Assembly: GCF_040183065.1 (NCBI RefSeq)
Contig: NC_091120.1
Span: forward strand, 182,405,896-182,469,895
DNA length: 64,000 nt
Source: Periplaneta americana
Taxonomy: Eukaryota > Arthropoda > Insecta > Blattodea > Blattidae
Direction of reading: 5' to 3'
A program made the translations under genes and the position numbers. This document shows positions 1 to 64,000 of this stretch, one piece after another (positions within the stretch are counted from its first letter, which is position 1; every line of letters starts with the position of its first letter). Below the pieces are notes generated by a model. The model saw only the letters and a list, made by a program, of their open reading frames with translations, ran no database searches and was not told the DNA's origin.

Positions 1-25
1 ATAATAATACTAATATCTTAATTTA

Positions 26-235
26 AATACCATACAGATCACAATTCATACTTCAAATATCTTCCAAAATAAATATGGATCATGTTTTATGTACTGTATA
101 TCTGTTCCACAATTAGGTACATTATGCAAGGTTTCATGTTCATTTAATATGCAAAATAAGAAAGATGTCACTAAAAGTTTTGTTGTTTTTCTACTATATT
201 AAAATATATACATTACAAGACTGTCAATGGACTGC
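26..235. repeat. Intron segment duplicated at 62487-62735
   Basis: This AT-rich stretch aligns in the same orientation with 62487-62735. Shared blocks include acaattaggtacattat, catttaatatgcaaaataag and tctactatattaaaa, in the same order with small indels. It sits just downstream (left) of the SHIPPO-family exon at 477-610. The distant copy lies upstream of a terminal exon of the same gene family, so the simplest reading is an intron duplicated with the gene. An old transposon present twice is the alternative. Confidence 0.6.
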
Positions 236-476
236 AAGATTTATTTATAATGAATAATTTTGTTTGTCTATAGCAAATAAGAATTAAGCCTATACTAAAA
301 TGAATGCTCGTTTTGCAAGAACAATGAAAGAAAGAAAAACGTTAGCATAATTTTTAACGAAGGTACTTCTTTATAACACAATCACTTTTGACATGCATTT
401 TGATCACATCTAGCAGAACTTCAACATGCGTTCAATTTTCTTTTCTCTCGCTTTTATTTAATTGGGAATGCTTTAC

Positions 477-610
477 CTTCTCTGGAGAGTGGGCACCAGG
501 ACCAGGTGTCTGCGTAGAATCAGAGGGCAGTTCATAGCGAGAACTGAGGGAGTATGCAGGAGCCTTATCCCTGTAGCTGTCAACCCTAGCATCGTTGTAT
601 GTTCCAGGTC
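477..610 (-). CDS. Internal exon of an ODF3/CIMAP1-like sperm-tail PG-rich (SHIPPO) protein
   Basis: On the minus strand the exon runs from acceptor ttcag|GA to donor GAGAAG|gtaaag, 134 bp, entering in phase 1 and leaving in phase 0. It encodes 44 full codons beginning PGTYNDARVDSYRDKAPAYS and ending TPGPGAHSPEK. The paired PG motifs, the APAYS core and above all GPGAHSPEK are signatures of the penultimate repeat of ODF3 (outer dense fibre protein 3, CIMAP1), a protein of sperm flagellar axonemes. The split first codon is completed by the G left by the exon at 23343-23447, giving Gly. In this family the next exon encodes the C-terminal FGIKHS peptide; for this gene it must lie left of position 1. 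The family assignment is firm; the exact orthologue and whether the gene is expressed are not known. Confidence 0.8.
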
Positions 611-949
611 CTGAAGTCAAAATAGTTATTTTCCATGTTGAATCTTTCGTACACTGCTTTTAACACTTGAATATAAATAATTGATTAAATGGCGATCTTA
701 CTCGTGTTAATTATGTAAGCGTGTGCGGCTTACAGTTATTTTGTTTTACCCTTTGTCTCCCTGAAAAAGTAAATGCAGGGGCATGTTTCTAGTTACTCTA
801 TTCTGTTTGGCCAAGAACAGTTGAGATGTTGTGAACTTTAGATGCTGCAGGATACAAATAAAAAAAAAAAAGAATCTCAGAATTTTGACTTCCCAATTGA
901 TAAGAAAAAAAACATTTTTTTTAAACTGATATTTTCTTCTACTACTTGA
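611..949. other. Intron sequence without recognisable features
   Basis: AT-rich sequence between the exon at 477-610 and the LINE fragment that begins near 950. Apart from short A runs near 860 and 905, no coding or repeat signal is seen. The short stretch 236-476 on the other side of the exon is equally featureless. Confidence 0.5.
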
Positions 950-1918
950 ACAGAGGAAATTCTCTTCAAAATATGTGACTGGTTCTCAGTCAATAAATTG
1001 GTATTAAATTGTAACAAAACTAACATAATTCAATTTAAATCCTGCGCAAATTCAACCTCGCAAATTTCTAGCGCAATAATTAACAATAGATCCCTATTAG
1101 AAACAACAATAACCAAATTTCTTGGCTTAAAAATCGATAATGTGTTAAATTGGAAAAATCATATTAAAGAAATTACCCCCAAACCAAATTCAGCTTGTTT
1201 TGCTGTTAGATCTATGCAAAAGATAGTAAATATCAATACCTTAAAAACAATATACTCTGCATACTTCCACTCGATAATGAGTTTTGGAATAATATTCTGG
1301 AGAAATTCCACAGATAGTAACAGTATATTTCTATTCCAAAAAAGAGTAAACAGAATAATGGTAGGTGCCAAATCTAGGGAATCATGTAGGACTATTTAAA
1401 AAAAACTACAAATAATGTCCATGGCTTGTCAGTATATCTTTTCATTAATAATCTTCCTCGTATGTAATCGTGAAAACTTTTTAACTAATTCAACAGTTCA
1501 CAGCATAAATACACGTCAAAAAAATGACTTTCATACTCCATCGGCAAGTCTATCATGCTATCAAAAAGGAGTGCATTATATGGCAGTAAAAATTTTTAAT
1601 AGGCTCCATATCGATATAAAAAATGAAACTCAAAACATAAGATTATTTAGGGCTAAATTAAAGAAGTACCTAAATTCTCACGCCTTCTATTTTGTAGGTG
1701 AATTCATGACATTCAATAACACTTCATGAAATTGACACTAAAACTTTGTGTTGTACAAGTAGCCTATATTGTAAATCTCTTCTGTATATATTTCACCTAG
1801 ACTGTGACTATAAATTAAGACTTTATAATAGTATTAAGTTTTTTGACTTGTTCCATATTCTAGCTGTAAAGCAATGTATGAATACCATGGAATGTTAATA
1901 AATACAATACAATACTAA
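950..1918 (+). mobile_element. 5'-truncated Jockey/CR1-like LINE, end of reverse transcriptase ORF and 3' tail
   Basis: Positions 998-1399 and 1415-1729 encode two halves of the C-terminal part of a non-LTR reverse-transcriptase ORF. Recognisable pieces are KFLGLKIDNVLNWKNHI, the AYFHSIMSFGIIFW motif, the FQKRVNRIM motif and a terminal FRAKLKKYLNSHAFY. The halves are in different frames. The shift lies in the A run near 1399, where the peptide order LFKKLQIMSM can be followed across frames. A short 3' UTR ends in aataaatacaatacaatac near 1915. The catalytic RT core is missing, so this is a dead copy inserted in the intron. Confidence 0.75.
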
Positions 1919-2228
1919 TGTTTTATTTTGTACTAAGGATAATGTAGAAATAAAGGCAACAGAATAATCAGGGCTAGAAAAATATTTCCAGAACATACGA
2001 CATTAATGAAATTAAGGGTAGTGGTAATTTATATACAGCATGTTTTCTTTTCTTCAATTAGATTTTTAATCCCTATATTTCAACATACTGAAGCTTCGAA
2101 CTTTTCCAGCTTCAGAAACAGAAATAAGCAGAATAATTCCTTATTTGCAATGTACATCATAAAACATTTACAAGTTACACTGTTACAGTTGTTATTTGTT
2201 AATGAATTCAGATACGTACATATTAATA

Positions 2229-2465
2229 CAGTGTGTCCGCAAACTCACTCCGCAGCGAGAAGAGATGCTCGATCTCCTAGCGAGAAGTTTTAAGTTGGCA
2301 GAAAAATCATTCACACGTGTTCAGTGTTGACCTTCGAGTGGAGTGAATACCACTTCCCAACATAACTGCAGCCACCAGCGGTGAATCCCACCTACCAACA
2401 TAATTGCAGCTCCTAGCGTATATATCGTCGTCTCCTTGATGTGGAGTGAGTTTGCAGACGCACTG
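2229..2465. mobile_element. MITE with CAGTG-type terminal inverted repeats
   Basis: The 237-bp element is bounded by TA (2227-2228 and 2466-2467). The ends CAGTGTGTCCGCAAACTCAC and, inverted, CAGTGCGTCTGCAAACTCAC match with two substitutions. TA flanks and CAGTG ends indicate a non-autonomous Tc1/mariner derivative. There is no coding capacity. Confidence 0.75.
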
Positions 2466-2541
2466 TATTATTACATACATTAAACATCCAACTATCAGAT
2501 ATACTGTATAATTTAGCAGGAAGTACAACAAATGCGAGTTA

Positions 2542-3436
2542 CAGTAAAACCGCGATAAGACGCTGTTCAAGGGACTGGGTGTAAAATGCGTATTAACCGG
2601 GACCGTGTATTAGGCGGGTATACTAATTTTGACTTATATACAGTACCTATTAGCATTTTTATTTATTGGAATATATGATTCATGAAAGGTAATACAGTAT
2701 TACTCCATTATGTAATTACTGTACTGTACATCAAAGACATTTACAATATGTACTGTACTTATTTCTTCCGAAAAAGAAAAAGCCATTTATAGTTGTTTGC
2801 CGTGTGCGTGTTCTCCAAGTCCTCATGTTTACCACACTTCAGTTTCTGCACTTACATCCTCCCAACATCGCAGCTGTAGTGATTGAGTCGCGATTTTTTA
2901 TTATCGTTCTTAATGTCGATTATGGGATTCCTAATGAATCAGAGAGTTGTTTCTGAGTAAGAGTACTGTTCTCATCGTACTTTCGTAAGATTTCCAATTT
3001 TTCCGACACAGAAAGGGCTTTTCGTTTAACACTCATTGTAATCACAGACACTTCAATACACAAAAGGACAACAAACTGCCTAGCAAAAATTTCCAGAATT
3101 TTATTACGGCCGAGTGAGGAATGTTGTTTGAGAGAGAGGGTTAGCAAGAGGGTGGGGTATTGTACTGTATGTAGGGTTTAACCACGCAGATAAGGAGTCG
3201 ATTAAGAGAGCGTAACAAGAGGGTGGGGTATACTAAGTTATGAAGTATGAAGGTTTAAATGCGCAGGTAAAGGGTTGAATACCAATACTTTTCAGGTTAA
3301 TGACCAAGATGTTTCATTGCTGAAAATTACATCGAAAATATTCCACAAAAATAGCGTATTATGCGGAACTTGAGCGCAACAAACGGGGTATTTTACAAAG
3401 GCGTAATAAGAGGGCGTTCTTATCGACATTTTACTG
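2542..3436 (-). mobile_element. pogo/Tigger-like transposon, internally deleted
   Basis: An 895-bp element flanked by TA dinucleotides (2540-2541, 3437-3438). The ends CAGTAAAACCGCGATAAGACGC and, inverted, CAGTAAAATGTCGATAAGAACGC form the terminal inverted repeats. It carries the start of a CENP-B-type transposase on the minus strand. A full Tigger is over 2 kb, so most of the transposase including its DDE domain has been lost. Confidence 0.8.
2920..3036 (-). pseudogene. N-terminal remnant of a pogo/CENP-B-type transposase
   Basis: Starting at the ATG at 3034-3036, the reading frame gives MSVKRKALSVSEKLEILRKY followed by a Gln-Lys-Gln-Leu...LGIP helix. This is the CENP-B N-terminal helix-turn-helix (psq/CENP-B DNA-binding domain) of pogo/Tigger transposases. 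A TAA stop replaces the expected lysine after LGIP; the frame then continues STLRTIIKNR, the next segment of the same domain. Everything after about 60 residues is missing. The gene lies inside the TIR-bounded element 2542-3436. Confidence 0.75.
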
Positions 3437-3438
3437 TA

Positions 3439-4670
3439 TTTACATTTATCTTGTTAGTACAGCCCAAATTTATATCCAAAGACAATGTATAATGTGAGTG
3501 CATGATGGCCATAAATATCAGCAATTCCTCCGCAAATACATTGGTGTGGCTGGCAGAGTTTACAACCAAGGCATAAAGCCATTGCGATTTTGAAGGATGT
3601 ACTATCTATTAGAGTGCCGATGTGAGTTGATTTATGTGTGTCAATTATATACATACTAGGTGACCATTTTGTATGTGAAATATATACAGTGGCATTGTGA
3701 CCTTATGTTGTTACTCTGTGGAGAAGAGAAAAACACAGTCTATGACTAGAATAAGAAAGCAATCGTACTGCACAGGTGATGTAACAGCGGCTTGCTGTGT
3801 ATTAGTACAAACAACTGCTGTTCCACAAACAGAATGGTCAGGTAATAATACGTTGTACTTTGTTAAAACGTTTTTCATAGGTTATACCACAGTGTAAATT
3901 TTGTAAAGTTCACTACTTCATTAAGTTTTATTTTATGTATTAAAAAAATTATTTCTGGATTCCCAAGGTTATTCCCTATTTAAGAATGATTACTTATTAT
4001 TTAATAAACATATGTGTAGTGCAACAATGAAGAAGAAAGTAACTTATTGGAATCATGTACATGTTATTATAATATAGTTATTGCAATTTTATGTTTATAG
4101 CACATGAATCATATTACATCATTACAAAAGATCTTATATACCATTAAATAAAATAATAAGAAAAGGAAGGAAAATGTATTTTATTTAAGACTTACATTAC
4201 GAATTTCTGAGAACAAAATGCTGTAGATGTAATGAAGATTTTTAATCACAATACCAAAATATGAAGTATTTACTTCAAAATGACTGATAATATGTCATAC
4301 TATGTGATGGTTGTATATACAGTGCATTTCAAAAGTCACACATATTTTCTGCTACAGCTAAATGAAAATATTTTTCGAAAAACGCTCGGACACGTCAAAC
4401 AGTATATTTTAAAAGACACTTTTTCACAAAAACAAACCATTCTTGGTATCATTGTGCTAGTTGTGACGTCATCGGAAACATTTTTAAGTGGCACCCTGCG
4501 ATTTTTCTGTATACCATCTGAAAGATTTTATTATTCTCCATGGTTACATAAGCTATCAATTGTTTTATACAACAAACGTTGCTCTGGTATCTAATATCGG
4601 TACCGGTACTCCAAGAATATAAATTTAAAAATACAGTATACAAACTTCTACAAAGTAATGCAATCCTTGG
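3439..4670. other. Stretch without a confident gene
   Basis: AT-rich intronic sequence. One TA-CAGTGC motif near 4319 resembles a Tc1/mariner terminus and is followed by sequence with a transposon-end look, but no partner end was found. The ORFs here have no recognisable domain. Confidence 0.4.
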
Positions 4671-4940
4671 TACAACAGCCCATGAAGGGCCAAGGATGAC
4701 CAGCAGACTAGCGGCGTTGTTCACATGCCTCAGCAGAGGTACAGATGTAACATGATGATATCCACAGCTGTTACAGCTGGTTTCAGAAACTGGATTTTGC
4801 TACTTACCATAGCTCCCCAAATTCATCACGATGCTAGGTGGGTCACTGGTCCCATACACTGGCCGAAATGTCATGAGAAAATTTCTTTCCCCATGAGAAC
4901 TCGAACTAATGGTCATTCTGTAATGTGAGTCCAGGTACAA
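4671..4940. mobile_element. SINE-like repeat containing the CCCATGAAGGGCC core
   Basis: Contains acagcccatgaagggccaag followed by a cacatgc...agcagaggt block, the same core as the shorter copy at 26095-26196. Near-matching direct repeats, caatccttgg near 4672 and caatccttag near 4940, look like a target-site duplication. Family identity is inferred only from the shared core. Confidence 0.55.
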
Positions 4941-4979
4941 TCCTTAGTCCATGTTACTATGACGCAGGACCTACTACGT

Positions 4980-5043
4980 TATATAATATAATATAATATA
5001 ATATAATATAATATAATATAATATAATATAATATAAATATAAT
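4980..5043. repeat. Pentanucleotide (TAATA)n microsatellite
   Basis: About a dozen near-perfect taata units immediately precede the pogo-like element at 5045; related AT-rich sequence follows its right end at 5883. The transposon therefore appears to have inserted into or beside a TA-rich microsatellite. Confidence 0.9.
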
Positions 5044-5044
5044 A

Positions 5045-5882
5045 TAGTAGAACTTGGTTATAACGACATCCAAGGGACCTCGAAAATTATGTTGTTATGA
5101 AAGAGTGTCGTTGTAACCGAGATTCATATTATCAGTCTAGTGAGGTGGAAAATGAAAAATAATAAACATAATTAGGCTTATTTTAGATTTATGTATCCGC
5201 TTTTAAGCATACCATGAACACAATAAAATAAATGTACAATTATAAATACAGTATTCTGTATTAAAACAGTTTGTTCATTACTCACCAAACTTATTTACTG
5301 AGGAGTGAAGTAATCAGTCATTTTACTCTGTTGTCTCCTACTTGCCCAATATACATTTTATAAATTAAATTCTATATTCATTATTTCAGTTGCAATTTCA
5401 CTGCTCCTTCTCCTAGCTTCATACTCCCTCCTCTAGCTTCATAGAAATGTTCACAAATCTAATGGCTTCTAAAGTGTCACTCACTTCTTTTAGTGGCCAC
5501 ACTGCATTAAAATGCGTGCACTTAGTGAAAACTTCCTGTCGAAACTGACTGCATGCAGGTACCATTAATACCGCATGAATTCGGGCAGGTTACAATGGGT
5601 GGGGAATCTGCCTGCATTCCAGAGGTCTATGATAGAAGTGAGCAGTAAAGGATTTGCCACATTTCAGCAAAATATTTCTTAAAATACTTTGGTTCTTAGA
5701 AAATTGTATTCCAAACTGAGGTTGAATATGACGTTATATGCGAGGTAGACGCATAGGCGTTTGTCATATTAAGCAAGGTATAAAAGCATATGTCTTATGG
5801 GGAATTAGCTGGGACCACAGAATATGTGACGTTATAGACGAGGTGTTGCACAAAACGAGGTCGCTATAACCAAGTTCTACTG
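5045..5882. mobile_element. pogo/Tigger-like non-autonomous transposon
   Basis: 838 bp flanked by TA (5043-5044, 5883-5884). The right end inverted reads CAGTAGAACTTGGTTATAGC and the left end TAGTAGAACTTGGTTATAAC, identical except for two bases. CAGTAGAAC-type ends with TA duplication are typical of pogo/Tigger elements. No intact ORF remains. Minus-strand sequence near 5450-5520 may derive from the transposase C-terminus, but this is weak. Confidence 0.7.
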
Positions 5883-5884
5883 TA

Positions 5885-6527
5885 TAATATATTATAATAT
5901 AATTACGAGAGTGTCTTGCCTGACTCCGAGAGTCATTGCAGATCAATGCTAGAATGAAAATACAAGTGCACAGCGTACCTACTTGAAGTAATACTAAAAA
6001 AAAGAGTTAGTTTTAAACAGAAAAATTTTATTTGTGATATTTTCATTAAGTGACAAACTGTCGCAAGATTGAAATTTTGTATCTGGTATCAACATTCCGC
6101 CTACAGCTGTATACAATGAAGTCCAATATAGTGTAGTCCACAGTGAAAAGTATGTCCCTCGAGAAAATAGATCATTATCACTGAAATTCTTAATTGCAGA
6201 GATTCAGTGAATTTGTCAGCATAGAACAACTCTGCATTATAATTTATCACTAACCCTATCTCGAGTTGAGAGCAAATCCTGTGCCATTACCAGCCCCATA
6301 TCACTGTAATTCCACATGACAATATTTCCATTCCGAATAGTTTTGTAAACTGCGTGGAATTCTTGACAGTTTACAACTAGTTAAGTTTACAGTACAGTGG
6401 AGAGTTGACTCTGCAGAAGAGATTTTGATTATTTTCTCAGAAAACTGTGACATAGTGTTCTATTTTTAGGTTCGTATCTCTAATTACTAGCAAACAACCA
6501 AAGGCAACAACCCTCATCCACAGGTAT

Positions 6528-6530
<3 letters not shown>
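5885..6530. other. Intron sequence without recognisable features
   Basis: No credible ORF or delimited repeat was seen between the pogo-like element and the ATA microsatellite. Confidence 0.45.
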
Positions 6531-6588
<58 letters not shown>

Positions 6589-6626
6589 TAATAATAATAA
6601 TAATAATGATAATAATAATAATAATG

Positions 6627-6698
<72 letters not shown>

Positions 6699-6699
6699 T
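6531..6699. repeat. Trinucleotide (ATA)n microsatellite
   Basis: About 56 ATA/TAA units over 169 bp with four interspersed atgata variants. The long poly-Leu and poly-Ile reading frames across it are artefacts. Confidence 0.95.
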
Positions 6700-7373
6700 A
6701 GCGCATTTTTGTAGTCTTGAGTTCATTCCATGTGTGTGGTGTCTCAGAAAAGAAAAGCGTATTTAGGAAGTGATAACTCAAAATAATTCTGTGGCTGGAA
6801 GGAAAAAGGTCGTAAGTCAATTTTTTGTTAAAATGAGATTTTTATATATTCTGAAAGCGGAAACAATTCTCTACAATCTGGTAAAACGGCTAAAGTCAAA
6901 TAAGATTCCTGACTGGATTTATAGAGTGTTACCAAATGTCTTAAGTACTTTTTGAATCGACCACACACAGAATAAAGGACTTAAGAATATTTAATACTTT
7001 ATTCCTTACAAACCATCACATGTTTACTTTCCATGCTTCCCTATTAAAAAGGTCTAATTTGTATTTTAGTCATTTTATCACATACTGATGCCCTTTCCTT
7101 TTGAAACTTTAAGCACCAGAGTAAACAGTCCTATAATTGTTTAAGACCCATTTTGCATTCTTAATAATTTACATTTCTGATTTATTTTGACATGAAAAAG
7201 GTCTTATGTTTAAATAGTCCCTTCTACTCAGTTTGGGGTCTAGTCTTAAAAGAGCTTAAGTACGGCTATTTTTAGAAATAATCAAGAAAATTGTTAAATG
7301 AGCAACATTACCTATTTTAGAAGAAATATAAACAATATAAGCAAATAATATTCAGCAAAAACCTCTTAATTAG
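6700..7373. other. Intron sequence with a short copy related to the LINE at 7374
   Basis: Positions 6781-6830 (aattctgtggctggaagg and onward) resemble the reverse complement of 7980-8026, near the 5' boundary of the LINE fragment. The rest shows nothing recognisable. Confidence 0.4.
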
Positions 7374-8026
7374 TCTTCTTCTTCTTCTTCACTTCCTGGT
7401 TTAGGCATTAATTGCCTGTTCCGTCTTCACTAATAGATCTAGGCCCATCTCTTCCGAGGACGTCCAACATCTCTTCTTCCTCTTGGGAAGTAGTTTTGTA
7501 TTCTCTTTGGTAATCTACTCTCTGCCATTCTTTCTATATGTTCTTTCCATTGTTCCTTATTGTTAGTTATCTTTTCTTTTATGGAGTAGATTTGCAGTTC
7601 TTCACGGATATCCTCGTTTCTTATCTGGTCCATTCTAGTACACCCCTTTACTCTCCTTAAAAACTTCATCTCAGCTGCCTGGATTTTACTTTCATGTTTA
7701 GTAGTGGTAATCCAAGATTCACTCCCATATAGGAGGGTAGGAACTGCCATTGTTTTATAGAATTTTAATTTTGTTTGTTTGTGGGCTTTATTATTCAACG
7801 TTCTATTTATTGTGCCACAAATAGCTTGGAACTGATTAATTTTATATTCAATATCCTTATCATATCCATAGCTAATATCACATCCTAGATATTTATAGTG
7901 GGATACTTGTTCAATCTTAATTAGTAAACTCTATAATTGAAACCAATTTCAATCTTTCTACTGCTCTCCTGAAAAGTTAAACATTTTTACTTAAGACCTT
8001 TTTCCTCCCGGCCACAGAATTATTGA
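7374..8026 (-). mobile_element. RTE-type LINE fragment (C-terminal ORF end)
   Basis: The minus strand encodes HYKYLGCDISYGYDKDIEYK, then a KTMAVPTLLYGSESW motif, AAEMKFLRRVKG, NEDIREEL and a terminal GRRDVGRPRKRW. This order is the conserved C-terminal end of RTE-like reverse-transcriptase ORFs of insects. The open frame covers 7439-7798, with more homologous sequence out of frame up to about 7975. The 3' end carries a (GAA)n-type tail (cttcttcttcttc on the plus strand near 7376), usual for RTE elements. 5' truncated and frameshifted, so non-functional. Confidence 0.8.
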
Positions 8027-9059
8027 GTGTGTGAAGAACAGAGAGTCAAAAACAAGTTTATCACATGAGTGTAGAATCCCAGAAGAAACAATTAGAGTGG
8101 ATGAAAGAAGAACACAAACTTATAAGTTTTGTCATTACGTGGGTAACCTTCCGATATATTGTGGTTACCCAATAATATATTCACAAAGGCAAATATAGAT
8201 AATTTCTTGAATTCTTTTGTCTATCGTGGGGATTTCTGTGATTTTGAGGGGAGAATTGAACATTAGCTCATTAACAGTTCCCCTAAAAAAGCTTTAATGA
8301 GAAATGAGCATAGCAGTGCATGTTCTGGAATTATAATCTGCTTGTTTAGTTCCCGTGGGAAATGGTCCTAGTTCAGATAGTAAGTTACCATTCTGGAAAT
8401 GCTGACATAAAGAAAAATCCCACGCTTTTTTCAGAGCTAAATCCCTGACAATTATACCAGAAACATCTGATTGCAATATTCTTTTTTCTACATATGACGT
8501 GCACTGAAAAACGAAGTCTCAAGTCGTGTAACACAAAACTCACAACAATTTTAACATGTAAGTCTGTTTATCTGGGTGCGAATTCTATCTCCTATTTCAC
8601 TCCTTTTTTATATTCAATCTTTCAAAACAATGAAGCTATCACCTTGCATACTTTCACCTGAGGAAGGTGATCCTTTACCATCACAGAAAGTACGTAGCAG
8701 CATGAAATAAACATTTGCATGAGTATTAAACATTACGTCAATATTACATACGTACAAATAACAAGGAAAAATTCTCTCGGAATATTGGACTACTTGACAG
8801 AAACAAGAACAAGTTATGTAATTTGATATGAAAGTAAACTTTTTTTTTTTGTTCAATTGTAAGACCCTTAACTTATCGCTATTCACTCAGACTCTATGAG
8901 CAGCTCATATACAGGGTGATTCACGAAAATGGTGCAATATTCTAGGAACTAATTTCTGTTAAAATGGTGATGAAAAAAGTTAATATAAAAGTTTGTTATA
9001 ATTTTAAAATTGGGTCATTCGGTATCATATTATTACAAATAAGTTCAACACTCAACCCT
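8027..9059. other. Intron sequence; possible single mariner-type terminus at 8912
   Basis: At 8910-8927 ta|cagggtgattcacgaa resembles the usual outer end of a Tc1/mariner element. No matching opposite end was found, although a transposase C-terminal remnant lies at 9835-10026. Nothing else is recognisable. Confidence 0.35.
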
Positions 9060-9118
9060 TGTATTTTATTTTCTATTTATTTATAGCTGCAGAGTTAAGG
9101 CCTTCTCTTATACTCCAA
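9060..9118 (-). mobile_element. LINE 3' UTR fragment
   Basis: Inverted, this reads taagagaaggccttaactct followed by an AAATAAA-rich tail. It matches the 3' UTR end seen at 11805-11855. Too short for more. Confidence 0.5.
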
Positions 9119-9529
9119 ACAAAACTCCATTCACATTTTAGAAGAAGTAATTGTGTATAGGAAGCTGTCGTTTTTATGAATTTTTTAGTGATCGGTTTTC
9201 AAGGTATCGTTCTTTGAAAATTGGCTATTATGTCAAAATTTGATGCATTGACCAGTTTTAAAAGTATTATATCTTCAAGGCCATTCAAATAGAGTTGTGG
9301 GAAAAGTGCCATTGGAAAGCTTATGAACCGATATGACAGAACTTGAAAAATGTCTTTAACTTTTTCATTTTCAAGGTCATCCAGCAAATTTTGGGGGAGG
9401 GGGATATGTGCACCCCTTAATTTTCTTCCACAATGTATTTGACATATCATTTAATGTATTAACTATGTTCAACTTTGAATTTTGGATAATAATGGAAGCA
9501 AGGGATTTAAATTAATATATATTAAGTAC

Positions 9530-9738
9530 TGGACTTAAGTACTGTCGACTGGATTTCCGGAGGGAAAAAGACCTTTAGGGAGGCCGAGACGTAGATGGGA
9601 GGATAATATTAAAATGGATTTGAGGGAGGTGGGGCATAATGATAGAGACTGGCTTAATCTTGCACAGGATAGGGACCGATGGCGGGCTTATGTGAGGGCG
9701 GCAATGAACCTTCGGGTTCCTTAAAAGCCATTTGTAAG
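9530..9738 (+). mobile_element. Short 3'-terminal LINE fragment with 14-bp target-site duplication
   Basis: Encodes GRPRRRWEDNIKMDLREVGH, then RDWLNLAQDRDRWRAYVRAA and MNLRVP-stop, the C-terminus of a LINE ORF seen again at 10027-10248; its upstream part is at 52157-52344. The fragment is flanked by perfect copies of tatatattaagtac at 9516-9529 and 9739-9752, so it moved as a roughly 200-bp unit. It ends in sequence related to a GTAA-type tail. Confidence 0.8.
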
Positions 9739-9834
9739 TATATATTAAGTACCCCAAGAAGATCAAATGGATGGAGTTATGGCTTATACCAATCTTCACC
9801 GTCAAAAAGTAGAAAAAGTATGTATATAGGGTGC

Positions 9835-10026
9835 GGTAGTGGGATATGACGGTTTTTATAACCTTGTTGTGGGACACTCAGGACGAACTAAAAGAAAACA
9901 CATATACTGGAAGTAATCTAGTACAATGCAATTTATTAATGTCTGATTACTTTTTAAAAATTACATTTCGTAAGTAGCCTCCATGGCAACGAATACATTC
10001 CTGCAATCTGCTATGAAAGTTCTGTA
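9835..10026 (-). pseudogene. C-terminal remnant of a Tc1/mariner (DDE) transposase
   Basis: The minus strand reads FHSRLQECIRCHGGYLRNVI and then a stop, matching the usual C-terminal helix (R-x-C-x-x-x-x-G-G-H-x-x-x-x-L/I) of insect Tc1/mariner transposases. The remainder of the transposase is not nearby because the LINE fragment at 10027-10248 interrupts the upstream side. Boundaries are approximate. Confidence 0.5.
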
Positions 10027-10248
10027 TGAGTGAATCCAGAAATGCATATAGAGTGTTAGTTGGAAGGCCAGAGAGAAAAAGATCTTTGGTGAGGCCGAGA
10101 TGTAGATGGGAAGATAATATTAAAATGGATTTGAAGGAGGTGGGATATGATGGTAGAGACTGGATTAATCTTGCTCAGGATAGGGACCGATGGTGAGCTT
10201 ATGTGAGGGCGGCAATGAACCTCCAGGTTCCTTAAAAGCCAGTAAGTA
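10027..10248 (+). mobile_element. Second short 3'-terminal LINE fragment
   Basis: About 80% identical to 9545-9724. It encodes SRNAYRVLVGRPE, WEDNIKMDLKEVGYDGRDW and AAMNLQVP-stop. One internal tga replaces the conserved Arg codon before AYVRAA. It starts at the SRNAY peptide, so it overlaps the end of the piece at 52157-52344. The tail reads gtaagtaa. Confidence 0.75.
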
Positions 10249-10370
10249 ACATTCACGTTATTACCCATCAGAAAAATACGTATTAAAGCTGGTTTTCAAG
10301 GACCCCATTTTCTACAGCAATGCACATAATCAGCTGAAGTAAACTGCGTGCCATCAACATAGTACATATA

Positions 10371-10777
10371 CTATAGTCGCGACGCTGTTATTCCCGGCGT
10401 GACTCCTCCTCTTTGCTTACGTCTTAGGAAGTGAAGGCTAGGTAGGTAGTATCGTTCGCCATTTTTGTTCTTTCGTTGCCGAACTACCATACAAGGAATC
10501 TATTTGCCACACCGTTAAACATTATCATGTCGTAGCTCCTCTGATAATAAATCAAACGCACTGTAATTCAGCAAATAATTGAGCGGCAAATAACGTCTTC
10601 GTGTGCTTTCTGCAAATGCCAACGAAAGAGCCAAAATGGCGGGCGATTATATTAAGTATTTAGCGAGCCTTAAGAAATGAATAACGTCTTCCTCAGCGAA
10701 TCACAAGACGCACACGTTTAAATGTAGCTGACCTGCAACGCAATTGACTGCCGGAAATTAGAGTGACGGGACTATAG
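10371..10777. mobile_element. MITE with CTATAGTC terminal inverted repeats
   Basis: The left end CTATAGTCGCGACGCTG and the inverted right end CTATAGTCCCGTCACTC bound about 407 bp of non-coding sequence. The inner part contains a paired ttcccggcg / ttccggca block. A preceding ta is consistent with TA duplication. The superfamily is not determined. Confidence 0.65.
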
Positions 10778-11459
10778 CAATAAATCAAACAAAATTGTTA
10801 ACAATGGATCAACTTCACAGTTCGTTGTGATTTTTTAAGGAATACTCTGTCCAATTTTTCAATCAGTGGGAATTATTTACAGTACAGTATAATTCTAAAT
10901 GCTCGAGCAAAGTTCACAAGAATCTGTGTTTCGGAAGCTAGACTGTGATTATTTCCTAAACTATTCAAAATCTTTCTTTTTTCTTCACAACGATATCAGA
11001 AATCAGCTCCTAGAATATTGCACACTTTTCGTGTATATCACTAAAAGTATAGACCACTTAATTCATCAGAGATTATCGAGAGTACAAACTGAAGGAGAAT
11101 GAGAGAGTCCAAAGCCACACTTTTAACAAAAATGGTTTTTTGTGCTAATTCATTTCTTATACATATGAAGAAGCTACCAGTAAAATATTATAAAAATTCT
11201 GAACAAATGACGTAAGTATACACTGAAGAAATTATGATACTGCATCCAATAGCATTGGACTCTAAATCTTCAATATACTCTCCTGTAAAATTTTGTCTGT
11301 GTGGCTTAGGACTATATATTTCTCACCCCTTCGTTTGTTGGAATGTCACAGAGCAACTGTAGTAACCCTTAGAAAACCTCTGTGCTGCCCGGACAACGGG
11401 TTTGCCTAATAGAAGTTATAAATTCAGGGTAGAGCAGAACATGAACCTGGGGCCCTCTG
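10778..11459. other. Intron sequence; possible SINE relic near 11370-11450
   Basis: The block aacctggggccctctggc resembles an inverted tRNA B-box remnant but has no convincing A box. The ORF at 10899-11102 has no recognisable domain. Confidence 0.35.
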
Positions 11460-11852
11460 GCTTATATTTTTTGTACATTTTATTCAATTGTCGGTTTCTG
11501 GTTTAATTATGTAAATCCTACTTAATTGTAATCTAATACTAATATGTATACTCATGTGTTTATTTTTATTTTTACTGTGTACATTTTTTTTATTGAATTA
11601 TCGGCTTCTGTTTTTATGTGATTCGTATTTGATTCTAACAACATTAATATGTATTTCACTATATTTATTTTTATTTTATGAGGTAAATTTTATGTAACTA
11701 CCTCTTTTGATCTCATTATGTACCTAAATTGTATCAGTATGTAATTACTCAATTCCGATCCAGTTTTATGTTCAACTGTGTAAGCAAGTTTTCATCCTGG
11801 TTGAGTGTAAGAGAAGGCCTTACGGCCTTAACTCTGCCAGGTTAAATAAAGC

Positions 11853-11887
<35 letters not shown>
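11460..11887 (+). mobile_element. LINE 3' UTR with (ATT)n tail
   Basis: Contains two related AT-rich blocks (attgtcggtttctg near 11488 and attatcggcttctg near 11595), the block gagtgtaagagaaggcctta near 11801, then aactctgccaggttaaataaa and 27 bp of ATT repeats. This is the usual 3' end of a Jockey/CR1-like LINE. There is no ORF sequence, so the copy is severely 5' truncated. Confidence 0.6.
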
Positions 11888-11892
<5 letters not shown>

Positions 11893-12589
11893 CGAGGAAA
11901 AATTAAATAAATTCAACTATTTCTGTGGAACAATACGTAGAACACTGGGGAAGAAAGTGAGAAAGGAAACATCAATCAAATATTACAAAGTAATGGCAAT
12001 TCCGTCCCTTCTATACGGCTGTGAATCTTGGGTTCTAAAGAAAAATGAAGAAAGAAAATGTTATGTTTTATTTAACGACGCTCGCAACTGCAGAGGTTAT
12101 ATCAGCGTCGCCGGATGTGCCGGAATTTTGTCCCGCAGGAGTTCTTTTACATGCCAGTAAATCTACTGACATGAGCCTGTCGCATTTAAGCATACTTAAA
12201 TGCCATCGACCTGGCCCGGGATCGAACCCGCAACCTTGGGCATAGAAGGCCAGCGCTATACCAACTTGCCAACCAGGTCGACTTGAAGAATTGAAGCAGG
12301 TGAAATGAAATTTCTTAGATATGTTGCGGGTTATACACTACTGGACAAAAAAAGAAATGAAGATATAAGAAAAGAACTAAAATAGATAGTATAATTCAAC
12401 TTATTAAAGAATATCGACATAATTGGAAAGAACATGTAAACAGAATGCCAACAACAAGTATAACGAGAGCAGCCATGAATTATAATCCATCAGGAAGGAG
12501 ATCATTAGGAAGACCAGTAAAACGTTGGGAGATCAATTTTAATGGAGGCGGAACAGGCCGAAAGACCTAAACCTTGAAGAAGAAGAAGA
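11888..12589 (+). mobile_element. RTE-type LINE fragment interrupted by a SINE
   Basis: Before the SINE, 11890-12057 encodes EEKLNKFNYFCGTIRRTLGK, then KVMAIPSLLYGCESWVLKKN. After it, 12284-12589 encodes EAGEMKFLRYVAGYTLLDK and NEDIRKELK, with stops, then GRRSLGRPVKRW. The two halves are colinear with the LINE at 7374-8026, so the SINE inserted into an existing copy. A (GAA)n tail ends it. Confidence 0.8.
12058..12283 (-). mobile_element. tRNA-derived SINE, family A
   Basis: On the minus strand a tRNA-like head starts near 12283: GACCTGGTTGGCAAGTTGG (A-box region), then GGTTGCGGGTTCGATCCC (B box), followed by a body and an AAATAAAACATAAC end. Nearly the same sequence lies at 30000-30175. It is nested inside the RTE LINE. 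Confidence 0.8.
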
Positions 12590-12591
12590 AG

Positions 12592-12627
<36 letters not shown>

Positions 12628-12628
<1 letters not shown>

Positions 12629-13515
12629 TCTTTTCTAGAAAAACTTCTTCACTGAAATTTAATTATTATCTAAATAATGTACTAATTAACAGAACGGATT
12701 GCGTAAAAGATTTGGGAATATTCTTTGACAGTAAATTGTATTTTCATAGTCACGTTGATTACATTTACAATCACGCAATCAGAATGCCAGGAATAATACG
12801 GTCAATAACTTATTCTTTTTCCACGCCCGATTCTCTTTTAATGCTATACTATACATTGGTGCGATCGAAACTCGAATATGCATCTTTAGTTTGGAACTCG
12901 ATTACAACTACGGACTCGGCTAAATTAGAAAATATACAAAGAAAATTTATATCCTTATGTTCATTCAGATTTCTGCCCATTAATTCCGGGTATAGTTATG
13001 AGAGAAAATGTGAATATTTTAATTGTCAAAATCTATATGCTAGACGCCATGAGCTAGATTATCTGTTCTTTTGTAAAGTCCTCAAAGGTGATATATCCTG
13101 TGACTCTTTCTTAAACAATATTACCTTACGTATTCCAACAAAAGATATGAGAGCCCACAAACTTTTCTATATTAGAAATTCGAAATTTCTTTCACCAGTC
13201 TCCAGATGCATTAAAAATGCCAACATGCATGGCTGCGAATTCGATCCCTTCAGTGTATAGACTTTTTTTGCGCTTGGCAACGATTTATCATTTATGTATT
13301 ATTTTAGGCATTATACTCAATTAACATTGTCTCATAGTATTCTTAGTTATCCATTCATCGTCATTATTGTAATTAATTGTAATTATATTTATGTGTAATA
13401 ATTATTTTTGTTTTATGTTTTTTGTTATATTTGTGCTGAACTGTAATTGGCCACTGGCTGTTGTACAGCACATTAAATAAATAAATAAATAAATAAATAA
13501 AATAAATAAATAAAA

Positions 13516-13562
<47 letters not shown>
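12628..13562 (+). mobile_element. Jockey/CR1-like LINE, C-terminal RT region with 3' tail
   Basis: One open frame to the stop at 13260 gives about 210 residues. Features include CVKDLGIFFDSKLYFHSHVD, the YTLVRSKLEYASLVWN motif, KLENIQRKFISLC and YARRHELDYLFF. This is the region after the polymerase core (thumb and C-terminus) of a non-LTR reverse transcriptase. The frame is intact but the fragment lacks the YADD catalytic site. The 3' UTR ends in (AAAT)n at about 13470-13515 and (ATT)n at 13517-13562. An (ATT)n block at 12590-12627 precedes it. It is less decayed than the LINE at 950. Confidence 0.8.
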
Positions 13563-13564
<2 letters not shown>

Positions 13565-13679
13565 GTCCAGTGCTGCAGCATTCAGCCAGTGTAGCACTTA
13601 TACAAGTAAATATTTATGTGGTTACTGATTATTAATATATGGTAAGTGGGAATTTGCATGTCCTCAGTCCCATTTATAC

Positions 13680-14490
13680 TGTGACAGCTGCCTCAGGATT
13701 CGAATGCGCGTCCGACAGGGCGTGCAGGGAGGAAGGCGGCGTGGGAGACGAGGTGAGCTCCGCGGAGCATTAGGGGGTGGTGCGCGGCGTAAAGAGGAGA
13801 GGAGAGACGGCGATATGCTGGGCCATGGCAGAGATGGGGAAGAAACAAAGCAGCGAGAACAGAATCATCCAGAAACAGAAACTTCCTGGGTCGTAGTTTC
13901 TGGAAAGTGTGGTTTAACTAATAAAAAGTGAGCAGCCTTCGAAGAGAGCCAGTTGTTGTTGGTATTGGACAGCGAGTTCAGCTTGTGAATCAGCAGCGCC
14001 CAGGAGTCTAGGGTTCGACACGCAAGTGAACTTGAGCAGTGTCCAGGCGGAAGCAACACAGTTGGAAGTCTTGAGTTCGAGTGCAGTGGACTGTCTCTGG
14101 AAGTCTTAAGTTCGAGTGCAGTGGACTGTCTCTGGAAGTCTTGGGTTCGATATACTGTGAACTTGAGTGAATGAGCTAGAAGAACTAGCCAAGGCAAACG
14201 AACTGTGAACTGAGAGTTTTGTGTTGTAAATAGTGCTTTGTGAACATTAGTTGAGATTAGGAGTACATTGTTGTTCTCAATAATCCAAGTGAATTGTCAA
14301 TTGTCGTCTGTGGAGCGCAATAACGAATACTGTGTTGATGTGTGGAGTGAAATACCCATTGTTGACGGGATTGTTTAAATTCAGAAATATAGAAAGCCAT
14401 TATTGTTGTAGATAAAAGTAACATTGTTGTGTGAAATAAAAGTCACAATACTATCTCATCAATGTACTTACTTTTATCGTTTATGTTTAC
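13680..14490 (+). other. Possible solo LTR or LTR-like block
   Basis: Unlike its surroundings the region is GC-rich (13700-14180). It starts with tgtgacagctgcc, contains aataaaagtcac near 14436 and could end at gtttaca near 14490. Sequence about ten bases further, ctggggctcggttcga, is reminiscent of a tRNA primer-binding site. No second LTR or gag/pol sequence is seen. This is an inference from sequence style only. Confidence 0.3.
14064..14165. repeat. 35-bp tandem repeat, about three units
   Basis: The unit starts tggaagtcttgagttcgagt and ends gcagtggactgtctc. Two near-perfect copies and a partial third, which diverges after ggttcga. It lies inside the LTR-like block. Confidence 0.85.
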
Positions 14491-14913
14491 AAAATATTTT
14501 TCTGGGGCTCGGTTCGATCTGGACTATCAATATTAAATATTAGCTATTCTATGATTTCTGTTATTGTTTACAAATTTTTCCCTTCATACGTATTTAACTA
14601 AAATGGTTGGGAAAGTTTCTGTCTAGACTGGAAAATCCCTCTCTTTTTATAATTTTTTCTTTATGTAATGCAGTATCCCAACATAAATCAGAATTCATGT
14701 AGATATATCAGAAGTCCACAATAAGTACACTGGGCTTACAAGCTAGAGGGCCTGGGTTCAAATCCCTGTTCATCTACTCTGAATTTGTAACTTGTATTAA
14801 GAAAGCTTGTAGTCCAGGCAACACCATTCTCAATTATCACCAATATTATTCATTACGAGTGTAATGTAGACCGACCCACCTCCTATGGTGCACTCTGACG
14901 AATTAAGTGGCCT

Positions 14914-15770
14914 ATGAATAATTTCAAGGGAAAAATTGTTCTGGGGCCGGGTATTGAACCTGGAACCTTTGGCTAAATGCACCAAGGCTCTACCAACTGA
15001 GCTATCCAGAAACTCTACCAGATCCCGACTCAATTTCTCCCTTTATATCCACAGACCTCAAAGTGGGCTGAAAACTGTCGAGCAACCAACATTGAGTGCA
15101 CACAAACTCTGTGTGACTTGAATTGTGGTTTTCTGTTAACGAACAGTGACGTGTATTATGCAAATCTAACTTTCAGGTATAGCTTTCTGTGAAGCTGATT
15201 TGAATAATTCCATGGGAAAAATTGTTCCGGGACCGGATACTGAACCCGGGACCTTTGGCTAAATGCACCAAGGCTCTACCAACTGAGCTACCCAGGAACT
15301 CTACCAGACCTCGACTCAATTTCTCTCTTTATATCCACAGACCTCAAAGTGGGTTGACAACTGTCAAGCACCAACATTGAGTGCACACAAATTCTGTGTG
15401 ACTTGAATTGTGGTTTTCTGTTAACAAACAGTGACATGTATTATGCAAATCTAGCTTTCAGGTATAACTCTCTGTGAAGCTGATTTGAATAATTCCAAGG
15501 GAAAAATTGTTCCGGGACCGGATATTGAACCTGGGACCTTTGGCTAAATGCATCAAGGCTCTACCAACTGAGCTAACCAGGAACTCTACCACATCCCAAA
15601 TCAATTTCTCCCTTTATATCCACAGACCTCAAAGTGGGCTGAAAACCGTCAAGCAACCAACACTGAGTGCTCACAAACTCTGTGTGACTTGAATTGTGGT
15701 TTTCTGTTAATGAACAGTGACATGTATTATGCAAATCTAGATTTCAGGTATAGCTCTCTGTGAAGCTGAT
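14914..15770 (-). repeat. Tandem array of three 286-bp units built from a tRNA-like SINE (family C)
   Basis: Units start near 14914, 15200 and 15485, each with ttgaataatt. On the minus strand each contains GGGTAGCTCAGTTGGTAGAG (A-box region) and a B-box block such as GTCCCGGGTTCAGTATCCGG, then a body with the conserved cacagacctcaaagtggg and tgtgacttgaattgtgg on the plus strand. Units differ by scattered substitutions. A single copy of the SINE head lies at 32288-32420. The array is satellite-like rather than independent insertions, because the units abut exactly. Confidence 0.85.
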
Positions 15771-15829
15771 TTGAATAATATTATATTACATTATTCAAAT
15801 CAGCTTCACAGGGAGCTATACCTGAAAGC
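15741..15829. repeat. Palindrome at the end of the SINE-C array
   Basis: The last 39 bp of the third unit (aggtatagctctctgtgaag and on) recur inverted at 15790-15829 (cttcacagggagctatacct) with about two mismatches. The spacer is about 10 bp of AT-rich sequence. The array therefore ends in an inverted partial unit. Confidence 0.85.
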
Positions 15830-17108
15830 TATATTTATATAAATGGCCTATGTTTCTCACCACTAACGACATCTACGAGCCACGGTCATAATGTTCATTC
15901 TATACAATAAGATTCCACATGTCAATGAACATTAATGCAAAATCCTTTTGTGTCGTGACTGCTGATTGGTCCTATGTTCACGCCAGGAAATGAAATATGC
16001 ATTAATCCTAGACACTTACCTGGGGTATTTTCTGACCCCACACCATCTTCTGTTGCTAATATCTACATCCATATACTCCGAAATGTAGGCCTACCCATAA
16101 CCTAGATATGCTATTCTTGGTTATTTTACTTTCCTTTATAATTAAAATTATTATTTCATAATTATATATTGACTTTTTTTTTCATGTTTATTGCTCGAGT
16201 TCGAGGATGCTCCAGTTATAGAACACGTTCTTATTTTCTAGTTAGAATTATTGTGCAGTGATAGTGTTTTGTTGTAAGCAAAGTGAACAAATGAAACAAA
16301 TATAGCATAAATTGCCATGTAGGCTATGGGTAAAGTGTTTTAGGTTCAAGAGTAATTATTTGTATTTGTAAAATTAGCTTCTTGTACTTTTTACTGCAGC
16401 AGGTGATGATACTAAATTAATTAATTACTTTTCTAAACATAATAATTAACACTTGATGCAATAACAATATCCTTTTTGTGTTATATTTCAAGGAAAGTCA
16501 ATGTGTTCTCTGATATTTGAAAATAATAAAAACATTAAACTAATTTCATTAATGCATTCATTGATTGTTTAAACATAGTGAGTAAATAAATCTAGCTGCA
16601 ATAAAAACTTTCAAATTGCTTGTACAGTATTTAGAGTATTTAGCTGCTTGTACAGTACTGTTATTGAAAGTTATCTTGAACCTTACGTTCCCTAAGTCTG
16701 TCTTTCGAACTGCTCGGTGCTGCATGTACTCATCAACGTAACGACACAAGGATGCCCCTCCCTCGGGTAACGTGACACTTTTCAGAAAACGTTGGTTCTT
16801 TTACCTTACAGCTCTCTACTGTAAAAGAACTTGGTTCAATAGAGACATCATCTTCTCACGATATTTCGGTTTTGAGAGGAGAACATAGTTTCGTAGCAAG
16901 TTTTAATTAACCTGTAATGAGTAGGTATTTAAATATAATCGTGTGTACACTCCTCTCTCATCCGGGCTGGGAACCGGCAATGGCGGAGTTATTACAGCTA
17001 TTTCTATAAATTATATAGGTCTACATGACTTACACCTACAGCTAATATGTACATATTCTTATAACAATATTTTACATGCTTATTATTTGAATTTACATTA
17101 ATTTACAA
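15830..17108. other. Stretch without a confident gene
   Basis: AT-rich sequence with no recognisable ORF or delimited repeat. The short minus ORF at 16558-16749 has no family signal. Confidence 0.45.
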
Positions 17109-17435
17109 TTATACACAATCCATATCTCTATCATTGCTGCTATCATCGCTTGGTCCAAAATTAATTACTATTTCGTCAATGGCATCATCCATTCCCGGAG
17201 TAGTGTGAGGTTCATTCGGTTGTAATTCAATATTATTTTTAATTCTCTTCACGGAACTAATACTTTTGCCAGAGTATTTAGCTGCTCTCTCATATTCCTT
17301 AGCAAGAGGTTCCAGCAAATATTTGTTTAATTTTTCCTCCTTGCAGAGCTTAATTATATTTGCAATAGTTTCTCTTTCTCCGCGGTGCGGTGATGTGTTT
17401 TCACCATAATTACTACCCTGTGGTTGCTGCTTCAT
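17109..17435 (-). CDS. Small ORF with a helix-turn-helix-like domain, probable transposon-derived
   Basis: From the ATG at 17433-17435 the ORF encodes 108 residues. Residues about 20-65 (ERETIANIIKLCKEEKLNKY, then PLAKEYERAAKYSGKSISSV) follow the pattern of the N-terminal helix-turn-helix of an insect DDE transposase family. A similar but broken domain is encoded at 56917-57150. The last 40 residues are acidic and serine-rich (DEIVINFGPSDDSSNDRDMD), a style seen at the C-termini of such transposases. An N-terminus joined to a C-terminus after internal deletion would explain this. The frame is open, so a small domesticated protein is not excluded. An upstream in-frame extension to 17651 looks like chance. 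Confidence 0.45.
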   Translation of the reverse strand: MKQQPQGSNYGENTSPHRGERETIANIIKLCKEEKLNKYLLEPLAKEYERAAKYSGKSISSVKRIKNNIELQPNEPHTTPGMDDAIDEIVINFGPSDDSSNDRDMDCV

Positions 17436-17977
17436 GGTAACACTACTGGTACGGAGTGAAGGAAATAGTTCTATGTTTCTTGACAAGAGATTATGATGCG
17501 GAGCATGTGCAAACAACTCAGTTGGCTCCACCCGTGTTACGTGCTTCCTTCCCTCTGCTCCTCTGTCCCCGCTCAGAAAGTTCAAGATAACTTGCAATAA
17601 CAGTATATAAAAATGCAATAAGCTATAAAATATCCTATTTATTAACAACACATATTCTTGGGATTCTAGTGCAGCTAAGTTGCAAGGGTTAACATGTATG
17701 GAGCAATGACAGATGGTGTGACGTCACAGATACTGGTAATTATTTTAAATAACAATGCATCAGATACATGAAGGATTTTCACAAGAATATACTTACATTA
17801 AGAAGTGTCCACATCAGGCAACAGACTGGTTCTAAAGAGTTTCCCCTTACAATATTTGATCCCTAAATTACAGGCAACTAACTGGCTCTACCACTATAGC
17901 CTCTATGTCTACACTATTATATGTGTTGCAGAATATAAACAACATGCAATTTTAACACAGCATAGCACCGACACCAT
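17436..17977. other. Stretch without a confident gene
   Basis: Nothing recognisable between the small ORF and the palindrome; the plus ORF at 17805-18008 runs into the palindrome arm. Confidence 0.4.
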
Positions 17978-18221
17978 AACTGAATCGGTTATTGTTGAAA
18001 GGAACTAAGTCCACTTTTTAAAGTTTTGAGATAATCGAAAAAAACTGTTTTGTGAATAATCTATTGAAGATTAAACCAAAATATATTATACACATAAAAT
18101 ATATATGTACAATATATTGTGGTTTAATCTTCGATATATTATTCACAAAACAGTTTTTTTCGATTATCTCAAAACTTTAAAAAGTGGACTTAGTTCCTTT
18201 CAACAATAACAGATTCAATTA
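17978..18221. mobile_element. Near-perfect palindromic (foldback) element
   Basis: Arms of about 110 bp (17978-18088 and 18112-18221) are inverted copies that differ at only a handful of positions. Both contain gttgaaaggaactaagtcca, ttttgagataatcgaaaaaa and ctgttttgtgaataat. The spacer is roughly 25 bp of AT-rich sequence. It has no coding capacity and is likely a foldback MITE. The high arm identity suggests recent origin or arm-to-arm correction. Confidence 0.85.
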
Positions 18222-18940
18222 TATAATACAATAGAAGCCTGCTAGTCCGAACATATTAAAAAAACACATACCGGTACACACAGAGAAGGTGAGGGGGAGG
18301 GGGGAAAAGAAAAAAAAGAGAGCAGGGGGGGGGGGGAGTGTTTATGTGTGTATACATATAGTATGTTTCAATATCTAATTTTACTAAGTGAGAGCTTAAT
18401 TTCACTATGCCAGAGTCTAAATTAACAGATTTTAAGCTCTTTTAGGCGCCTAAAACTTAATTTTTAATGCGTAAAAATATGAGATTTAATAATGATACAT
18501 TAATTTATTGGTCTGACCCAATATTTTGGGTTTGCCCTGTGACACAGAATAGCTCACAATAAAATTTAAAATGAAAAATTATATAAACAGGTTTCAAACA
18601 AAAGTGATTAAGACGTAAGAAAAAAAAAAAAGAACCTAATATAATTTGAATTGAATGTACACCATAAAGATGCTGACGAAATATCGCTACAGAAAATTTT
18701 ATTATGGTAGTGACGATGGCATCTTGAAGATCTCTCGTCAGCTCGTATTTTTCCCTCCACTTTCGGAATGGTGCCTCTCGCTCCGAAGAAGAGACTGGTA
18801 ACTGTGATTTTTTCTATGTTGTATTTTGCTGATAGGTACTGAATTGTGGGCTCGTAGATTTTCTTTTTCTCTTTGTTCACTTCAGATGGCTGAGATTTCA
18901 AATCTGATCGTAAGATCAATTATTTCGGCTGTCTGTTTAT
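18222..18940. other. Intronic sequence with a purine-rich low-complexity tract
   Basis: 18284-18343 is an A/G tract with a G run of ten or more. The rest has no recognisable gene; the minus ORF 18608-18919 has no family signal. Confidence 0.45.
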
Positions 18941-19822
18941 CAGTGGCGTAGCGTCAATGTAAGCTAAAAAGCTCAGCTTCCCCAGTTAATAATAATTTCA
19001 TAATAAACCTGCAGTCTATGGACAAAATTATTTATTAATTTTAATAGAATTTATGATTACGCATTAAGTATTGTGATGCGGCAGCTCAGGATGATTTGTG
19101 ATGCAGCAGTAAACAAGATGCCTGCACACACCAGCTTCCAAGCAGACTGGTTTCTCACACTCATTCTTCTGTGTAACCCACCCTGCAGATTTTCCATCCC
19201 TTTCTAGCTAAACTATCCTGGTCGCAAGGTTCGCAAGAAGCTAGCTTTGACATTGAAAATAAGTAGTTTCCGAGTTATACCTTTTCGTCAGTTGTGTTCA
19301 GTTGAAGTGTTAGTGTGCATTGTAGCTGATATAATAAATAATGAGTGAAATAACAGTTCCTGACACCAGTTTACTTGAATTTTTTAGGACAATTCTATTA
19401 TCAAGATTGACTTACGAACAAAAGTGTGATCTAAAAAACAAATGACCGACTCCCTTGCTATCAATGAAGGATACAACCGAAAGACAGATGCATACATACG
19501 TAATGATACTAATACTGTATCTATTGACCGTTAATATTGTGATTCCTCTAACTATGACAGGGAGTGAGCTAATGTTATATGTATACGTGTCTATTTGTTA
19601 GAGATATGTGTAAACCGTGAAATCATACTGTATTTTACTATGTACCATTTGAGGTCATGCCTTATTGGTGTTACTTACGATGTTCCAACCAATCTTCGAC
19701 TGCTGACTTGACATTGACAACTATTTATTTTAAGACTATATTTTTGTAATACGTTTTCTCATATTGCATGAAAGACAACTTGAATTAGCTTCTCCTGCTC
19801 AAAAATTCATGCTATGCCACTG
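18941..19822 (+). mobile_element. hAT-family transposon, internally deleted, with perfect 8-bp TSD
   Basis: The ends CAGTGGCGTAGC and, inverted, CAGTGGCATAGC bound 882 bp. Flanking copies of ctgtttat at 18933-18940 and 19823-19830 form a perfect 8-bp target-site duplication, diagnostic of hAT. At 19341 an ORF starts MSEITVPDTSLLEFFRTILL and SRLTYEQKCDLKNK, then a stop, then PLLSM in a shifted context. This matches the N-terminal lead of TTF/ZMYM-type hAT transposases. Zinc finger and catalytic domain are absent. Confidence 0.85.
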
Positions 19823-19830
19823 CTGTTTAT

Positions 19831-21336
19831 TCCTATTTATAGCTATGATATCAATCCTACGATTGCTCCCACCATCAGCAATACAATGAACTTCCTCGTG
19901 AAAGTCTAGATTTTTGGATCAAAATGTATCTGCAATCACAGAACGTATGATGTTGTGACATTTTATTCTGAGTACTTCTCCCTGTGAGCAACTCCCAAGC
20001 ACATGTGGTAAAGTTTCATACTCACTGACACAGCTACGAACAGCTAATAGCAGTACAGTCGTGGTGAATGTATTTCCCAAATGGGAAGTTGTAGTGTTCA
20101 AGAAACAAACCTCCTCCTTCTCCTCCTCAGGAGGGGGACGGAGGGCATATTTGGACTGAAACTCAATTCTGTTTAATGCTACAGAATTTAAGAACTCAAA
20201 ATGTACAATGAGCAGTACAACTTACTTTATGAATTAGTCCTTGTTTTCTATACTATATAATAATAATCTGCCAACTTCTTCTTACGAAGAGCAGATAATC
20301 TTGACAAAGCGGCAATGTCTTGTCAATGCTTCATAAACCTCGAAACTAAACAAAGTGGTGGACAGTGAAGGGTGGGGAGGGGTTAAAGGCATGGTTTCCC
20401 TGCTTGCAATCCTGTTTCATCACTTAATCCGAAATTTAATAATCCGAACAGGGCCCGGTCCCAATTAGTTAGGACTAGCAGGGTTCTACTGTACAAGGAG
20501 CAGAGGCTACAGAAACTGATTGACCGACTATCACCATTTCCGTTTCCGTGTTTGGGTTATGTTGTGAGTGCTGACAAAGCCTTAGTTAAATCACACAACC
20601 TACTTATCTCATCATGCCCCATTGCTAATGGTCCTAGCTAATGTCTGCAAACAAATCACATTCTTTGACAGCCATTATTGTGTTTCCAAATTGCTTCCTG
20701 TATCGTATTTTTCTCTCGTGTTTAGAAAAAAAAAACAAATTTCCCATTAAAACTTCGAAAATATGTAACAGGTTGTGCTTGCGGGAACTAATTAATGTTG
20801 TGTTGTAGGTTGCATAGATAAAAGTGATTTGTCCTACAGCCAATAGAAAGGACTTTCAACACGTGCATTTGTTTACATGCGGAGTCTCCTTGCATAGAAT
20901 GAAGATCAGTCAGGGCGAATAACAGCAAGATAAGGGCCCTGCCATTGCACACACAAAAATAAATGAAATTAATGTTTGAAAATGTTTTCAATTTGAGTCA
21001 CTTTTTTTACAACAAAAAAAAGTATATATATATTTTTTCTATTTTCGTAATTTTGAAAATTAATCTGCAAGCCCTAGGTTTTTACCTGAAATAGTACACA
21101 CATAAATATTTTATTAAATATATTATTTAATGTGAATCATTATCGATACTGAATACGAAAAGAATCTGTCCAATAGCTTAGAAGAATGCTGTAGACAAAC
21201 ATAGAGAGCTGGCAAGCTTAAGAACACTTTACCAGTATTCGTGATGCTGAAAACGCGTATTTCCGTAAAAATACCTACACTAAATTGCTTTTGTTTATTT
21301 ATTTATTTTTTTTTAGCTTCATAATCCTGTGTCTTA
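19831..21336. other. Stretch without a confident gene
   Basis: AT-rich sequence with scattered short ORFs. No splice-flanked exon of the SHIPPO family and no delimited transposon were recognised. Confidence 0.45.
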
Positions 21337-21535
21337 TACAGTGCATTTGTAGCTCGGCTGGACCATTCCACAGCGGCCTTGGACTGGATGAAGATGGGCA
21401 CCTGCCACCAGAGTAGCGCTGTAGCTACTGCTGACGCGCCAGTCAGTCGAGTTGAATCTGTCGTGAGAGAAAGACGTCTGTGCGCGTGTTGTGAGTAAAA
21501 TTGTGTTGCTGGTGGTGATAAAGTGTCTATTAATA

Positions 21536-22844
21536 ATGGTTGAGTACACTTTAGAACAACGTATTTTTCTCTATGATGCGTATGTGAAATACTCTTCTGC
21601 AAGAAGGTGTCGAAGAGAATTTGAACATCGGTTTGCAGGTGTTCAAATTCCTAGCAGGTCAGCTATTCATGACCTTGTCAATAAAGTCAGATGTACAGGA
21701 TCTTTTTTGAACAAGAAACATGTTCAACAATGCCGTGTAATGACAGACGAGAAGTTTAATGAAGTAGGGGCCTGGTTAGAGCACTCACCTCGCAAATCAT
21801 TGCGACATTTAGCACAAGAAGTTAACATTTCCAAGACGTCAGCATTTGTAGCAATGAAACTTCTGAAACTTAACCCATACAGGGTAACTGTAGTTCATGC
21901 TTTACAACCACAAGATCCTGTAAGTAGGGTTAATTATTGCAATTGGTTTGTGCAGTCTGTTCATAATGGCGACGTGGACCCACTTTTAACATTCTCCACT
22001 GAAGAAGTGTGGTTTCATCTTCACGGTCACTTTTCTACTCAGAACAACAGATACTGGGCTACCGAAAATTCCCATATTATTCATGAAGTTCCTCACCACG
22101 CTGCAAAGGTTGGGGTTTGTGCAGTGAGTGCAAGTAGAATTATCGATCCCATATTTTTCGACACAACAGTTGATTCACACGTTTATTTTTTTTATTTTAG
22201 TAGGTTATTTTACGACACTTTATCAACAGCTTAGGTTATTTAGCGTCTGAATGAGATGAAGGTGATAATGCCGGTGAAATGAGTCCAGGGTCCAGCACCG
22301 AAAGTTACCCAGCATTTGCTCATATTGGGTTGAGGGAAAACCCCAGAAAAAACCTCAACCAAGTAACTTGCCCCGACCGGGAATCAAACCCAGGCCACCT
22401 GGTTTCGCGGCCAGACGCGCTAACCGTTACTCCACAGGTGTGGACTCACACGTTTATGTAACTTCAATTTTAAATAATTTTTTTCCGCAACTAACAAGAA
22501 ATGAACAACTGAGTGGCTGGTTTCAGCAGAATTCAGCTACAGCGCACACTACTGCGAATTCTATGCATGAATTGCGAAGTGTGTTTGGTGACAGAAGAAT
22601 TAGTCGAGGATTGTGGCCACCTCGTTCTCCTGACTTATCTCCTTGCAATTTTTATTTATGGGGAACGTTAGAGAATAAAGTGTATGCATCAAATTCGCAC
22701 ACGTTACAAGAATTGAAGGACATCATCACGAGAGAAATACAGGCAATCAGTCAACATGAACTTTTGCAAGTGAACCAGAATTGTTTTCGGAAATATAGGG
22801 AATGTGTTCGAGTTGAAGGTCATCACTTTCAACATCTGTTGTGA
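21536..22844 (+). pseudogene. DUF4817/DDE transposase, split by a SINE and catalytically degenerate
   Basis: From the ATG at 21536 the ORF starts MVEYTLEQRIFLYDAYVKY, a DUF4817 helix-turn-helix domain (residues about 1-60), followed by a second HTH (KSLRHLAQEVNISKTS) and the DDE domain. The SINE at 22187-22445 interrupts it after about residue 216; the frame resumes as FFPQLTRNEQLSGWFQQNSA and runs to the stop at 22842-22844. All three catalytic acidic positions look altered: Glu in FSTEEVWF where FSDEAWF is usual, Asn in FQQNSATAH for Asp, and Asn in SPCNFYLWG for Asp. Apart from the insertion the reading frame is open, so loss of catalysis preceded decay of the frame or followed by drift. 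Confidence 0.85.
22187..22445 (-). mobile_element. tRNA-derived SINE, family B, nested, with 12-bp TSD
   Basis: Flanked by tcacacgtttat at 22175-22186 and 22446-22457, a perfect 12-bp duplication. On the minus strand the tRNA-like head is GTAACGGTTAGCGCGTCTGG (A-box region), then GGTTTGATTCCC-type B box, followed by a body with a conserved gggttgagggaaaacccc (plus strand) and an A-rich tail. Other copies: 24978-25109 and 52882-53125. Confidence 0.9.
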
Positions 22845-23342
22845 TCCAGATAAGCCTAATGTTAGTAGAGTAGTCAGTATTCCGTACCCATGACTTGCCG
22901 GTCGTTTACGTGTAACTCTGGCGGCAGGCACACCAATCTTCACCCAGTCCAAGGCCGCCGCGGAACGGTCCGGCCAAGCTATGAACGCACTGTACTTTGT
23001 ATAAAGAGAAAGTGAAAATAGACATTTAACACTCAAGTTTTCTAATGAACACAATTTTTTTCTACACACGTCTAATAATAGAACTGGTTCTTAGTTGAGT
23101 TACACTTTTATAACATTTTTTAATATGTCAAAAGCGAGGGCCCAACATGAAAATATATTATGTCTTAAAACAGCAAGTAACTTTGACGTGCTTTGTTAGG
23201 ATTTTAAGTGTGCTTACAATTTTTCGGAAGTTTTTCCACCAACTTTGATAAAGATGCTGCAAAGAGAGTTAGTGTGATTACTTTAAAGATAGAAAGGCAC
23301 CCTGAAACCAACCAAGCGCATGTGTGAGTATTTAAATGGTAC

Positions 23343-23447
23343 CTGGTACAAAATTCGGCTTCTCTAATTCTCTCTTGAAGCCGAATGTGAACTTGGGAGC
23401 ACTGTCATAAGCCTTCTCAGATGTCTGGAGATTGTATTCACCAGGTC
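23343..23447 (-). CDS. Internal exon of an ODF3/CIMAP1-like SHIPPO-repeat protein
   Basis: On the minus strand the exon runs from acceptor aaaccag|GA to donor GTACCAG|gtacca, 105 bp, phase 1 in and phase 1 out. It encodes PGEYNLQTSEKAYDSAPKFT, FGFKRELEKPNFVP and the first base of a Gly codon. The pattern PG-x-Y ... SAPKFTFG ... PG is one SHIPPO (sperm-tail PG-rich) unit of about 35 residues. It joins in frame to the exon at 477-610 (Gly across the junction) and accepts the G from 26550-26657. Only the PG frame and the APKF(T)FG core are shared with the duplicated exons to its right, so it is an older repeat. The intron to the next exon is nearly 23 kb and full of transposons. Confidence 0.8.
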
Positions 23448-23910
23448 CTGGTTTAGACAAAAATAAAACATTTTATACATTGAATTTACGATTTATGTTT
23501 GTATATTCTCATATAGCTTCCTTTAATATTAACTAAAATCAAAATCGAGCGAAGCTCTTAAGACGCTTTTGAAGTTCAGCCCACCCAAAAAAATAAAACT
23601 GATTTATTGTTCTTAGTAATAGTACACCTAAAAGTTTGTAATAACAATATAACGTAATACTTGGTTGCACTCCAATCTTTTCATATATTAAGTCCACTGT
23701 TGGCAGTCATTACAGTAGGAAGAGAGCAGTGGGAGCCGCGAGGCTTAAGGGAAAAAGCCTCTAAAGGCATGGCCATGGATATGCGAAACTTACTGAGTTT
23801 CCCGTAACACATGCTAGAGGCACTAATGTAGAAATTGATCTTTCTGCCACCTGTTGGGCAAAGGAGAAGTTATTACATCTAGCAGCAAACCAAGTAGCGA
23901 AAATAAAAAC
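23448..23910. other. Intron sequence without recognisable features
   Basis: No ORF or delimited repeat seen. The block tagcagcaaaccaagtagcga at 23879-23899 has a similar direct copy at 24208-24226, just outside the other end of the element at 23911-24196. Confidence 0.4.
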
Positions 23911-24196
23911 TAATTGAGGACCGTTTTTGCAAAACTTGCTAACTGAAAAAACTAAATTTTACAGGAGAGACAAAACACTATAGTAAGCAAGTTTTGCTGT
24001 ACGGCTTACTTATAGCAGAAAGCAAGTTTTGAAAAAACGATCACAATTTGACACACTACAATGAAGAGAAATAACCCAATTTTACTAAGACGCCTTGAAC
24101 ATCATGTAGAGGCCTGCCTTATGTTAACGAATCCATCAAAATCTCAATTTTGCAAATTTTGCAGTTAGCAACTTTTGCAAAAACGGTCCTCAATTA
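23911..24196. mobile_element. Short element with 36-bp terminal inverted repeats
   Basis: The left end taattgaggaccgtttttgc and the inverted right end taattgaggaccgtttttgc match over 20 bases and continue (aaaacttgctaactg against aaaagttgctaactg). The interior has two copies of agcaagttttg. About 286 bp, non-coding; superfamily not assigned. Confidence 0.7.
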
Positions 24197-24566
24197 CTCC
24201 ATGTATTTAGCAGCACATCTGGTGACGAAAATGTTAAACTATGTAGAAAGTATTCCCTCTCACTCTCATCGATATTCAAAACTAACCCAATTTAAAATAA
24301 AACATTTACATTTTTATTCTTCACAGCATCTTCCACTGAAAATTCTTACCAGAGCCAACAGGAAGATAAAAGAGACGATCTATTTTACACTACCCAATTA
24401 AAATATAACCAGAGACAGAAAATAAAGCAAAAGGTTAGATAATTCGGATTGTATTCTTTGGGTATTTAGTGTACAGTGCAATGGAAAAGTCTGCAAAAAC
24501 TACTCAAATAGTTCAATTTATTATATTACTATTACTTTATAATACATTCAACAACACTATTTTACA

Positions 24567-24571
24567 GCGCA

Positions 24572-24632
<61 letters not shown>
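24567..24632. repeat. Compound (ACGC)n-(AC)n microsatellite
   Basis: About six acgc units grade into about 20 ac units, directly abutting the perfect hairpin at 24631. Confidence 0.95.
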
Positions 24633-24635
<3 letters not shown>

Positions 24636-24694
24636 ATCACTTCGATGACATGTTGTTAGACTACTCTAACAACATGTCATCGAAGTGATCACGT
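24631..24694. repeat. Perfect 30-bp stem hairpin with 4-nt loop
   Basis: acgtgatcacttcgatgaca at 24631 and onward to ttgttaga is followed by loop ctac and the exact 30-bp reverse complement ending at 24694. No mismatch in either arm. It immediately follows the AC repeat. It could be a template-switch product, a foldback or a library/assembly artefact. Confidence 0.9.
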
Positions 24695-24977
24695 GAACTA
24701 TTCTTAACATATTATGTATTTTATATATTTTATCCTTAAGTTGTGTTTTATGTAGTTTTATTAACAGCATCCATAATGTTCATGAATGTTCCAATCCCAC
24801 AGTTATGTAGGTCTATTTAAATGTAATAGGCATTCGCATTTGAAAATGGTACACACGTACTGAAAACGTTAATGCTATAAATGTAATACTAGATAAGCAC
24901 GGACTGTTTAATTTATTCAATATACTTAAGATTATAACTTGCTTATCGGAAACTTCTTACATAATGAAAATACCTAA

Positions 24978-25109
24978 CATTTGCTCATATTGGGTTGAGG
25001 GAAAACCCCGGAAAAAACATCAACCAGGTAACTTGCCCCGACCGGGAATCGAACCCGGGCCACCTGGTTTCGCGGCCAGACGCGCTAACCGTTACTCCAC
25101 AGGTGTGGA
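24978..25109 (-). mobile_element. SINE family B, truncated copy
   Basis: Matches the tRNA-like head and proximal body of the copy at 22187-22445 (gggttgagggaaaaccccgg, cgggaatcgaacccgggcc, gcgctaaccgttactccaca) but lacks the distal body. The B box is intact here, so this copy is less diverged in the head. Confidence 0.85.
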
Positions 25110-25647
25110 CGACAGTCTGTAGTCATAAGATTTTGTGACTTCAGCAAATAAGCAGTGGCACACTCAAGACTGTTCACTAAGGCATAGAAGTTCATAAATG
25201 TCGCACCATGTCATAAAGACAGCACAGAAATACAGCTCTTGTTTCTGGTGGGTGAACAGATGATGTTTCGCAACAGATCTTACCATAATGAAGTGTAAAT
25301 TAAGTTTTCTGTTCAAAGCGCCAGCCACCAACTCAAATATATATGAAGTGTAACACATGTCACACCATTTCGAAAATATAAAGCGTATTTTGTATTATTT
25401 TCCTGACAACTAAATTCTGGTCATCAGAGCATACTGTATAGGAATAAAACAAAATCTGCTATGCTTGAAATAGAAAAGAGAGACATTATACTGTATTTTT
25501 TATATTCTGTCAAAGAAAGCATGTCTCACTGACAAATAATTTCTAAGTAGACCTATTATCGATTCAGGAATGCACTTCCAGGCATGAATTTCCAATTACA
25601 AAATTCTAGTTTCGTTACCATAATCATCTAAGTTAGTGTGTGACAAC
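25110..25647. other. Intron sequence without recognisable features
   Basis: Nothing recognisable; the small minus ORF at 25164-25358 has no family signal. Confidence 0.4.
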
Positions 25648-26374
25648 TAGGGCTAGATTTTGATGAAATTGCATCTTTTTTCTAGTAAGCCAGAAACATA
25701 GCTGCTTTAGTATTTATATGTTATGTGATAAACTGAGTGTTTTAAGACATATTTGTTAGGGCATCTTTTTTTGCATTTTTTGCCTGTTTCAACTCATAAG
25801 ATCATTTTTTGTTTTATTCGGTCATTTTTTAGGCATTTTCATTTAATTTTGGTCATAAATCCCCATTATTAATGTAAAATAATGTTTATTTTCTTTGATA
25901 TTTTCTTTACATATTTTGTCCATTAATACCCATTATTTTGTATAATATTTTAATCGTTTTTCCGCACAAATATTGCCATTTTAACGTAGTACACCCCATG
26001 TAATGGATCAGTCCAACCACCCCTTCAATATAGACTCCTCTATACCTGCTAGTTCCGGATAAGAGTGGCCCTGTGGTAGACTACATGGAAACTAAAAGTA
26101 AAGTAAATCCATGGTGCTACAGCCCATGAAGGGCCAAGACCGACCAGATGACTGCTGACTTCACGTCCACATGCCGATGCAGAGGTGAACGATCATACAT
26201 GGAAACTACATCAGGTAAAATAATTAAAGTGTACGACTTAGAAAAAATTATGTAAAATTTAATTTAGTTACTAGTCTAAGTATTAAGTAGTACAAAACCT
26301 CTTTTTTAGGTTATAAATGCATTGTTTTTAGGACATTTTTTCATGATTTATAGGTCATCAAAATCCTAGCCCTA
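25648..26374. mobile_element. AT-rich hAT-like non-autonomous element, copy 1
   Basis: The ends TAGGGCTAGATTTTGATGA and, inverted, TAGGGCTAGGATTTTGATGA match with one indel. Flanks gtgacaac and g(ac)tgacaac suggest an 8-bp duplication later altered by two bases. The interior is rich in gcattttt/ggtcattttt motifs. The copy at 46585-47592 has the same design and an exact 8-bp TSD. A SINE is nested at 26095-26196. Confidence 0.7.
26095..26196. mobile_element. Short SINE-like repeat with 12-bp TSD
   Basis: Perfect direct repeats acatggaaacta at 26083-26094 and 26197-26208 flank 102 bp containing acagcccatgaagggccaag and cacatgccgatgcagaggtg. It shares this core with 4671-4940. It is nested in the hAT-like element. 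Confidence 0.85.
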
Positions 26375-26549
26375 GACTGACAACTAATTTGAATCACTCA
26401 GCATGTGTTATATCTAAACATTTATTGCGATTAAAAACACATAAACACGCATGTAAACTAATTCTCGAAATCATCTAACCACAGTAACCTGCAACTAAAA
26501 CTGATATGAACATATAACCAATGCATGCAAAATATGAACAAAACAGTAC

Positions 26550-26657
26550 CTGGTGTTTGGTCTGGCTTTTCCATTTCTCTCCTCTGGCCAAATGAATATT
26601 TTGGAGATCTATCATGGGTAGCTCTATCTGACATCTCAGGCCAATAATCTCCAGGTG
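26550..26657 (-). CDS. SHIPPO-repeat exon, duplicated copy 1 (intact)
   Basis: Minus-strand exon from acceptor atctag|CA to donor ACACCAG|gtactg, 108 bp, phase 1 both sides. It encodes PGDYWPEMSDRATHDRSPKY, SFGQRREMEKPDQTP and one base of the next codon. This is one sperm-tail PG-rich repeat (PG-x-Y ... SPKYSFG ... PG). It is about 92% identical to the exon at 29505-29612; differences give DYW/AYW, DRS/DSS and RRE/RTQ changes. Because the exon is symmetrical in phase, any number of copies can be spliced without shifting the frame. The upstream junction G|CA would give Ala, the downstream junction G|GA gives Gly. Flanking intron sequence is shared with the other copies. Confidence 0.8.
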
Positions 26658-27012
26658 CTAGATTAGAGATAAAACATCCCGTATATTAATCAAATAGGTG
26701 AAAAATTCACTGTAGAAGCCTACTGGAGCATTTTACATTTCACAGTTTATGTTATATGTTAATGGAGTAATGATTTACGATATCTTCTTAATTTACATAT
26801 ACTAGTATTTATTGCATTCGCAGGTTTGATTTAAAAGGAAGCAATACAACATTCTGAAAATACATGGCTCCTCAGAAGTGAATATCAATGCATTCTAAAA
26901 CATATTCTTTCGTTAAAGTTCCAAAAATATTGTACTGCTTCTCTTCTAGAAAAGGAAATCGCATATGAATGCATTACAAAAAGTAAATTCGTTGGGCACA
27001 CTTTGAAACATA
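26658..27012. other. Intron sequence duplicated with the exon
   Basis: 26680-26820 (for example cactgtagaagcctactgga and tggagtaatgattt) aligns with 30205-30325, right of the exon at 29505-29612. The duplication unit is thus the exon plus flanking intron. Confidence 0.7.
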
Positions 27013-28143
27013 CAGGCTATTCTATCTCAAATCGACCGAAATATAGAGAAAATTGACCTTGCAATTTTTAAATACAATGAAACTTTTTCTGTCTGTTGAC
27101 AACTGTGATACAATGCTTTGTGCAAAGTTTGAGGCATCAGAACTTCATAGTGTTTAAATAAAAAATATTTTAATTTATCGTATTTTCATCAAATTAGCAA
27201 CTTTAAACTGTTGTGGCTCCGAAACCCTTTCACCCAATGATCAAAATCATGGTTTATTTTGATGCTGAGAAATTAAAGTTTATATTGACATTTAAACAGT
27301 TTTTCTTACTTCTTATGGAATTGGAGAAATTTAGATTTTTCTTCATTAAGATGCCTTTGACCACCAAAAAAATATTTTAAAAATATATGGTTAGATTCCG
27401 TATTGAAAGTACAAATAAACACATATTTTTTACTGGTGCACCGTTGATAAGAAAGTATTGAAAATATCAAATAAAGAAAATAAATAGTATGCGCTTGAAG
27501 TAACCAGCTGACTGTGAGGCGGGAGCTAGCCGATGCAACCAAGGCCAGGAGACAAACACATAGCGCATAGCTGGGCTAGCTTTATCACAAGTTTTCATAA
27601 ACACAGGAGTAAAATGATGTCCAACACTCGCTTATCTTCAGCTCTTGGCCAGTGTGTGCAGTACTACACCGTACAAGTCTAGGGGTGTGAAAATAATTTA
27701 TTTAATACCTCGAAACTTATTGTAGAGCCACTAAGCAAACAATGCCCAATCCCTATTAATAATGCAAGGTTTTTTCCTCAATATTTTTTACATTTTTACA
27801 AATTGGCAAAAAGCCTAAAAGCAAGTAAAATCAGATTTTCTCTCTCTCTGTATACAATAAAAATAAGGGTTACTTCTTAACATAACCTACCATTTGCCAG
27901 CTTCAAAATGAGCTCCCGTTCAATGTTCTGCAGTAAATGGTTCCAGTTCTGAGTGCTGAAAGAGGTTTGTTTTTTTTATAAAATACGCTAAATTTGTCGC
28001 TCAATAGTACGAAAACCGTTTGACTTTCGATAGTATATTTTTGAAAATGCACTGTCCTCAGCACCTTGTATAAATAGGGAAAAAATTAGAGTATTAAAAA
28101 AATGCGAGGTTTTTTACTGATCGATTTCATATGGAATAGCCCG
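27013..28143. mobile_element. Unclassified element with GGCTATTC inverted ends
   Basis: The left end CAGGCTATTCTATCTCAAAT and the inverted right end CGGGCTATTCCATATGAAAT, with ta on both sides (27011-27012, 28144-28145), bound about 1.13 kb. The inner sequence is AT-rich and non-coding. TA duplication suggests Tc1/mariner-like mobilisation, but the ends fit no family I can name. Confidence 0.6.
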
Positions 28144-28509
28144 TACATACTGAACACATTTTTCTCAAAACTTAGGAGTCTAACTTAAATCCAGCCATGT
28201 TCTCAGTTGGAGGTTGTGCATGCAAATAAAATCTGGTTATTAAGTTTTCATGTGAATAATGCTACATGCACTCACAATGGTCCAGACGTTGCAACAGATA
28301 AATTGGGGTATAAGTGTAACAAAGAGAGAGATGAAGTAATTTTATTTTACTACACTTCCTCACATTTTGTACTTATATTTTCAATTATTATATCACCACC
28401 CCCCACAGCCGCCATCCCCACTACCACCACCATTATCAGAACTTGAAAAAAACATTCATCTGCTCGTCTATAAAGTGTGAAAAGTTTTATTTGATGAGTG
28501 AAAATAGTA

Positions 28510-29155
28510 CATTATGCAACGAGCCTATAATGGTAGTAATTAAGACGCGAGTATGTTTATGAAATGAGTGCGAGTTTCATAATTTTCATACGAGCGTCTT
28601 AATTACCATTATAGTCAAGTTTCATACGACTTTTTATGCTCGACCATATTTCTAACTTGAAATTATTCAGAAGTATTCATTTTATTCTTATATGACTGAG
28701 GAGTGGAACTGACCTTGTGCAATATCTCGTAAATTGTGAGATGTGCGCAGACGCGAAAGTATTGATTTTTTCCGAGGAACAAATGTCCACATTGACCTTG
28801 ATATAATCTAGAGAGTAAAATAAACATTAACCTTGATATAACCTTGAAATTGGTTTAGACATTGAAAAACGAGATGACAAATTGAATTTATTTGAATATT
28901 ATTTACAATTAACGCTAATTATTATAGTAACAGAACATAACCTTCTGCGACAGTATTGGATTTCCAGCCTCCGTGACATTTCGCTAGTTGTCTTTCAATT
29001 GCATATCCGAGAATAATCGATACTTGCGCTTTCATATTGCTACAATGGTGCTTTCTGATTGGTGGAACACCTGAACTTTAATGAATAGGTGTACTTTAAT
29101 GAGGTCCATTAAAGGGCTGCTACCAGGTGTATAATTACTACATTTCGGCATGGTC
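28510..29155 (-). mobile_element. Repeat family carrying a tyrosine-recombinase-like C-terminal motif, copy 1
   Basis: This is an inverted relative of 41876-42530. On the minus strand it starts tgctcgaccatgccgaaatg and ends ttataggctcgttgcataat. Its minus frame near 28930-29010 encodes AIERQLAKCHGGWKSNTVAE followed by GYV. Such HGGWKS-x-TVAEGY strings resemble the H/W box and nucleophilic Tyr of Crypton/Ngaro-type tyrosine recombinases; the assignment is inference. No earlier recombinase residues (R, H-x-x-R) were seen. Confidence 0.55.
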
Positions 29156-29267
29156 GAGCACAAAAAAATATGATTTTATAATTGTGCTTCTATGGTTCGA
29201 TCATGCTGACTAGTGAATTTTTTGTCTAACTGGTGAGCAACCATAAAATTTTTAAAGCCCTGATTAT

Positions 29268-29271
29268 TATT

Positions 29272-29318
<47 letters not shown>

Positions 29319-29319
29319 A
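29268..29319. repeat. Trinucleotide (ATC)n microsatellite
   Basis: About 17 atc units, preceded by attatt. Confidence 0.95.
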
Positions 29320-29504
29320 TTACTGAAGTCAAATGTTCAAAGTACCTGCGACCAAATATATATTATATGAAATTTGTCACACACTCTCGAAAACATAGTT
29401 TTAACAAACTCTAGAAATAAAAAATTCATCTAATTACAGTAACCTGTAACAAAAATTGAAATGAACCAATAGCCAATGCATGCAAAGTTTAAACAGAATA
29501 GTAC

Positions 29505-29612
29505 CTGGTGTTTGGTCCGGCTTTTCCATTTGTGTCCTCTGACCAAATGAATATTTTGGAGAACTATCGTGGGTAGCTCTATCCGACATCTCAGGCCAAT
29601 AAGCTCCAGGTG
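29505..29612 (-). CDS. SHIPPO-repeat exon, duplicated copy 2 (intact)
   Basis: Minus-strand exon from acceptor aactag|CA to donor ACACCAG|gtacta, 108 bp, phase 1 both sides. It encodes PGAYWPEMSDRATHDSSPKY, SFGQRTQMEKPDQTP and the first base of the next codon. It is the close paralogue of 26550-26657; the acceptor, donor and 60-80 bp of intron on each side also align (gcctgcaac/taacctgtaac, aatgcatgcaaagttt). Splicing to 26550-26657 yields a tandem pair of almost identical SHIPPO repeats in the encoded protein. Both could also be alternatives of one another. No stop or frameshift. Confidence 0.8.
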
Positions 29613-29999
29613 CTAGTTCAGAGACAAACAAAACATCCCGTATATTATCAGTTCGATGTAGTGCATACAGCTAAATTTGAACAGGTATGGTACCTGGAGG
29701 TTCCATACGTGTATATTTTTTTTAAATTTGGTTTGAATGAAGCTCTGTTGTGTAGTCCTTACTTCCCCCCCCCCCTTTGTACGTAGAAAATATTTCATAT
29801 ACAACAGACTCTTGCTAATCCGGCCATTCCTTGCAAAGTGTTGTTAGGTTATGGAAAATATAAAGTGAAAATGATTACATTCCAATGTGAGTCAAAAAGC
29901 TACTAGATTTAAATATATTATATGAAAAATGATGCAATCTCCATAAAGGAAAAAGCATGAAGAAGTTAGTAGGAATGTGTGTACAAATGTTTTATGTTT
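29613..29999. other. Intron sequence with a possible exon relic near 29690
   Basis: 29661-29710 (agctaaatttgaacaggtat then ggtacctggaggttccat) aligns with the left flank of the decayed exon at 31238, and ggtacctgg resembles the donor side of the repeat exon. It breaks down after about 25 bp. A C run lies at 29766-29775. Confidence 0.4.
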
Positions 30000-30175
30000 T
30001 ATTTAACGACACTCGCAACTGTCGAGGTTATATCAGCATCACTGGTGTGCCGGAATTTTGTCCCGCATAAGTTCTTTTATATGCCAGTAAATCTACTGAC
30101 ATAAGCCTGTCGCATTTAAGCACACTTACCTGGCCATCGACCTGGCCTGGGATCGAACTCGCAACCTTTTATGGT
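30000..30175 (-). mobile_element. tRNA-derived SINE, family A, second copy
   Basis: Matches 12058-12250 over its body and B box (tttatttaacgacactcgca, ggaattttgtcccgca, gggatcgaactcgcaacc). The A-box side is missing, so the copy is truncated in the tRNA-like head. Confidence 0.8.
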
Positions 30176-30485
30176 TGTATTGTTATCAGCACATATTTAA
30201 CATGAAAAAATCACTGTAGAAGCCTACTGGAGCATTTTACATTTTATAGTTACGTTGTATGTTCATGGAGTAATGATTTTTAAAGAGTTTCTTTTTAATG
30301 TACATAGGCTAATTTTAATCACTCTGTGCATGTAATATTTAAATATTTAACTTGCTGTAAATAAATAAAAAAACACATACATGCAAAACTAGGCCAGAAG
30401 GAGTGTTTTAACAAACTCTCGAAATAAAAATTTCATCGCCTGCAACTAAAATTGAAATGCATGCAGAGTTTCAACAGAATAGTAC
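30176..30485. other. Intron sequence duplicated with the SHIPPO exons
   Basis: 30205-30325 aligns with 26690-26820; 30400-30485 aligns with the sequence left of the exons at 26550 and 29505. It marks the boundary of the exon-plus-intron duplication units. Confidence 0.65.
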
Positions 30486-30592
30486 CTGGTGTTTGGTCCG
30501 GTTTTTCCATTTGTGTTTTCAGGCCAAATGAGAATTTTGGAGAACTATCATGGGTAGCTCTATCCGACATCTCAGGCAATAATCTCCAGGTG
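30486..30592 (-). pseudogene. SHIPPO-repeat exon, duplicated copy 3, one-base deletion
   Basis: Minus-strand sequence with intact acceptor (aactag|CA) and donor (CACCAG|gtacta), but 107 bp instead of 108: one C is missing (caggcaat here, caggccaat in copies 1 and 2). This shifts the frame after PGDY and brings a stop within about 20 codons. Past the deletion the original frame is otherwise clean (PKFSFGLKTQMEKPDQTP), with only ordinary substitutions. So the deletion is either very recent or a sequencing error, in which case this would be a third working repeat exon. Confidence 0.75.
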
Positions 30593-31237
30593 CTAGTTAA
30601 GAGACAAACAAAACGTCCTATATGTTTATCTTATGTGCACCAAAAGTGTAGTGTACCTATCCAATGTGGAAGGGGACCGATGCACCAAAATTTAAGAGAT
30701 GGTTCAAAATATTAAATATAACAAAATGTTTACTATACTTTCTCTGGGATGAAACACTATTAAGCTGGAAAAAAAAAGGTCTTTGCCCAATGTCTGGAGT
30801 GCTTTATTGCGATAATAGCCCAAGAGAAATGGCTGATTGTTATACAAGCAGATAGGTAAAAATAATCTGAATGGTTGGTATCTTGAGTTTTTTTTTTTTT
30901 TGCAAATTAAACCATTTTGCCATGAATTTAAATATAATATTTGCGAAAATCGTTCAAATAAATCTTGCAACATAGCACACTGTTGCGTGTCACCAAGAGA
31001 TGGGGGGAGGGGGAGATAAGACATGAGTGATCACACTTGCTAGAGTTATTGCAGTTGCCGTGATGTTGCCAAATGTTTCATAGAAACGTAACGATTTCCT
31101 GTAAAACAGTGAATGTTAGAAAAAAACTTATTTAGATTTCTCAAAACCTCTCATGATTTATTACCAGTTTCATTTTGGTGCAGTGGTTACCATCTATCCT
31201 GTATGTAGCTAAATTTAAACAGGTTAGGCCTATGACA
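30593..31237. other. Intron sequence without recognisable features
   Basis: Includes a T run at 30890-30901. Reading frames here have no family signal. 31185-31230 aligns with 29650-29700, left-flank intron of the repeat exon family. Confidence 0.45.
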
Positions 31238-31335
31238 CCTAGAATTTCGCTTAGTTTCTCCATCTGTGTTTTGAATTACGAGAATTATCACGAATAGCCT
31301 TATCAGACATCTCACAGCAGTAATTGCCCGACACT
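31238..31335 (-). pseudogene. Decayed SHIPPO-repeat exon, copy 4
   Basis: Aligned with copies 1-3, the minus strand still reads CEMSDKAIRDNSRN and KHRWRN before a stop. About 12 bp covering the KYSFG core are missing, and the acceptor AG has been lost (tgtcggg in its place). A weak donor (ctag|gtgtca) remains. It shows that the exon family expanded more than once and that older copies decay. Confidence 0.6.
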
Positions 31336-31769
31336 CATCCAAAGACGGAAAAAGACTCACTGTATAGGACAAGAATGATGAGTGATGAATTCGGACCTTT
31401 AGTTTCTGGAAGAATTCTTGCTGTGAAAACAGTTGCAGTACCAACACGAAGGAAAGTTAAGAAGGCAATAGGATGTAGGGAGAAGAAAAAAAAAAAAAAG
31501 TTGGTAAACGGATAAATTTCAGAACACGGATTTCTTCCTTTCCCCTCTTACTTCAAAATTCTAACCTTGTGCACAGAAAATAAATTATTGGTACTGAAAA
31601 GTGCCTTTTCGTAAGCATGATGATGCGAATTCGACAAACGCAGACAAATCTGCTCTTTTTATTATTTTAAGCTATAATTGTCAGCGAGGAATCCGTATAC
31701 TGAAAATTTTCCAAGTCTTTACTTAGGCCTAGCTTAACCGCAATCTTAACCTTAACCCTTATCTCGCCA
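31336..31769. other. Stretch without a confident gene
   Basis: A short A-rich run at 31485-31500. No recognisable coding or repeat signal. Confidence 0.4.
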
Positions 31770-31852
31770 AGAAATTGTTTAACTCTTGACTTGTTCCACA
31801 TCTTAAATGTTAATGTAAGATCTATAGAATACAATAAATTAAATTAAAATTA
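31770..31852 (+). mobile_element. LINE 3'-end fragment
   Basis: cttgttccacatcttaaatg and the tail agaatacaataaattaaatt resemble the 3' end of the LINE at 950-1918 (cttgttccatattc, aataaatacaatac). Only the 3' UTR is present. Confidence 0.5.
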
Positions 31853-32287
31853 TCAATCACATCACTATACCTACATATACCGCAATAGAGACAACGCAAT
31901 TACATGAGCACCTACACCTGACTATGACGTCTTGACCAATGTTACCAATACGATTCTTAAAAACTCACTATGAAGGAATACAAAAACCACTAAATGTCTA
32001 TATTGTCAATATAAAATAAAATTATTTTGCCACTCTAAGTTCTAGATATACACCCAAAATCCCTATATCAGCAACACAAACTTCATAAATTTTATCCGCT
32101 AAACACAGAAAAACGTCAGATCTAGCGGAAAACCCGCTGAATTGCAACACTGGTTATGACACTCCTTGACCAGTGTCGCCAACTCCAGAATTGACAAGGC
32201 ACTAGATTCAAAAACAGAAAGACGTCTTGGTGTCTTGTCAGCCTACTTGAGGTGTGTGGACATAAAGGGGAAAAAATTGAGACGGTG

Positions 32288-32420
32288 TCGGGTGTAGTTC
32301 CTGGGTAGCTCAGTCTGTACAGCGTTGGTGTGCTAAGCCAAAGGTCCCAGAATCGATACCCGGCCAGGAACAATTTTTCCCTTGAAATTATTCAAATCTG
32401 CTTCACAGGAAGTATACCTG
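32288..32420 (+). mobile_element. SINE family C, single copy
   Basis: gttcctgggtagctcagtct (A box), gtcccagaatcgatacccgg (B box), gaacaatttttcccttgaaa and the end attattcaaatctgcttcac then gtatacctgaga match the minus-strand orientation of each unit in the array at 14914-15770. This shows that the array derives from a dispersed SINE. Confidence 0.85.
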
Positions 32421-32429
32421 AGAGCAGTT

Positions 32430-33240
32430 TTGCATAATTCAACAAGATATTTCCAAGGCTGCTGAAACAAACCCTTGACTCAAAGCAGAAGAATCTGGAA
32501 AGGGATATTGTGTCAGGTTTAAGGAGGCAAGGATACATCTATTAAATAGAGAAAGAGTGGGTATTATTTATTGATAATGGAGAAAAATTTGCTCCGGTGC
32601 CGGGGATCAAACCCAGGATCTCCAATTCCATGCACTGGGTGCTCTACCACTGAGCTGTGCTGAGACTCAATCCATGACACCGGCTCAAACTCTTCTCTTT
32701 TTAATGGAGAAAAATTCGCTCCAATACTGGGGATCGAACCTAGGACTCCAGTTCTACGCACTGGGTGTTCTACCACTGAGCTACGCCGAGGCTTAATCCA
32801 CGACACCGGATCGAATTTAAATAATGACAACAGAGAATTCTATAACATCAAAAATTAATATGATGATAGAGAAAGTGTGTTAGAGGTACTACCAGACCAC
32901 GAACAACCTGGCAAAAACATGGATGTAAACAACAATCTGACAAACTTTCTTGAAGTATCGTATGCGTTACGGCAATGAAAATAATTAAGCACGTTGCCAC
33001 AAGAAAAGACTGCAAGTACCAGCTGGGAGAAGTGATTGTGCAGAAAACTTAATTACTTCAGAAGATGAAGGCAGTTCAACAGTCTGATGAAGAAATAGAT
33101 GAGGCAGTCAGTCACCAAGAACAACCAATAGAAGAAGGGACGTGGGTGAAGGTCAAATTCAACTGCAGGCCCTAATATATACTAGCTGCTGATAATATTA
33201 TGTATATATATTTTCCGAAAATAAAACACTTTTAAACCAA
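32430..33240 (+). pseudogene. C-terminal remnant of a pogo/CENP-B-type transposase, interrupted by a SINE dimer
   Basis: In mixed frames the plus strand gives ERDIVSG, then after the SINEs VLEVLPDHEQPGKNMDVNN, a RYGNENN segment and KKRLQVPAGRSDCAENLITS with acidic EDEG. This order (invasion of the LP..., R-G motif, KK-x-x-VPAGRS, acidic tail) fits the C-terminal part of insect pogo/CENP-B transposases. At least one frameshift and several stops. The SINE dimer at 32576-32815 is bordered by imperfect repeats tagagaaagagtg and tagagaaagtgtg. Confidence 0.45.
32576..32815 (-). mobile_element. Dimeric tRNA-like SINE, family D
   Basis: Two tandem heads 127 bp apart. On the minus strand each reads GCGTAGCTCAGTGGTAGA (A box) and GGTTCGATCCCCAG or GGTTTGATCCCCGG (B box), ending GCGAATTTTTCTCCATT. 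Both heads are followed by the same short body, so the unit is a head-to-tail dimer. Confidence 0.85.
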
Positions 33241-34617
33241 ACTGAACTATCTATGGTTAGTCACCTTGAGTGGCAGACATAACTAGCTCAACAGAATAGG
33301 CGATCCCTCTGGTCCTACCGTATTTCCTTTGATGATGGAACTTATATGTACTCTCGAAACGTTGAAAATGTTAAGTTCCAGGACATGGCAGACTATCCAA
33401 AAGTCTATTTTTGACATTCTGTTCAAGCATGTCTTCATTCAGAGCAATTTCTATTGAAGAAATTACAAAGCAACTGGCTAGTAATAATGGTAATTCTAGA
33501 AAAAGAAAAATATACCTAGTACGGAGGATTATGTAAAGAGAAAAGCAGTTTTCCCTTTTCATTAAATGTGAAGCATAGGAACGCCATTTCATAATTTCAA
33601 TTAAAAAACACGCCAAACAAATTATCTTTGCACCAAAAAGCGGATGCTCCCTGGACCAAAAATACACAAATTCAATCTTCTAACACGATTTTTTTTAATA
33701 CTTTCGTTTTATAGTTTATTTCAGCGATTTTGAAAAAACGTAAGAAGTGGCGTTCCTGTAATTCACAATTACCGTTTTGACTAACCTTTGGGTTGACATT
33801 ACGCTGAAAATGAATGAGGAGCCTAGTTGAAAGTCCATTTTTTAGAAAGTGGGGTTAAGAGTAATTATTATGGAAAATTGTAGGGCTACGTGGAATCCGA
33901 ATTTTATATTATTTTCTGTCAAAAATGACAAATGTTTTAAATTACGCTTTAAAAACAAGCCTTCATTATAAAGACGGACACCTCCTAAGTACGTGTATGT
34001 ATGACGATAGCAGCCAACTCCACGCAAAACCAATCAGAGGCTTGAATTAGGTCATGTGACTGAGCAGGTGGTTGTGGGAGATGGGAGAGTAGGCCTATGT
34101 TAATAGCATTGATTCCTTTTTATTCTGTGCAACAATGTTGAAAAGCAATAACTTTACTTTCCAAGAGTCAGTGAATTTCTGTAGTTTTTTCTATTTATTA
34201 TGTTGGAATTTTTTCATATTAATTTCATGTGGTTGCACTAATATAATGCACTTTTCTTAAAATAAATATATTTCAATTTTGTTCTTCAAGAGATAAAACA
34301 TACAGAAATTTTTAAATCATTCTGTTCCCTTATTCAAACACATGGGGTGTGTTGTCATTTATGTTTCAAAAAACAGCCACCTCCCATCCTTTGTTACAAA
34401 GCTGGCCAAGTCAATGTTTATTTTTCAATTATCTCATTATTACGGCCAGGATTTGTATGCACAAAAAGGCTGATATATGAAAAATTAAACCAAACGTGCA
34501 AAATCAGTTTATTTAACATATCGTTTATCAGTAAAAATTTTGTCGAAGTTCCAGATACAACACTGTGCGCATGTCCAGCACTTGTAGTTAGGCAATTTAA
34601 ACCTTCTTACCTAAATA
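33241..34617. other. Stretch without a confident gene
   Basis: No confident ORF. The segment ttatatgtactctcgaaacg near 33348 resembles the end region of some Penelope-like or LINE ORFs but is too short to assign. Confidence 0.4.
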
Positions 34618-35953
34618 CGAGGCGCATCCAGAAAGTGACTTTTCCTATTTAAAAAAAAAAAAAAAAAAAGAACACACACTTTCAGGAAAACATTTATTGG
34701 CAACAGGTACAGCAATGTTTCAGCTATTTTTCAACATAGCCACCATCAGAACTGAGACACTTGTCGTATCGTGGGATCAACTTTTGTATCCCTCTGTCGT
34801 AGAACTCTGCTGTCTGTGAATGGAACCAGCGTGTGACAGACTTCTTCAGCTCTTCGTTGTTGCCAAAACGCTCACCGGAGAACAGGAATTTCTTGAGGTG
34901 AAAGAAAACGTGAAAATCGCTGGGAGCAAGATCAGGACTGTAGGGTGGGTGATGAAACAACTCCCAGCCAAATTCCGTCAAAACAGCTGCTGTGCGCCAA
35001 GCCGTATGTGGACGAGCATTGTCATGGAGGAGCACAACACCTGCAGTAAGCATTCCACGCCTCTTGTTTTGAATGGCACGTCGCAATTTTCACAGTGTTT
35101 CACAGTAACGGTCAGTGTTCACTGTTTCACCTCTTGGAAGTCAATGAGCAGAATGCCCTTCCTGTCCCAGAACACCGTGCACATCACTTTCTGTACTGGC
35201 AGCGTCTGTTTGAATTTCGTCCTCACCAGAGATCCACTATGCCGCCAATGCATTGACAGCTGCTTGGTTTCCGGGGTGAAATGCGAAATCCAAGTCTCAT
35301 CGCCAGTGACGATCCTGTCGAGGAACTCATCGCAGTCATCGTGATACTGTTGCAGAAATGTCATTGCTGATCCTAAACGTTGCATTTTGTGTTAGGGTGT
35401 CAGGTTTTTCGGCACCCACCTGGCACACACTTTTTTGAACAGCAGGTGCTTAGTGACAATCTCATGCAACAAGGACCGCGATATCTGCAGAAAATGGCTG
35501 CTCAGCTCCGTAATCGTGAAGCAATGGTTCTCCATGATGCACTGCCGCACCAGCTCAACACGATCATCACTGATGAGGGAAGGTCGCCCACTGCGCTCTT
35601 CATCATGGACACTTTGACGACCTTCGGAAAACTGCCTACACCAGCTATGCACCATCTGCTTACTCATGATGTTTGGCCCATAGACCTGACAGAGCTGCCG
35701 ATAAATTTCAATTGGCGAAATACTTTGTGCATTAAAGAACTTTATCACCGACCGAACCTCGCAGGCAGTGGAAGAAGGAATAAGGGCTTCCATTTCGGAC
35801 CACTGCTGCCACGCTACTGGCACCAGGCGGGACCTGTCCAGCTGGCATATGATTGATACGTCATATTTCTGTAAAGCATGCGCAATTGACACGGCTAATT
35901 AAGTTTACTTTCAAGGAGAAAAAATCGGGAACTTACTTTCTGGATGCGCCTCG
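34618..35953 (-). mobile_element. Full-length mariner transposon
   Basis: 1336 bp flanked by TA (34616-34617 and 35954-35955). The ends CGAGGCGCATCCAGAAAGTG and, inverted, CGAGGCGCATCCAGAAAGTA are 19/20 identical. Size, TA duplication and the encoded transposase place it in the mariner family. The interior end near 34650 carries an A run of about 20. Confidence 0.93.
34724..35793 (-). pseudogene. Mariner transposase (SETMAR-like), near-complete, two stops and a frameshift
   Basis: Reading leftward from about 35793: N-terminal HTH (EVRSVIKFFNAQSISPIEIY, then MVHSWCRQFSEGRQSVHDEE), the linker SGRPSLISDD, then VPKNLTP-stop-HK. The DDE domain follows: IVTGDETW (first Asp), HDNARPHT (second Asp), HPPYSPDLAPSDFH (third Asp, DD34D spacing style), and the C-terminus IPRYDKCLSSDGGYVEK with its stop at 34724. 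Catalytic residues are intact. Defects: one in-frame stop near 35390, a frameshift near 35145 before RGETVNTDRYCETL, and a stop just after that peptide. About 350 codons, normal for mariner. Confidence 0.9.
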
Positions 35954-35955
35954 TA

Positions 35956-38900
35956 CAAGGCGACTCTCGACTAAGAGTACATTTGAAATGAATTATTAGA
36001 GAAAAAAATAACTGTTTCCAAGAAAATAGATTTTAACATAATCAATTGTATTAATTTCACATTTGTGCAAGTTTCTTTCTGGTTTCCGATTGAGATTATA
36101 ACTTTCGCATTCTCAACCATCAAAACACAAATTATAATATTTAAATAAATAGGTACTTACCGGTACATGTTTTTCACAAAAATCGCAGAACACTGTCATT
36201 CTGCCTGTCCTCAAGCCTTCTTTATTTGTTACCCATTGCTTCTGGGTGTACTAGAACAATGATTTTGTAGGTGGCATCGCGAACTCACACAAATCACACA
36301 GAATTGTCCTTGGACTGATACTGTTAGGCTTTCTTTTTCAAGTGAGAATATTTGTATCTTAATTGGAAACAAACATCTTTGTTACGTTTCATGCGGATTG
36401 AGAAAAACGGCATCATAATTGATTGTTGTTGGCAGAATGAACACACTTCATATGAGGCTACACTAGACCTTTGTTTGTTTAGAGAAAATATTATACTGAA
36501 AAAAATTCGAAGTTTGCATATATGGCGATTTGTGTAACAAAATCCCGAAAATATGCCACAATATATGCAAAATACACTATTATATGGAGAAACACCCAAA
36601 ATATATGCAAAAATATGCTATATTAACTCTGCATATTCGTAATCACAGATGTTCAAAACGTGGCTATATAAAACTGTTTTTGTATGATTTTCAAAGAGCG
36701 TGTAAATATACGCATTTGCATATGAATACTGGCCATACTCATTATGTATATCGAAGATGAAATATTTAAATTAAGGAAATTATTTATTCTAAGCTGCCAA
36801 CATACTGTAGAAAAAAAATTCAAATTCCTAAGTCGACTTAAACTAACTATAACAGTTTTTGTCCTCTACTGAAAATTTCTGACGAATGGACATGGCCGTC
36901 TTTGTAACTAGGCTACTTAAAGGTTCATATCCTAGGTGGGATTTCAACTCACTACCATGGCTTCTGTGCAAATTAGAGCTGCATGTTTTGCGTTGTGTGT
37001 CAAGTACCCACCATTAAAAATATAAACACGATAAAATGTAAAAATGTGACTAATTTCGTGTAACATTGCGTACAGTTTCTTCATATATACAACGAATAAA
37101 TAAGGAGCCATGCTGATATAGTGGCCAGACTTTTTAGTTTTTAAAATAACATTATTGATAGCATGGCTAATTATCAACAGAACATCCGTGTGTGTTTGTG
37201 TCTGTAATGAAAGCTGTGTTGCAGGAAATAAAAGAAAGGATGTTTTCACAATATCTGAACTCAATCCCATACAGTATCGTAAAGAAAAGGAATTGCTGCA
37301 ATTATATCAAACCTGATACCACGTTGGAACTTTGTTTTCAGACCTTCCTTATCACTACGAATACAAGCAGAGAAAGAAACTATTCTGTATTGCATAGTAA
37401 ATCAACATTACAAGCTTAATAATCAATTGTTATCTAGTTGCATTACCCTCTCGCAATTCAGGGAATGGTTTTCCTTTTCAATTATTGATTAAATAAGTTT
37501 ATTTCAGCTCAGTGGAAAATGCTGTAAACATGTACCGTACCGTAATTTTCAATTTTATTAAAAAATACAAGGAACAAACACAATGTTTCAAATACAAAAT
37601 ACAACACTACGTACTAATTAAGAAGTTGTAAATACCGGTATTTTGGTTATGCATTCACAAATCATTCAAAGCCATATTCTGAAATAATAAAAGTTGAAAG
37701 ATTTTATATTTTATTCTTACACTACTTAAAAAAAGATATATAGACTATATTAAATTAAGATTTACCGTACATTTTATGAGTATTAAAGAAAAACTATAAT
37801 AATTTGCATATCTAGGTAAATAAACTTTTGTAATGGGTTAATATGGCCAAAATTCATAAAATACACAAGACCTACCATATTACAAATTTCTCATAAATTG
37901 GTAGTTAAGCAGAAAGTACGTATATTTGGACGGATAAGATTTTACCACATATGGCTACTGTAGTTTACGTTTATATAATATTACATAATAAACTGAATTG
38001 ATACCTATTTCATATTATAATGTATCACTTGCATGCAAGCTTATGTCTGAAATCATATACAAATAAAGATTAGATCCCTTGGTTTGTTACTCACTACGTA
38101 ACACTATAATAAAACCACATTCATTCAGTATTAATTATAAACTATTATAAACTTAACACCTTGACGTCTAACACAACTATGTAACATTACTTAGCGTATA
38201 CCATTTGGTAGCAATTTAATGGCTCCAGACGTTATTTCAAATTAAGCTTCATCGTAATGTAAACAAAGATAAGACAATCATCTTGTTCGCACTCCAGAAG
38301 TAGAGACAGACCGATGATCTGCGTATGTACAATCGTTACACATTCACAATAAATAATAATTTCATTAATTAAGAATTACATTTCAGTTTTATAATGATCC
38401 AGCGATCACACAATGCATGGTATATCTTACATTTGGGATTCATTCTAACGGCCTTTTTCTTCAAAATTACGATGGATGTACCGGTAACTCCTTCTTCTCC
38501 TTCTGTAAACTGCACCATTGAAACAAAGCTATCATGGTATGGAAGGGGGAAAGGAAATCCTTATTTTCTTCGCCTTTCCTGGTGATGGAGCTGATGTCTC
38601 TGAAACATTAGACTATTCTACATATATGACAGATTCCAGGACATTTTGTACTCGAAAACTCATGCCATGGACATTTAATCACCGAGATTTCGTAACACTA
38701 ACAGTTGGTACCTGCGTACCTTCGGTCATGTGCCCAATAAGTACCAGTGGACTTTTGGTCCAATACGCACCATGACTACTACAGTAAAAATATACCGGTA
38801 GGATATACACTGTTGACTTATTTCAATATTTATTTACAGAAATTTTGCTATCTTGGAACCAGAGATTACCAGAATTAACTTAAAAAAGATCCGGAAAAGT

Positions 38901-39138
38901 TGTGGCCCTTATATACTGAGGGATATTATCCTCATCACGATATTCTTTATAACGGGACACAACAAGCTCAATTTGCTTGCAAACATCGTTATATTTCTTT
39001 TTTTACAGGAGATTTCCTACTCTGTAATTTCTTCACATCTCACTGAATTTCGGCGACCTTCCTTTGTAAGTGCTCAAGAAGACAGAATACAGACAGAAGA
39101 TCTTTTCCAACTAGCTTATTAATCCTATTATGCCATGC
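35956..39138. other. Long stretch without a confident gene
   Basis: AT-rich. A minus-strand ORF ending at 36177 (MTVFCDFCEKHVP then gtaagt) has a zinc-finger-like C-x-x-C-x-x-x-H and a strong donor but no verifiable partner exon. 36540-36640 has repeated aatatgc motifs. No SHIPPO exon was found, although the 5' exons of the first gene should lie in the interval 31.3-45.8 kb. Confidence 0.4.
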
Positions 39139-39147
39139 TTTGCATGT

Positions 39148-39350
39148 AAAGTTACTTAGGAAACGTACTGTACAGATCCTGTGAAGTTACTTAGGAAACG
39201 TACAAATATGTCCCAGTGACATGTTTCTTTAGTGTGACGAAATGTCCCAGTGACATTTTTCTTTTGTGTGACGAAATGTTCGAATGACATTTTTCTTTTG
39301 TGTGACGAAATGTTCCAGTGACATTTTTCTTTTGTGTGACGAAATGTCCA
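39148..39350. repeat. 34-bp tandem repeat array, four to six units
   Basis: The unit tgtcccagtgacatttttct then tttgtgtgacgaaa recurs from 39209 to about 39345 with few changes. A different 34-bp-spaced pair, gttacttaggaaacgtac at 39151 and 39185, precedes it. The shared period suggests one replication-slippage process. Confidence 0.9.
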
Positions 39351-39539
39351 AAGTGCAAATTTTCGAGAACGAAAAGTCCCGATTCGATATAACATGGCGC
39401 AAAAACACAAGAATTTCACACCATATTAAATACCGTGAAAGGCTTCAAAAAGGTAAATGACAATCACATAGAACGAGCCTGTTAATTGATGTTGCCATGG
39501 AAAAAAAAAAAAAAAAAACAAATATAATATGGCCATGAA

Positions 39540-40868
39540 GTCTGGACACATAGAGGAGAAGAGAGGGGATAGAAAAAGGAAAAGGAAGGGATTTATAGCA
39601 TAAAGAGAAATTGAGAAGGAAAAGAAGGGGAAAGAGAGATGAGAAAAAGCAAAAAAGGAAGGATGAAGAAAAGGAAAAACAGGTAAGAAGATAAGAAGGA
39701 AAAGGCAAAAAGAAAAAGAAGAACATGACGAAAGGAAGAGTAGAAGATGAAGAACGAAGGCAAAAGGTAGAGAAGCAGATGAAGGAAAGGGAAAGAAAAG
39801 TAAGATGAAGGAAATGTGGGAAAAGGAAGAGAAGCAGATGAAGAAGGAAGGGAAAAGGAAGAGAAGCAGATGAAGGAAAGGAAAAGAAAGGTAAGATGAA
39901 AGAAATGTGGGAAAAGGAGAAGCAGATGAAGAAGGAAGGGAAAAGAAAGGAAAGACGAAGGAAACGAGGGAAAAGGAAGAGAAGCAGATGAAGGAGGAAG
40001 GGAAAAAGGAGAGATTAAGGAAATGAGGGAAAAGAAAGAAGAATATGAAGAAGGAAGGGAAAAGAAAATAAAGATGAAGGAAATGAAGGAACGAAAAGAG
40101 AAGCAGATGAAGAAGGAAGGAAAAAGAAAGGAAAGATGAAGGAAATGACGGAAAAGGAGGAGAAGTAGATGAAATAGGGAAAAGAAAAGAAAGACCAGGA
40201 AAGTTAGGGAAAGAGAAAAGAAGTAGATGAAGGAAGGGAAAAGCACGGAAAGACGAAGGAAGTGAGGGAAAGGAAGAGAAGCAGATGAAGGAAGGGAAAA
40301 GAAAGGAAAGATGAAGGAAATGACGGAAAAGGAAGAGAAGCAGATGAAGGAAGGGAAAACATAGGAAAGACGAAGGAAGTGAGGGAAAAGGAAGAGAAGC
40401 AGATGAAGGGAAAAGAAAGGAAAAATGAAGGAAATGACGGAAAAGGAAGAGAAGCAGATGAAGGAAGGGAAAACACAGGAAAGACGAAGGAAGTGAGGGA
40501 AAGGAAGAGAAGCAGATGAAGGAAGGGAAAGGAAAGGAAAGATGAAGGAAATGATGAAAAAGGAAGAGAAGCAGATGAAGGAAGGGAAAACATAGGAAAG
40601 ACGAAGGAAGTAAGGGAAAAGGAAGAGAAGCAGATGAAGGAAGGGAAAAGAAAGGAAAGATGAAGGAAATGACGGAAAAGGAAGAGAAGCAGGTGAAGAA
40701 AAGAAAAAGGAAGACGAGGAAGAAAAATGAGGAAGGAAAGAGAAAAGAAGTGAAAAAGATAACGATAAGTAGGAAAAAGAAAAAAAAGATGGGGAAAGAA
40801 AGAGAAAAGGAGGAGGAAAGAAGGTGGACAAGAAAATGATATAAAAGAGAAAAGAAAAAAAACTGACA
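39540..40868. repeat. Purine-rich minisatellite, about 59-bp unit
   Basis: The plus strand is almost purely A/G. From about 40270 to 40690 the key block gaagcagatgaagg recurs every 58-59 bp (near 40277, 40336, 40395, 40450, 40508, 40567, 40626, 40684). Units alternate between a form with cataggaaagacgaaggaag and a form with gaaaggaaagatgaaggaaa, giving a roughly 118-bp higher order. Toward 39540 the units degenerate. Long Ser/Phe/Leu-rich minus-strand frames (up to 485 residues) are a by-product of the composition. Confidence 0.9.
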
Positions 40869-41875
40869 GGTGCACAGCTTCACTGTGCTCTAACTCTTTA
40901 TGTAGAACTACGTGGGTGGTGCATGAAATGAAACAAGGAGAACAAGGAGATACAAGGATTTGTTAGGAGTAGGGGGTAGCATTAAGGGGTAATACGAAAG
41001 CCGTCTATTTCTCTGCCTTTACTATACTCTTGACAAGACCAGATTCAACATTTGATCATCAGAAACTCACCAACTTGTTTTTCACATAAGTTAAACGTAA
41101 CACAAAACATTGTTCATCTGGACTTGTAGTGCTCATTCTGCTTACAGACTGATGCATAGCTTGAAAATAACACTATACATTCTACCTTGATCACAAATAT
41201 TTATTATTACATCTTTGAAACAATAGGAACAATAAGCACTACCTATCTAGGCCATTATATTACTGCCAGACAGCACATCATCAATTATTATCACAAGTTA
41301 ATAAAATAAAAACAATTAGAATAAAATATTAAATAAAAAACATTTGAAACCATTAACAAACAAGCATCAAGCACAATTAGAAAGCACAGCAATGGAATGC
41401 AACAGCAGCTATTACATCAACAATAACGGGATCTGATCTTCATTTTTTTTTTTTCGTCTTGTCTTAATCACATCTGATCACATAGCTGCTTTTATTATTG
41501 AAATCAAACAAATATTCTAATGCAATGGTAAAATTTGTCCCTAGAGACTAAGCACCACACTAACAGGGGAAAATCAGGATGGGGAGATGAAGCTTTGTGT
41601 ACAGGAGCTGGAGACAGGGCCTTGGAAGAAAATCTCGTTTCAGGCTGTTTCGGTCCATCTTTTTGGGTCACTTTTAATTTTTAGTATTAGGCCATTTAGG
41701 TAAATAAGACATTTCGGTCCCACGAAATTTTTGGTACAGCATTTTCCGTAATAGGCCATTTCTGTACCACAAATTTTTTGGTACAGCACTTCGGCTACTT
41801 GGGTCACTTTATCATTTTTGTCATTGCTTTGTTTCAGTCATGTTGCTTGGTCATTCTTTATGAAATAAATTTAAT
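40869..41875. other. Stretch with loosely repeated gacatttcggtc-like motifs
   Basis: 41640-41830 has repeats of the style ggccatttaggt, catttcggtccc, ttggtacagca. Related words occur near 43030-43110. No gene recognised. Confidence 0.4.
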
Positions 41876-42530
41876 TTATGCTCGACCATGCCGAAATGTA
41901 GTAATTATACACCTGGTAGCAGTCCTTTAATGCATGTCATTAAAGTACACCTACTCATTAAAGGTCAGGTCTTTCAGTCAATGACGACTCAGGTTACAAC
42001 TGTTCAGCCAATGACAGGTCAGCTTTCTACCGTTATAAAACCGCAAGTATCGATTATTCTCGGATATGCAATCGAAAGAGAATTAGCGAAAAGTCACGGA
42101 GGCTGGAAATCCAATACTGTCGCAGAAGGTTATGTTCTGTTACTATAATAATTAGCGTTAATTGTAAATAATATTCAAATAAATTCAATTTGTCATCTCG
42201 TTTTTCAATGTCTAATTTAATTTCAATGCTATCTCTGTAGGTTCTTATGGCCTAGCAAGGTCAATGTGGACATCTGTTCCTCGGAAAAAATCAATACTTT
42301 CGCGTCTGCGCACATCTCACAACATACGGAACATTGCTCCAGGTCAGATACAATAAAATTAATAATATCAAGTTAGAAATATGGTCGAGCATAAAAAGTC
42401 GTATGAAACTCGCCTATAATGGTAATTAAGAAGCTCGTAGGAAAATTATTAAACTCGCTTGCACTCGTTTCATAAATATCCATACTCACTTCTTAATTAC
42501 CTTCATTATAGGCTCGTTGCATAATGTAGG
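41876..42530 (+). mobile_element. Repeat family carrying a tyrosine-recombinase-like C-terminal motif, copy 2
   Basis: Inverted relative of 28510-29155, alignable over nearly its whole length. It starts tgctcgaccatgccgaaatg and contains atggtcgagcataaaaagtc near 42381, so the first about 515 bp have 11-bp inverted ends (TGCTCGACCAT). The distal 120 bp form a loose palindrome with cctataatggtaattaag and cttaattacc...ttatagg. An 86-residue ORF at 41888-42148 includes GYAIERELAKSHGGWKSNTV and AEGY. Confidence 0.6.
41888..42148 (+). pseudogene. Short ORF with tyrosine-recombinase-like C-terminal box
   Basis: An 86-residue ORF. Residues 1-50 are low-complexity Thr/Val/Gln-rich and not recognised. 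Residues about 57-82 (ILGYAIERELAKSHGGWKSN, then TVAEGY) resemble the last helix-strand of eukaryotic tyrosine recombinases, where W/H and Tyr act at the active site. The same peptide, with a few substitutions, can be read in the copy at 28510-29155, so the coding character was shared by their ancestor. Too short to act alone; likely the 3' end of a former recombinase gene captured by a non-autonomous element. What else it could be: chance conservation of the DNA. Confidence 0.45.
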
Positions 42531-44595
42531 CCTACTATTAAATTACATTTCCTAGCAATGGTAAAAAAATTTTCAAAATGCAATACAGTTTCTGAGTGGA
42601 AATAAAATCACTTCCTAGAAACGGAAAAAAAAAAAAAGCTATTTGCAAAGAAACATAAGGCCTCTCCTGAACAAAACATACATCAAGAACCAGGAGCAAA
42701 TCGTGTCCATTGTGGGAAGATAGCAGGACTACAAGACCAGAGGACAGTTGGATGTTTATTTAAGGACACTGGCCTACAAACTGAAGATCAACTCTAGTGA
42801 GCATGCGGCTGATAGTGGTAGTGAAGAGGAAGAAAATGAATAGTACCTACTCAGACAGAAAATTCCTGTGCAATTGCTTACAATAAAAATAATTATTCCT
42901 TACATTTCATTATATTTTAAGGGTATAATGACAGAAGTAGGTACCAATATGCCACAATCACCCAAAAAGTCAATACCAATATCCAAAGACCCAAAGATAC
43001 CAATGACCGAAGAAGCATGGCCCAAGTGTCAGGTACCCATATATCTGTTACAGTACCTATCTGTCTGTTTACCGAAAATGTGGGACCGAAACAGCCGCTA
43101 ACCGAAAATTTAAACGAAAATGTTCATGTACTGTACCATTTTCCTAAAGATGCTTAGTTTCCGAATAACAAAACCGGTACCACGCCAAAATGACCAGATT
43201 TTTAAATTTAAAAAGCAAATTATATGTACAAAAAATAACTTCGTACAGATATTGAAGACTTGAAGTAAACAAAGGTTTGTCATTTTCGTGAAAATTGTGT
43301 TTTTACTGCAATAACAATTTATATGCTACCTAGCCCTATAACATAAATAAGAATCGAAGTCCAGACTTTTTCCTTTATCGTTTTATTAGATGTTTGTAAA
43401 TAGTGGGACGTGTACTGTATGTACCAGTACTGTACCTTAAATGTATGTTAAGACTCAAACTCGAAAGTTTGAAAATGGCACTTCGATCCTTATTTACAGC
43501 TAGAAATTAAGTTTCCATTAATGAAAGATATACGGTATACATACAAAGGCATTCAGAAACCAAGTGATTAATTCCAGTATTTTTGAGTTATCGGCACTGT
43601 ACATATTTAAAACTGATCCTATGCATATAATTTCTTAGTTAACCCGGTATACTGTAGGCACTATTAACTTCTTCTAAGCCAATCCAGTCATTGCTTTAAT
43701 GTGTGTATCCAATGCCTACCCACTTTACTGATATGATTCGGCTATTACTTTAATGTTAACTCAGTTCATAACTTTCCTCAGCAATTGCTTCACAGTTCCT
43801 CTTACCATTGTGCATAAACCGACAATATTGACGTCATTTGCTAAATATTCCTTACACTTTAACTTCAATTTATTATTGCTTTTTGTTTTCCATCTATAGG
43901 CCTATTATGAACAAATTGAAGACAAACTAAATGCTGAATCATTACCAATATTTAATATTACAAATTAATGTGTTATTGACCAGAATAATCTACTGGTACT
44001 CCTACAATAATACCAATGATGTATGGGACAAGGAGGAAGGGTTTTCCATCTTGATCAAGTTCTACCCACTTCAATGGACCCAAAATTAAAAAACTATGGT
44101 CCCACCATTAAGCTAAAATCTTGCAAATTGTAGTCAACTGTTTCGTCCACTGACTATTTTATGTTTTTTCCAGTCTTTCAACTTTAGCGCCTATTTGCTT
44201 AAGTTTAATCAAGATGGAGTTAATCAGTTTCGCTTCTCAATGCCTCAACTCTCTCGTTGTGAGATACAGTCGTGGAAATGCAGAATGTTTGACCAAAATG
44301 ATATATGAACAATTTTGTTTATTTTCGTTTAAAGAATAATGTTCCCAGCTCCTGTACAGAATCCAGCAAAACATACTGGGTATATTATTAAATATAGCTT
44401 TTTCTCCCCACAATGGAAGCTCCCATTTATCACAAAATCAGATCCAGAATATCATTTATTCTAACGTAAGACATTTGAGCTTCCATAACTTCTCTTAATT
44501 ATCCCAGAACATCTTCCGACAAGTAACTCTTTATTTACACCCAAGCAGTTGGCAATATAGGTACCGGCACTGTAGATAATTCAAGTTAGTGAAGA

Positions 44596-44596
<1 letters not shown>
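42531..44596. other. Stretch without a confident gene
   Basis: AT-rich spacer. The ORF at 42868-43101 contains a loosely repeated SPKKSIPISKDPKIPMT string but no known domain. Nothing else is seen. Confidence 0.45.

Positions 44597-44646
<50 letters not shown>
44597..44646. repeat. Trinucleotide (ATT)n microsatellite
   Basis: About 16 att units; no LINE sequence precedes it. Confidence 0.95.
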
Positions 44647-45840
44647 TCATGTAAGTTATCACTTCAATTACTTTACAAGTATGAATAGAAGAGTATTCTG
44701 GGATGGCTAAAAACAAAATTATAGTTTGTAGTTAATTATCATTATACATAAATTCAGTCAATACCAGGGAGCAATACTAAATCTTACACATGCTTGGAAC
44801 AGTATAATTCTTTATCACCAACTACTTTTAGTTGAAAAATTAACCTGTAAGGTAATTTAAAATTAATTTTATAATTTACTTCATTTCATCACATTGGGTC
44901 AGAACCAGAAATATTTCTTAGTAATTATTAATAACTTTATTATTAAGTGTACATCCATTTTGGGATCCAATATTGTTTTATTATTCATCAGAGCTAGATG
45001 ATGTCTTTCTTCATGCTGCAACACATTTTTTATTATTAATAAACAGCCAAATTCTCAGCTATATCTTTTTGCTAAAATTTATCACAACCTTCATGGAGAG
45101 ATGGAATCGAAGTAAGATAGACTTATTTACAATTGTTTACACAGTATCTTTATAAGTCAATATTACAATATTTTTTTATCACTTCCGAAACAAGAAAGAT
45201 GAAGTAACATGAATTTTTGAACATCTCAACAGATTTTGCCATTTGACTGTTGGTTTATGGTGATGAACTATGAATTTATGTTGAATGAAAAAGAAATTAT
45301 GTGCCATGAATGAAACTAACTATTCAGTTCCTGTTAAGTAGCATTGTTATTTTACCCTTAATGGAATGTTTTGCTAATATTAATTGCAATTATAAGATTT
45401 TTACATATCCCATGAAATTTCTAATTCAAAACAATGAAGATTTGTTCATTTTCAGTGCTTTTACAAGCACAACATGAATACTGGTATTATTTCAGTCTAA
45501 ACTCAACTCTCTGACATATTTGAGATCAGTTCTTTATTAGCCCTGATAAGTTTAGATATATATTTTTTCGTAATTTCTTTATTGTCTTACGAGATTACAG
45601 AATTTGATAAGTCTTTATTTCAGTTAATAGCGAGGCACATGTGAATAATAAATTTACCCTTTCACTGTTGGCCTGAAGGCTTCATTGCAGTAGGCTTAAC
45701 AACGTCAAATAAGCAGTGAAAGGATCTAATATAATAAAAAGGCATTAATGTTACAAGATGATTGATGATGGTTGGTCAAATCAACAGCCAATAGAATACT
45801 CTTTCATCGACCTCTGGCTGCCAGAACTTCGTCGTCCATT
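44647..45840. other. 3' flank of the terminal exon at 45841; nothing recognised
   Basis: AT-rich. As the sequence following the stop codon on the minus strand it may hold a 3' UTR; no clear polyadenylation arrangement could be singled out. Confidence 0.4.
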
Positions 45841-45924
45841 CTACCACACATTATCCCTCAGGTTGCCCATATATGGTGAATGTTTGATTCCAAATGTGTG
45901 TGCTGGAAGGTTATCCAACCTTGC
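45841..45924 (-). CDS. Terminal exon of a second ODF3/CIMAP1-like gene (or relic)
   Basis: Minus strand: acceptor ctgttacag|GCA, then 27 codons and TAG. The peptide is ARLDNLPAHTFGIKHSPYMG followed by NLRDNVW. ODF3-family proteins end with this A-x-x-FGIKHS-x-Y motif directly after GAHSPEK. It enters in phase 0, exactly the phase in which the exon at 477-610 leaves, so gene structure is conserved. It lies upstream of the first gene's exons and ends in a stop, so it belongs to a different gene copy. No penultimate exon was found between here and the next terminal exon at 56268, so this copy may be an isolated relic; the short ORF itself is undamaged. Confidence 0.72.
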   Translation of the reverse strand, partial: ARLDNLPAHTFGIKHSPYMGNLRDNVW

Positions 45925-46046
45925 CTGTAACAGATATCATAAAATTGCTTATAATATAGTTTTTAACTCGTCAATTACTACGATTAATTAATGATTCACA
46001 AATTATTCTTATGATTTACTCACAGGAAAAAAATTCAGACATTATA

Positions 46047-46437
46047 CTTTTTTTTTGAAAGATGGGACATGACAGTTAAGCGGCTGAGCTTGGAACTACA
46101 GTGCTATGTTGCCAATATGGACTACCATGCTGCCAGCTGATGAAAGCTAGCAATTGACGTTAAGATGGCTGACGTTAAAACATTCATTGACAATTGACGC
46201 GAAGGTAAGAAAACAATACAAAAATCGACAGAGAATCAAACACGAAACGTACCAATGCTAACATTGTGTGCATAATAAATGTCGCCAAGAGAGCTATTTA
46301 GCATTTGCCATGTAGGAACGGTAAGTTTGGCAACTCAACCGTTGTTACCATAGCAACAGGCCTACCACGCTATGTGACATCCAGTTGTTTTTCTGATCGC
46401 AACGCTCCTGTCATGTCCCATCTTTCAAAAAAACAAG
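46047..46437. mobile_element. MITE with GAAAGATGGGACATGACAG inverted ends
   Basis: 391 bp bounded by ta (46045-46046, 46438-46439). The left end ctttttttttgaaagatggg and the inverted right end cttgtttttttgaaagatgg match, and both continue with acatgacag. Non-coding. Confidence 0.8.
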
Positions 46438-46584
46438 TATAGTGCATAAATATTATGAAACTTCCTTTATAATTAATTAAAGAGAGAATATGGCATTAGG
46501 TTCGCCAGAAAGTGACGAGTGGATGGAGAGAAATACCCTAACCTTCTCCTTTTCTTTGTCAATCACTAGGATGTTAACAATAAA

Positions 46585-47592
46585 TAGGGGGCAGATGTTG
46601 ATGAAAAGTCATCTTCTTATTTTTCACACTAGGACAATGACTATTAATATAGAAATCCTTTCTATGTTAATATCAAAGTAAAAAAATAATTTCTTATATT
46701 GCATTTTTTGACGTTTTTGAGCTAAAAGGTCATTTGTATATATATTTTTTTCGGCATTTATTGGTCATTTTTAATACTTTGAAGAACTTTTAGATCATTT
46801 GGAATGCATTTTACTTTCTTCTTTACCGATAGGTCTGTTAAATCATTTTCTAACCAAATAGGTCAGTAGTAATTACCTACTGAGTAAGTGAATAACAGTG
46901 AAGTTTCAGTTCTGTAATTTGGAATAGACTCTAAAGTACATCCTTCATTCCACTGAAGGCTTCACTTCACACAACGGAAGTAATATAAAATGCTTGACAA
47001 CAGCTTAGTTTAAGTGAAGGCTTTGACCACTACCATTGTTTTGTCAGTACGAGGGTGTCTTTAGAATTTATGTTTGGAAGGGGGGAAACTTTCTCCATGT
47101 CCTAGACAGGATGTGGTTCAGAAGGGATGTCTACTGTAGTAGACAGTATTTTTAACACAAAGATTGCAAGAATGCACGCTGCGCCCACAATTTGTTTTGT
47201 CATTCGCACTCCCTCATCCGGAAGAGCTGGTAACAAAAGAGAAACGCGGAAGGATGAGGAGACAGAGAATGAAGACACTGACATGAACCACTCTTGATTG
47301 AAACACATTGTAAACCCTCATTAAAATCTAAAGTTTTCCCTTAAAACCTTCATTTTGTTGCATGTTCTTTTCCTTTATCTCAGCTAAATTCCAGGACGTT
47401 GCCTCCTCTCTCCGAGATTTGCAGGGCAGTCATTGAAACAAGGTGACTAATTTTTAAGAAGTTGTGGTGCGAGTACGGTGAATAATATTTAAATGCAATT
47501 GTCTTTTAATTTTATGTAATTTCTCCATTAGTTTAAGGGCATTTTAATGATCATTTTAAGTAGATTTTTAGGTCATCAACATCCGCCCCCTA
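46585..47592. mobile_element. AT-rich hAT-like non-autonomous element, copy 2, perfect 8-bp TSD
   Basis: The ends TAGGGGGCAGATGTTGATGA and, inverted, TAGGGGGCGGATGTTGATGA differ at one base. Exact direct repeats acaataaa at 46577-46584 and 47593-47600. The ends TAGGG...G-A-TTTTGATGA relate it to 25648-26374. The interior has ggtcatttttaat-type words on the left and a GC-richer block at 47100-47300. No transposase. Confidence 0.85.
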
Positions 47593-47600
47593 ACAATAAA

Positions 47601-48505
47601 ACTGACTTTTTATAGAACTATTCTGAAATATCTCACAGGTAGTTTCTGAGAGATATATTTGAGGCCCTAACACTCTAAATGTGCTAGTCATTCTCTTCTC
47701 TGCCTATCGCAGACCTAGAGTATGTTGACTTGGACTCATTTTTTTACTACTCTTATTCACTTTAATTTTTTCAATTTTGCTATGACAATCTTTACTATTT
47801 TTATTTTATTGTGGCACAGCTGTGGATAATTCACGGCATACTAGTGTACTGCGGCACATCAGTTGAAAATGGCTGCTCTAACTTTATGCATATAAATTCT
47901 TGAAACGTATCACAGTACCCTAATAACCTTAAAAATAACATCAAAAGTCTAAAAAACCACAAATTTAAAAATGCAGGTTTGTACCGTACTAACTGCCAGT
48001 AAGAGACATACTGGTACCTATTGCGATCATTTACTTTCCCGCTCTTTGTTGACTCAAGAACTTTTCTCGCATGACAGCCACACTAACAAGATCATTTAAA
48101 AACATTTTCGGAAGTGGGAGCGTGCCACGCAACCCACGTTTGCATAAAACATTGTTGAGCAAAGAGGGCTTCAAATGGAAAGGTGAGATGTGGACAAAGT
48201 AGCTTTGATACTGAGTAATTGATGATGATGATGGCAACAAGGACACAAAAGATAGTTGGTGTACATCTCCTTCCAATCATCACTTCTGGCTAAAACCTTT
48301 ACAGTAAAAGCTACTTGCTGATTTACATTCAGTGAATTTCTTAAATTCTCCTTATTGACTGTGTCTGTTGTGATTTTGAAAGCATTATGCACAGTTAGTA
48401 ACTCCTGAAGAACAAATAACCACTGGTATTCCAGAAGTTGGCGGTAATGCCTAATTATTCAGTTAAGGCTCATGCAAAAGCAGTACACATTGATAATAAT
48501 TATAG
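47601..48505. other. Stretch without a confident gene
   Basis: Minus ORFs at 48031-48392 show no known domain and overlap in three frames, as expected by chance. Confidence 0.4.
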
Positions 48506-49120
48506 CAGTGTTACGTTCAAACCTCCACATTCTAAATAAACATTGCTAACAAGTTATACCAAATTATGGAATGCGAGTGGTATATTAAAAGAAAGAGAAA
48601 CTCGAAGAATTTTTATTTAATGAATTTGAAGTTGTTTGTTCACTCACTATGTTGCGCCACAATCACATAATGCAAAATGGTGACTCCGCAGCAGCATATA
48701 CAATCTATATTCTGATAAGCAGCGACAAAATCAATCATTACAGTACAAAGAAATTACCAAAGACAATATGGAGGAGATGCACCTGACATGTTGTAGAAGT
48801 TTCTGGCAACTTGAAGTGTTAAAAAAACAATCTAGAGGTTCTCATCGACGTGTTTCAGAAGAGAAGGTGGAAGGAATTCGAGCGGGATATCAGAGAAGCC
48901 CACATAAATCAATTCGCTAAGCATCCCGGCAGTTCAACATTTTCCCATCAGGTGCATCTCCTCCATATTCTCTCCCAGTCGCGGTTCGTGGTTTTAAAAT
49001 TGAGGAAGGCTCTAGGCTGAAATGGCAAATTTCCAAGGCCTCGAGCATGAATGTTTGTTTATTTATTTCTATTTGTTTATTTGTGTATTTCCGTAACTGG
49101 GAATTTTTAACACTAAGTTG

Positions 49121-49155
<35 letters not shown>

Positions 49156-50193
49156 CGGGCACTTGACTTACTGTAATTCATTTGCTTGTAGATGAAATCG
49201 GCTCTTCTCTCTTTCGATATATTACACAGACAATTCATTGTTCTCAAATAAACACTTGCAAACGGTTCTCACAATCACAAGTTCACGACTGCATACAATA
49301 CTAATACTAGTATTACGAAGGACAAGTCAAAACTAATTCGCGCGTTAGAATTTCCGTTGTGTTGTTTTCCCGTCCCTGACGGAGGTTTGAAAAACTTCCA
49401 CTTTATGGGATACTAGTGATTCCAATATTGTGTCAACGAATAACTAAACAACGACTCCTCCTTAACATCGCAATGTTATCCTAAAATGCCAATTAGGCTT
49501 ATGATCTACCGTAAAATGAATGAGAGAGCAGACACGTAACCTCAAGAATGGAGTGTCAGACATTGTTTCTCTTCTCTTCTCCAAGAGAGTTTCTTTTTAA
49601 TTAAGAGCTAGAATGATCTACGCCTTAGCTGTACCCTTATTAACCAGACTCCACTAATAAACCACCCTGTCCTGTTTCTATTGTGCGGAAGAGACAGTAA
49701 AAGATTGAGCCTCCGTTATTACTAGGCTATATAACCTATCTCAAAAACATCTATCAGTACCAACAGTTCCAAATATATTGACCGTTATTAATGAAAGAGC
49801 CAAGTAAAATTTCAATATTTCTCCTCTATTGAAAATCTTTATTCTACTATTAAACACAAACAAATGTCAAGATCGTTTTAGATTTTTATAGAGGCGGCTC
49901 CGCCTAAGAGGCTTTAACTACGAGCAGCTACTGTTCTCTACGGTAATTTCTTTGTACTGTACTGATTGATTTTGTCTCTGCATAACAGAATACAGATTGT
50001 GTGCGCTGTTGAGTAGTCGCCATTTTGCTTTATATGATTGTGGCGCAACATGGAGAGTGAACATTCAACTTAAAATTTATTAAATGAAAATTGTTCGAGT
50101 TTCTCTTTCTTTTAATAGCACTCGCATTCCATAATTTGGTGTAACTTGTTAGCAATGATTAATTAAAATGCCAGAAGTTTGAACGGAACACCG
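48506..50193 (+). mobile_element. DUF4817-type Tc1/mariner derivative with about 250-bp terminal inverted repeats
   Basis: Outer ends CAGTGTTACGTTCAAAC (48506) and, inverted, CGGTGTTCCGTTCAAAC (50193); ta follows the right end. The two ends align to about 250 bp inward, including gaatgcgagtg, aaaagaaagagaaactcgaa, gttgcgccacaatca and tacagtacaaagaaattacc. The left TIR runs straight into transposase coding sequence. The interior includes a (TA)n block (49124-49154). The inner 49160-49900 is AT-rich, unrecognised, and may be foreign. Confidence 0.82.
48720..48950 (+). pseudogene. Broken DUF4817 transposase N-terminus
   Basis: In shifting frames the plus strand reads ATKSIITVQRNYQRQYGGDA, then a frameshift and stops, then VLKKQSRGSHRVSEEKVEGI and RAGYQRSPHKSIR-stop-ASRQFNI. 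This is the DUF4817 domain plus the start of the second HTH of this transposase family, as at 21536 and 59302. Reading ends abruptly at 48945, where an inverted copy of atatggaggagatgcacctg (forward at 48772, inverted near 48950) starts. The N-terminus is encoded inside the terminal repeat. Confidence 0.75.
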
Positions 50194-50900
50194 TATAGAA
50201 GAGCACTATTACATCACTTTATAGTTACTACCGGTAGTAATAATGTGATTATTGGTTAGAAAGACTTCCTTTCAGATCTTTTAATATTAATTATGGTTTA
50301 AAACTATAAAAGTTGTCTTCACCACGTCTCTCCATAACTTATTACTTTATAATATGTGTAGTGACTAAAGTATTATAAAGAAATAAAATAATAATATTAG
50401 AAATTATATGTTGTTCCGAGTGTTAAACTAGTCTAATTATGACATATTAACAAGAAAATATTAATGTAAGGTCACCAGAAAGAATGAATAAGATGACATG
50501 AACAGTTTTCAACTACTACCGGTACAGTACTTTTAATTTATGGAATGTTGATGGCTGAACTACAGTAATCTCTAGCAAATCTGAAACGAAATCTTCGGGA
50601 CATTTATCATCATATTCTTTACATTATAATTATAAAATATGTATTTTTCTAGGAGCGTGAGAGCTGTCTACAAAATTTTCGTCATAATCACGATAATTTT
50701 TAAGGTTATCTGACCTCAGAATTTTGCTCTGAAGAAATTGTTACAAAAAATGTACCCCTTTGTTATAATTATAACAAGAATCCTAAATAATTTACAATGC
50801 AAACTGATAGATAACTTGAAACAATGGAAATTGTTTGCTAGATTTCATTTCATTTATTGTATTCCATAGCTTGTACTTAAGACATTGTAGTCCAGATTGT
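50194..50900. other. Stretch without a confident gene; LINE-like tail near 50850
   Basis: 50848-50875, inverted, reads atggaatacaataaatgaaatg, resembling the LINE tails near 1900 and 31840. No associated ORF is recognised. Confidence 0.4.
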
Positions 50901-50957
<57 letters not shown>

Positions 50958-50960
50958 ATA
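50901..50960. repeat. A run plus (TA)n microsatellite
   Basis: Fifteen A residues followed by about 45 bp of TA repeats. Confidence 0.95.
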
Positions 50961-52144
50961 CGATACAAAAATATATACTATAATATATAGTAAGTATATT
51001 AGTTTAATTTACAAGCATAGATACTTTCTCACTTGAGTAGAATGTATGAATAAGGAGAAATGTTTTAACTTTCGTTGTAAAATTTATCCCCTGGCTCTCC
51101 AAAGCTTTAAAAGCTTAACAAAACAATAATCGTCTTCGTATGTGTAATACCTTCTCAAACTATCTTAAAGAAATATCTGCACACCAAAAATTTAAGAAAG
51201 TCCTTTACAAGGATTTAATTAAAAACTACTTTTACAGTGTGAACAAATTTATAGAAAATTGCCATGATTGACTAGAAAAAAGAATGTCTTACTTAAAAAA
51301 AAATCTGCTTCCTCTTTTCCAGGTTCTGACTTAAAGATAGGATGTCTTCTCATGGAGGAAGTATTGGTTCCAACTGACTCCCATATTCGAAATTTAAATT
51401 ATCGTCTCTTCCCATCTTGGGTAACCCTCCCTCATACCAGATTTTCAGGACACGCTTTTTAGAATTTAATTTTCTTCGCGTAATTTCTCCCCCTTACTTA
51501 AAAAAAATTGTCTATAATAAAATTACTGATATTTCATATACGAGTGTCTCAGAGGAATGTAAAATACTTAAGGATAATGTCGTTTGCTTTTTGTTTATGG
51601 ATTTTGTGATGGCAATGCATTGACTGGTGTTGAGGAATACAATGTTTTCCCAATCGAAGGGTTCCATCTTCTGTGTGTTTCCCCTGTTTACCGAACGTTA
51701 TCTGAAACTAGTATGAGGCTGGAAAGAGAACCTGTACTACCTGATATGAATTTATAATTCATGGAACCCATAAGAAAAGCAACCTTAGAAATTTGTCTTT
51801 TGTAATTATTTTATTCTTACCGAGTTTGTACTAATAAACTCATTGGAACAAACAAGATGCAGCATTTTCAATAATGTATGATATTAAAATATTCTAAAAC
51901 GTAGAAGTAAGTTTACAATGTCTCTCTCCATTTAAAAGTTCGCCTATCAATAACTTTCCAACCATTAATTTCAGACAGAGGTCTGCATCGGACGTTTTCG
52001 CTCGAGCGCCAAGTAGTTCATAGCATAATCCGATAGGTAGCGCACATGCATGATGGGTAAAACTGTCACGAGCGATAAATCCTCGAACGGTGTAAGCTGA
52101 GCATTAGACATTCGTTCTTGTTACAGTGATGAACTGTGTAGTAA
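50961..52144. other. Stretch without a confident gene
   Basis: Two overlapping small ORFs at 51268-51623 could derive from an old retroelement but show no clear motif. The more GC-rich 52010-52120 is unassigned. Confidence 0.4.
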
Positions 52145-52156
52145 CATCATAGATGT

Positions 52157-52344
52157 CTTTTTCCCTCCGGTCTCCCAACTAACACTCTATATGCATTTCT
52201 GGATTCGCCCATACGTGCTACATGCCCTGCCCATCTCAAACGTCTGGATTTAATGTTCCTAATTATGTCAGGTGAAGAATACAATGCGTGCAGTTCTGCG
52301 TTGTGTAACTTTCTCCATTCTCCTGTAACTTCATCCCGCTTAGC
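52157..52344 (-). mobile_element. Internal LINE fragment with 12-bp TSD
   Basis: The minus strand encodes KRDEVTGEWRKLHNAELHAL, SSPDIIRNIKSRRLRWAGHV, ARMGESRNAYRVLVGRPEGK. This is the piece just upstream of the GRPRRRWED... end found at 9530 and 10027. Direct repeats catcatagatgt at 52145-52156 and 52345-52356 flank it exactly. The 3' terminal part and any tail are missing although a target duplication is present. Confidence 0.8.
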
Positions 52345-52881
52345 CATCATAGATGTTTATCATTTCAAAACTTTGCAGTGTTTAACTAACCTCTCCATAG
52401 TACAACTACAAAACTTGTTTTAAAATGTAATACAAATGTGTAGGTAAATGTTCCCCCCCCCACACACAGGAGTGATTCTGTTTTTTCCACATCTGATAGA
52501 TGTTATTGGATGTAAATGTAATTATTATAAACGGAGAACACAATCATGATAATGCAAGAACCGTATCAAGTTTTCTAGTAATAATAATAATCTCTAATAA
52601 CTAGTGTATCAATCTTTGCGTCTGTAACAGTTGTGCAGCATGATTATTCGTTTTGTTATATTTTCTGTGACGTTATCTCTGTACTAATATTGTTATTAAT
52701 CTATTGCTATATCAATAATATTTTGTAAAACGTTTCTACATTGTCGCAATATATAGGCGGAACACTATGTATGGACCTATCATATTATATATGTGGTAAA
52801 TCAAATATTGAATAATTATTAATTAGCAATAATAACTGTATATCGAAGTTTTTCATACTATTTTATTTATAATTTCATGTT

Positions 52882-53125
52882 TTTTTAGTAGGTTATTTTA
52901 CAACGCTGTATCAACATCTTAGGTTGAATGAGATAAAGGTGATAATGCCGGTGAAATGAGTCTGGGGTCCAGCACCGAAAGTTACCCAGCATTTGCTCAT
53001 ATTGGGTTGAGGGAAAAGCCCGGAAAAAACCTCAACCAGGGAACTTGCCCCGACCGGGAATCGAACCCAGGCCACCTGATTTCGCAGCCAGACGCGCTGA
53101 CCGTTACTCCACAGGTGTGGACAAC
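52882..53125 (-). mobile_element. SINE family B, full copy with 8-bp TSD
   Basis: Same as 22187-22445 over the full length (ttagtaggttattttacaac to ccacaggtgtgg). Direct repeats ttcatgtt at 52874-52881 and 53126-53133. Confidence 0.88.
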
Positions 53126-53133
53126 TTCATGTT

Positions 53134-53719
53134 CCTGTTTTGGTACGTTCCATTAGACTGTTCCACTAAACGTTTGTCATAAACGCAGAAAATAAAGCCT
53201 TATTTTTACCATGTGAGCAAAACATACCGTATGTGTATCTTATATGTCGCCTTCCATACAAGATAAGACATGTCGGTGAGATGACCTTGTATTGCGCTTC
53301 TATTTATTACGAGCGTATCACGACCGATCTTACCTCACTCGAGGGTACGACATTCGACCGAGTTCAAGCGAGCGATTAACTCCAATGCAGCAATCTGATT
53401 TCGGACATTGTTATATCAGGTTAAATCGATGTAGATTAACCCAAACTACATTATCCTAAAAAGTATTTTACAGCTCGATTCAGGAATTTTGGCCCTTGCA
53501 AAAAGTAAGTAGATAAACTAAGAGCGAGTTACTCATCAGTACTGGCGGTCTGGGTCACACAGGTCAGGCCGCGCAGTCATGACACCTAACATTTCCTTCT
53601 TATTATGTCGCGATACACTCAGTCTTGAAACACAATATTCTTCCACACGTCCCGTTACTAACCACTACATCTGTTGACTAAACAATGTCATGATGACTTA
53701 TATTTCATTTTTCTCTATT
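53134..53719. other. Stretch without a confident gene
   Basis: Slightly GC-richer spacer with no ORF or delimited repeat. Confidence 0.4.
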
Positions 53720-53976
53720 ATTACGATGTACCGAAGTAGGCTACATATGATATTTCGGTGCAGAAATTCTGCGTCATCATATGATGATAGAAGAGTGGAA
53801 CAGAGAAAAATTCTCTCTGGCACCGGGATTTGAACCCGGGTTTTCAGCTCTACGTGCTGACGCTTTATCCACTAAGCCACACCAGATTCCCATCCCGACT
53901 GTTCTACACTTCTATAATCATATAATGACGCAGAATTTCTGCACTGAAATATCATTGTTCTTCGGTGCATCGTAAT
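53720..53976. mobile_element. Foldback element enclosing a tRNA-like SINE head (family E)
   Basis: Arms 53720-53781 (attacgatgtaccgaag ... gcagaaattctgcgtcatca) and 53917-53976 are inverted copies, with an extra few bases in the left arm. Between them 53783-53907 holds, on the minus strand, GTGTGGCTTAGTGGATAAAG (A box) and CGGGTTCAAATCCCGG (B box). The structure is a SINE inside a roughly 60-bp palindrome. Confidence 0.8.
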
Positions 53977-54184
53977 ATATGATATGCGAAAAATAATCAC
54001 TTTGTGGTTTAAGACGGCGCTTATTCCGTCGGATCCCGGCCACTTAGTCACTCTTATGAGTGCACCTCTGCACAAGTAGGCTATGGACCTTGTCCCACTG
54101 TCATACATCTATGGCGCAGTGCATGAGGATAGGCCACTAGAGGGAACCCAAGAGATGGAACTTAAACTGAGAGGATTCGATCCG

Positions 54185-54304
54185 GCGTCGGGATGGGAAT
54201 CCGATGTGGCTTAGTGGATAGAGCGTCAGCACGTAGAGTTGAAAAACCGGGTTCAAATCCCGGTGCCGGAGAGAATTTTTCTCTGTTCCACTCTTCTATC
54301 ATTC
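54185..54304 (+). mobile_element. tRNA-like SINE, family E, opposite orientation
   Basis: gatgtggcttagtggataga (A box) and cgggttcaaatcccggtgcc (B box), then gagagaatttttctctgttc and actcttctatcat. It is inverted relative to 53783-53907, about 280 bp away, without the foldback arms. Confidence 0.88.
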
Positions 54305-54694
54305 TTCCTCTAGCCAAACAACCAAGGACAGGGGCCATTAACGCTGAATCGAGCTGTACATTCCTCCTGAGACACACTGTATATTTGTAGCTCTTTAGTA
54401 CTGAACACTGATTTGGTTAGTACATGAATTGTTTGATGTTATTTATGACCAGATAATTCTCGATATTTTATAGTTGTCGCGTAATTTTCCCCTTCTCGAT
54501 TATCAGCGTGCGAATTTTGAGGAAAAAAAAAGAGGGAAATTACGCGAGTAAATACGGTAAATGTGAATTAGTGCCTTGTTAAGTGTTAAATTTGTTATTG
54601 CGATTGTTATTTGTTAATTTTGTAATTATTTATACTATATGTTGAAATTTTTTACATGTTGTATTTTGACATGTCCCATATCATGTACAGGGTT

Positions 54695-55372
54695 GTTTCC
54701 GATCTCTGATAACGAATTTGAATGACGTCATGTGCGTCAGGAATCACACCGACAGCTGAATTGCGGCGAGAGGTGACAGACCAGTAGTGAGTGATTTCAT
54801 AACCAGAGTGCACGGTGTATCACAGTAGCAATGCCCAAGAAACTCGAGTCTTTTTGGGAGGGTACATAACAACTCTTTCCTATGCCAAGTATAGTTACGT
54901 GAAAATCATAAGAGCCTGCAAAAAACGTGGTTTCTTTATTTTCAAGAAAGGCATGTTGTGTGTACCTAATAAGACTGGCAAAGCTCGAATGGGATTAATT
55001 CCAGAGTGGAAAAAGCAAGCAAATCCACCTCCCGTCACAAGTCGCCGCACCCCACGAGATGATACAAATTAATTCCATTCGAGCTTTACCAATCTTATGA
55101 AGTACACAGAAGATGCCTTTCTTGGAAATAACGAAACCTCGTTTATTGCACACTTCTTTCATTTTCATTTAACTGTACTTGGCATCGGAAAGGGTTGTTA
55201 TGTACCCCTCCCGAAAAGGCTAGATTTTCTTGGGAATTTCTGCTGTGAGACACCGTGCACTCTGACTATGAGATCACTCACTACTGGTCTGTCACCTCGC
55301 GCAACAGTTCAGCTGTCATGTGACTCCTGACGCACATGATGTCATTCAAATTCGTTATCAGAGCTCGGAAAC
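54695..55372. mobile_element. 678-bp palindromic foldback element
   Basis: Left arm 54695-55003 and right arm 55068-55372 are inverted copies at roughly 85% identity over about 305 bp. Shared blocks: tctgataacgaatttgaatg, gtgacagaccagtagtgagt, gagtgcacggtgt, gggtacataacaac and aagctcgaatgg. The spacer is about 65 bp. There is no transposase; ORFs crossing it are not conserved between arms. Confidence 0.88.
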
Positions 55373-55416
55373 ATGATTAGTTGGAGGCAAGAAATGAATA
55401 CGGTACGAATATCATT

Positions 55417-55570
55417 ATCATCATCTTCCTAACAGGTGATGGTCCTAGAAGGACTGTTCCGGTCTACAAAAGTTTTCCCGCCATCTCTTCACAGGGCGAC
55501 CCAGTGATCTTTTCCCTGTTGGTCTGTAGTTCGAGATCACTCGAGGAATCCTTGTTCTAGGCATACATTT
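55417..55570 (-). mobile_element. LINE 3'-terminal fragment
   Basis: The minus strand encodes MPRTRIPRVISNYRPTGKRS, LGRPVKRWRENFCRPEQS and a stop, the terminal peptide of an RTE-like LINE ORF (compare GRRSLGRPVKRW at 12500). The tail is (GAT)n-like (atcattatcatcatc on the plus strand). Confidence 0.72.
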
Positions 55571-56267
55571 GACATGGTGAAGCTATACCTGGTAAGGTTT
55601 ATCTTGTCTCAGTAGCAATAAAACCAAGTCCCTCCAAATGAGGGTGGAGATTATAGGAGGGTTGTAAATTTTCAGTATTCCTTTCAAAACCTTGTTATTG
55701 TACAGGCTACCGGAACTCAGTTTCTTGAAAGACAAGCTCAGTGACGGAACTACACAGTACGAAGAGAGATATTTTGTAATTTTATTTTGCGCTACAGAAT
55801 GTATCAACTAGTCCCTTCCGCCACTGGATGGATGGACGGCATCACTCCATTCCCCCATCGCCATAACAATACAGACGAAGTAAGACATATCTCCTTTCTC
55901 TCTCTTTTCACAGTGAGACAAGATACATCACACAGACTCTAGTATACGAATATAAATAAAATTAGTTTTATTAAAATTGTTGGTGAATGACGAACAGTCA
56001 ATTACTCGCCATTAGTTAAAAAAAAATATTAAAATAATTTCGTGTCTGGTAAACTTACATTAATATGAAGTCTTATCAAAATTTACTTATTTCTACTGTA
56101 ATGTATTTTAATTCTAGAATGTTCCAGAATCCTACTTGACACTGGTGCATCTACAACTACAACTACAACTACGACTAAGGGGGAACGTAGGTACATTACC
56201 AATACAACATCAACATCTCCATGCATCCATGCCTTTTGTCTTTGTTGTTGAGGTCTTGTCATGGCAG
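55571..56267. other. 3' flank of the terminal exon at 56268; nothing recognised
   Basis: Includes a short (acaact)n-like tract near 56155. As downstream sequence of the minus-strand terminal exon it may contain a 3' UTR. Confidence 0.4.
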
Positions 56268-56369
56268 TCACTTTTTGTTGTTCTCAATTCTCGGCTGGAA
56301 TGTCCCTAGATATGGGGAATGTTTGATGCCGAAGGAATAGCTGGGAGCCCAACTCTTGTCAAGATACAC
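56268..56369 (-). CDS. Terminal exon of a third ODF3/CIMAP1-like gene
   Basis: Minus strand: acceptor gaccctgcag|GTG, 33 codons and TGA. The peptide is VYLDKSWAPSYSFGIKHSPY followed by LGTFQPRIENNKK. APSYSFGIKHSPY is the C-terminal SHIPPO-type motif of ODF3 proteins. Entry is in phase 0, matching the exit phase of the GAHSPEK exon type seen at 477-610. It is more complete than 45841-45924 (similar core FGIKHSPY, different tail). The next exon upstream is not in the remaining 7.6 kb; an intron block homologous to that beside 477-610 occurs at 62487-62735, so it should lie just beyond 64000. Confidence 0.78.
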   Translation of the reverse strand: MYLDKSWAPSYSFGIKHSPYLGTFQPRIENNKK

Positions 56370-56916
56370 CTGCAGGGTCGGGATGTTAGTGGATTAGTCT
56401 AGTCTTGCTCGTTTCAACTACTTCAGCTCTAAGAGTAAATTAATTGAAACTTTAGTAATGTTTGATTTTAATACAGTAGCTACTGGTACCTGATGAGGAT
56501 AAGAGATTAAAACTGTTAACTGTATGTTAACGTTGTGCAGTACAAATATGAAGCTTTTACTGTCTATTTAAGAAGCATTAATCACGTTAATTGACTCTTA
56601 AAGGCTTCCTCATATTCTGGATGTATTAGTGACAAAATCATTATTACTAAATAAAACAGTTTCTTCGGAAAACGTATTATGTGTCTTTCACGTGTTAAAT
56701 TTTATTACCTTGTTAGACTAGACGGCATTTCGGAAGGCGGTTAGTTTCTATATGCGCCGTAGCATTTCTGGTATGTGACGTCACAGGCTTGTACAGTAGA
56801 ACCAATCAGAATGAGTCTATAACAAGCACTTCCCGAGTTCGTTTGTTCACGTGTGAGTGTTTCAATACATTGAATAAGTAAAACTAACATTTACTGTGTG
56901 TATGTAAGGTAAATAA
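56370..56916. other. Stretch without a confident gene
   Basis: 56720-56900, GC-richer, probably is the 5' region of the transposon whose remnant starts at 56917. Confidence 0.4.
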
Positions 56917-57160
56917 ATGGAAGAAGAGACTGTAAAAACACAAGTATTACACAAGCAGGCGCGGAAAATAGTGTTTAAGGTGTATAATTATTTTAAAAAC
57001 GTTAACGAGCAGAACGCTGCCGGCCATCTTGATGCGGGCTGCAACGTTGCCAATATGCAAGAAATGACTGCAGCAGCATATGGTGTGGGATTGAGAACCG
57101 TGTAAAGAATATTGTTAGTGAAGGAAAGAGGGTTTGTTTGGTGGCATGCTTACAGTAATC
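56917..57160 (+). pseudogene. N-terminal remnant of an insect DDE transposase (helix-turn-helix)
   Basis: MEEETVKTQVLHKQARKIVF then KVYNYFKNVNE and MQEMTAAAYGVGLRT. A two-base shift near 57103 breaks the frame; the other frame continues VKNIVSEGKR. The layout (R-K-I-V ... F ... A-A-x-G-V-x-x-R-T-V-x-x-I) parallels the small ORF at 17109-17435. Only the DNA-binding N-terminus is left before the MITE at 57213. Confidence 0.6.
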
Positions 57161-57212
57161 AACGGCTAAGTTAATTATTGTCTTTTGATAATTTAAATTC
57201 TCTTCTGCACTA

Positions 57213-57805
57213 CTGGGTGTTCAGTTCAAAATGTGTCTTGGCTCGCTGTATGCCGTCATGTGGCTAGCTGATGAGCCTAGAGAATTCAATCTTCCTACAC
57301 TTCCGCAGCTCAGGTGTATAATCTAAGAGGCAGAGAAGTTGGCTAGCAAGTACGGCGTTCATTCTGAAGAGTACGTGCCGATATGTATGGTAACGCCGGT
57401 AGTGGCAGGAATGTGAACTGTTTGGAAATACGTACTGTCGGGATATGGGGAGAGGGTTAAGACGATTACTTACGTATTTGTTGACATTAACTTCGACGGT
57501 CAACATGAACACGGAGCATTTGATTTGTGTTGTGGAATGTTACCGTACGCAACCGATGATAACAAATACCCTGCGTACGACTTGCCGGCGCAAAACACAG
57601 TTCGAAAGAGGTTATGGTAGCACACAGACCGTACAGACCGCCATCTGTTGCTACGACGTTCAAGTTATACCGTACACGTTCTCAAGTTCAGATTGAAGAA
57701 CGCCTTAAATAATAGGCAACTTCTCTAACATATCAGCTGAAACTCGCTTCAAATCGGTGACCCAACAACAGTGACGTCATGACACACTTTGAAATGAACA
57801 CCCAG
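57213..57805. mobile_element. MITE with CTGGGTGTTCA inverted ends
   Basis: 593 bp flanked by ta (57211-57212, 57806-57807). The ends CTGGGTGTTCAGTTCAAAAT and, inverted, CTGGGTGTTCATTTCAAAGT are 18/20 identical. GC-richer than the surroundings. Non-coding. Confidence 0.8.
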
Positions 57806-57930
57806 TATTTGTATTACACGTGCGCGTGAAGTACGATGTGGCAATGTTGTACACTGCCTTGCTCTCTCTATCTGTCTCTCTCGACGCAAACGCTAGCAGA
57901 CTACCGCCTTCTGAATTGCCGTCGACTCTA

Positions 57931-58537
57931 ACATGTTTCGGCCTGCTATTAGCCATCTTCAGAACTGGTTGTTGCTGGTCTTGGCGTCTTTTGTTTTGTT
58001 TCCTGTGGGGGTGTGTTTGTGTAGTGTAATGTGGAGTCAAAGAGTGTGTGTTCTGAAATTGAGTTGTGTGTTGAGAATTTCGTTTGGATATGTTTTTGTG
58101 TGTCTGTATATTTGGTATTGTTCTAGTGTGTTTAGTCTCTGGCTTTTTGGTTGGATGTATAGAATTTCCATGTCTGTGTTGATATCTCTGAAGGTGTGGT
58201 TAGTATTTGTGATGTGTTCTGCACATGTGGAAGTGTTTTGTAATTTTGTTATGGCCCTGATGTATTCTTTGTAACGCGTTTGAAATGATCTGCCTGAATG
58301 TCCTATGTAGAAGTTGTTGCAGGTGTTACATTTGAGTTTGTCTACGCCTGTGTGATTGTATTTGTTTGTTTGTGTGTTGAGATGTTTTTGTAGAGTATTA
58401 TTTGTTCTGTATGCGATGTTGTAATTTAATTTCTTGAATGAGGTTGTAATCTTGTGTTTGTTTTTGTTTTCGTATGTTAGTGCCAAGACCAGCAACAGCC
58501 AGTTCTGAACATGACCAATAGCAGGCCGAAACATGTT
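57931..58537 (-). mobile_element. Penelope-like element fragment with GIY-YIG endonuclease and inverted ends
   Basis: The minus frame (58037-58480) encodes LNYNIAYRTNNTLQKHLNTQ, then KLKCNTCNNFYIGHSGRSFQ, TRYKEYIRAIT and HTKTYPNEILNTQLNFRTHT. This is the GIY-YIG endonuclease that follows the RT in Penelope-like retroelements (YIG, then R of GRSFQTR). The C-terminus is followed by the block aacatgtttcggcctgctat at 57930, which recurs inverted at 58482-58537 (caggccgaaacatgtt). The RT is missing; the element is 5' truncated and capped by an inverted copy of its own end. Confidence 0.8.
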
Positions 58538-59139
58538 ATCAAGGTAATAAAATTTAACACGTGAAAGGCACATTATACGCTTTCCGAAGTGATATAGTGT
58601 TAAAAGTTGTGTAATCAAGATGTATAATGAAACAGTTCCTATAAATAATAAGGATTTGGCAAATAGTCACTAAAAATTATCTGGCATTAGACATTTTGAC
58701 GTAGAACTACGAATTTGTATTCGGCCCAATATGTCGTGAACCACTCGGTAACAATAAAGCCTAAAAACTTATTACATTAGAATTACTTATAAATTTTGAA
58801 CAAATAAATACAGTGAAACGAAATTATACCACGCGTGGTCAAAGGCGTCCCGTAACTGTAAACATCCACACAAAACCGATTGAACCCTCAAGGCAGGCGA
58901 GACGGGTGGGGCAAAACATGCCTCGAAAATTCTGGCAGCCATTTTATGCTGAACTGAGTGAGATATCAATTGTTCCGGGAGTTTGAGGTGTTGACTGATT
59001 AAGCACGACAAGATCGATTAAATAAACGTAGAAAAATATGATCTGCTGTAAAATTGACCCTCAGTTTTCAAAAAGTAGTCTTGAAAATTTCTGAATTTCA
59101 ATACCAGTCAAAATGTCTGTGAAGGTGTGACTTATAAAG
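58538..59139. other. Stretch without a confident gene
   Basis: No delimited repeat or credible exon. Confidence 0.4.
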
Positions 59140-59141
59140 TA

Positions 59142-59874
59142 CAGTCTGATTCGTTTGGGTATAATAATATTAATTTATTATTATAAAGCTATTATGATAG
59201 TAGGAACACTTTCCTGCTGGTTATATTATGATTAAAAGATGGGAGTTTCCATTTATGACAATCAACAATGCATAATCTGAAAGGACAAATAAAAATCGTA
59301 GATGATTAAAATGTCTACTACAAAACAACAGCGGGCACAATGTGTTCTTTGGCATGCTAAATTTGAGAGTATTAAAAGAGTTCAAAGGGAATTTCGATGT
59401 GAGTATGGTGTGTGTAATGCACCTAAATATGATTCCATAATGTTGTGGTATCGAACAATTGTAGAAACAGGTTCTGTGTTAAAAAAACATGCAGGAGATC
59501 GCAGGCAAAACCCAGTATGAGAAGCAGCTATCTCTTGGCTTGGCCCACAAACTCCCCAGATCTAACCTCTCCTGACTTCTTCGTGTGGGGTTTTGTTAAA
59601 GACATTGTCTAGTCACAGAAACCCAGGAACATTGATAATCTGAGAGTAAAATTTACTCAAGCTTTTTAACAAATCACCCCTCTTATGTTACAACGGACAT
59701 GGGCTGAATTGCATCACCGTTTTGAGTTGTGCAGGGTGCGCAATGGGGGTCATGTTGAGCTCTGAGGAATCTCCCATCTTTCAGTGTTGTATGCACAAAG
59801 TTTCAACAAATAAAGTTCAGTAGTAAATGTTTTACGGTGTTTTTATTTTATCCATACTCAAACGGATCATCCTG
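59142..59874 (+). mobile_element. Internally deleted DUF4817-type Tc1/mariner
   Basis: 733 bp flanked by TA (59140-59141, 59875-59876). The ends CAGTCTGATTCGTTTGGGTA and, inverted, CAGGATGATCCGTTTGAGTA differ at four positions. It encodes the start (MSTTKQQRAQCVLWHAKFES ... GSVLKKHAGDRR at 59311-59505) and end of one transposase (WPTNSPDLTSPDFFVWGFVK near 59545, then HHRFELCRVRNGGHVEL near 59715). The catalytic middle is gone; the deletion joins after RRQNPV. Confidence 0.88.
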
Positions 59875-59876
59875 TA

Positions 59877-60383
59877 GATAATTTCCGCATACTTTTAAAT
59901 GTATAAAAAACATGCATTTCGCATACAAATCCGGGCTCTAGTTATCAGTAATCCCATAGTCCGGGTTAAGATCATGGTGTGGCGTGCTGTACTTGTACAA
60001 GAGTGCGGTCGTTCGGCTACCCAATCATTCACAGAATAGGAGTGGTATGTACAATAAGCCTCAGGCTGCAGTGTAAGCCTTCAGGTTCCTCTTCCGTACA
60101 AGAGAGAGAGAAAAAAACGTAGTTCTACGTCATCAACTTTCTGGCTTATTTCACTAGTAAGCCAATGCTGTCTCTGATGTTTTTTAGCATTAATTTATCA
60201 AACAGCAAGATTTGAAGGTATCTAATACAAAAACATGATAGCTAGTGAGGTTTGGGATTGATTGTAGTAACATTTCATATTAATTATGTAACATTTTTTA
60301 TCTCTGTTCTCAAATACTGATGGTAGCCTACATGTAAAAAAAAGTACTGTACCTACCTATACATCATGTAGTAGGCCTACAAC
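59877..60383. other. Stretch without a confident gene
   Basis: Nothing recognised apart from a short gagagaga tract near 60104. Confidence 0.4.
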
Positions 60384-61041
60384 TTGAAGGGGGTGACGGG
60401 TAAAATTTCTATTTTCTACATTTTTCAAGCTACATCCTTGATTTTTCGTACACATAATCACGGTGTGATAGATAATGATGTGATGAAGTTTCATTTCTCT
60501 GAGTCAATTAGTTTCTGGGTTTTTAAGAAAAAATATTTTGAAAAATGTGCATAGGCTATTTCAAACTGGAAAGTGTCGCTCAATTTTTCAGTAAAATGTC
60601 TGAATTTTTTTTTTGCAAGACCAGTGACATATTTAGAAAAAACACCACTCATTAATTTTCCTATATCTTTACTACAAAACGGGAGAAAAAAAATTTTATA
60701 ACCACTGCACACCTAAAAATAGAAATTTTTCATTGCCACTATAAATATTTCATTTTTTATTTCAAAAAGTATTTATTTAATAATAATACAAAACCCATGC
60801 GCTATTTCGTTAATCATAGTGTATAGAACATGCAGTAAAAATTTAATGTTCCTAGCATAAAAATTGTAAGAGTCTTTACACTTCGAACAACTTTTAGATT
60901 TCGCATAGAATTGAAGTTCAAGGGTGCAGCCATTTATATTATTGCGTAATTTTTATGCTTTCGAGCGCCGCAAGAATTGAAACTTGCTTTCAGGGGCGAG
61001 CTAAAGTTTTTCTGTATATATTATATTTTATGTTACGATTA

Positions 61042-61077
<36 letters not shown>

Positions 61078-61313
61078 ACGAACGAAGGAAAGAAGGAACA
61101 AACAAACAAACAAACAAACAAAAAACAAACAAACAGACAAACAAACAAATAAATAAATAAATGAACGAATGAACGAACGAATAAACGAAAAAAAAATAAA
61201 TGAATGAATGAATGAACGAACGAACAAATAAATGAACAAACAAACAAACAAACGAACCAAACAAACAAACAAACAAATAAACAAACAAACAAACAAATAA
61301 ATGAACGAACGAA

Positions 61314-61380
<67 letters not shown>

Positions 61381-61405
61381 GTAAATAAATGAACGAATGA
61401 ACGAA

Positions 61406-61448
<43 letters not shown>

Positions 61449-61973
61449 ACGAACGAACGAATAAATAAATAAACGAAGGAACGAAGGAACGAACGAACGA
61501 ACGAACGAACAAACAAACAAACAAACAAACAAACAAACAAACAAACAAACAAACAAATAAATAAATAAATGAACAAATGAACGAACAAACGAATAAATAA
61601 ACAAATAAATAAATAAATGAACGAATGAACGAACGAATAAATAAATAAATAAATGAACGAATGAACGAACGAATAAATAAATAAATAAATAAATAAATGA
61701 ACGAATAAATAAATAAATAAATGAACGAATGAACGAACGAATAAATAAATAAATAAATAAATAAATGAACGAATAAATAAATAAATAAATAAACGAATGA
61801 ACGAATAAATAAATAAATAAATAAATAAATAAATGAACGAATAAATAAATAAATAAACAAATAAACAAATAAATAAATAAATAAATGAACGAATAAATAA
61901 ATAAACAAACAAATAAATAAACAAATAAATAAATAAATAAATGAACGAATGAACGAACGAACGAACGAACGAA

Positions 61974-62016
<43 letters not shown>

Positions 62017-62125
62017 ATGAACGAATAAATAAATAAATAAGAGATTGCCGATTCATTTTTTACAAGGAAATGAAAATACGATTTTTGATTGAAAACGACC
62101 AAAATTTCACCTGTCACCCCCTTAA
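60384..62125. mobile_element. Element with AAGGGGGTGAC inverted ends, enclosing a tetranucleotide array
   Basis: The left end gaagggggtgacgggtaaaa and the inverted right end taagggggtgacaggtgaaa match. Low-complexity A/T sequence lies inside on the left, the array on the right. The target duplication is unclear. Confidence 0.6.
61043..62040. repeat. About 1-kb tetranucleotide array, (TAAA)/(GAAC)/(CAAA) blocks
   Basis: Nearly every fourth base steps through taaa, gaac, gaat or caaa units. Blocks with recurrent order (aaataaatgaacgaatgaac then gaacgaataaat) repeat along 61600-62000. Long minus-strand frames of Leu/Phe/Ile/Tyr (up to 392 codons, three registers) are artefacts of the period. 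Confidence 0.97.
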
Positions 62126-62486
62126 GAAAGGTATGAAAATTCCCTACAAAATTGTAATAGAGAAACATGCTGATATTTTAATGATAATTATTAATATTAT
62201 AGAGAAGTAAAAAAAATACTACTTATAGATTATGATTTTTCTGAAAGGGAACAAATTAAGGCAGGGTATCCTATTAACTCAATACAGAAATGAAGTTTCT
62301 AGGAAATTTTTCATTAATGAAAGCAGCTGGGTTTTCCGATTTTCTAAGTGAAGATTTTATTATAAAAGTTAAATAAAGTTTTAGACACACATTTCTAATT
62401 GAGTATTGTATACCTATTCAGTTACATTTACGTAAAGGCTTAGCTTTACCGGTATCTCTCTAGAACACAGGCTACTCTTGAAACCA
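62126..62486. other. Stretch without a confident gene
   Basis: AT-rich; no feature recognised. Confidence 0.4.
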
Positions 62487-62735
62487 CATAAATCACAATT
62501 CGTACTTCATATATCTTTCCAAAAATTTATATCCATAATTTTGTATTTTGTATTATACATCTGCTTGACAATTAGGTACATTATACAAGGTTTTATGCAC
62601 ATTTAATATGCAAAATAAGGTGCAATGGAGGAAATAAGGTAAGTCACTAATGAAATACATATCGAGGAGTGTGAAATAAAGGTATATTACGTTTCTACTA
62701 TATTAAAAATAGTATATTACGATGCAAGGTTGGGA
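62487..62735. repeat. Second copy of the intron segment at 26-235
   Basis: Same orientation and block order as 26-235, with an extra about 40 bp in the middle (near 62620-62670). It probably marks the intron between the terminal exon at 56268 and the next exon, beyond the window. Confidence 0.6.
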
Positions 62736-62740
62736 AATGC

Positions 62741-62812
62741 TTTTACAAAATCGAGGAAAAGTTTGAAAAACTCGCTCTGCTCGTTTTTCAATTTCCAAGA
62801 TTTTGTAATATA
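62741..62812. repeat. Imperfect stem-loop
   Basis: ttacaaaatcgaggaaa and inverted tttccaagattttgtaa, with ttgaaaaactcg facing cgtttttcaa. About 30-bp stem. The style resembles the distal palindrome of the repeat at 42400-42530. Confidence 0.65.
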
Positions 62813-62989
62813 CTTCACAAACGTGTATTGTGCAACATTTCTTGCACTATCATATTTTAAAAATTGCAAATACAATATATTTTGCATTGAAAATTTAGAG
62901 CAATATTATTCCAAAACCTTCGCAAAACTGCAGTGTAATGGTAACTAAGTAACAATAAATGCACTGTAAAGGTAAGCGTTCACTACATC

Positions 62990-63312
62990 GTATCGCACTC
63001 ATCGGACGAATCGCACGGATCGGAAAAAGTCTGTCTTTGCTGTAATTGTTATGTAACCGCGTTCACTACATCGTATCGCACGCATCGCCTCTCGGCAAAT
63101 CCGTCCATGTTTCTCGGATGAGCAACTTTTCCGATGCGTGCGATCATGGCCTTCTTTAATAAGTCAATTTTAATTGGTCGACAGTTGCTATTATGTTGTG
63201 CCATGTTCAGTGTCGCGCCAAAATGGCAGACGGAAAACTTATTTGGCTTGTAGAAAATTGCGAAGAATTATATAATTTGAGGCGTTCCCATTACAGTAAC
63301 CAAGTCATTTCT
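62990..63312 (+). mobile_element. PIF/Harbinger-like fragment with MADF-domain start
   Basis: gcgttcactacatcgtatcg occurs near 62972 and, almost unchanged, near 63060. An ORF at 63193 reads MADGKLIWLVENCEELYNLR then RSHYSNQ, the first helix of a MADF (Myb/SANT-like) domain as encoded by PIF/Harbinger elements. The domain is cut at about 27 residues by a (CA)n-(TA)n tract. No nuclease gene is seen. Confidence 0.5.
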
Positions 63313-63313
63313 T

Positions 63314-63314
<1 letters not shown>

Positions 63315-63383
<69 letters not shown>
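63315..63383. repeat. (CA)n-(TA)n microsatellite
   Basis: Short cacaca run followed by about 60 bp of TA repeats. Confidence 0.95.
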
Positions 63384-63386
<3 letters not shown>

Positions 63387-64000
63387 GTAACCAATATTTC
63401 ATTCGTTTCTTCCTCTTCAATTAAGAGGCATGAAGCAATTACAAATTCTTATTTGCTAACAGTCATATACAGTAATTAATAGACCTAACCTCAACTCCTC
63501 TGTTTTCAGCAATGTCAATATCGTACGACGTCATGTTTTAAACAGCTGATAGGGGAATCCAATGAGGTGGAGCCGTTACAGTGAACGCACTGCACTTAAA
63601 ATCAGGGGCGGTTATTCAGGTGAAGTAGGTGAAGTGTCACTTCACGTATTTACGTGTAAAACACAATTTTATCTCATATTAATAATTAATTCCAGTTATT
63701 ACCGATACCGTATTTCTAAAATAAAAAAAAGTTTTCTTTTCAGTCGTTATAAAGAGTGTTTAGTTGTATAAATACTAACTGTAACCGTCCGTCGAATAGA
63801 ATAATGCCAACTGTTACGAGCGCCGAGCGGTGACTATTGGAACTTAGTACAATACTGCAGAGGTGAAATTATTTGGGCTCCCATTCTCATACAGCACTTG
63901 GTTTCCATGGTAACGCGACGTCACGCACTAAAGAAAGATTGTATGAGTGAAGTGCATTTCTGAGTCTTTCAGTTACGGAAAACTGCCAGACTTGTTGTAG
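63384..64000. other. Stretch without a confident gene; possible hAT-type end at 63603
   Basis: caggggcggttattcaggtg followed by aagtgtcacttcac resembles the outer end of TTF-type hAT elements; no opposite end lies within the window. Confidence 0.35.

Follow-up and report, generated by a model that had tools for sequence, protein, structure and literature searches.

In a 64,000-nt stretch of a Periplaneta americana chromosome (NC_091120.1, positions 182,405,896 to 182,469,895), hereafter the window, one SHIPPO exon had been read as occurring four times within 4.8 kb. This raised the question of whether a sperm-structure gene had gained and lost repeats there by exon duplication, and of which gene the copies belonged to. 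Scanned by regex and profile on its own, the window yielded isolated SHIPPO exons from which no gene could be made, and these were explained by the flanking chromosome. Upstream on the same (minus) strand lies a complete ODF3/CIMAP1-type gene model, here gene A. The copies lie outside the repeat array of this gene and belong to B, which is, as judged by sequence comparison, a 5′-truncated tandem duplicate of the 3′ half of gene A. With considerable confidence, we regard gene A plus a half-duplicate B in which exon R7 was multiplied, together with the history, function and status proposed below, as the best explanation of the locus (Table 1).

Table 1. Exons of duplicate B, alternative last exons of gene A and an intervening element, in window positions.
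Feature	Position	Strand	Description	Remark
R7a	26550..26657	-	Copy 1, intact 108-bp phase-1/1 SHIPPO exon	Open frame; groups with R7 of gene A in the tree
R7b	29505..29612	-	Copy 2, intact 108-bp phase-1/1 SHIPPO exon	PF07004, 24.2 bits
R7c	30486..30592	-	Copy 3, R7-type exon of 107 bp	Frame broken by the loss of one base; splice sites retained
R6d	31239..31333	-	Copy 4, 95-bp relic of array exon R6	AG and GT present; assigned by blastn and tree
R8′	23343..23447	-	105-bp SHIPPO exon, R8 counterpart, diverged, open	AG/GT kept; 28.9 bits; groups with R8
E10′	477..844	-	Counterpart of long exon E10	Broken
Element between R7a and R7b	28570..29181		Putative later insertion	Inverted second copy at 41858-42458
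T2	45841..45924	-	Last exon of gene A, ODF3-type C-terminus	Ends in TAG
T1	56268..56369	-	Alternative last exon of gene A, ODF3-type C-terminus	Ends in TGA

Gene A comprises exons N1-N3, R1-R8 and E10, followed by T1 or T2, and has a predicted product of 505 or 511 aa; in this sequence-derived model, internal exons have AG/GT borders and matching phases. It encodes eight SHIPPO repeats, one in a longer exon and seven in 108-bp single-repeat exons. R2-R8, like R7a and R7b, are all 108 bp long, bordered by AG/GT and in one codon phase, and the introns inside the repeat-exon clusters measure 92-110 bp. Exon and flanking intron recur head to tail in one phase, as in tandem exon duplication. When the array was collapsed to one repeat, the product aligned near end-to-end with sea-urchin ODF3 (E 3.1e-50; residues 8-245 of its 253 matched with 5-242 of the 251 in 8snb_1a) and with mouse ODF3/CIMAP1A (E 8.1e-45), the PDB entries being presumably from these two species. 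This whole-length alignment of the collapsed product places gene A in ODF3/CIMAP1, and its PG repeat order and type of C-terminus are those of ODF3/CIMAP1A (SHIPPO1) from sea urchin and mammals. ODF3 of sea urchin and mouse has one array-type repeat, whereas gene A has eight and a doubled length. The motif regex gave 14 matches in gene A, of which PPAATLH was discarded as spurious, leaving 13 PG motifs with a repeat period of 36 aa.

Silent sites between the repeats of gene A are close to saturation (7 of 28 repeat pairs gave no finite dS), and the expansion of one repeat into eight is therefore old. Growth of the repeat number by exon duplication, as the sequence-only reading had proposed, is supported, with the main growth in gene A and thus beyond the window. 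The array would have grown in the way that R7 multiplied in B, by tandem duplication of units of about 200 bp, exon plus intron, between phase-1 introns, probably via unequal exchange. A second ODF3-type gene (C17:88405701-88415432; best PDB match ODF3 8snb_5A, E 4.3e-45) has six PG motifs by eye, one array-type repeat and no exon array, unlike gene A; it represents the unexpanded state and serves as a control in the same genome. A genome-wide search with one array repeat, in which 13 candidates were scored, yielded at least 12 matches, and because all of those listed lay at this locus, a dispersed coding repeat was rejected.

B holds counterparts of R6, R7, R8, E10 and T2, the last (T2′) lying about 3.5 kb past the left end of the window. 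Homology with gene A begins at the R6 relic, and no counterpart of N1-N3 or R1-R5 was found in B. N1-N3 each had one match on this chromosome, in gene A, and a single further match fell in the C17 paralogue, with a query whose first part was approximate; B alone is not a complete ODF3/CIMAP1 gene with an N-terminus. Alignment of A with B extends through exons and introns, with K2P of 0.18-0.30 for intron across nine aligned blocks. Certain A-B matches break the shared order, such as 94 nt of the R3-R4 intron of gene A against the R7a-R8′ stretch, and were taken for dispersed elements.

An exon tree based on 105 sites joined R6 with R6d (support 93), R7 with R7a, R7b and R7c (98), and R8 with R8′ (99). 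By sequence, R7a, R7b and R7c evidently descend from R7 of gene A and were tripled within B. Of the four copies first read as one exon, three are accordingly R7, and the fourth (at 31238) was paired with R6 of gene A by blastn as well as by the tree, and we therefore reject the idea that it is a further copy of R7. Each exon encodes exactly one SHIPPO (ODF3-family) repeat in phase 1/1 and stands in tandem with its intron. R7a and R7b are flanked by AG/GT and open in the phase-1 frame, and the duplication of flanking intron was confirmed between them (206 nt at 87%; blastn E = 1.4e-71, far past chance). Against PF07004, the sperm-tail PG-rich repeat profile with a curated cut-off of 20 bits, two of the five exons tested passed (R7b and R8′), and R7a (19.1 bits), R7c (13.8) and T1 (17.4) fell below it singly. 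The copies do stand at different stages of decay, from the open R7a and R7b to R7c, short of one base, and R6d. The fourth copy had been thought to lack its splice acceptor; AG and GT are in fact both present at homologous places, in an acceptor context degraded from CCAG to TGAG, and the damage consists of a 13-bp deletion that breaks the exon, with stops behind it in the alignment with R6.

Could the copies reflect contigs joined wrongly or haplotypes left unmerged? We found no point in favour of such an assembly artefact in this large, repeat-rich genome. Exon divergence between the copies is 7-25% and that of aligned intron 10-25% (p-distance), far above allelic difference, and their inserted elements are not alike, making this explanation extremely improbable. 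On the evidence of the sequence, tandem duplication of the 3′ half of a complete gene A gave rise to B, and R7 was then copied two more times within B along with its flanking intron; R6 and one R7 copy of B have decayed and its E10 is broken. dS was 0.15 for R7 against R7a/b, compared with 0.76 for R8/R8′, 0.44 for the 3′ part of E10/E10′ and 0.42 for T2/T2′. Since the R7 pairs look younger than the other A-B exon pairs (Fisher p 0.06), gene conversion is possible.

We then considered the constraint on B. In a codon model that excluded R7c and R6d, w (dN/dS) was 0.51 in B versus 0.14 (p 0.005); w = 1 in B was not rejected (p 0.23; p 0.54 for the R7 branches taken singly and p 0.19 for R8′). 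B is under relaxed constraint, and neutrality is compatible with the codon model. Fast change, anticipated for a sperm gene, was found in duplicate B only, which fits relaxed constraint, and not in gene A (w about 0.14).

These values bear on whether B is a plain pseudogene fragment whose intact exons are so by chance, a reading towards which we lean. Its relaxed w without rejection of neutrality, the failure to find N-terminal exons for it on this chromosome, the breakage of three of its seven units and the long branches of R6d (0.32) and R8′ (0.31), compared with 0.00 for their A counterparts, all agree with this; its intactness and its silent and replacement counts speak against it, each with moderate strength only. 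They would fit better if B were still in use, with gene A transcripts spliced so that R8, or some other phase-1 exon, is joined to R7b-R7a-R8′-E10′ 3′ part-T2′ as a second alternative 3′ end, which we consider rather unlikely. From R7b to the stop in T2′, exons of B can still be read through in phase as one open chain. E10′ carries two in-frame stops, followed by some 110 bp of inserted sequence (net +108), which is flanked by AAAATAACT and bears two more stops, but the 3′ part of the exon (477-610) is open, in phase 1 and preceded by AG. This 3′ part has w 0.16 (11 silent, 7 replacement changes), whereas the 5′ part has 4 silent and 11 replacement changes (w about 0.8, two rows pooled by hand); the difference has Fisher p 0.08, or 0.04 when the two stops are counted. 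The intactness of four of seven B exon units was reached by 0.6 to 16% of neutral simulation runs across eight settings, and by 3.5% when K was set to 0.22 and the indel rate to its measured value. Against a model with B neutral, A at w 0.14 and equal branches, p was 0.024, 0.012 and 0.037 for three nested exon sets.

In the comparison of dN/dS between copies, suggested by the sequence-only reading, w was 0.22 for R7a against R7b (4 and 4 changes), 0.85 for R7 against R7a and 0.68 for R7 against R7b. By hand, the R7 copies showed 12 replacement and 9 silent changes (p 0.02 or 0.07, varying with the site ratio). Replacement change in B is near neutral if scaled by intron divergence (about 0.22) rather than dS, and use of B must also contend with the codon model and with the breakage of R6d and R7c and of E10′ in its 5′ part. 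B would be mostly a relaxed by-product, of which at best some exons may form an alternative 3′ end of gene A.

As for function, PMC10105768 describes the PG motif of Tetrahymena STPG1A as a tubulin-binding motif with spacers of about 40 aa and 8-nm spacing; the period in gene A is 36 aa. The gene A product would be a sperm-axoneme protein lying along a protofilament groove, with one tubulin dimer per repeat. Because the PG repeats of Tetrahymena STPG1A are spaced at one per 8-nm tubulin step, each 108-bp exon may add about 8 nm of reach and leave the frame untouched. The 8-nm step derives from that protein, neither an ODF3 nor an insect one. According to the same paper, Tetrahymena ODF3L has 12 motifs thought to span 96 nm, compared with 13 by count in gene A. 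A stronger version, in which each exon would be an 8-nm tubulin-dimer step, the array would have taken ODF3 from 6 steps (48 nm) to 13 (or 12, 96 nm, if one cassette were skipped), and B would supply further steps as a second 3′ end, with E10′ rescued by the acceptor behind the insertion, seems to us quite improbable. Thirteen is a multiple of neither 6 (48 nm) nor 12 (96 nm), and although we considered matching the 13 motifs to 96 nm, we make no such claim.

Duplicated exons stand head to tail in one gene, as here, in Dscam, Mhc and nAChR alpha6 of insects. Those exons are used alternatively and often mutually exclusively, whereas in gene A each unit supplies a repeat protein with a single repeat. 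Joint inclusion of the array exons would be expected, because the unit is one repeat, its length is divisible by 3 and the introns in the clusters measure 92-110 bp. Our literature search found no report of SHIPPO or sperm-tail PG-rich exon duplication, which may still exist in print, and the available portions of PMC10761942, PMC10663601 and PMC10973386 describe no such exon array. Tandem exon duplication is known and ODF3 is known; the fit between both is the useful part. The genome holds its own control in the C17 gene with one such repeat, and B amounts to a side experiment, in which array-type exons have lost most of their constraint. Since the duplicated exon makes up exactly one repeat, and a repeat in the structure of Tetrahymena STPG1A corresponds to one tubulin step, the number of exon copies could translate into length along the microtubule.

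Upstream of the repeat copies in the window and on the same strand, we found a complete ODF3-type gene model (gene A) with canonical splice sites and agreeing phases. Its exons N1–N3 are followed by an array (R1–R8), by E10 and by one of two last exons, T1 or T2. The array exons form two clusters, R1–R3 and R4–R7, with a period of 200–218 bp and introns of 92–110 bp. When only one of the eight array repeats was kept, the gene A product aligned over nearly its whole length with sea-urchin ODF3 (E 3.1e-50), indicating that one repeat of the array type became eight. In contrast, a second ODF3-type gene in the same genome (C17:88405701-88415432; six PG motifs, counted by eye) lacks the exon array and retains a single repeat of this type. 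Silent differences between gene A repeats were near saturation (no finite dS in 7 of 28 pairs), and the replacement/silent rate ratio (w) was 0.02–0.19 in the 21 pairs with finite dS; judged by these substitution patterns, the array is old and maintained. T1 and T2 were saturated on 14 silent sites, so this alternative last-exon pair also looks old.

Exons of gene A and of its partial duplicate B (window positions unless prefixed C4; primes mark B counterparts)
Feature	Unit	Position	Strand	Remarks
N1, N2, N3	gene A		minus	precede array
R1	gene A			177 bp
R2 to R8	gene A			108 bp each
E10	gene A			260 bp
T1	gene A	56268-56369	minus	alternative last exon
T2	gene A	45841-45924	minus	alternative last exon
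R6d	B	31239-31333	minus	aligned with true counterpart; AG and GT kept, 13-bp deletion, stops
R7c	B	30486-30592	minus	one base short
R7b	B	29505-29612	minus	108 bp, AG/GT borders, phase-1 frame open
R7a	B	26550-26657	minus	108 bp, AG/GT borders, phase-1 frame open
R8'	B	23343-23447
E10'	B	477-844	minus	split by insertion
T2'	B	C4:182402328-182402411		left of window

The window corresponds to C4:182405896-182469895. A search of the genome (3,231,669,367 bases, 91 contigs) with the SHIPPO repeat profile PF07004 gave 15 matches, ten at this locus on C4, four at the second locus on C17 and a weak one on C9. A single array repeat as query gave at least 12 matches genome-wide; all those listed lay at the C4 locus, and R6d was absent from them. 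The sequence-only reading had described the window copies as one exon occurring four times, and much of that description was confirmed: R7a and R7b are open and AG/GT-flanked, each encodes a single SHIPPO repeat, R7c has the one-base deletion, and flanking intron, common to the copies, was duplicated along with the exons. R7b scored above the PF07004 cut-off and R7a slightly below it. Among solved structures, ODF3/CIMAP1 was the closest match to R7a and R8' joined, the matched entries being, we presume, from sea urchin and mammals.

When the locus was compared with itself by blastn, R7 paired with R7a, R7b and R7c, R6 with R6d, R8 with R8' and E10 with E10', with intron matched on both sides; A–B matches out of order were assumed to be dispersed elements. 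The exon tree agreed (support 93 for R6/R6d, 98 for R7 with its three copies, 99 for R8/R8'). The fourth copy is therefore a relic of R6 rather than of the exon shared by the other three, and the splice acceptor it was said to have lost is still there. Of the last exons only T2 was matched in B, no T1 counterpart being found there, and a search of C4 for second copies of N1–N3 found each once, in gene A. Together, these results indicate that the 3′ half of gene A was duplicated in tandem to give B, within which R7 was then copied two more times. K2P distance over aligned intron was lower between R7b and R7c (0.106) than between R7a and R7b (0.181), so R7a was probably the first to branch.

Several other elements were observed in the window. 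The R7c–R7b intron holds, ~430 bp upstream of R7b, a short element (30046-30128) 94% alike to a copy at 12116-12198. Mariner-like transposase remnants lie in two pieces at 34727-35898 (minus; DDE_3 below and HTH_48 above the Pfam cut-off), and a DUF4817 helix-turn-helix domain is encoded in an open frame (21467-22231, plus) that is probably of transposable-element origin. Long tandem or low-complexity arrays at 61035-62200 and 39429-40960 contain long open frames, probably without meaning.

We consider it likelier that B is dead or nearly so than that it is used. R6d and R7c are broken, and E10' carries two in-frame stops plus a ~110-bp insertion, flanked by AAAATAACT, with two more. The ratio w was 0.85 for R7 against R7a and 0.68 for R7 against R7b; a codon model gave 0.51 on the B branches (R7a, R7b, R8') against 0.14 elsewhere (p 0.005) and failed to reject w = 1 in B (p 0.23). 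Continued use of B seems doubtful, although an in-phase open chain runs from R7b through R7a, R8' and the 3′ part of E10' to T2', an AG in the right phase directly behind the insertion leaving that part readable. In this 3′ part 11 of the differences are silent and 7 are replacements, against 4 and 11 in the 5′ part, and the intactness of four of the seven B units was matched by 0.6 to 16% of neutral simulation runs. Between A and B, dS was 0.42–0.76 for R8, the E10 3′ part and T2 and 0.15 for R7, and intron divergence was ~0.22 over the alignable pieces; silent sites and introns conflict as yardsticks, and the verdict on B hangs on which is trusted.

In Tetrahymena, according to PMC10105768, STPG1A binds tubulin through its PG motif, ~40-aa spacers give an 8-nm step, and a span of 96 nm is proposed for ODF3L, which has 12 motifs. 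If insect ODF3 works like STPG1A, each 108-bp exon in gene A would add one step. Its 13 PG motifs (regular-expression count, one spurious match removed) would match neither 48 nor 96 nm, except with one cassette skipped. The proposal of repeat growth by exon duplication holds for the locus, where such growth is real and well preserved; the growth that matters is in gene A, while the window copies belong to a worn half-duplicate. Cases of this kind are already known, and the gene A locus is a new example.
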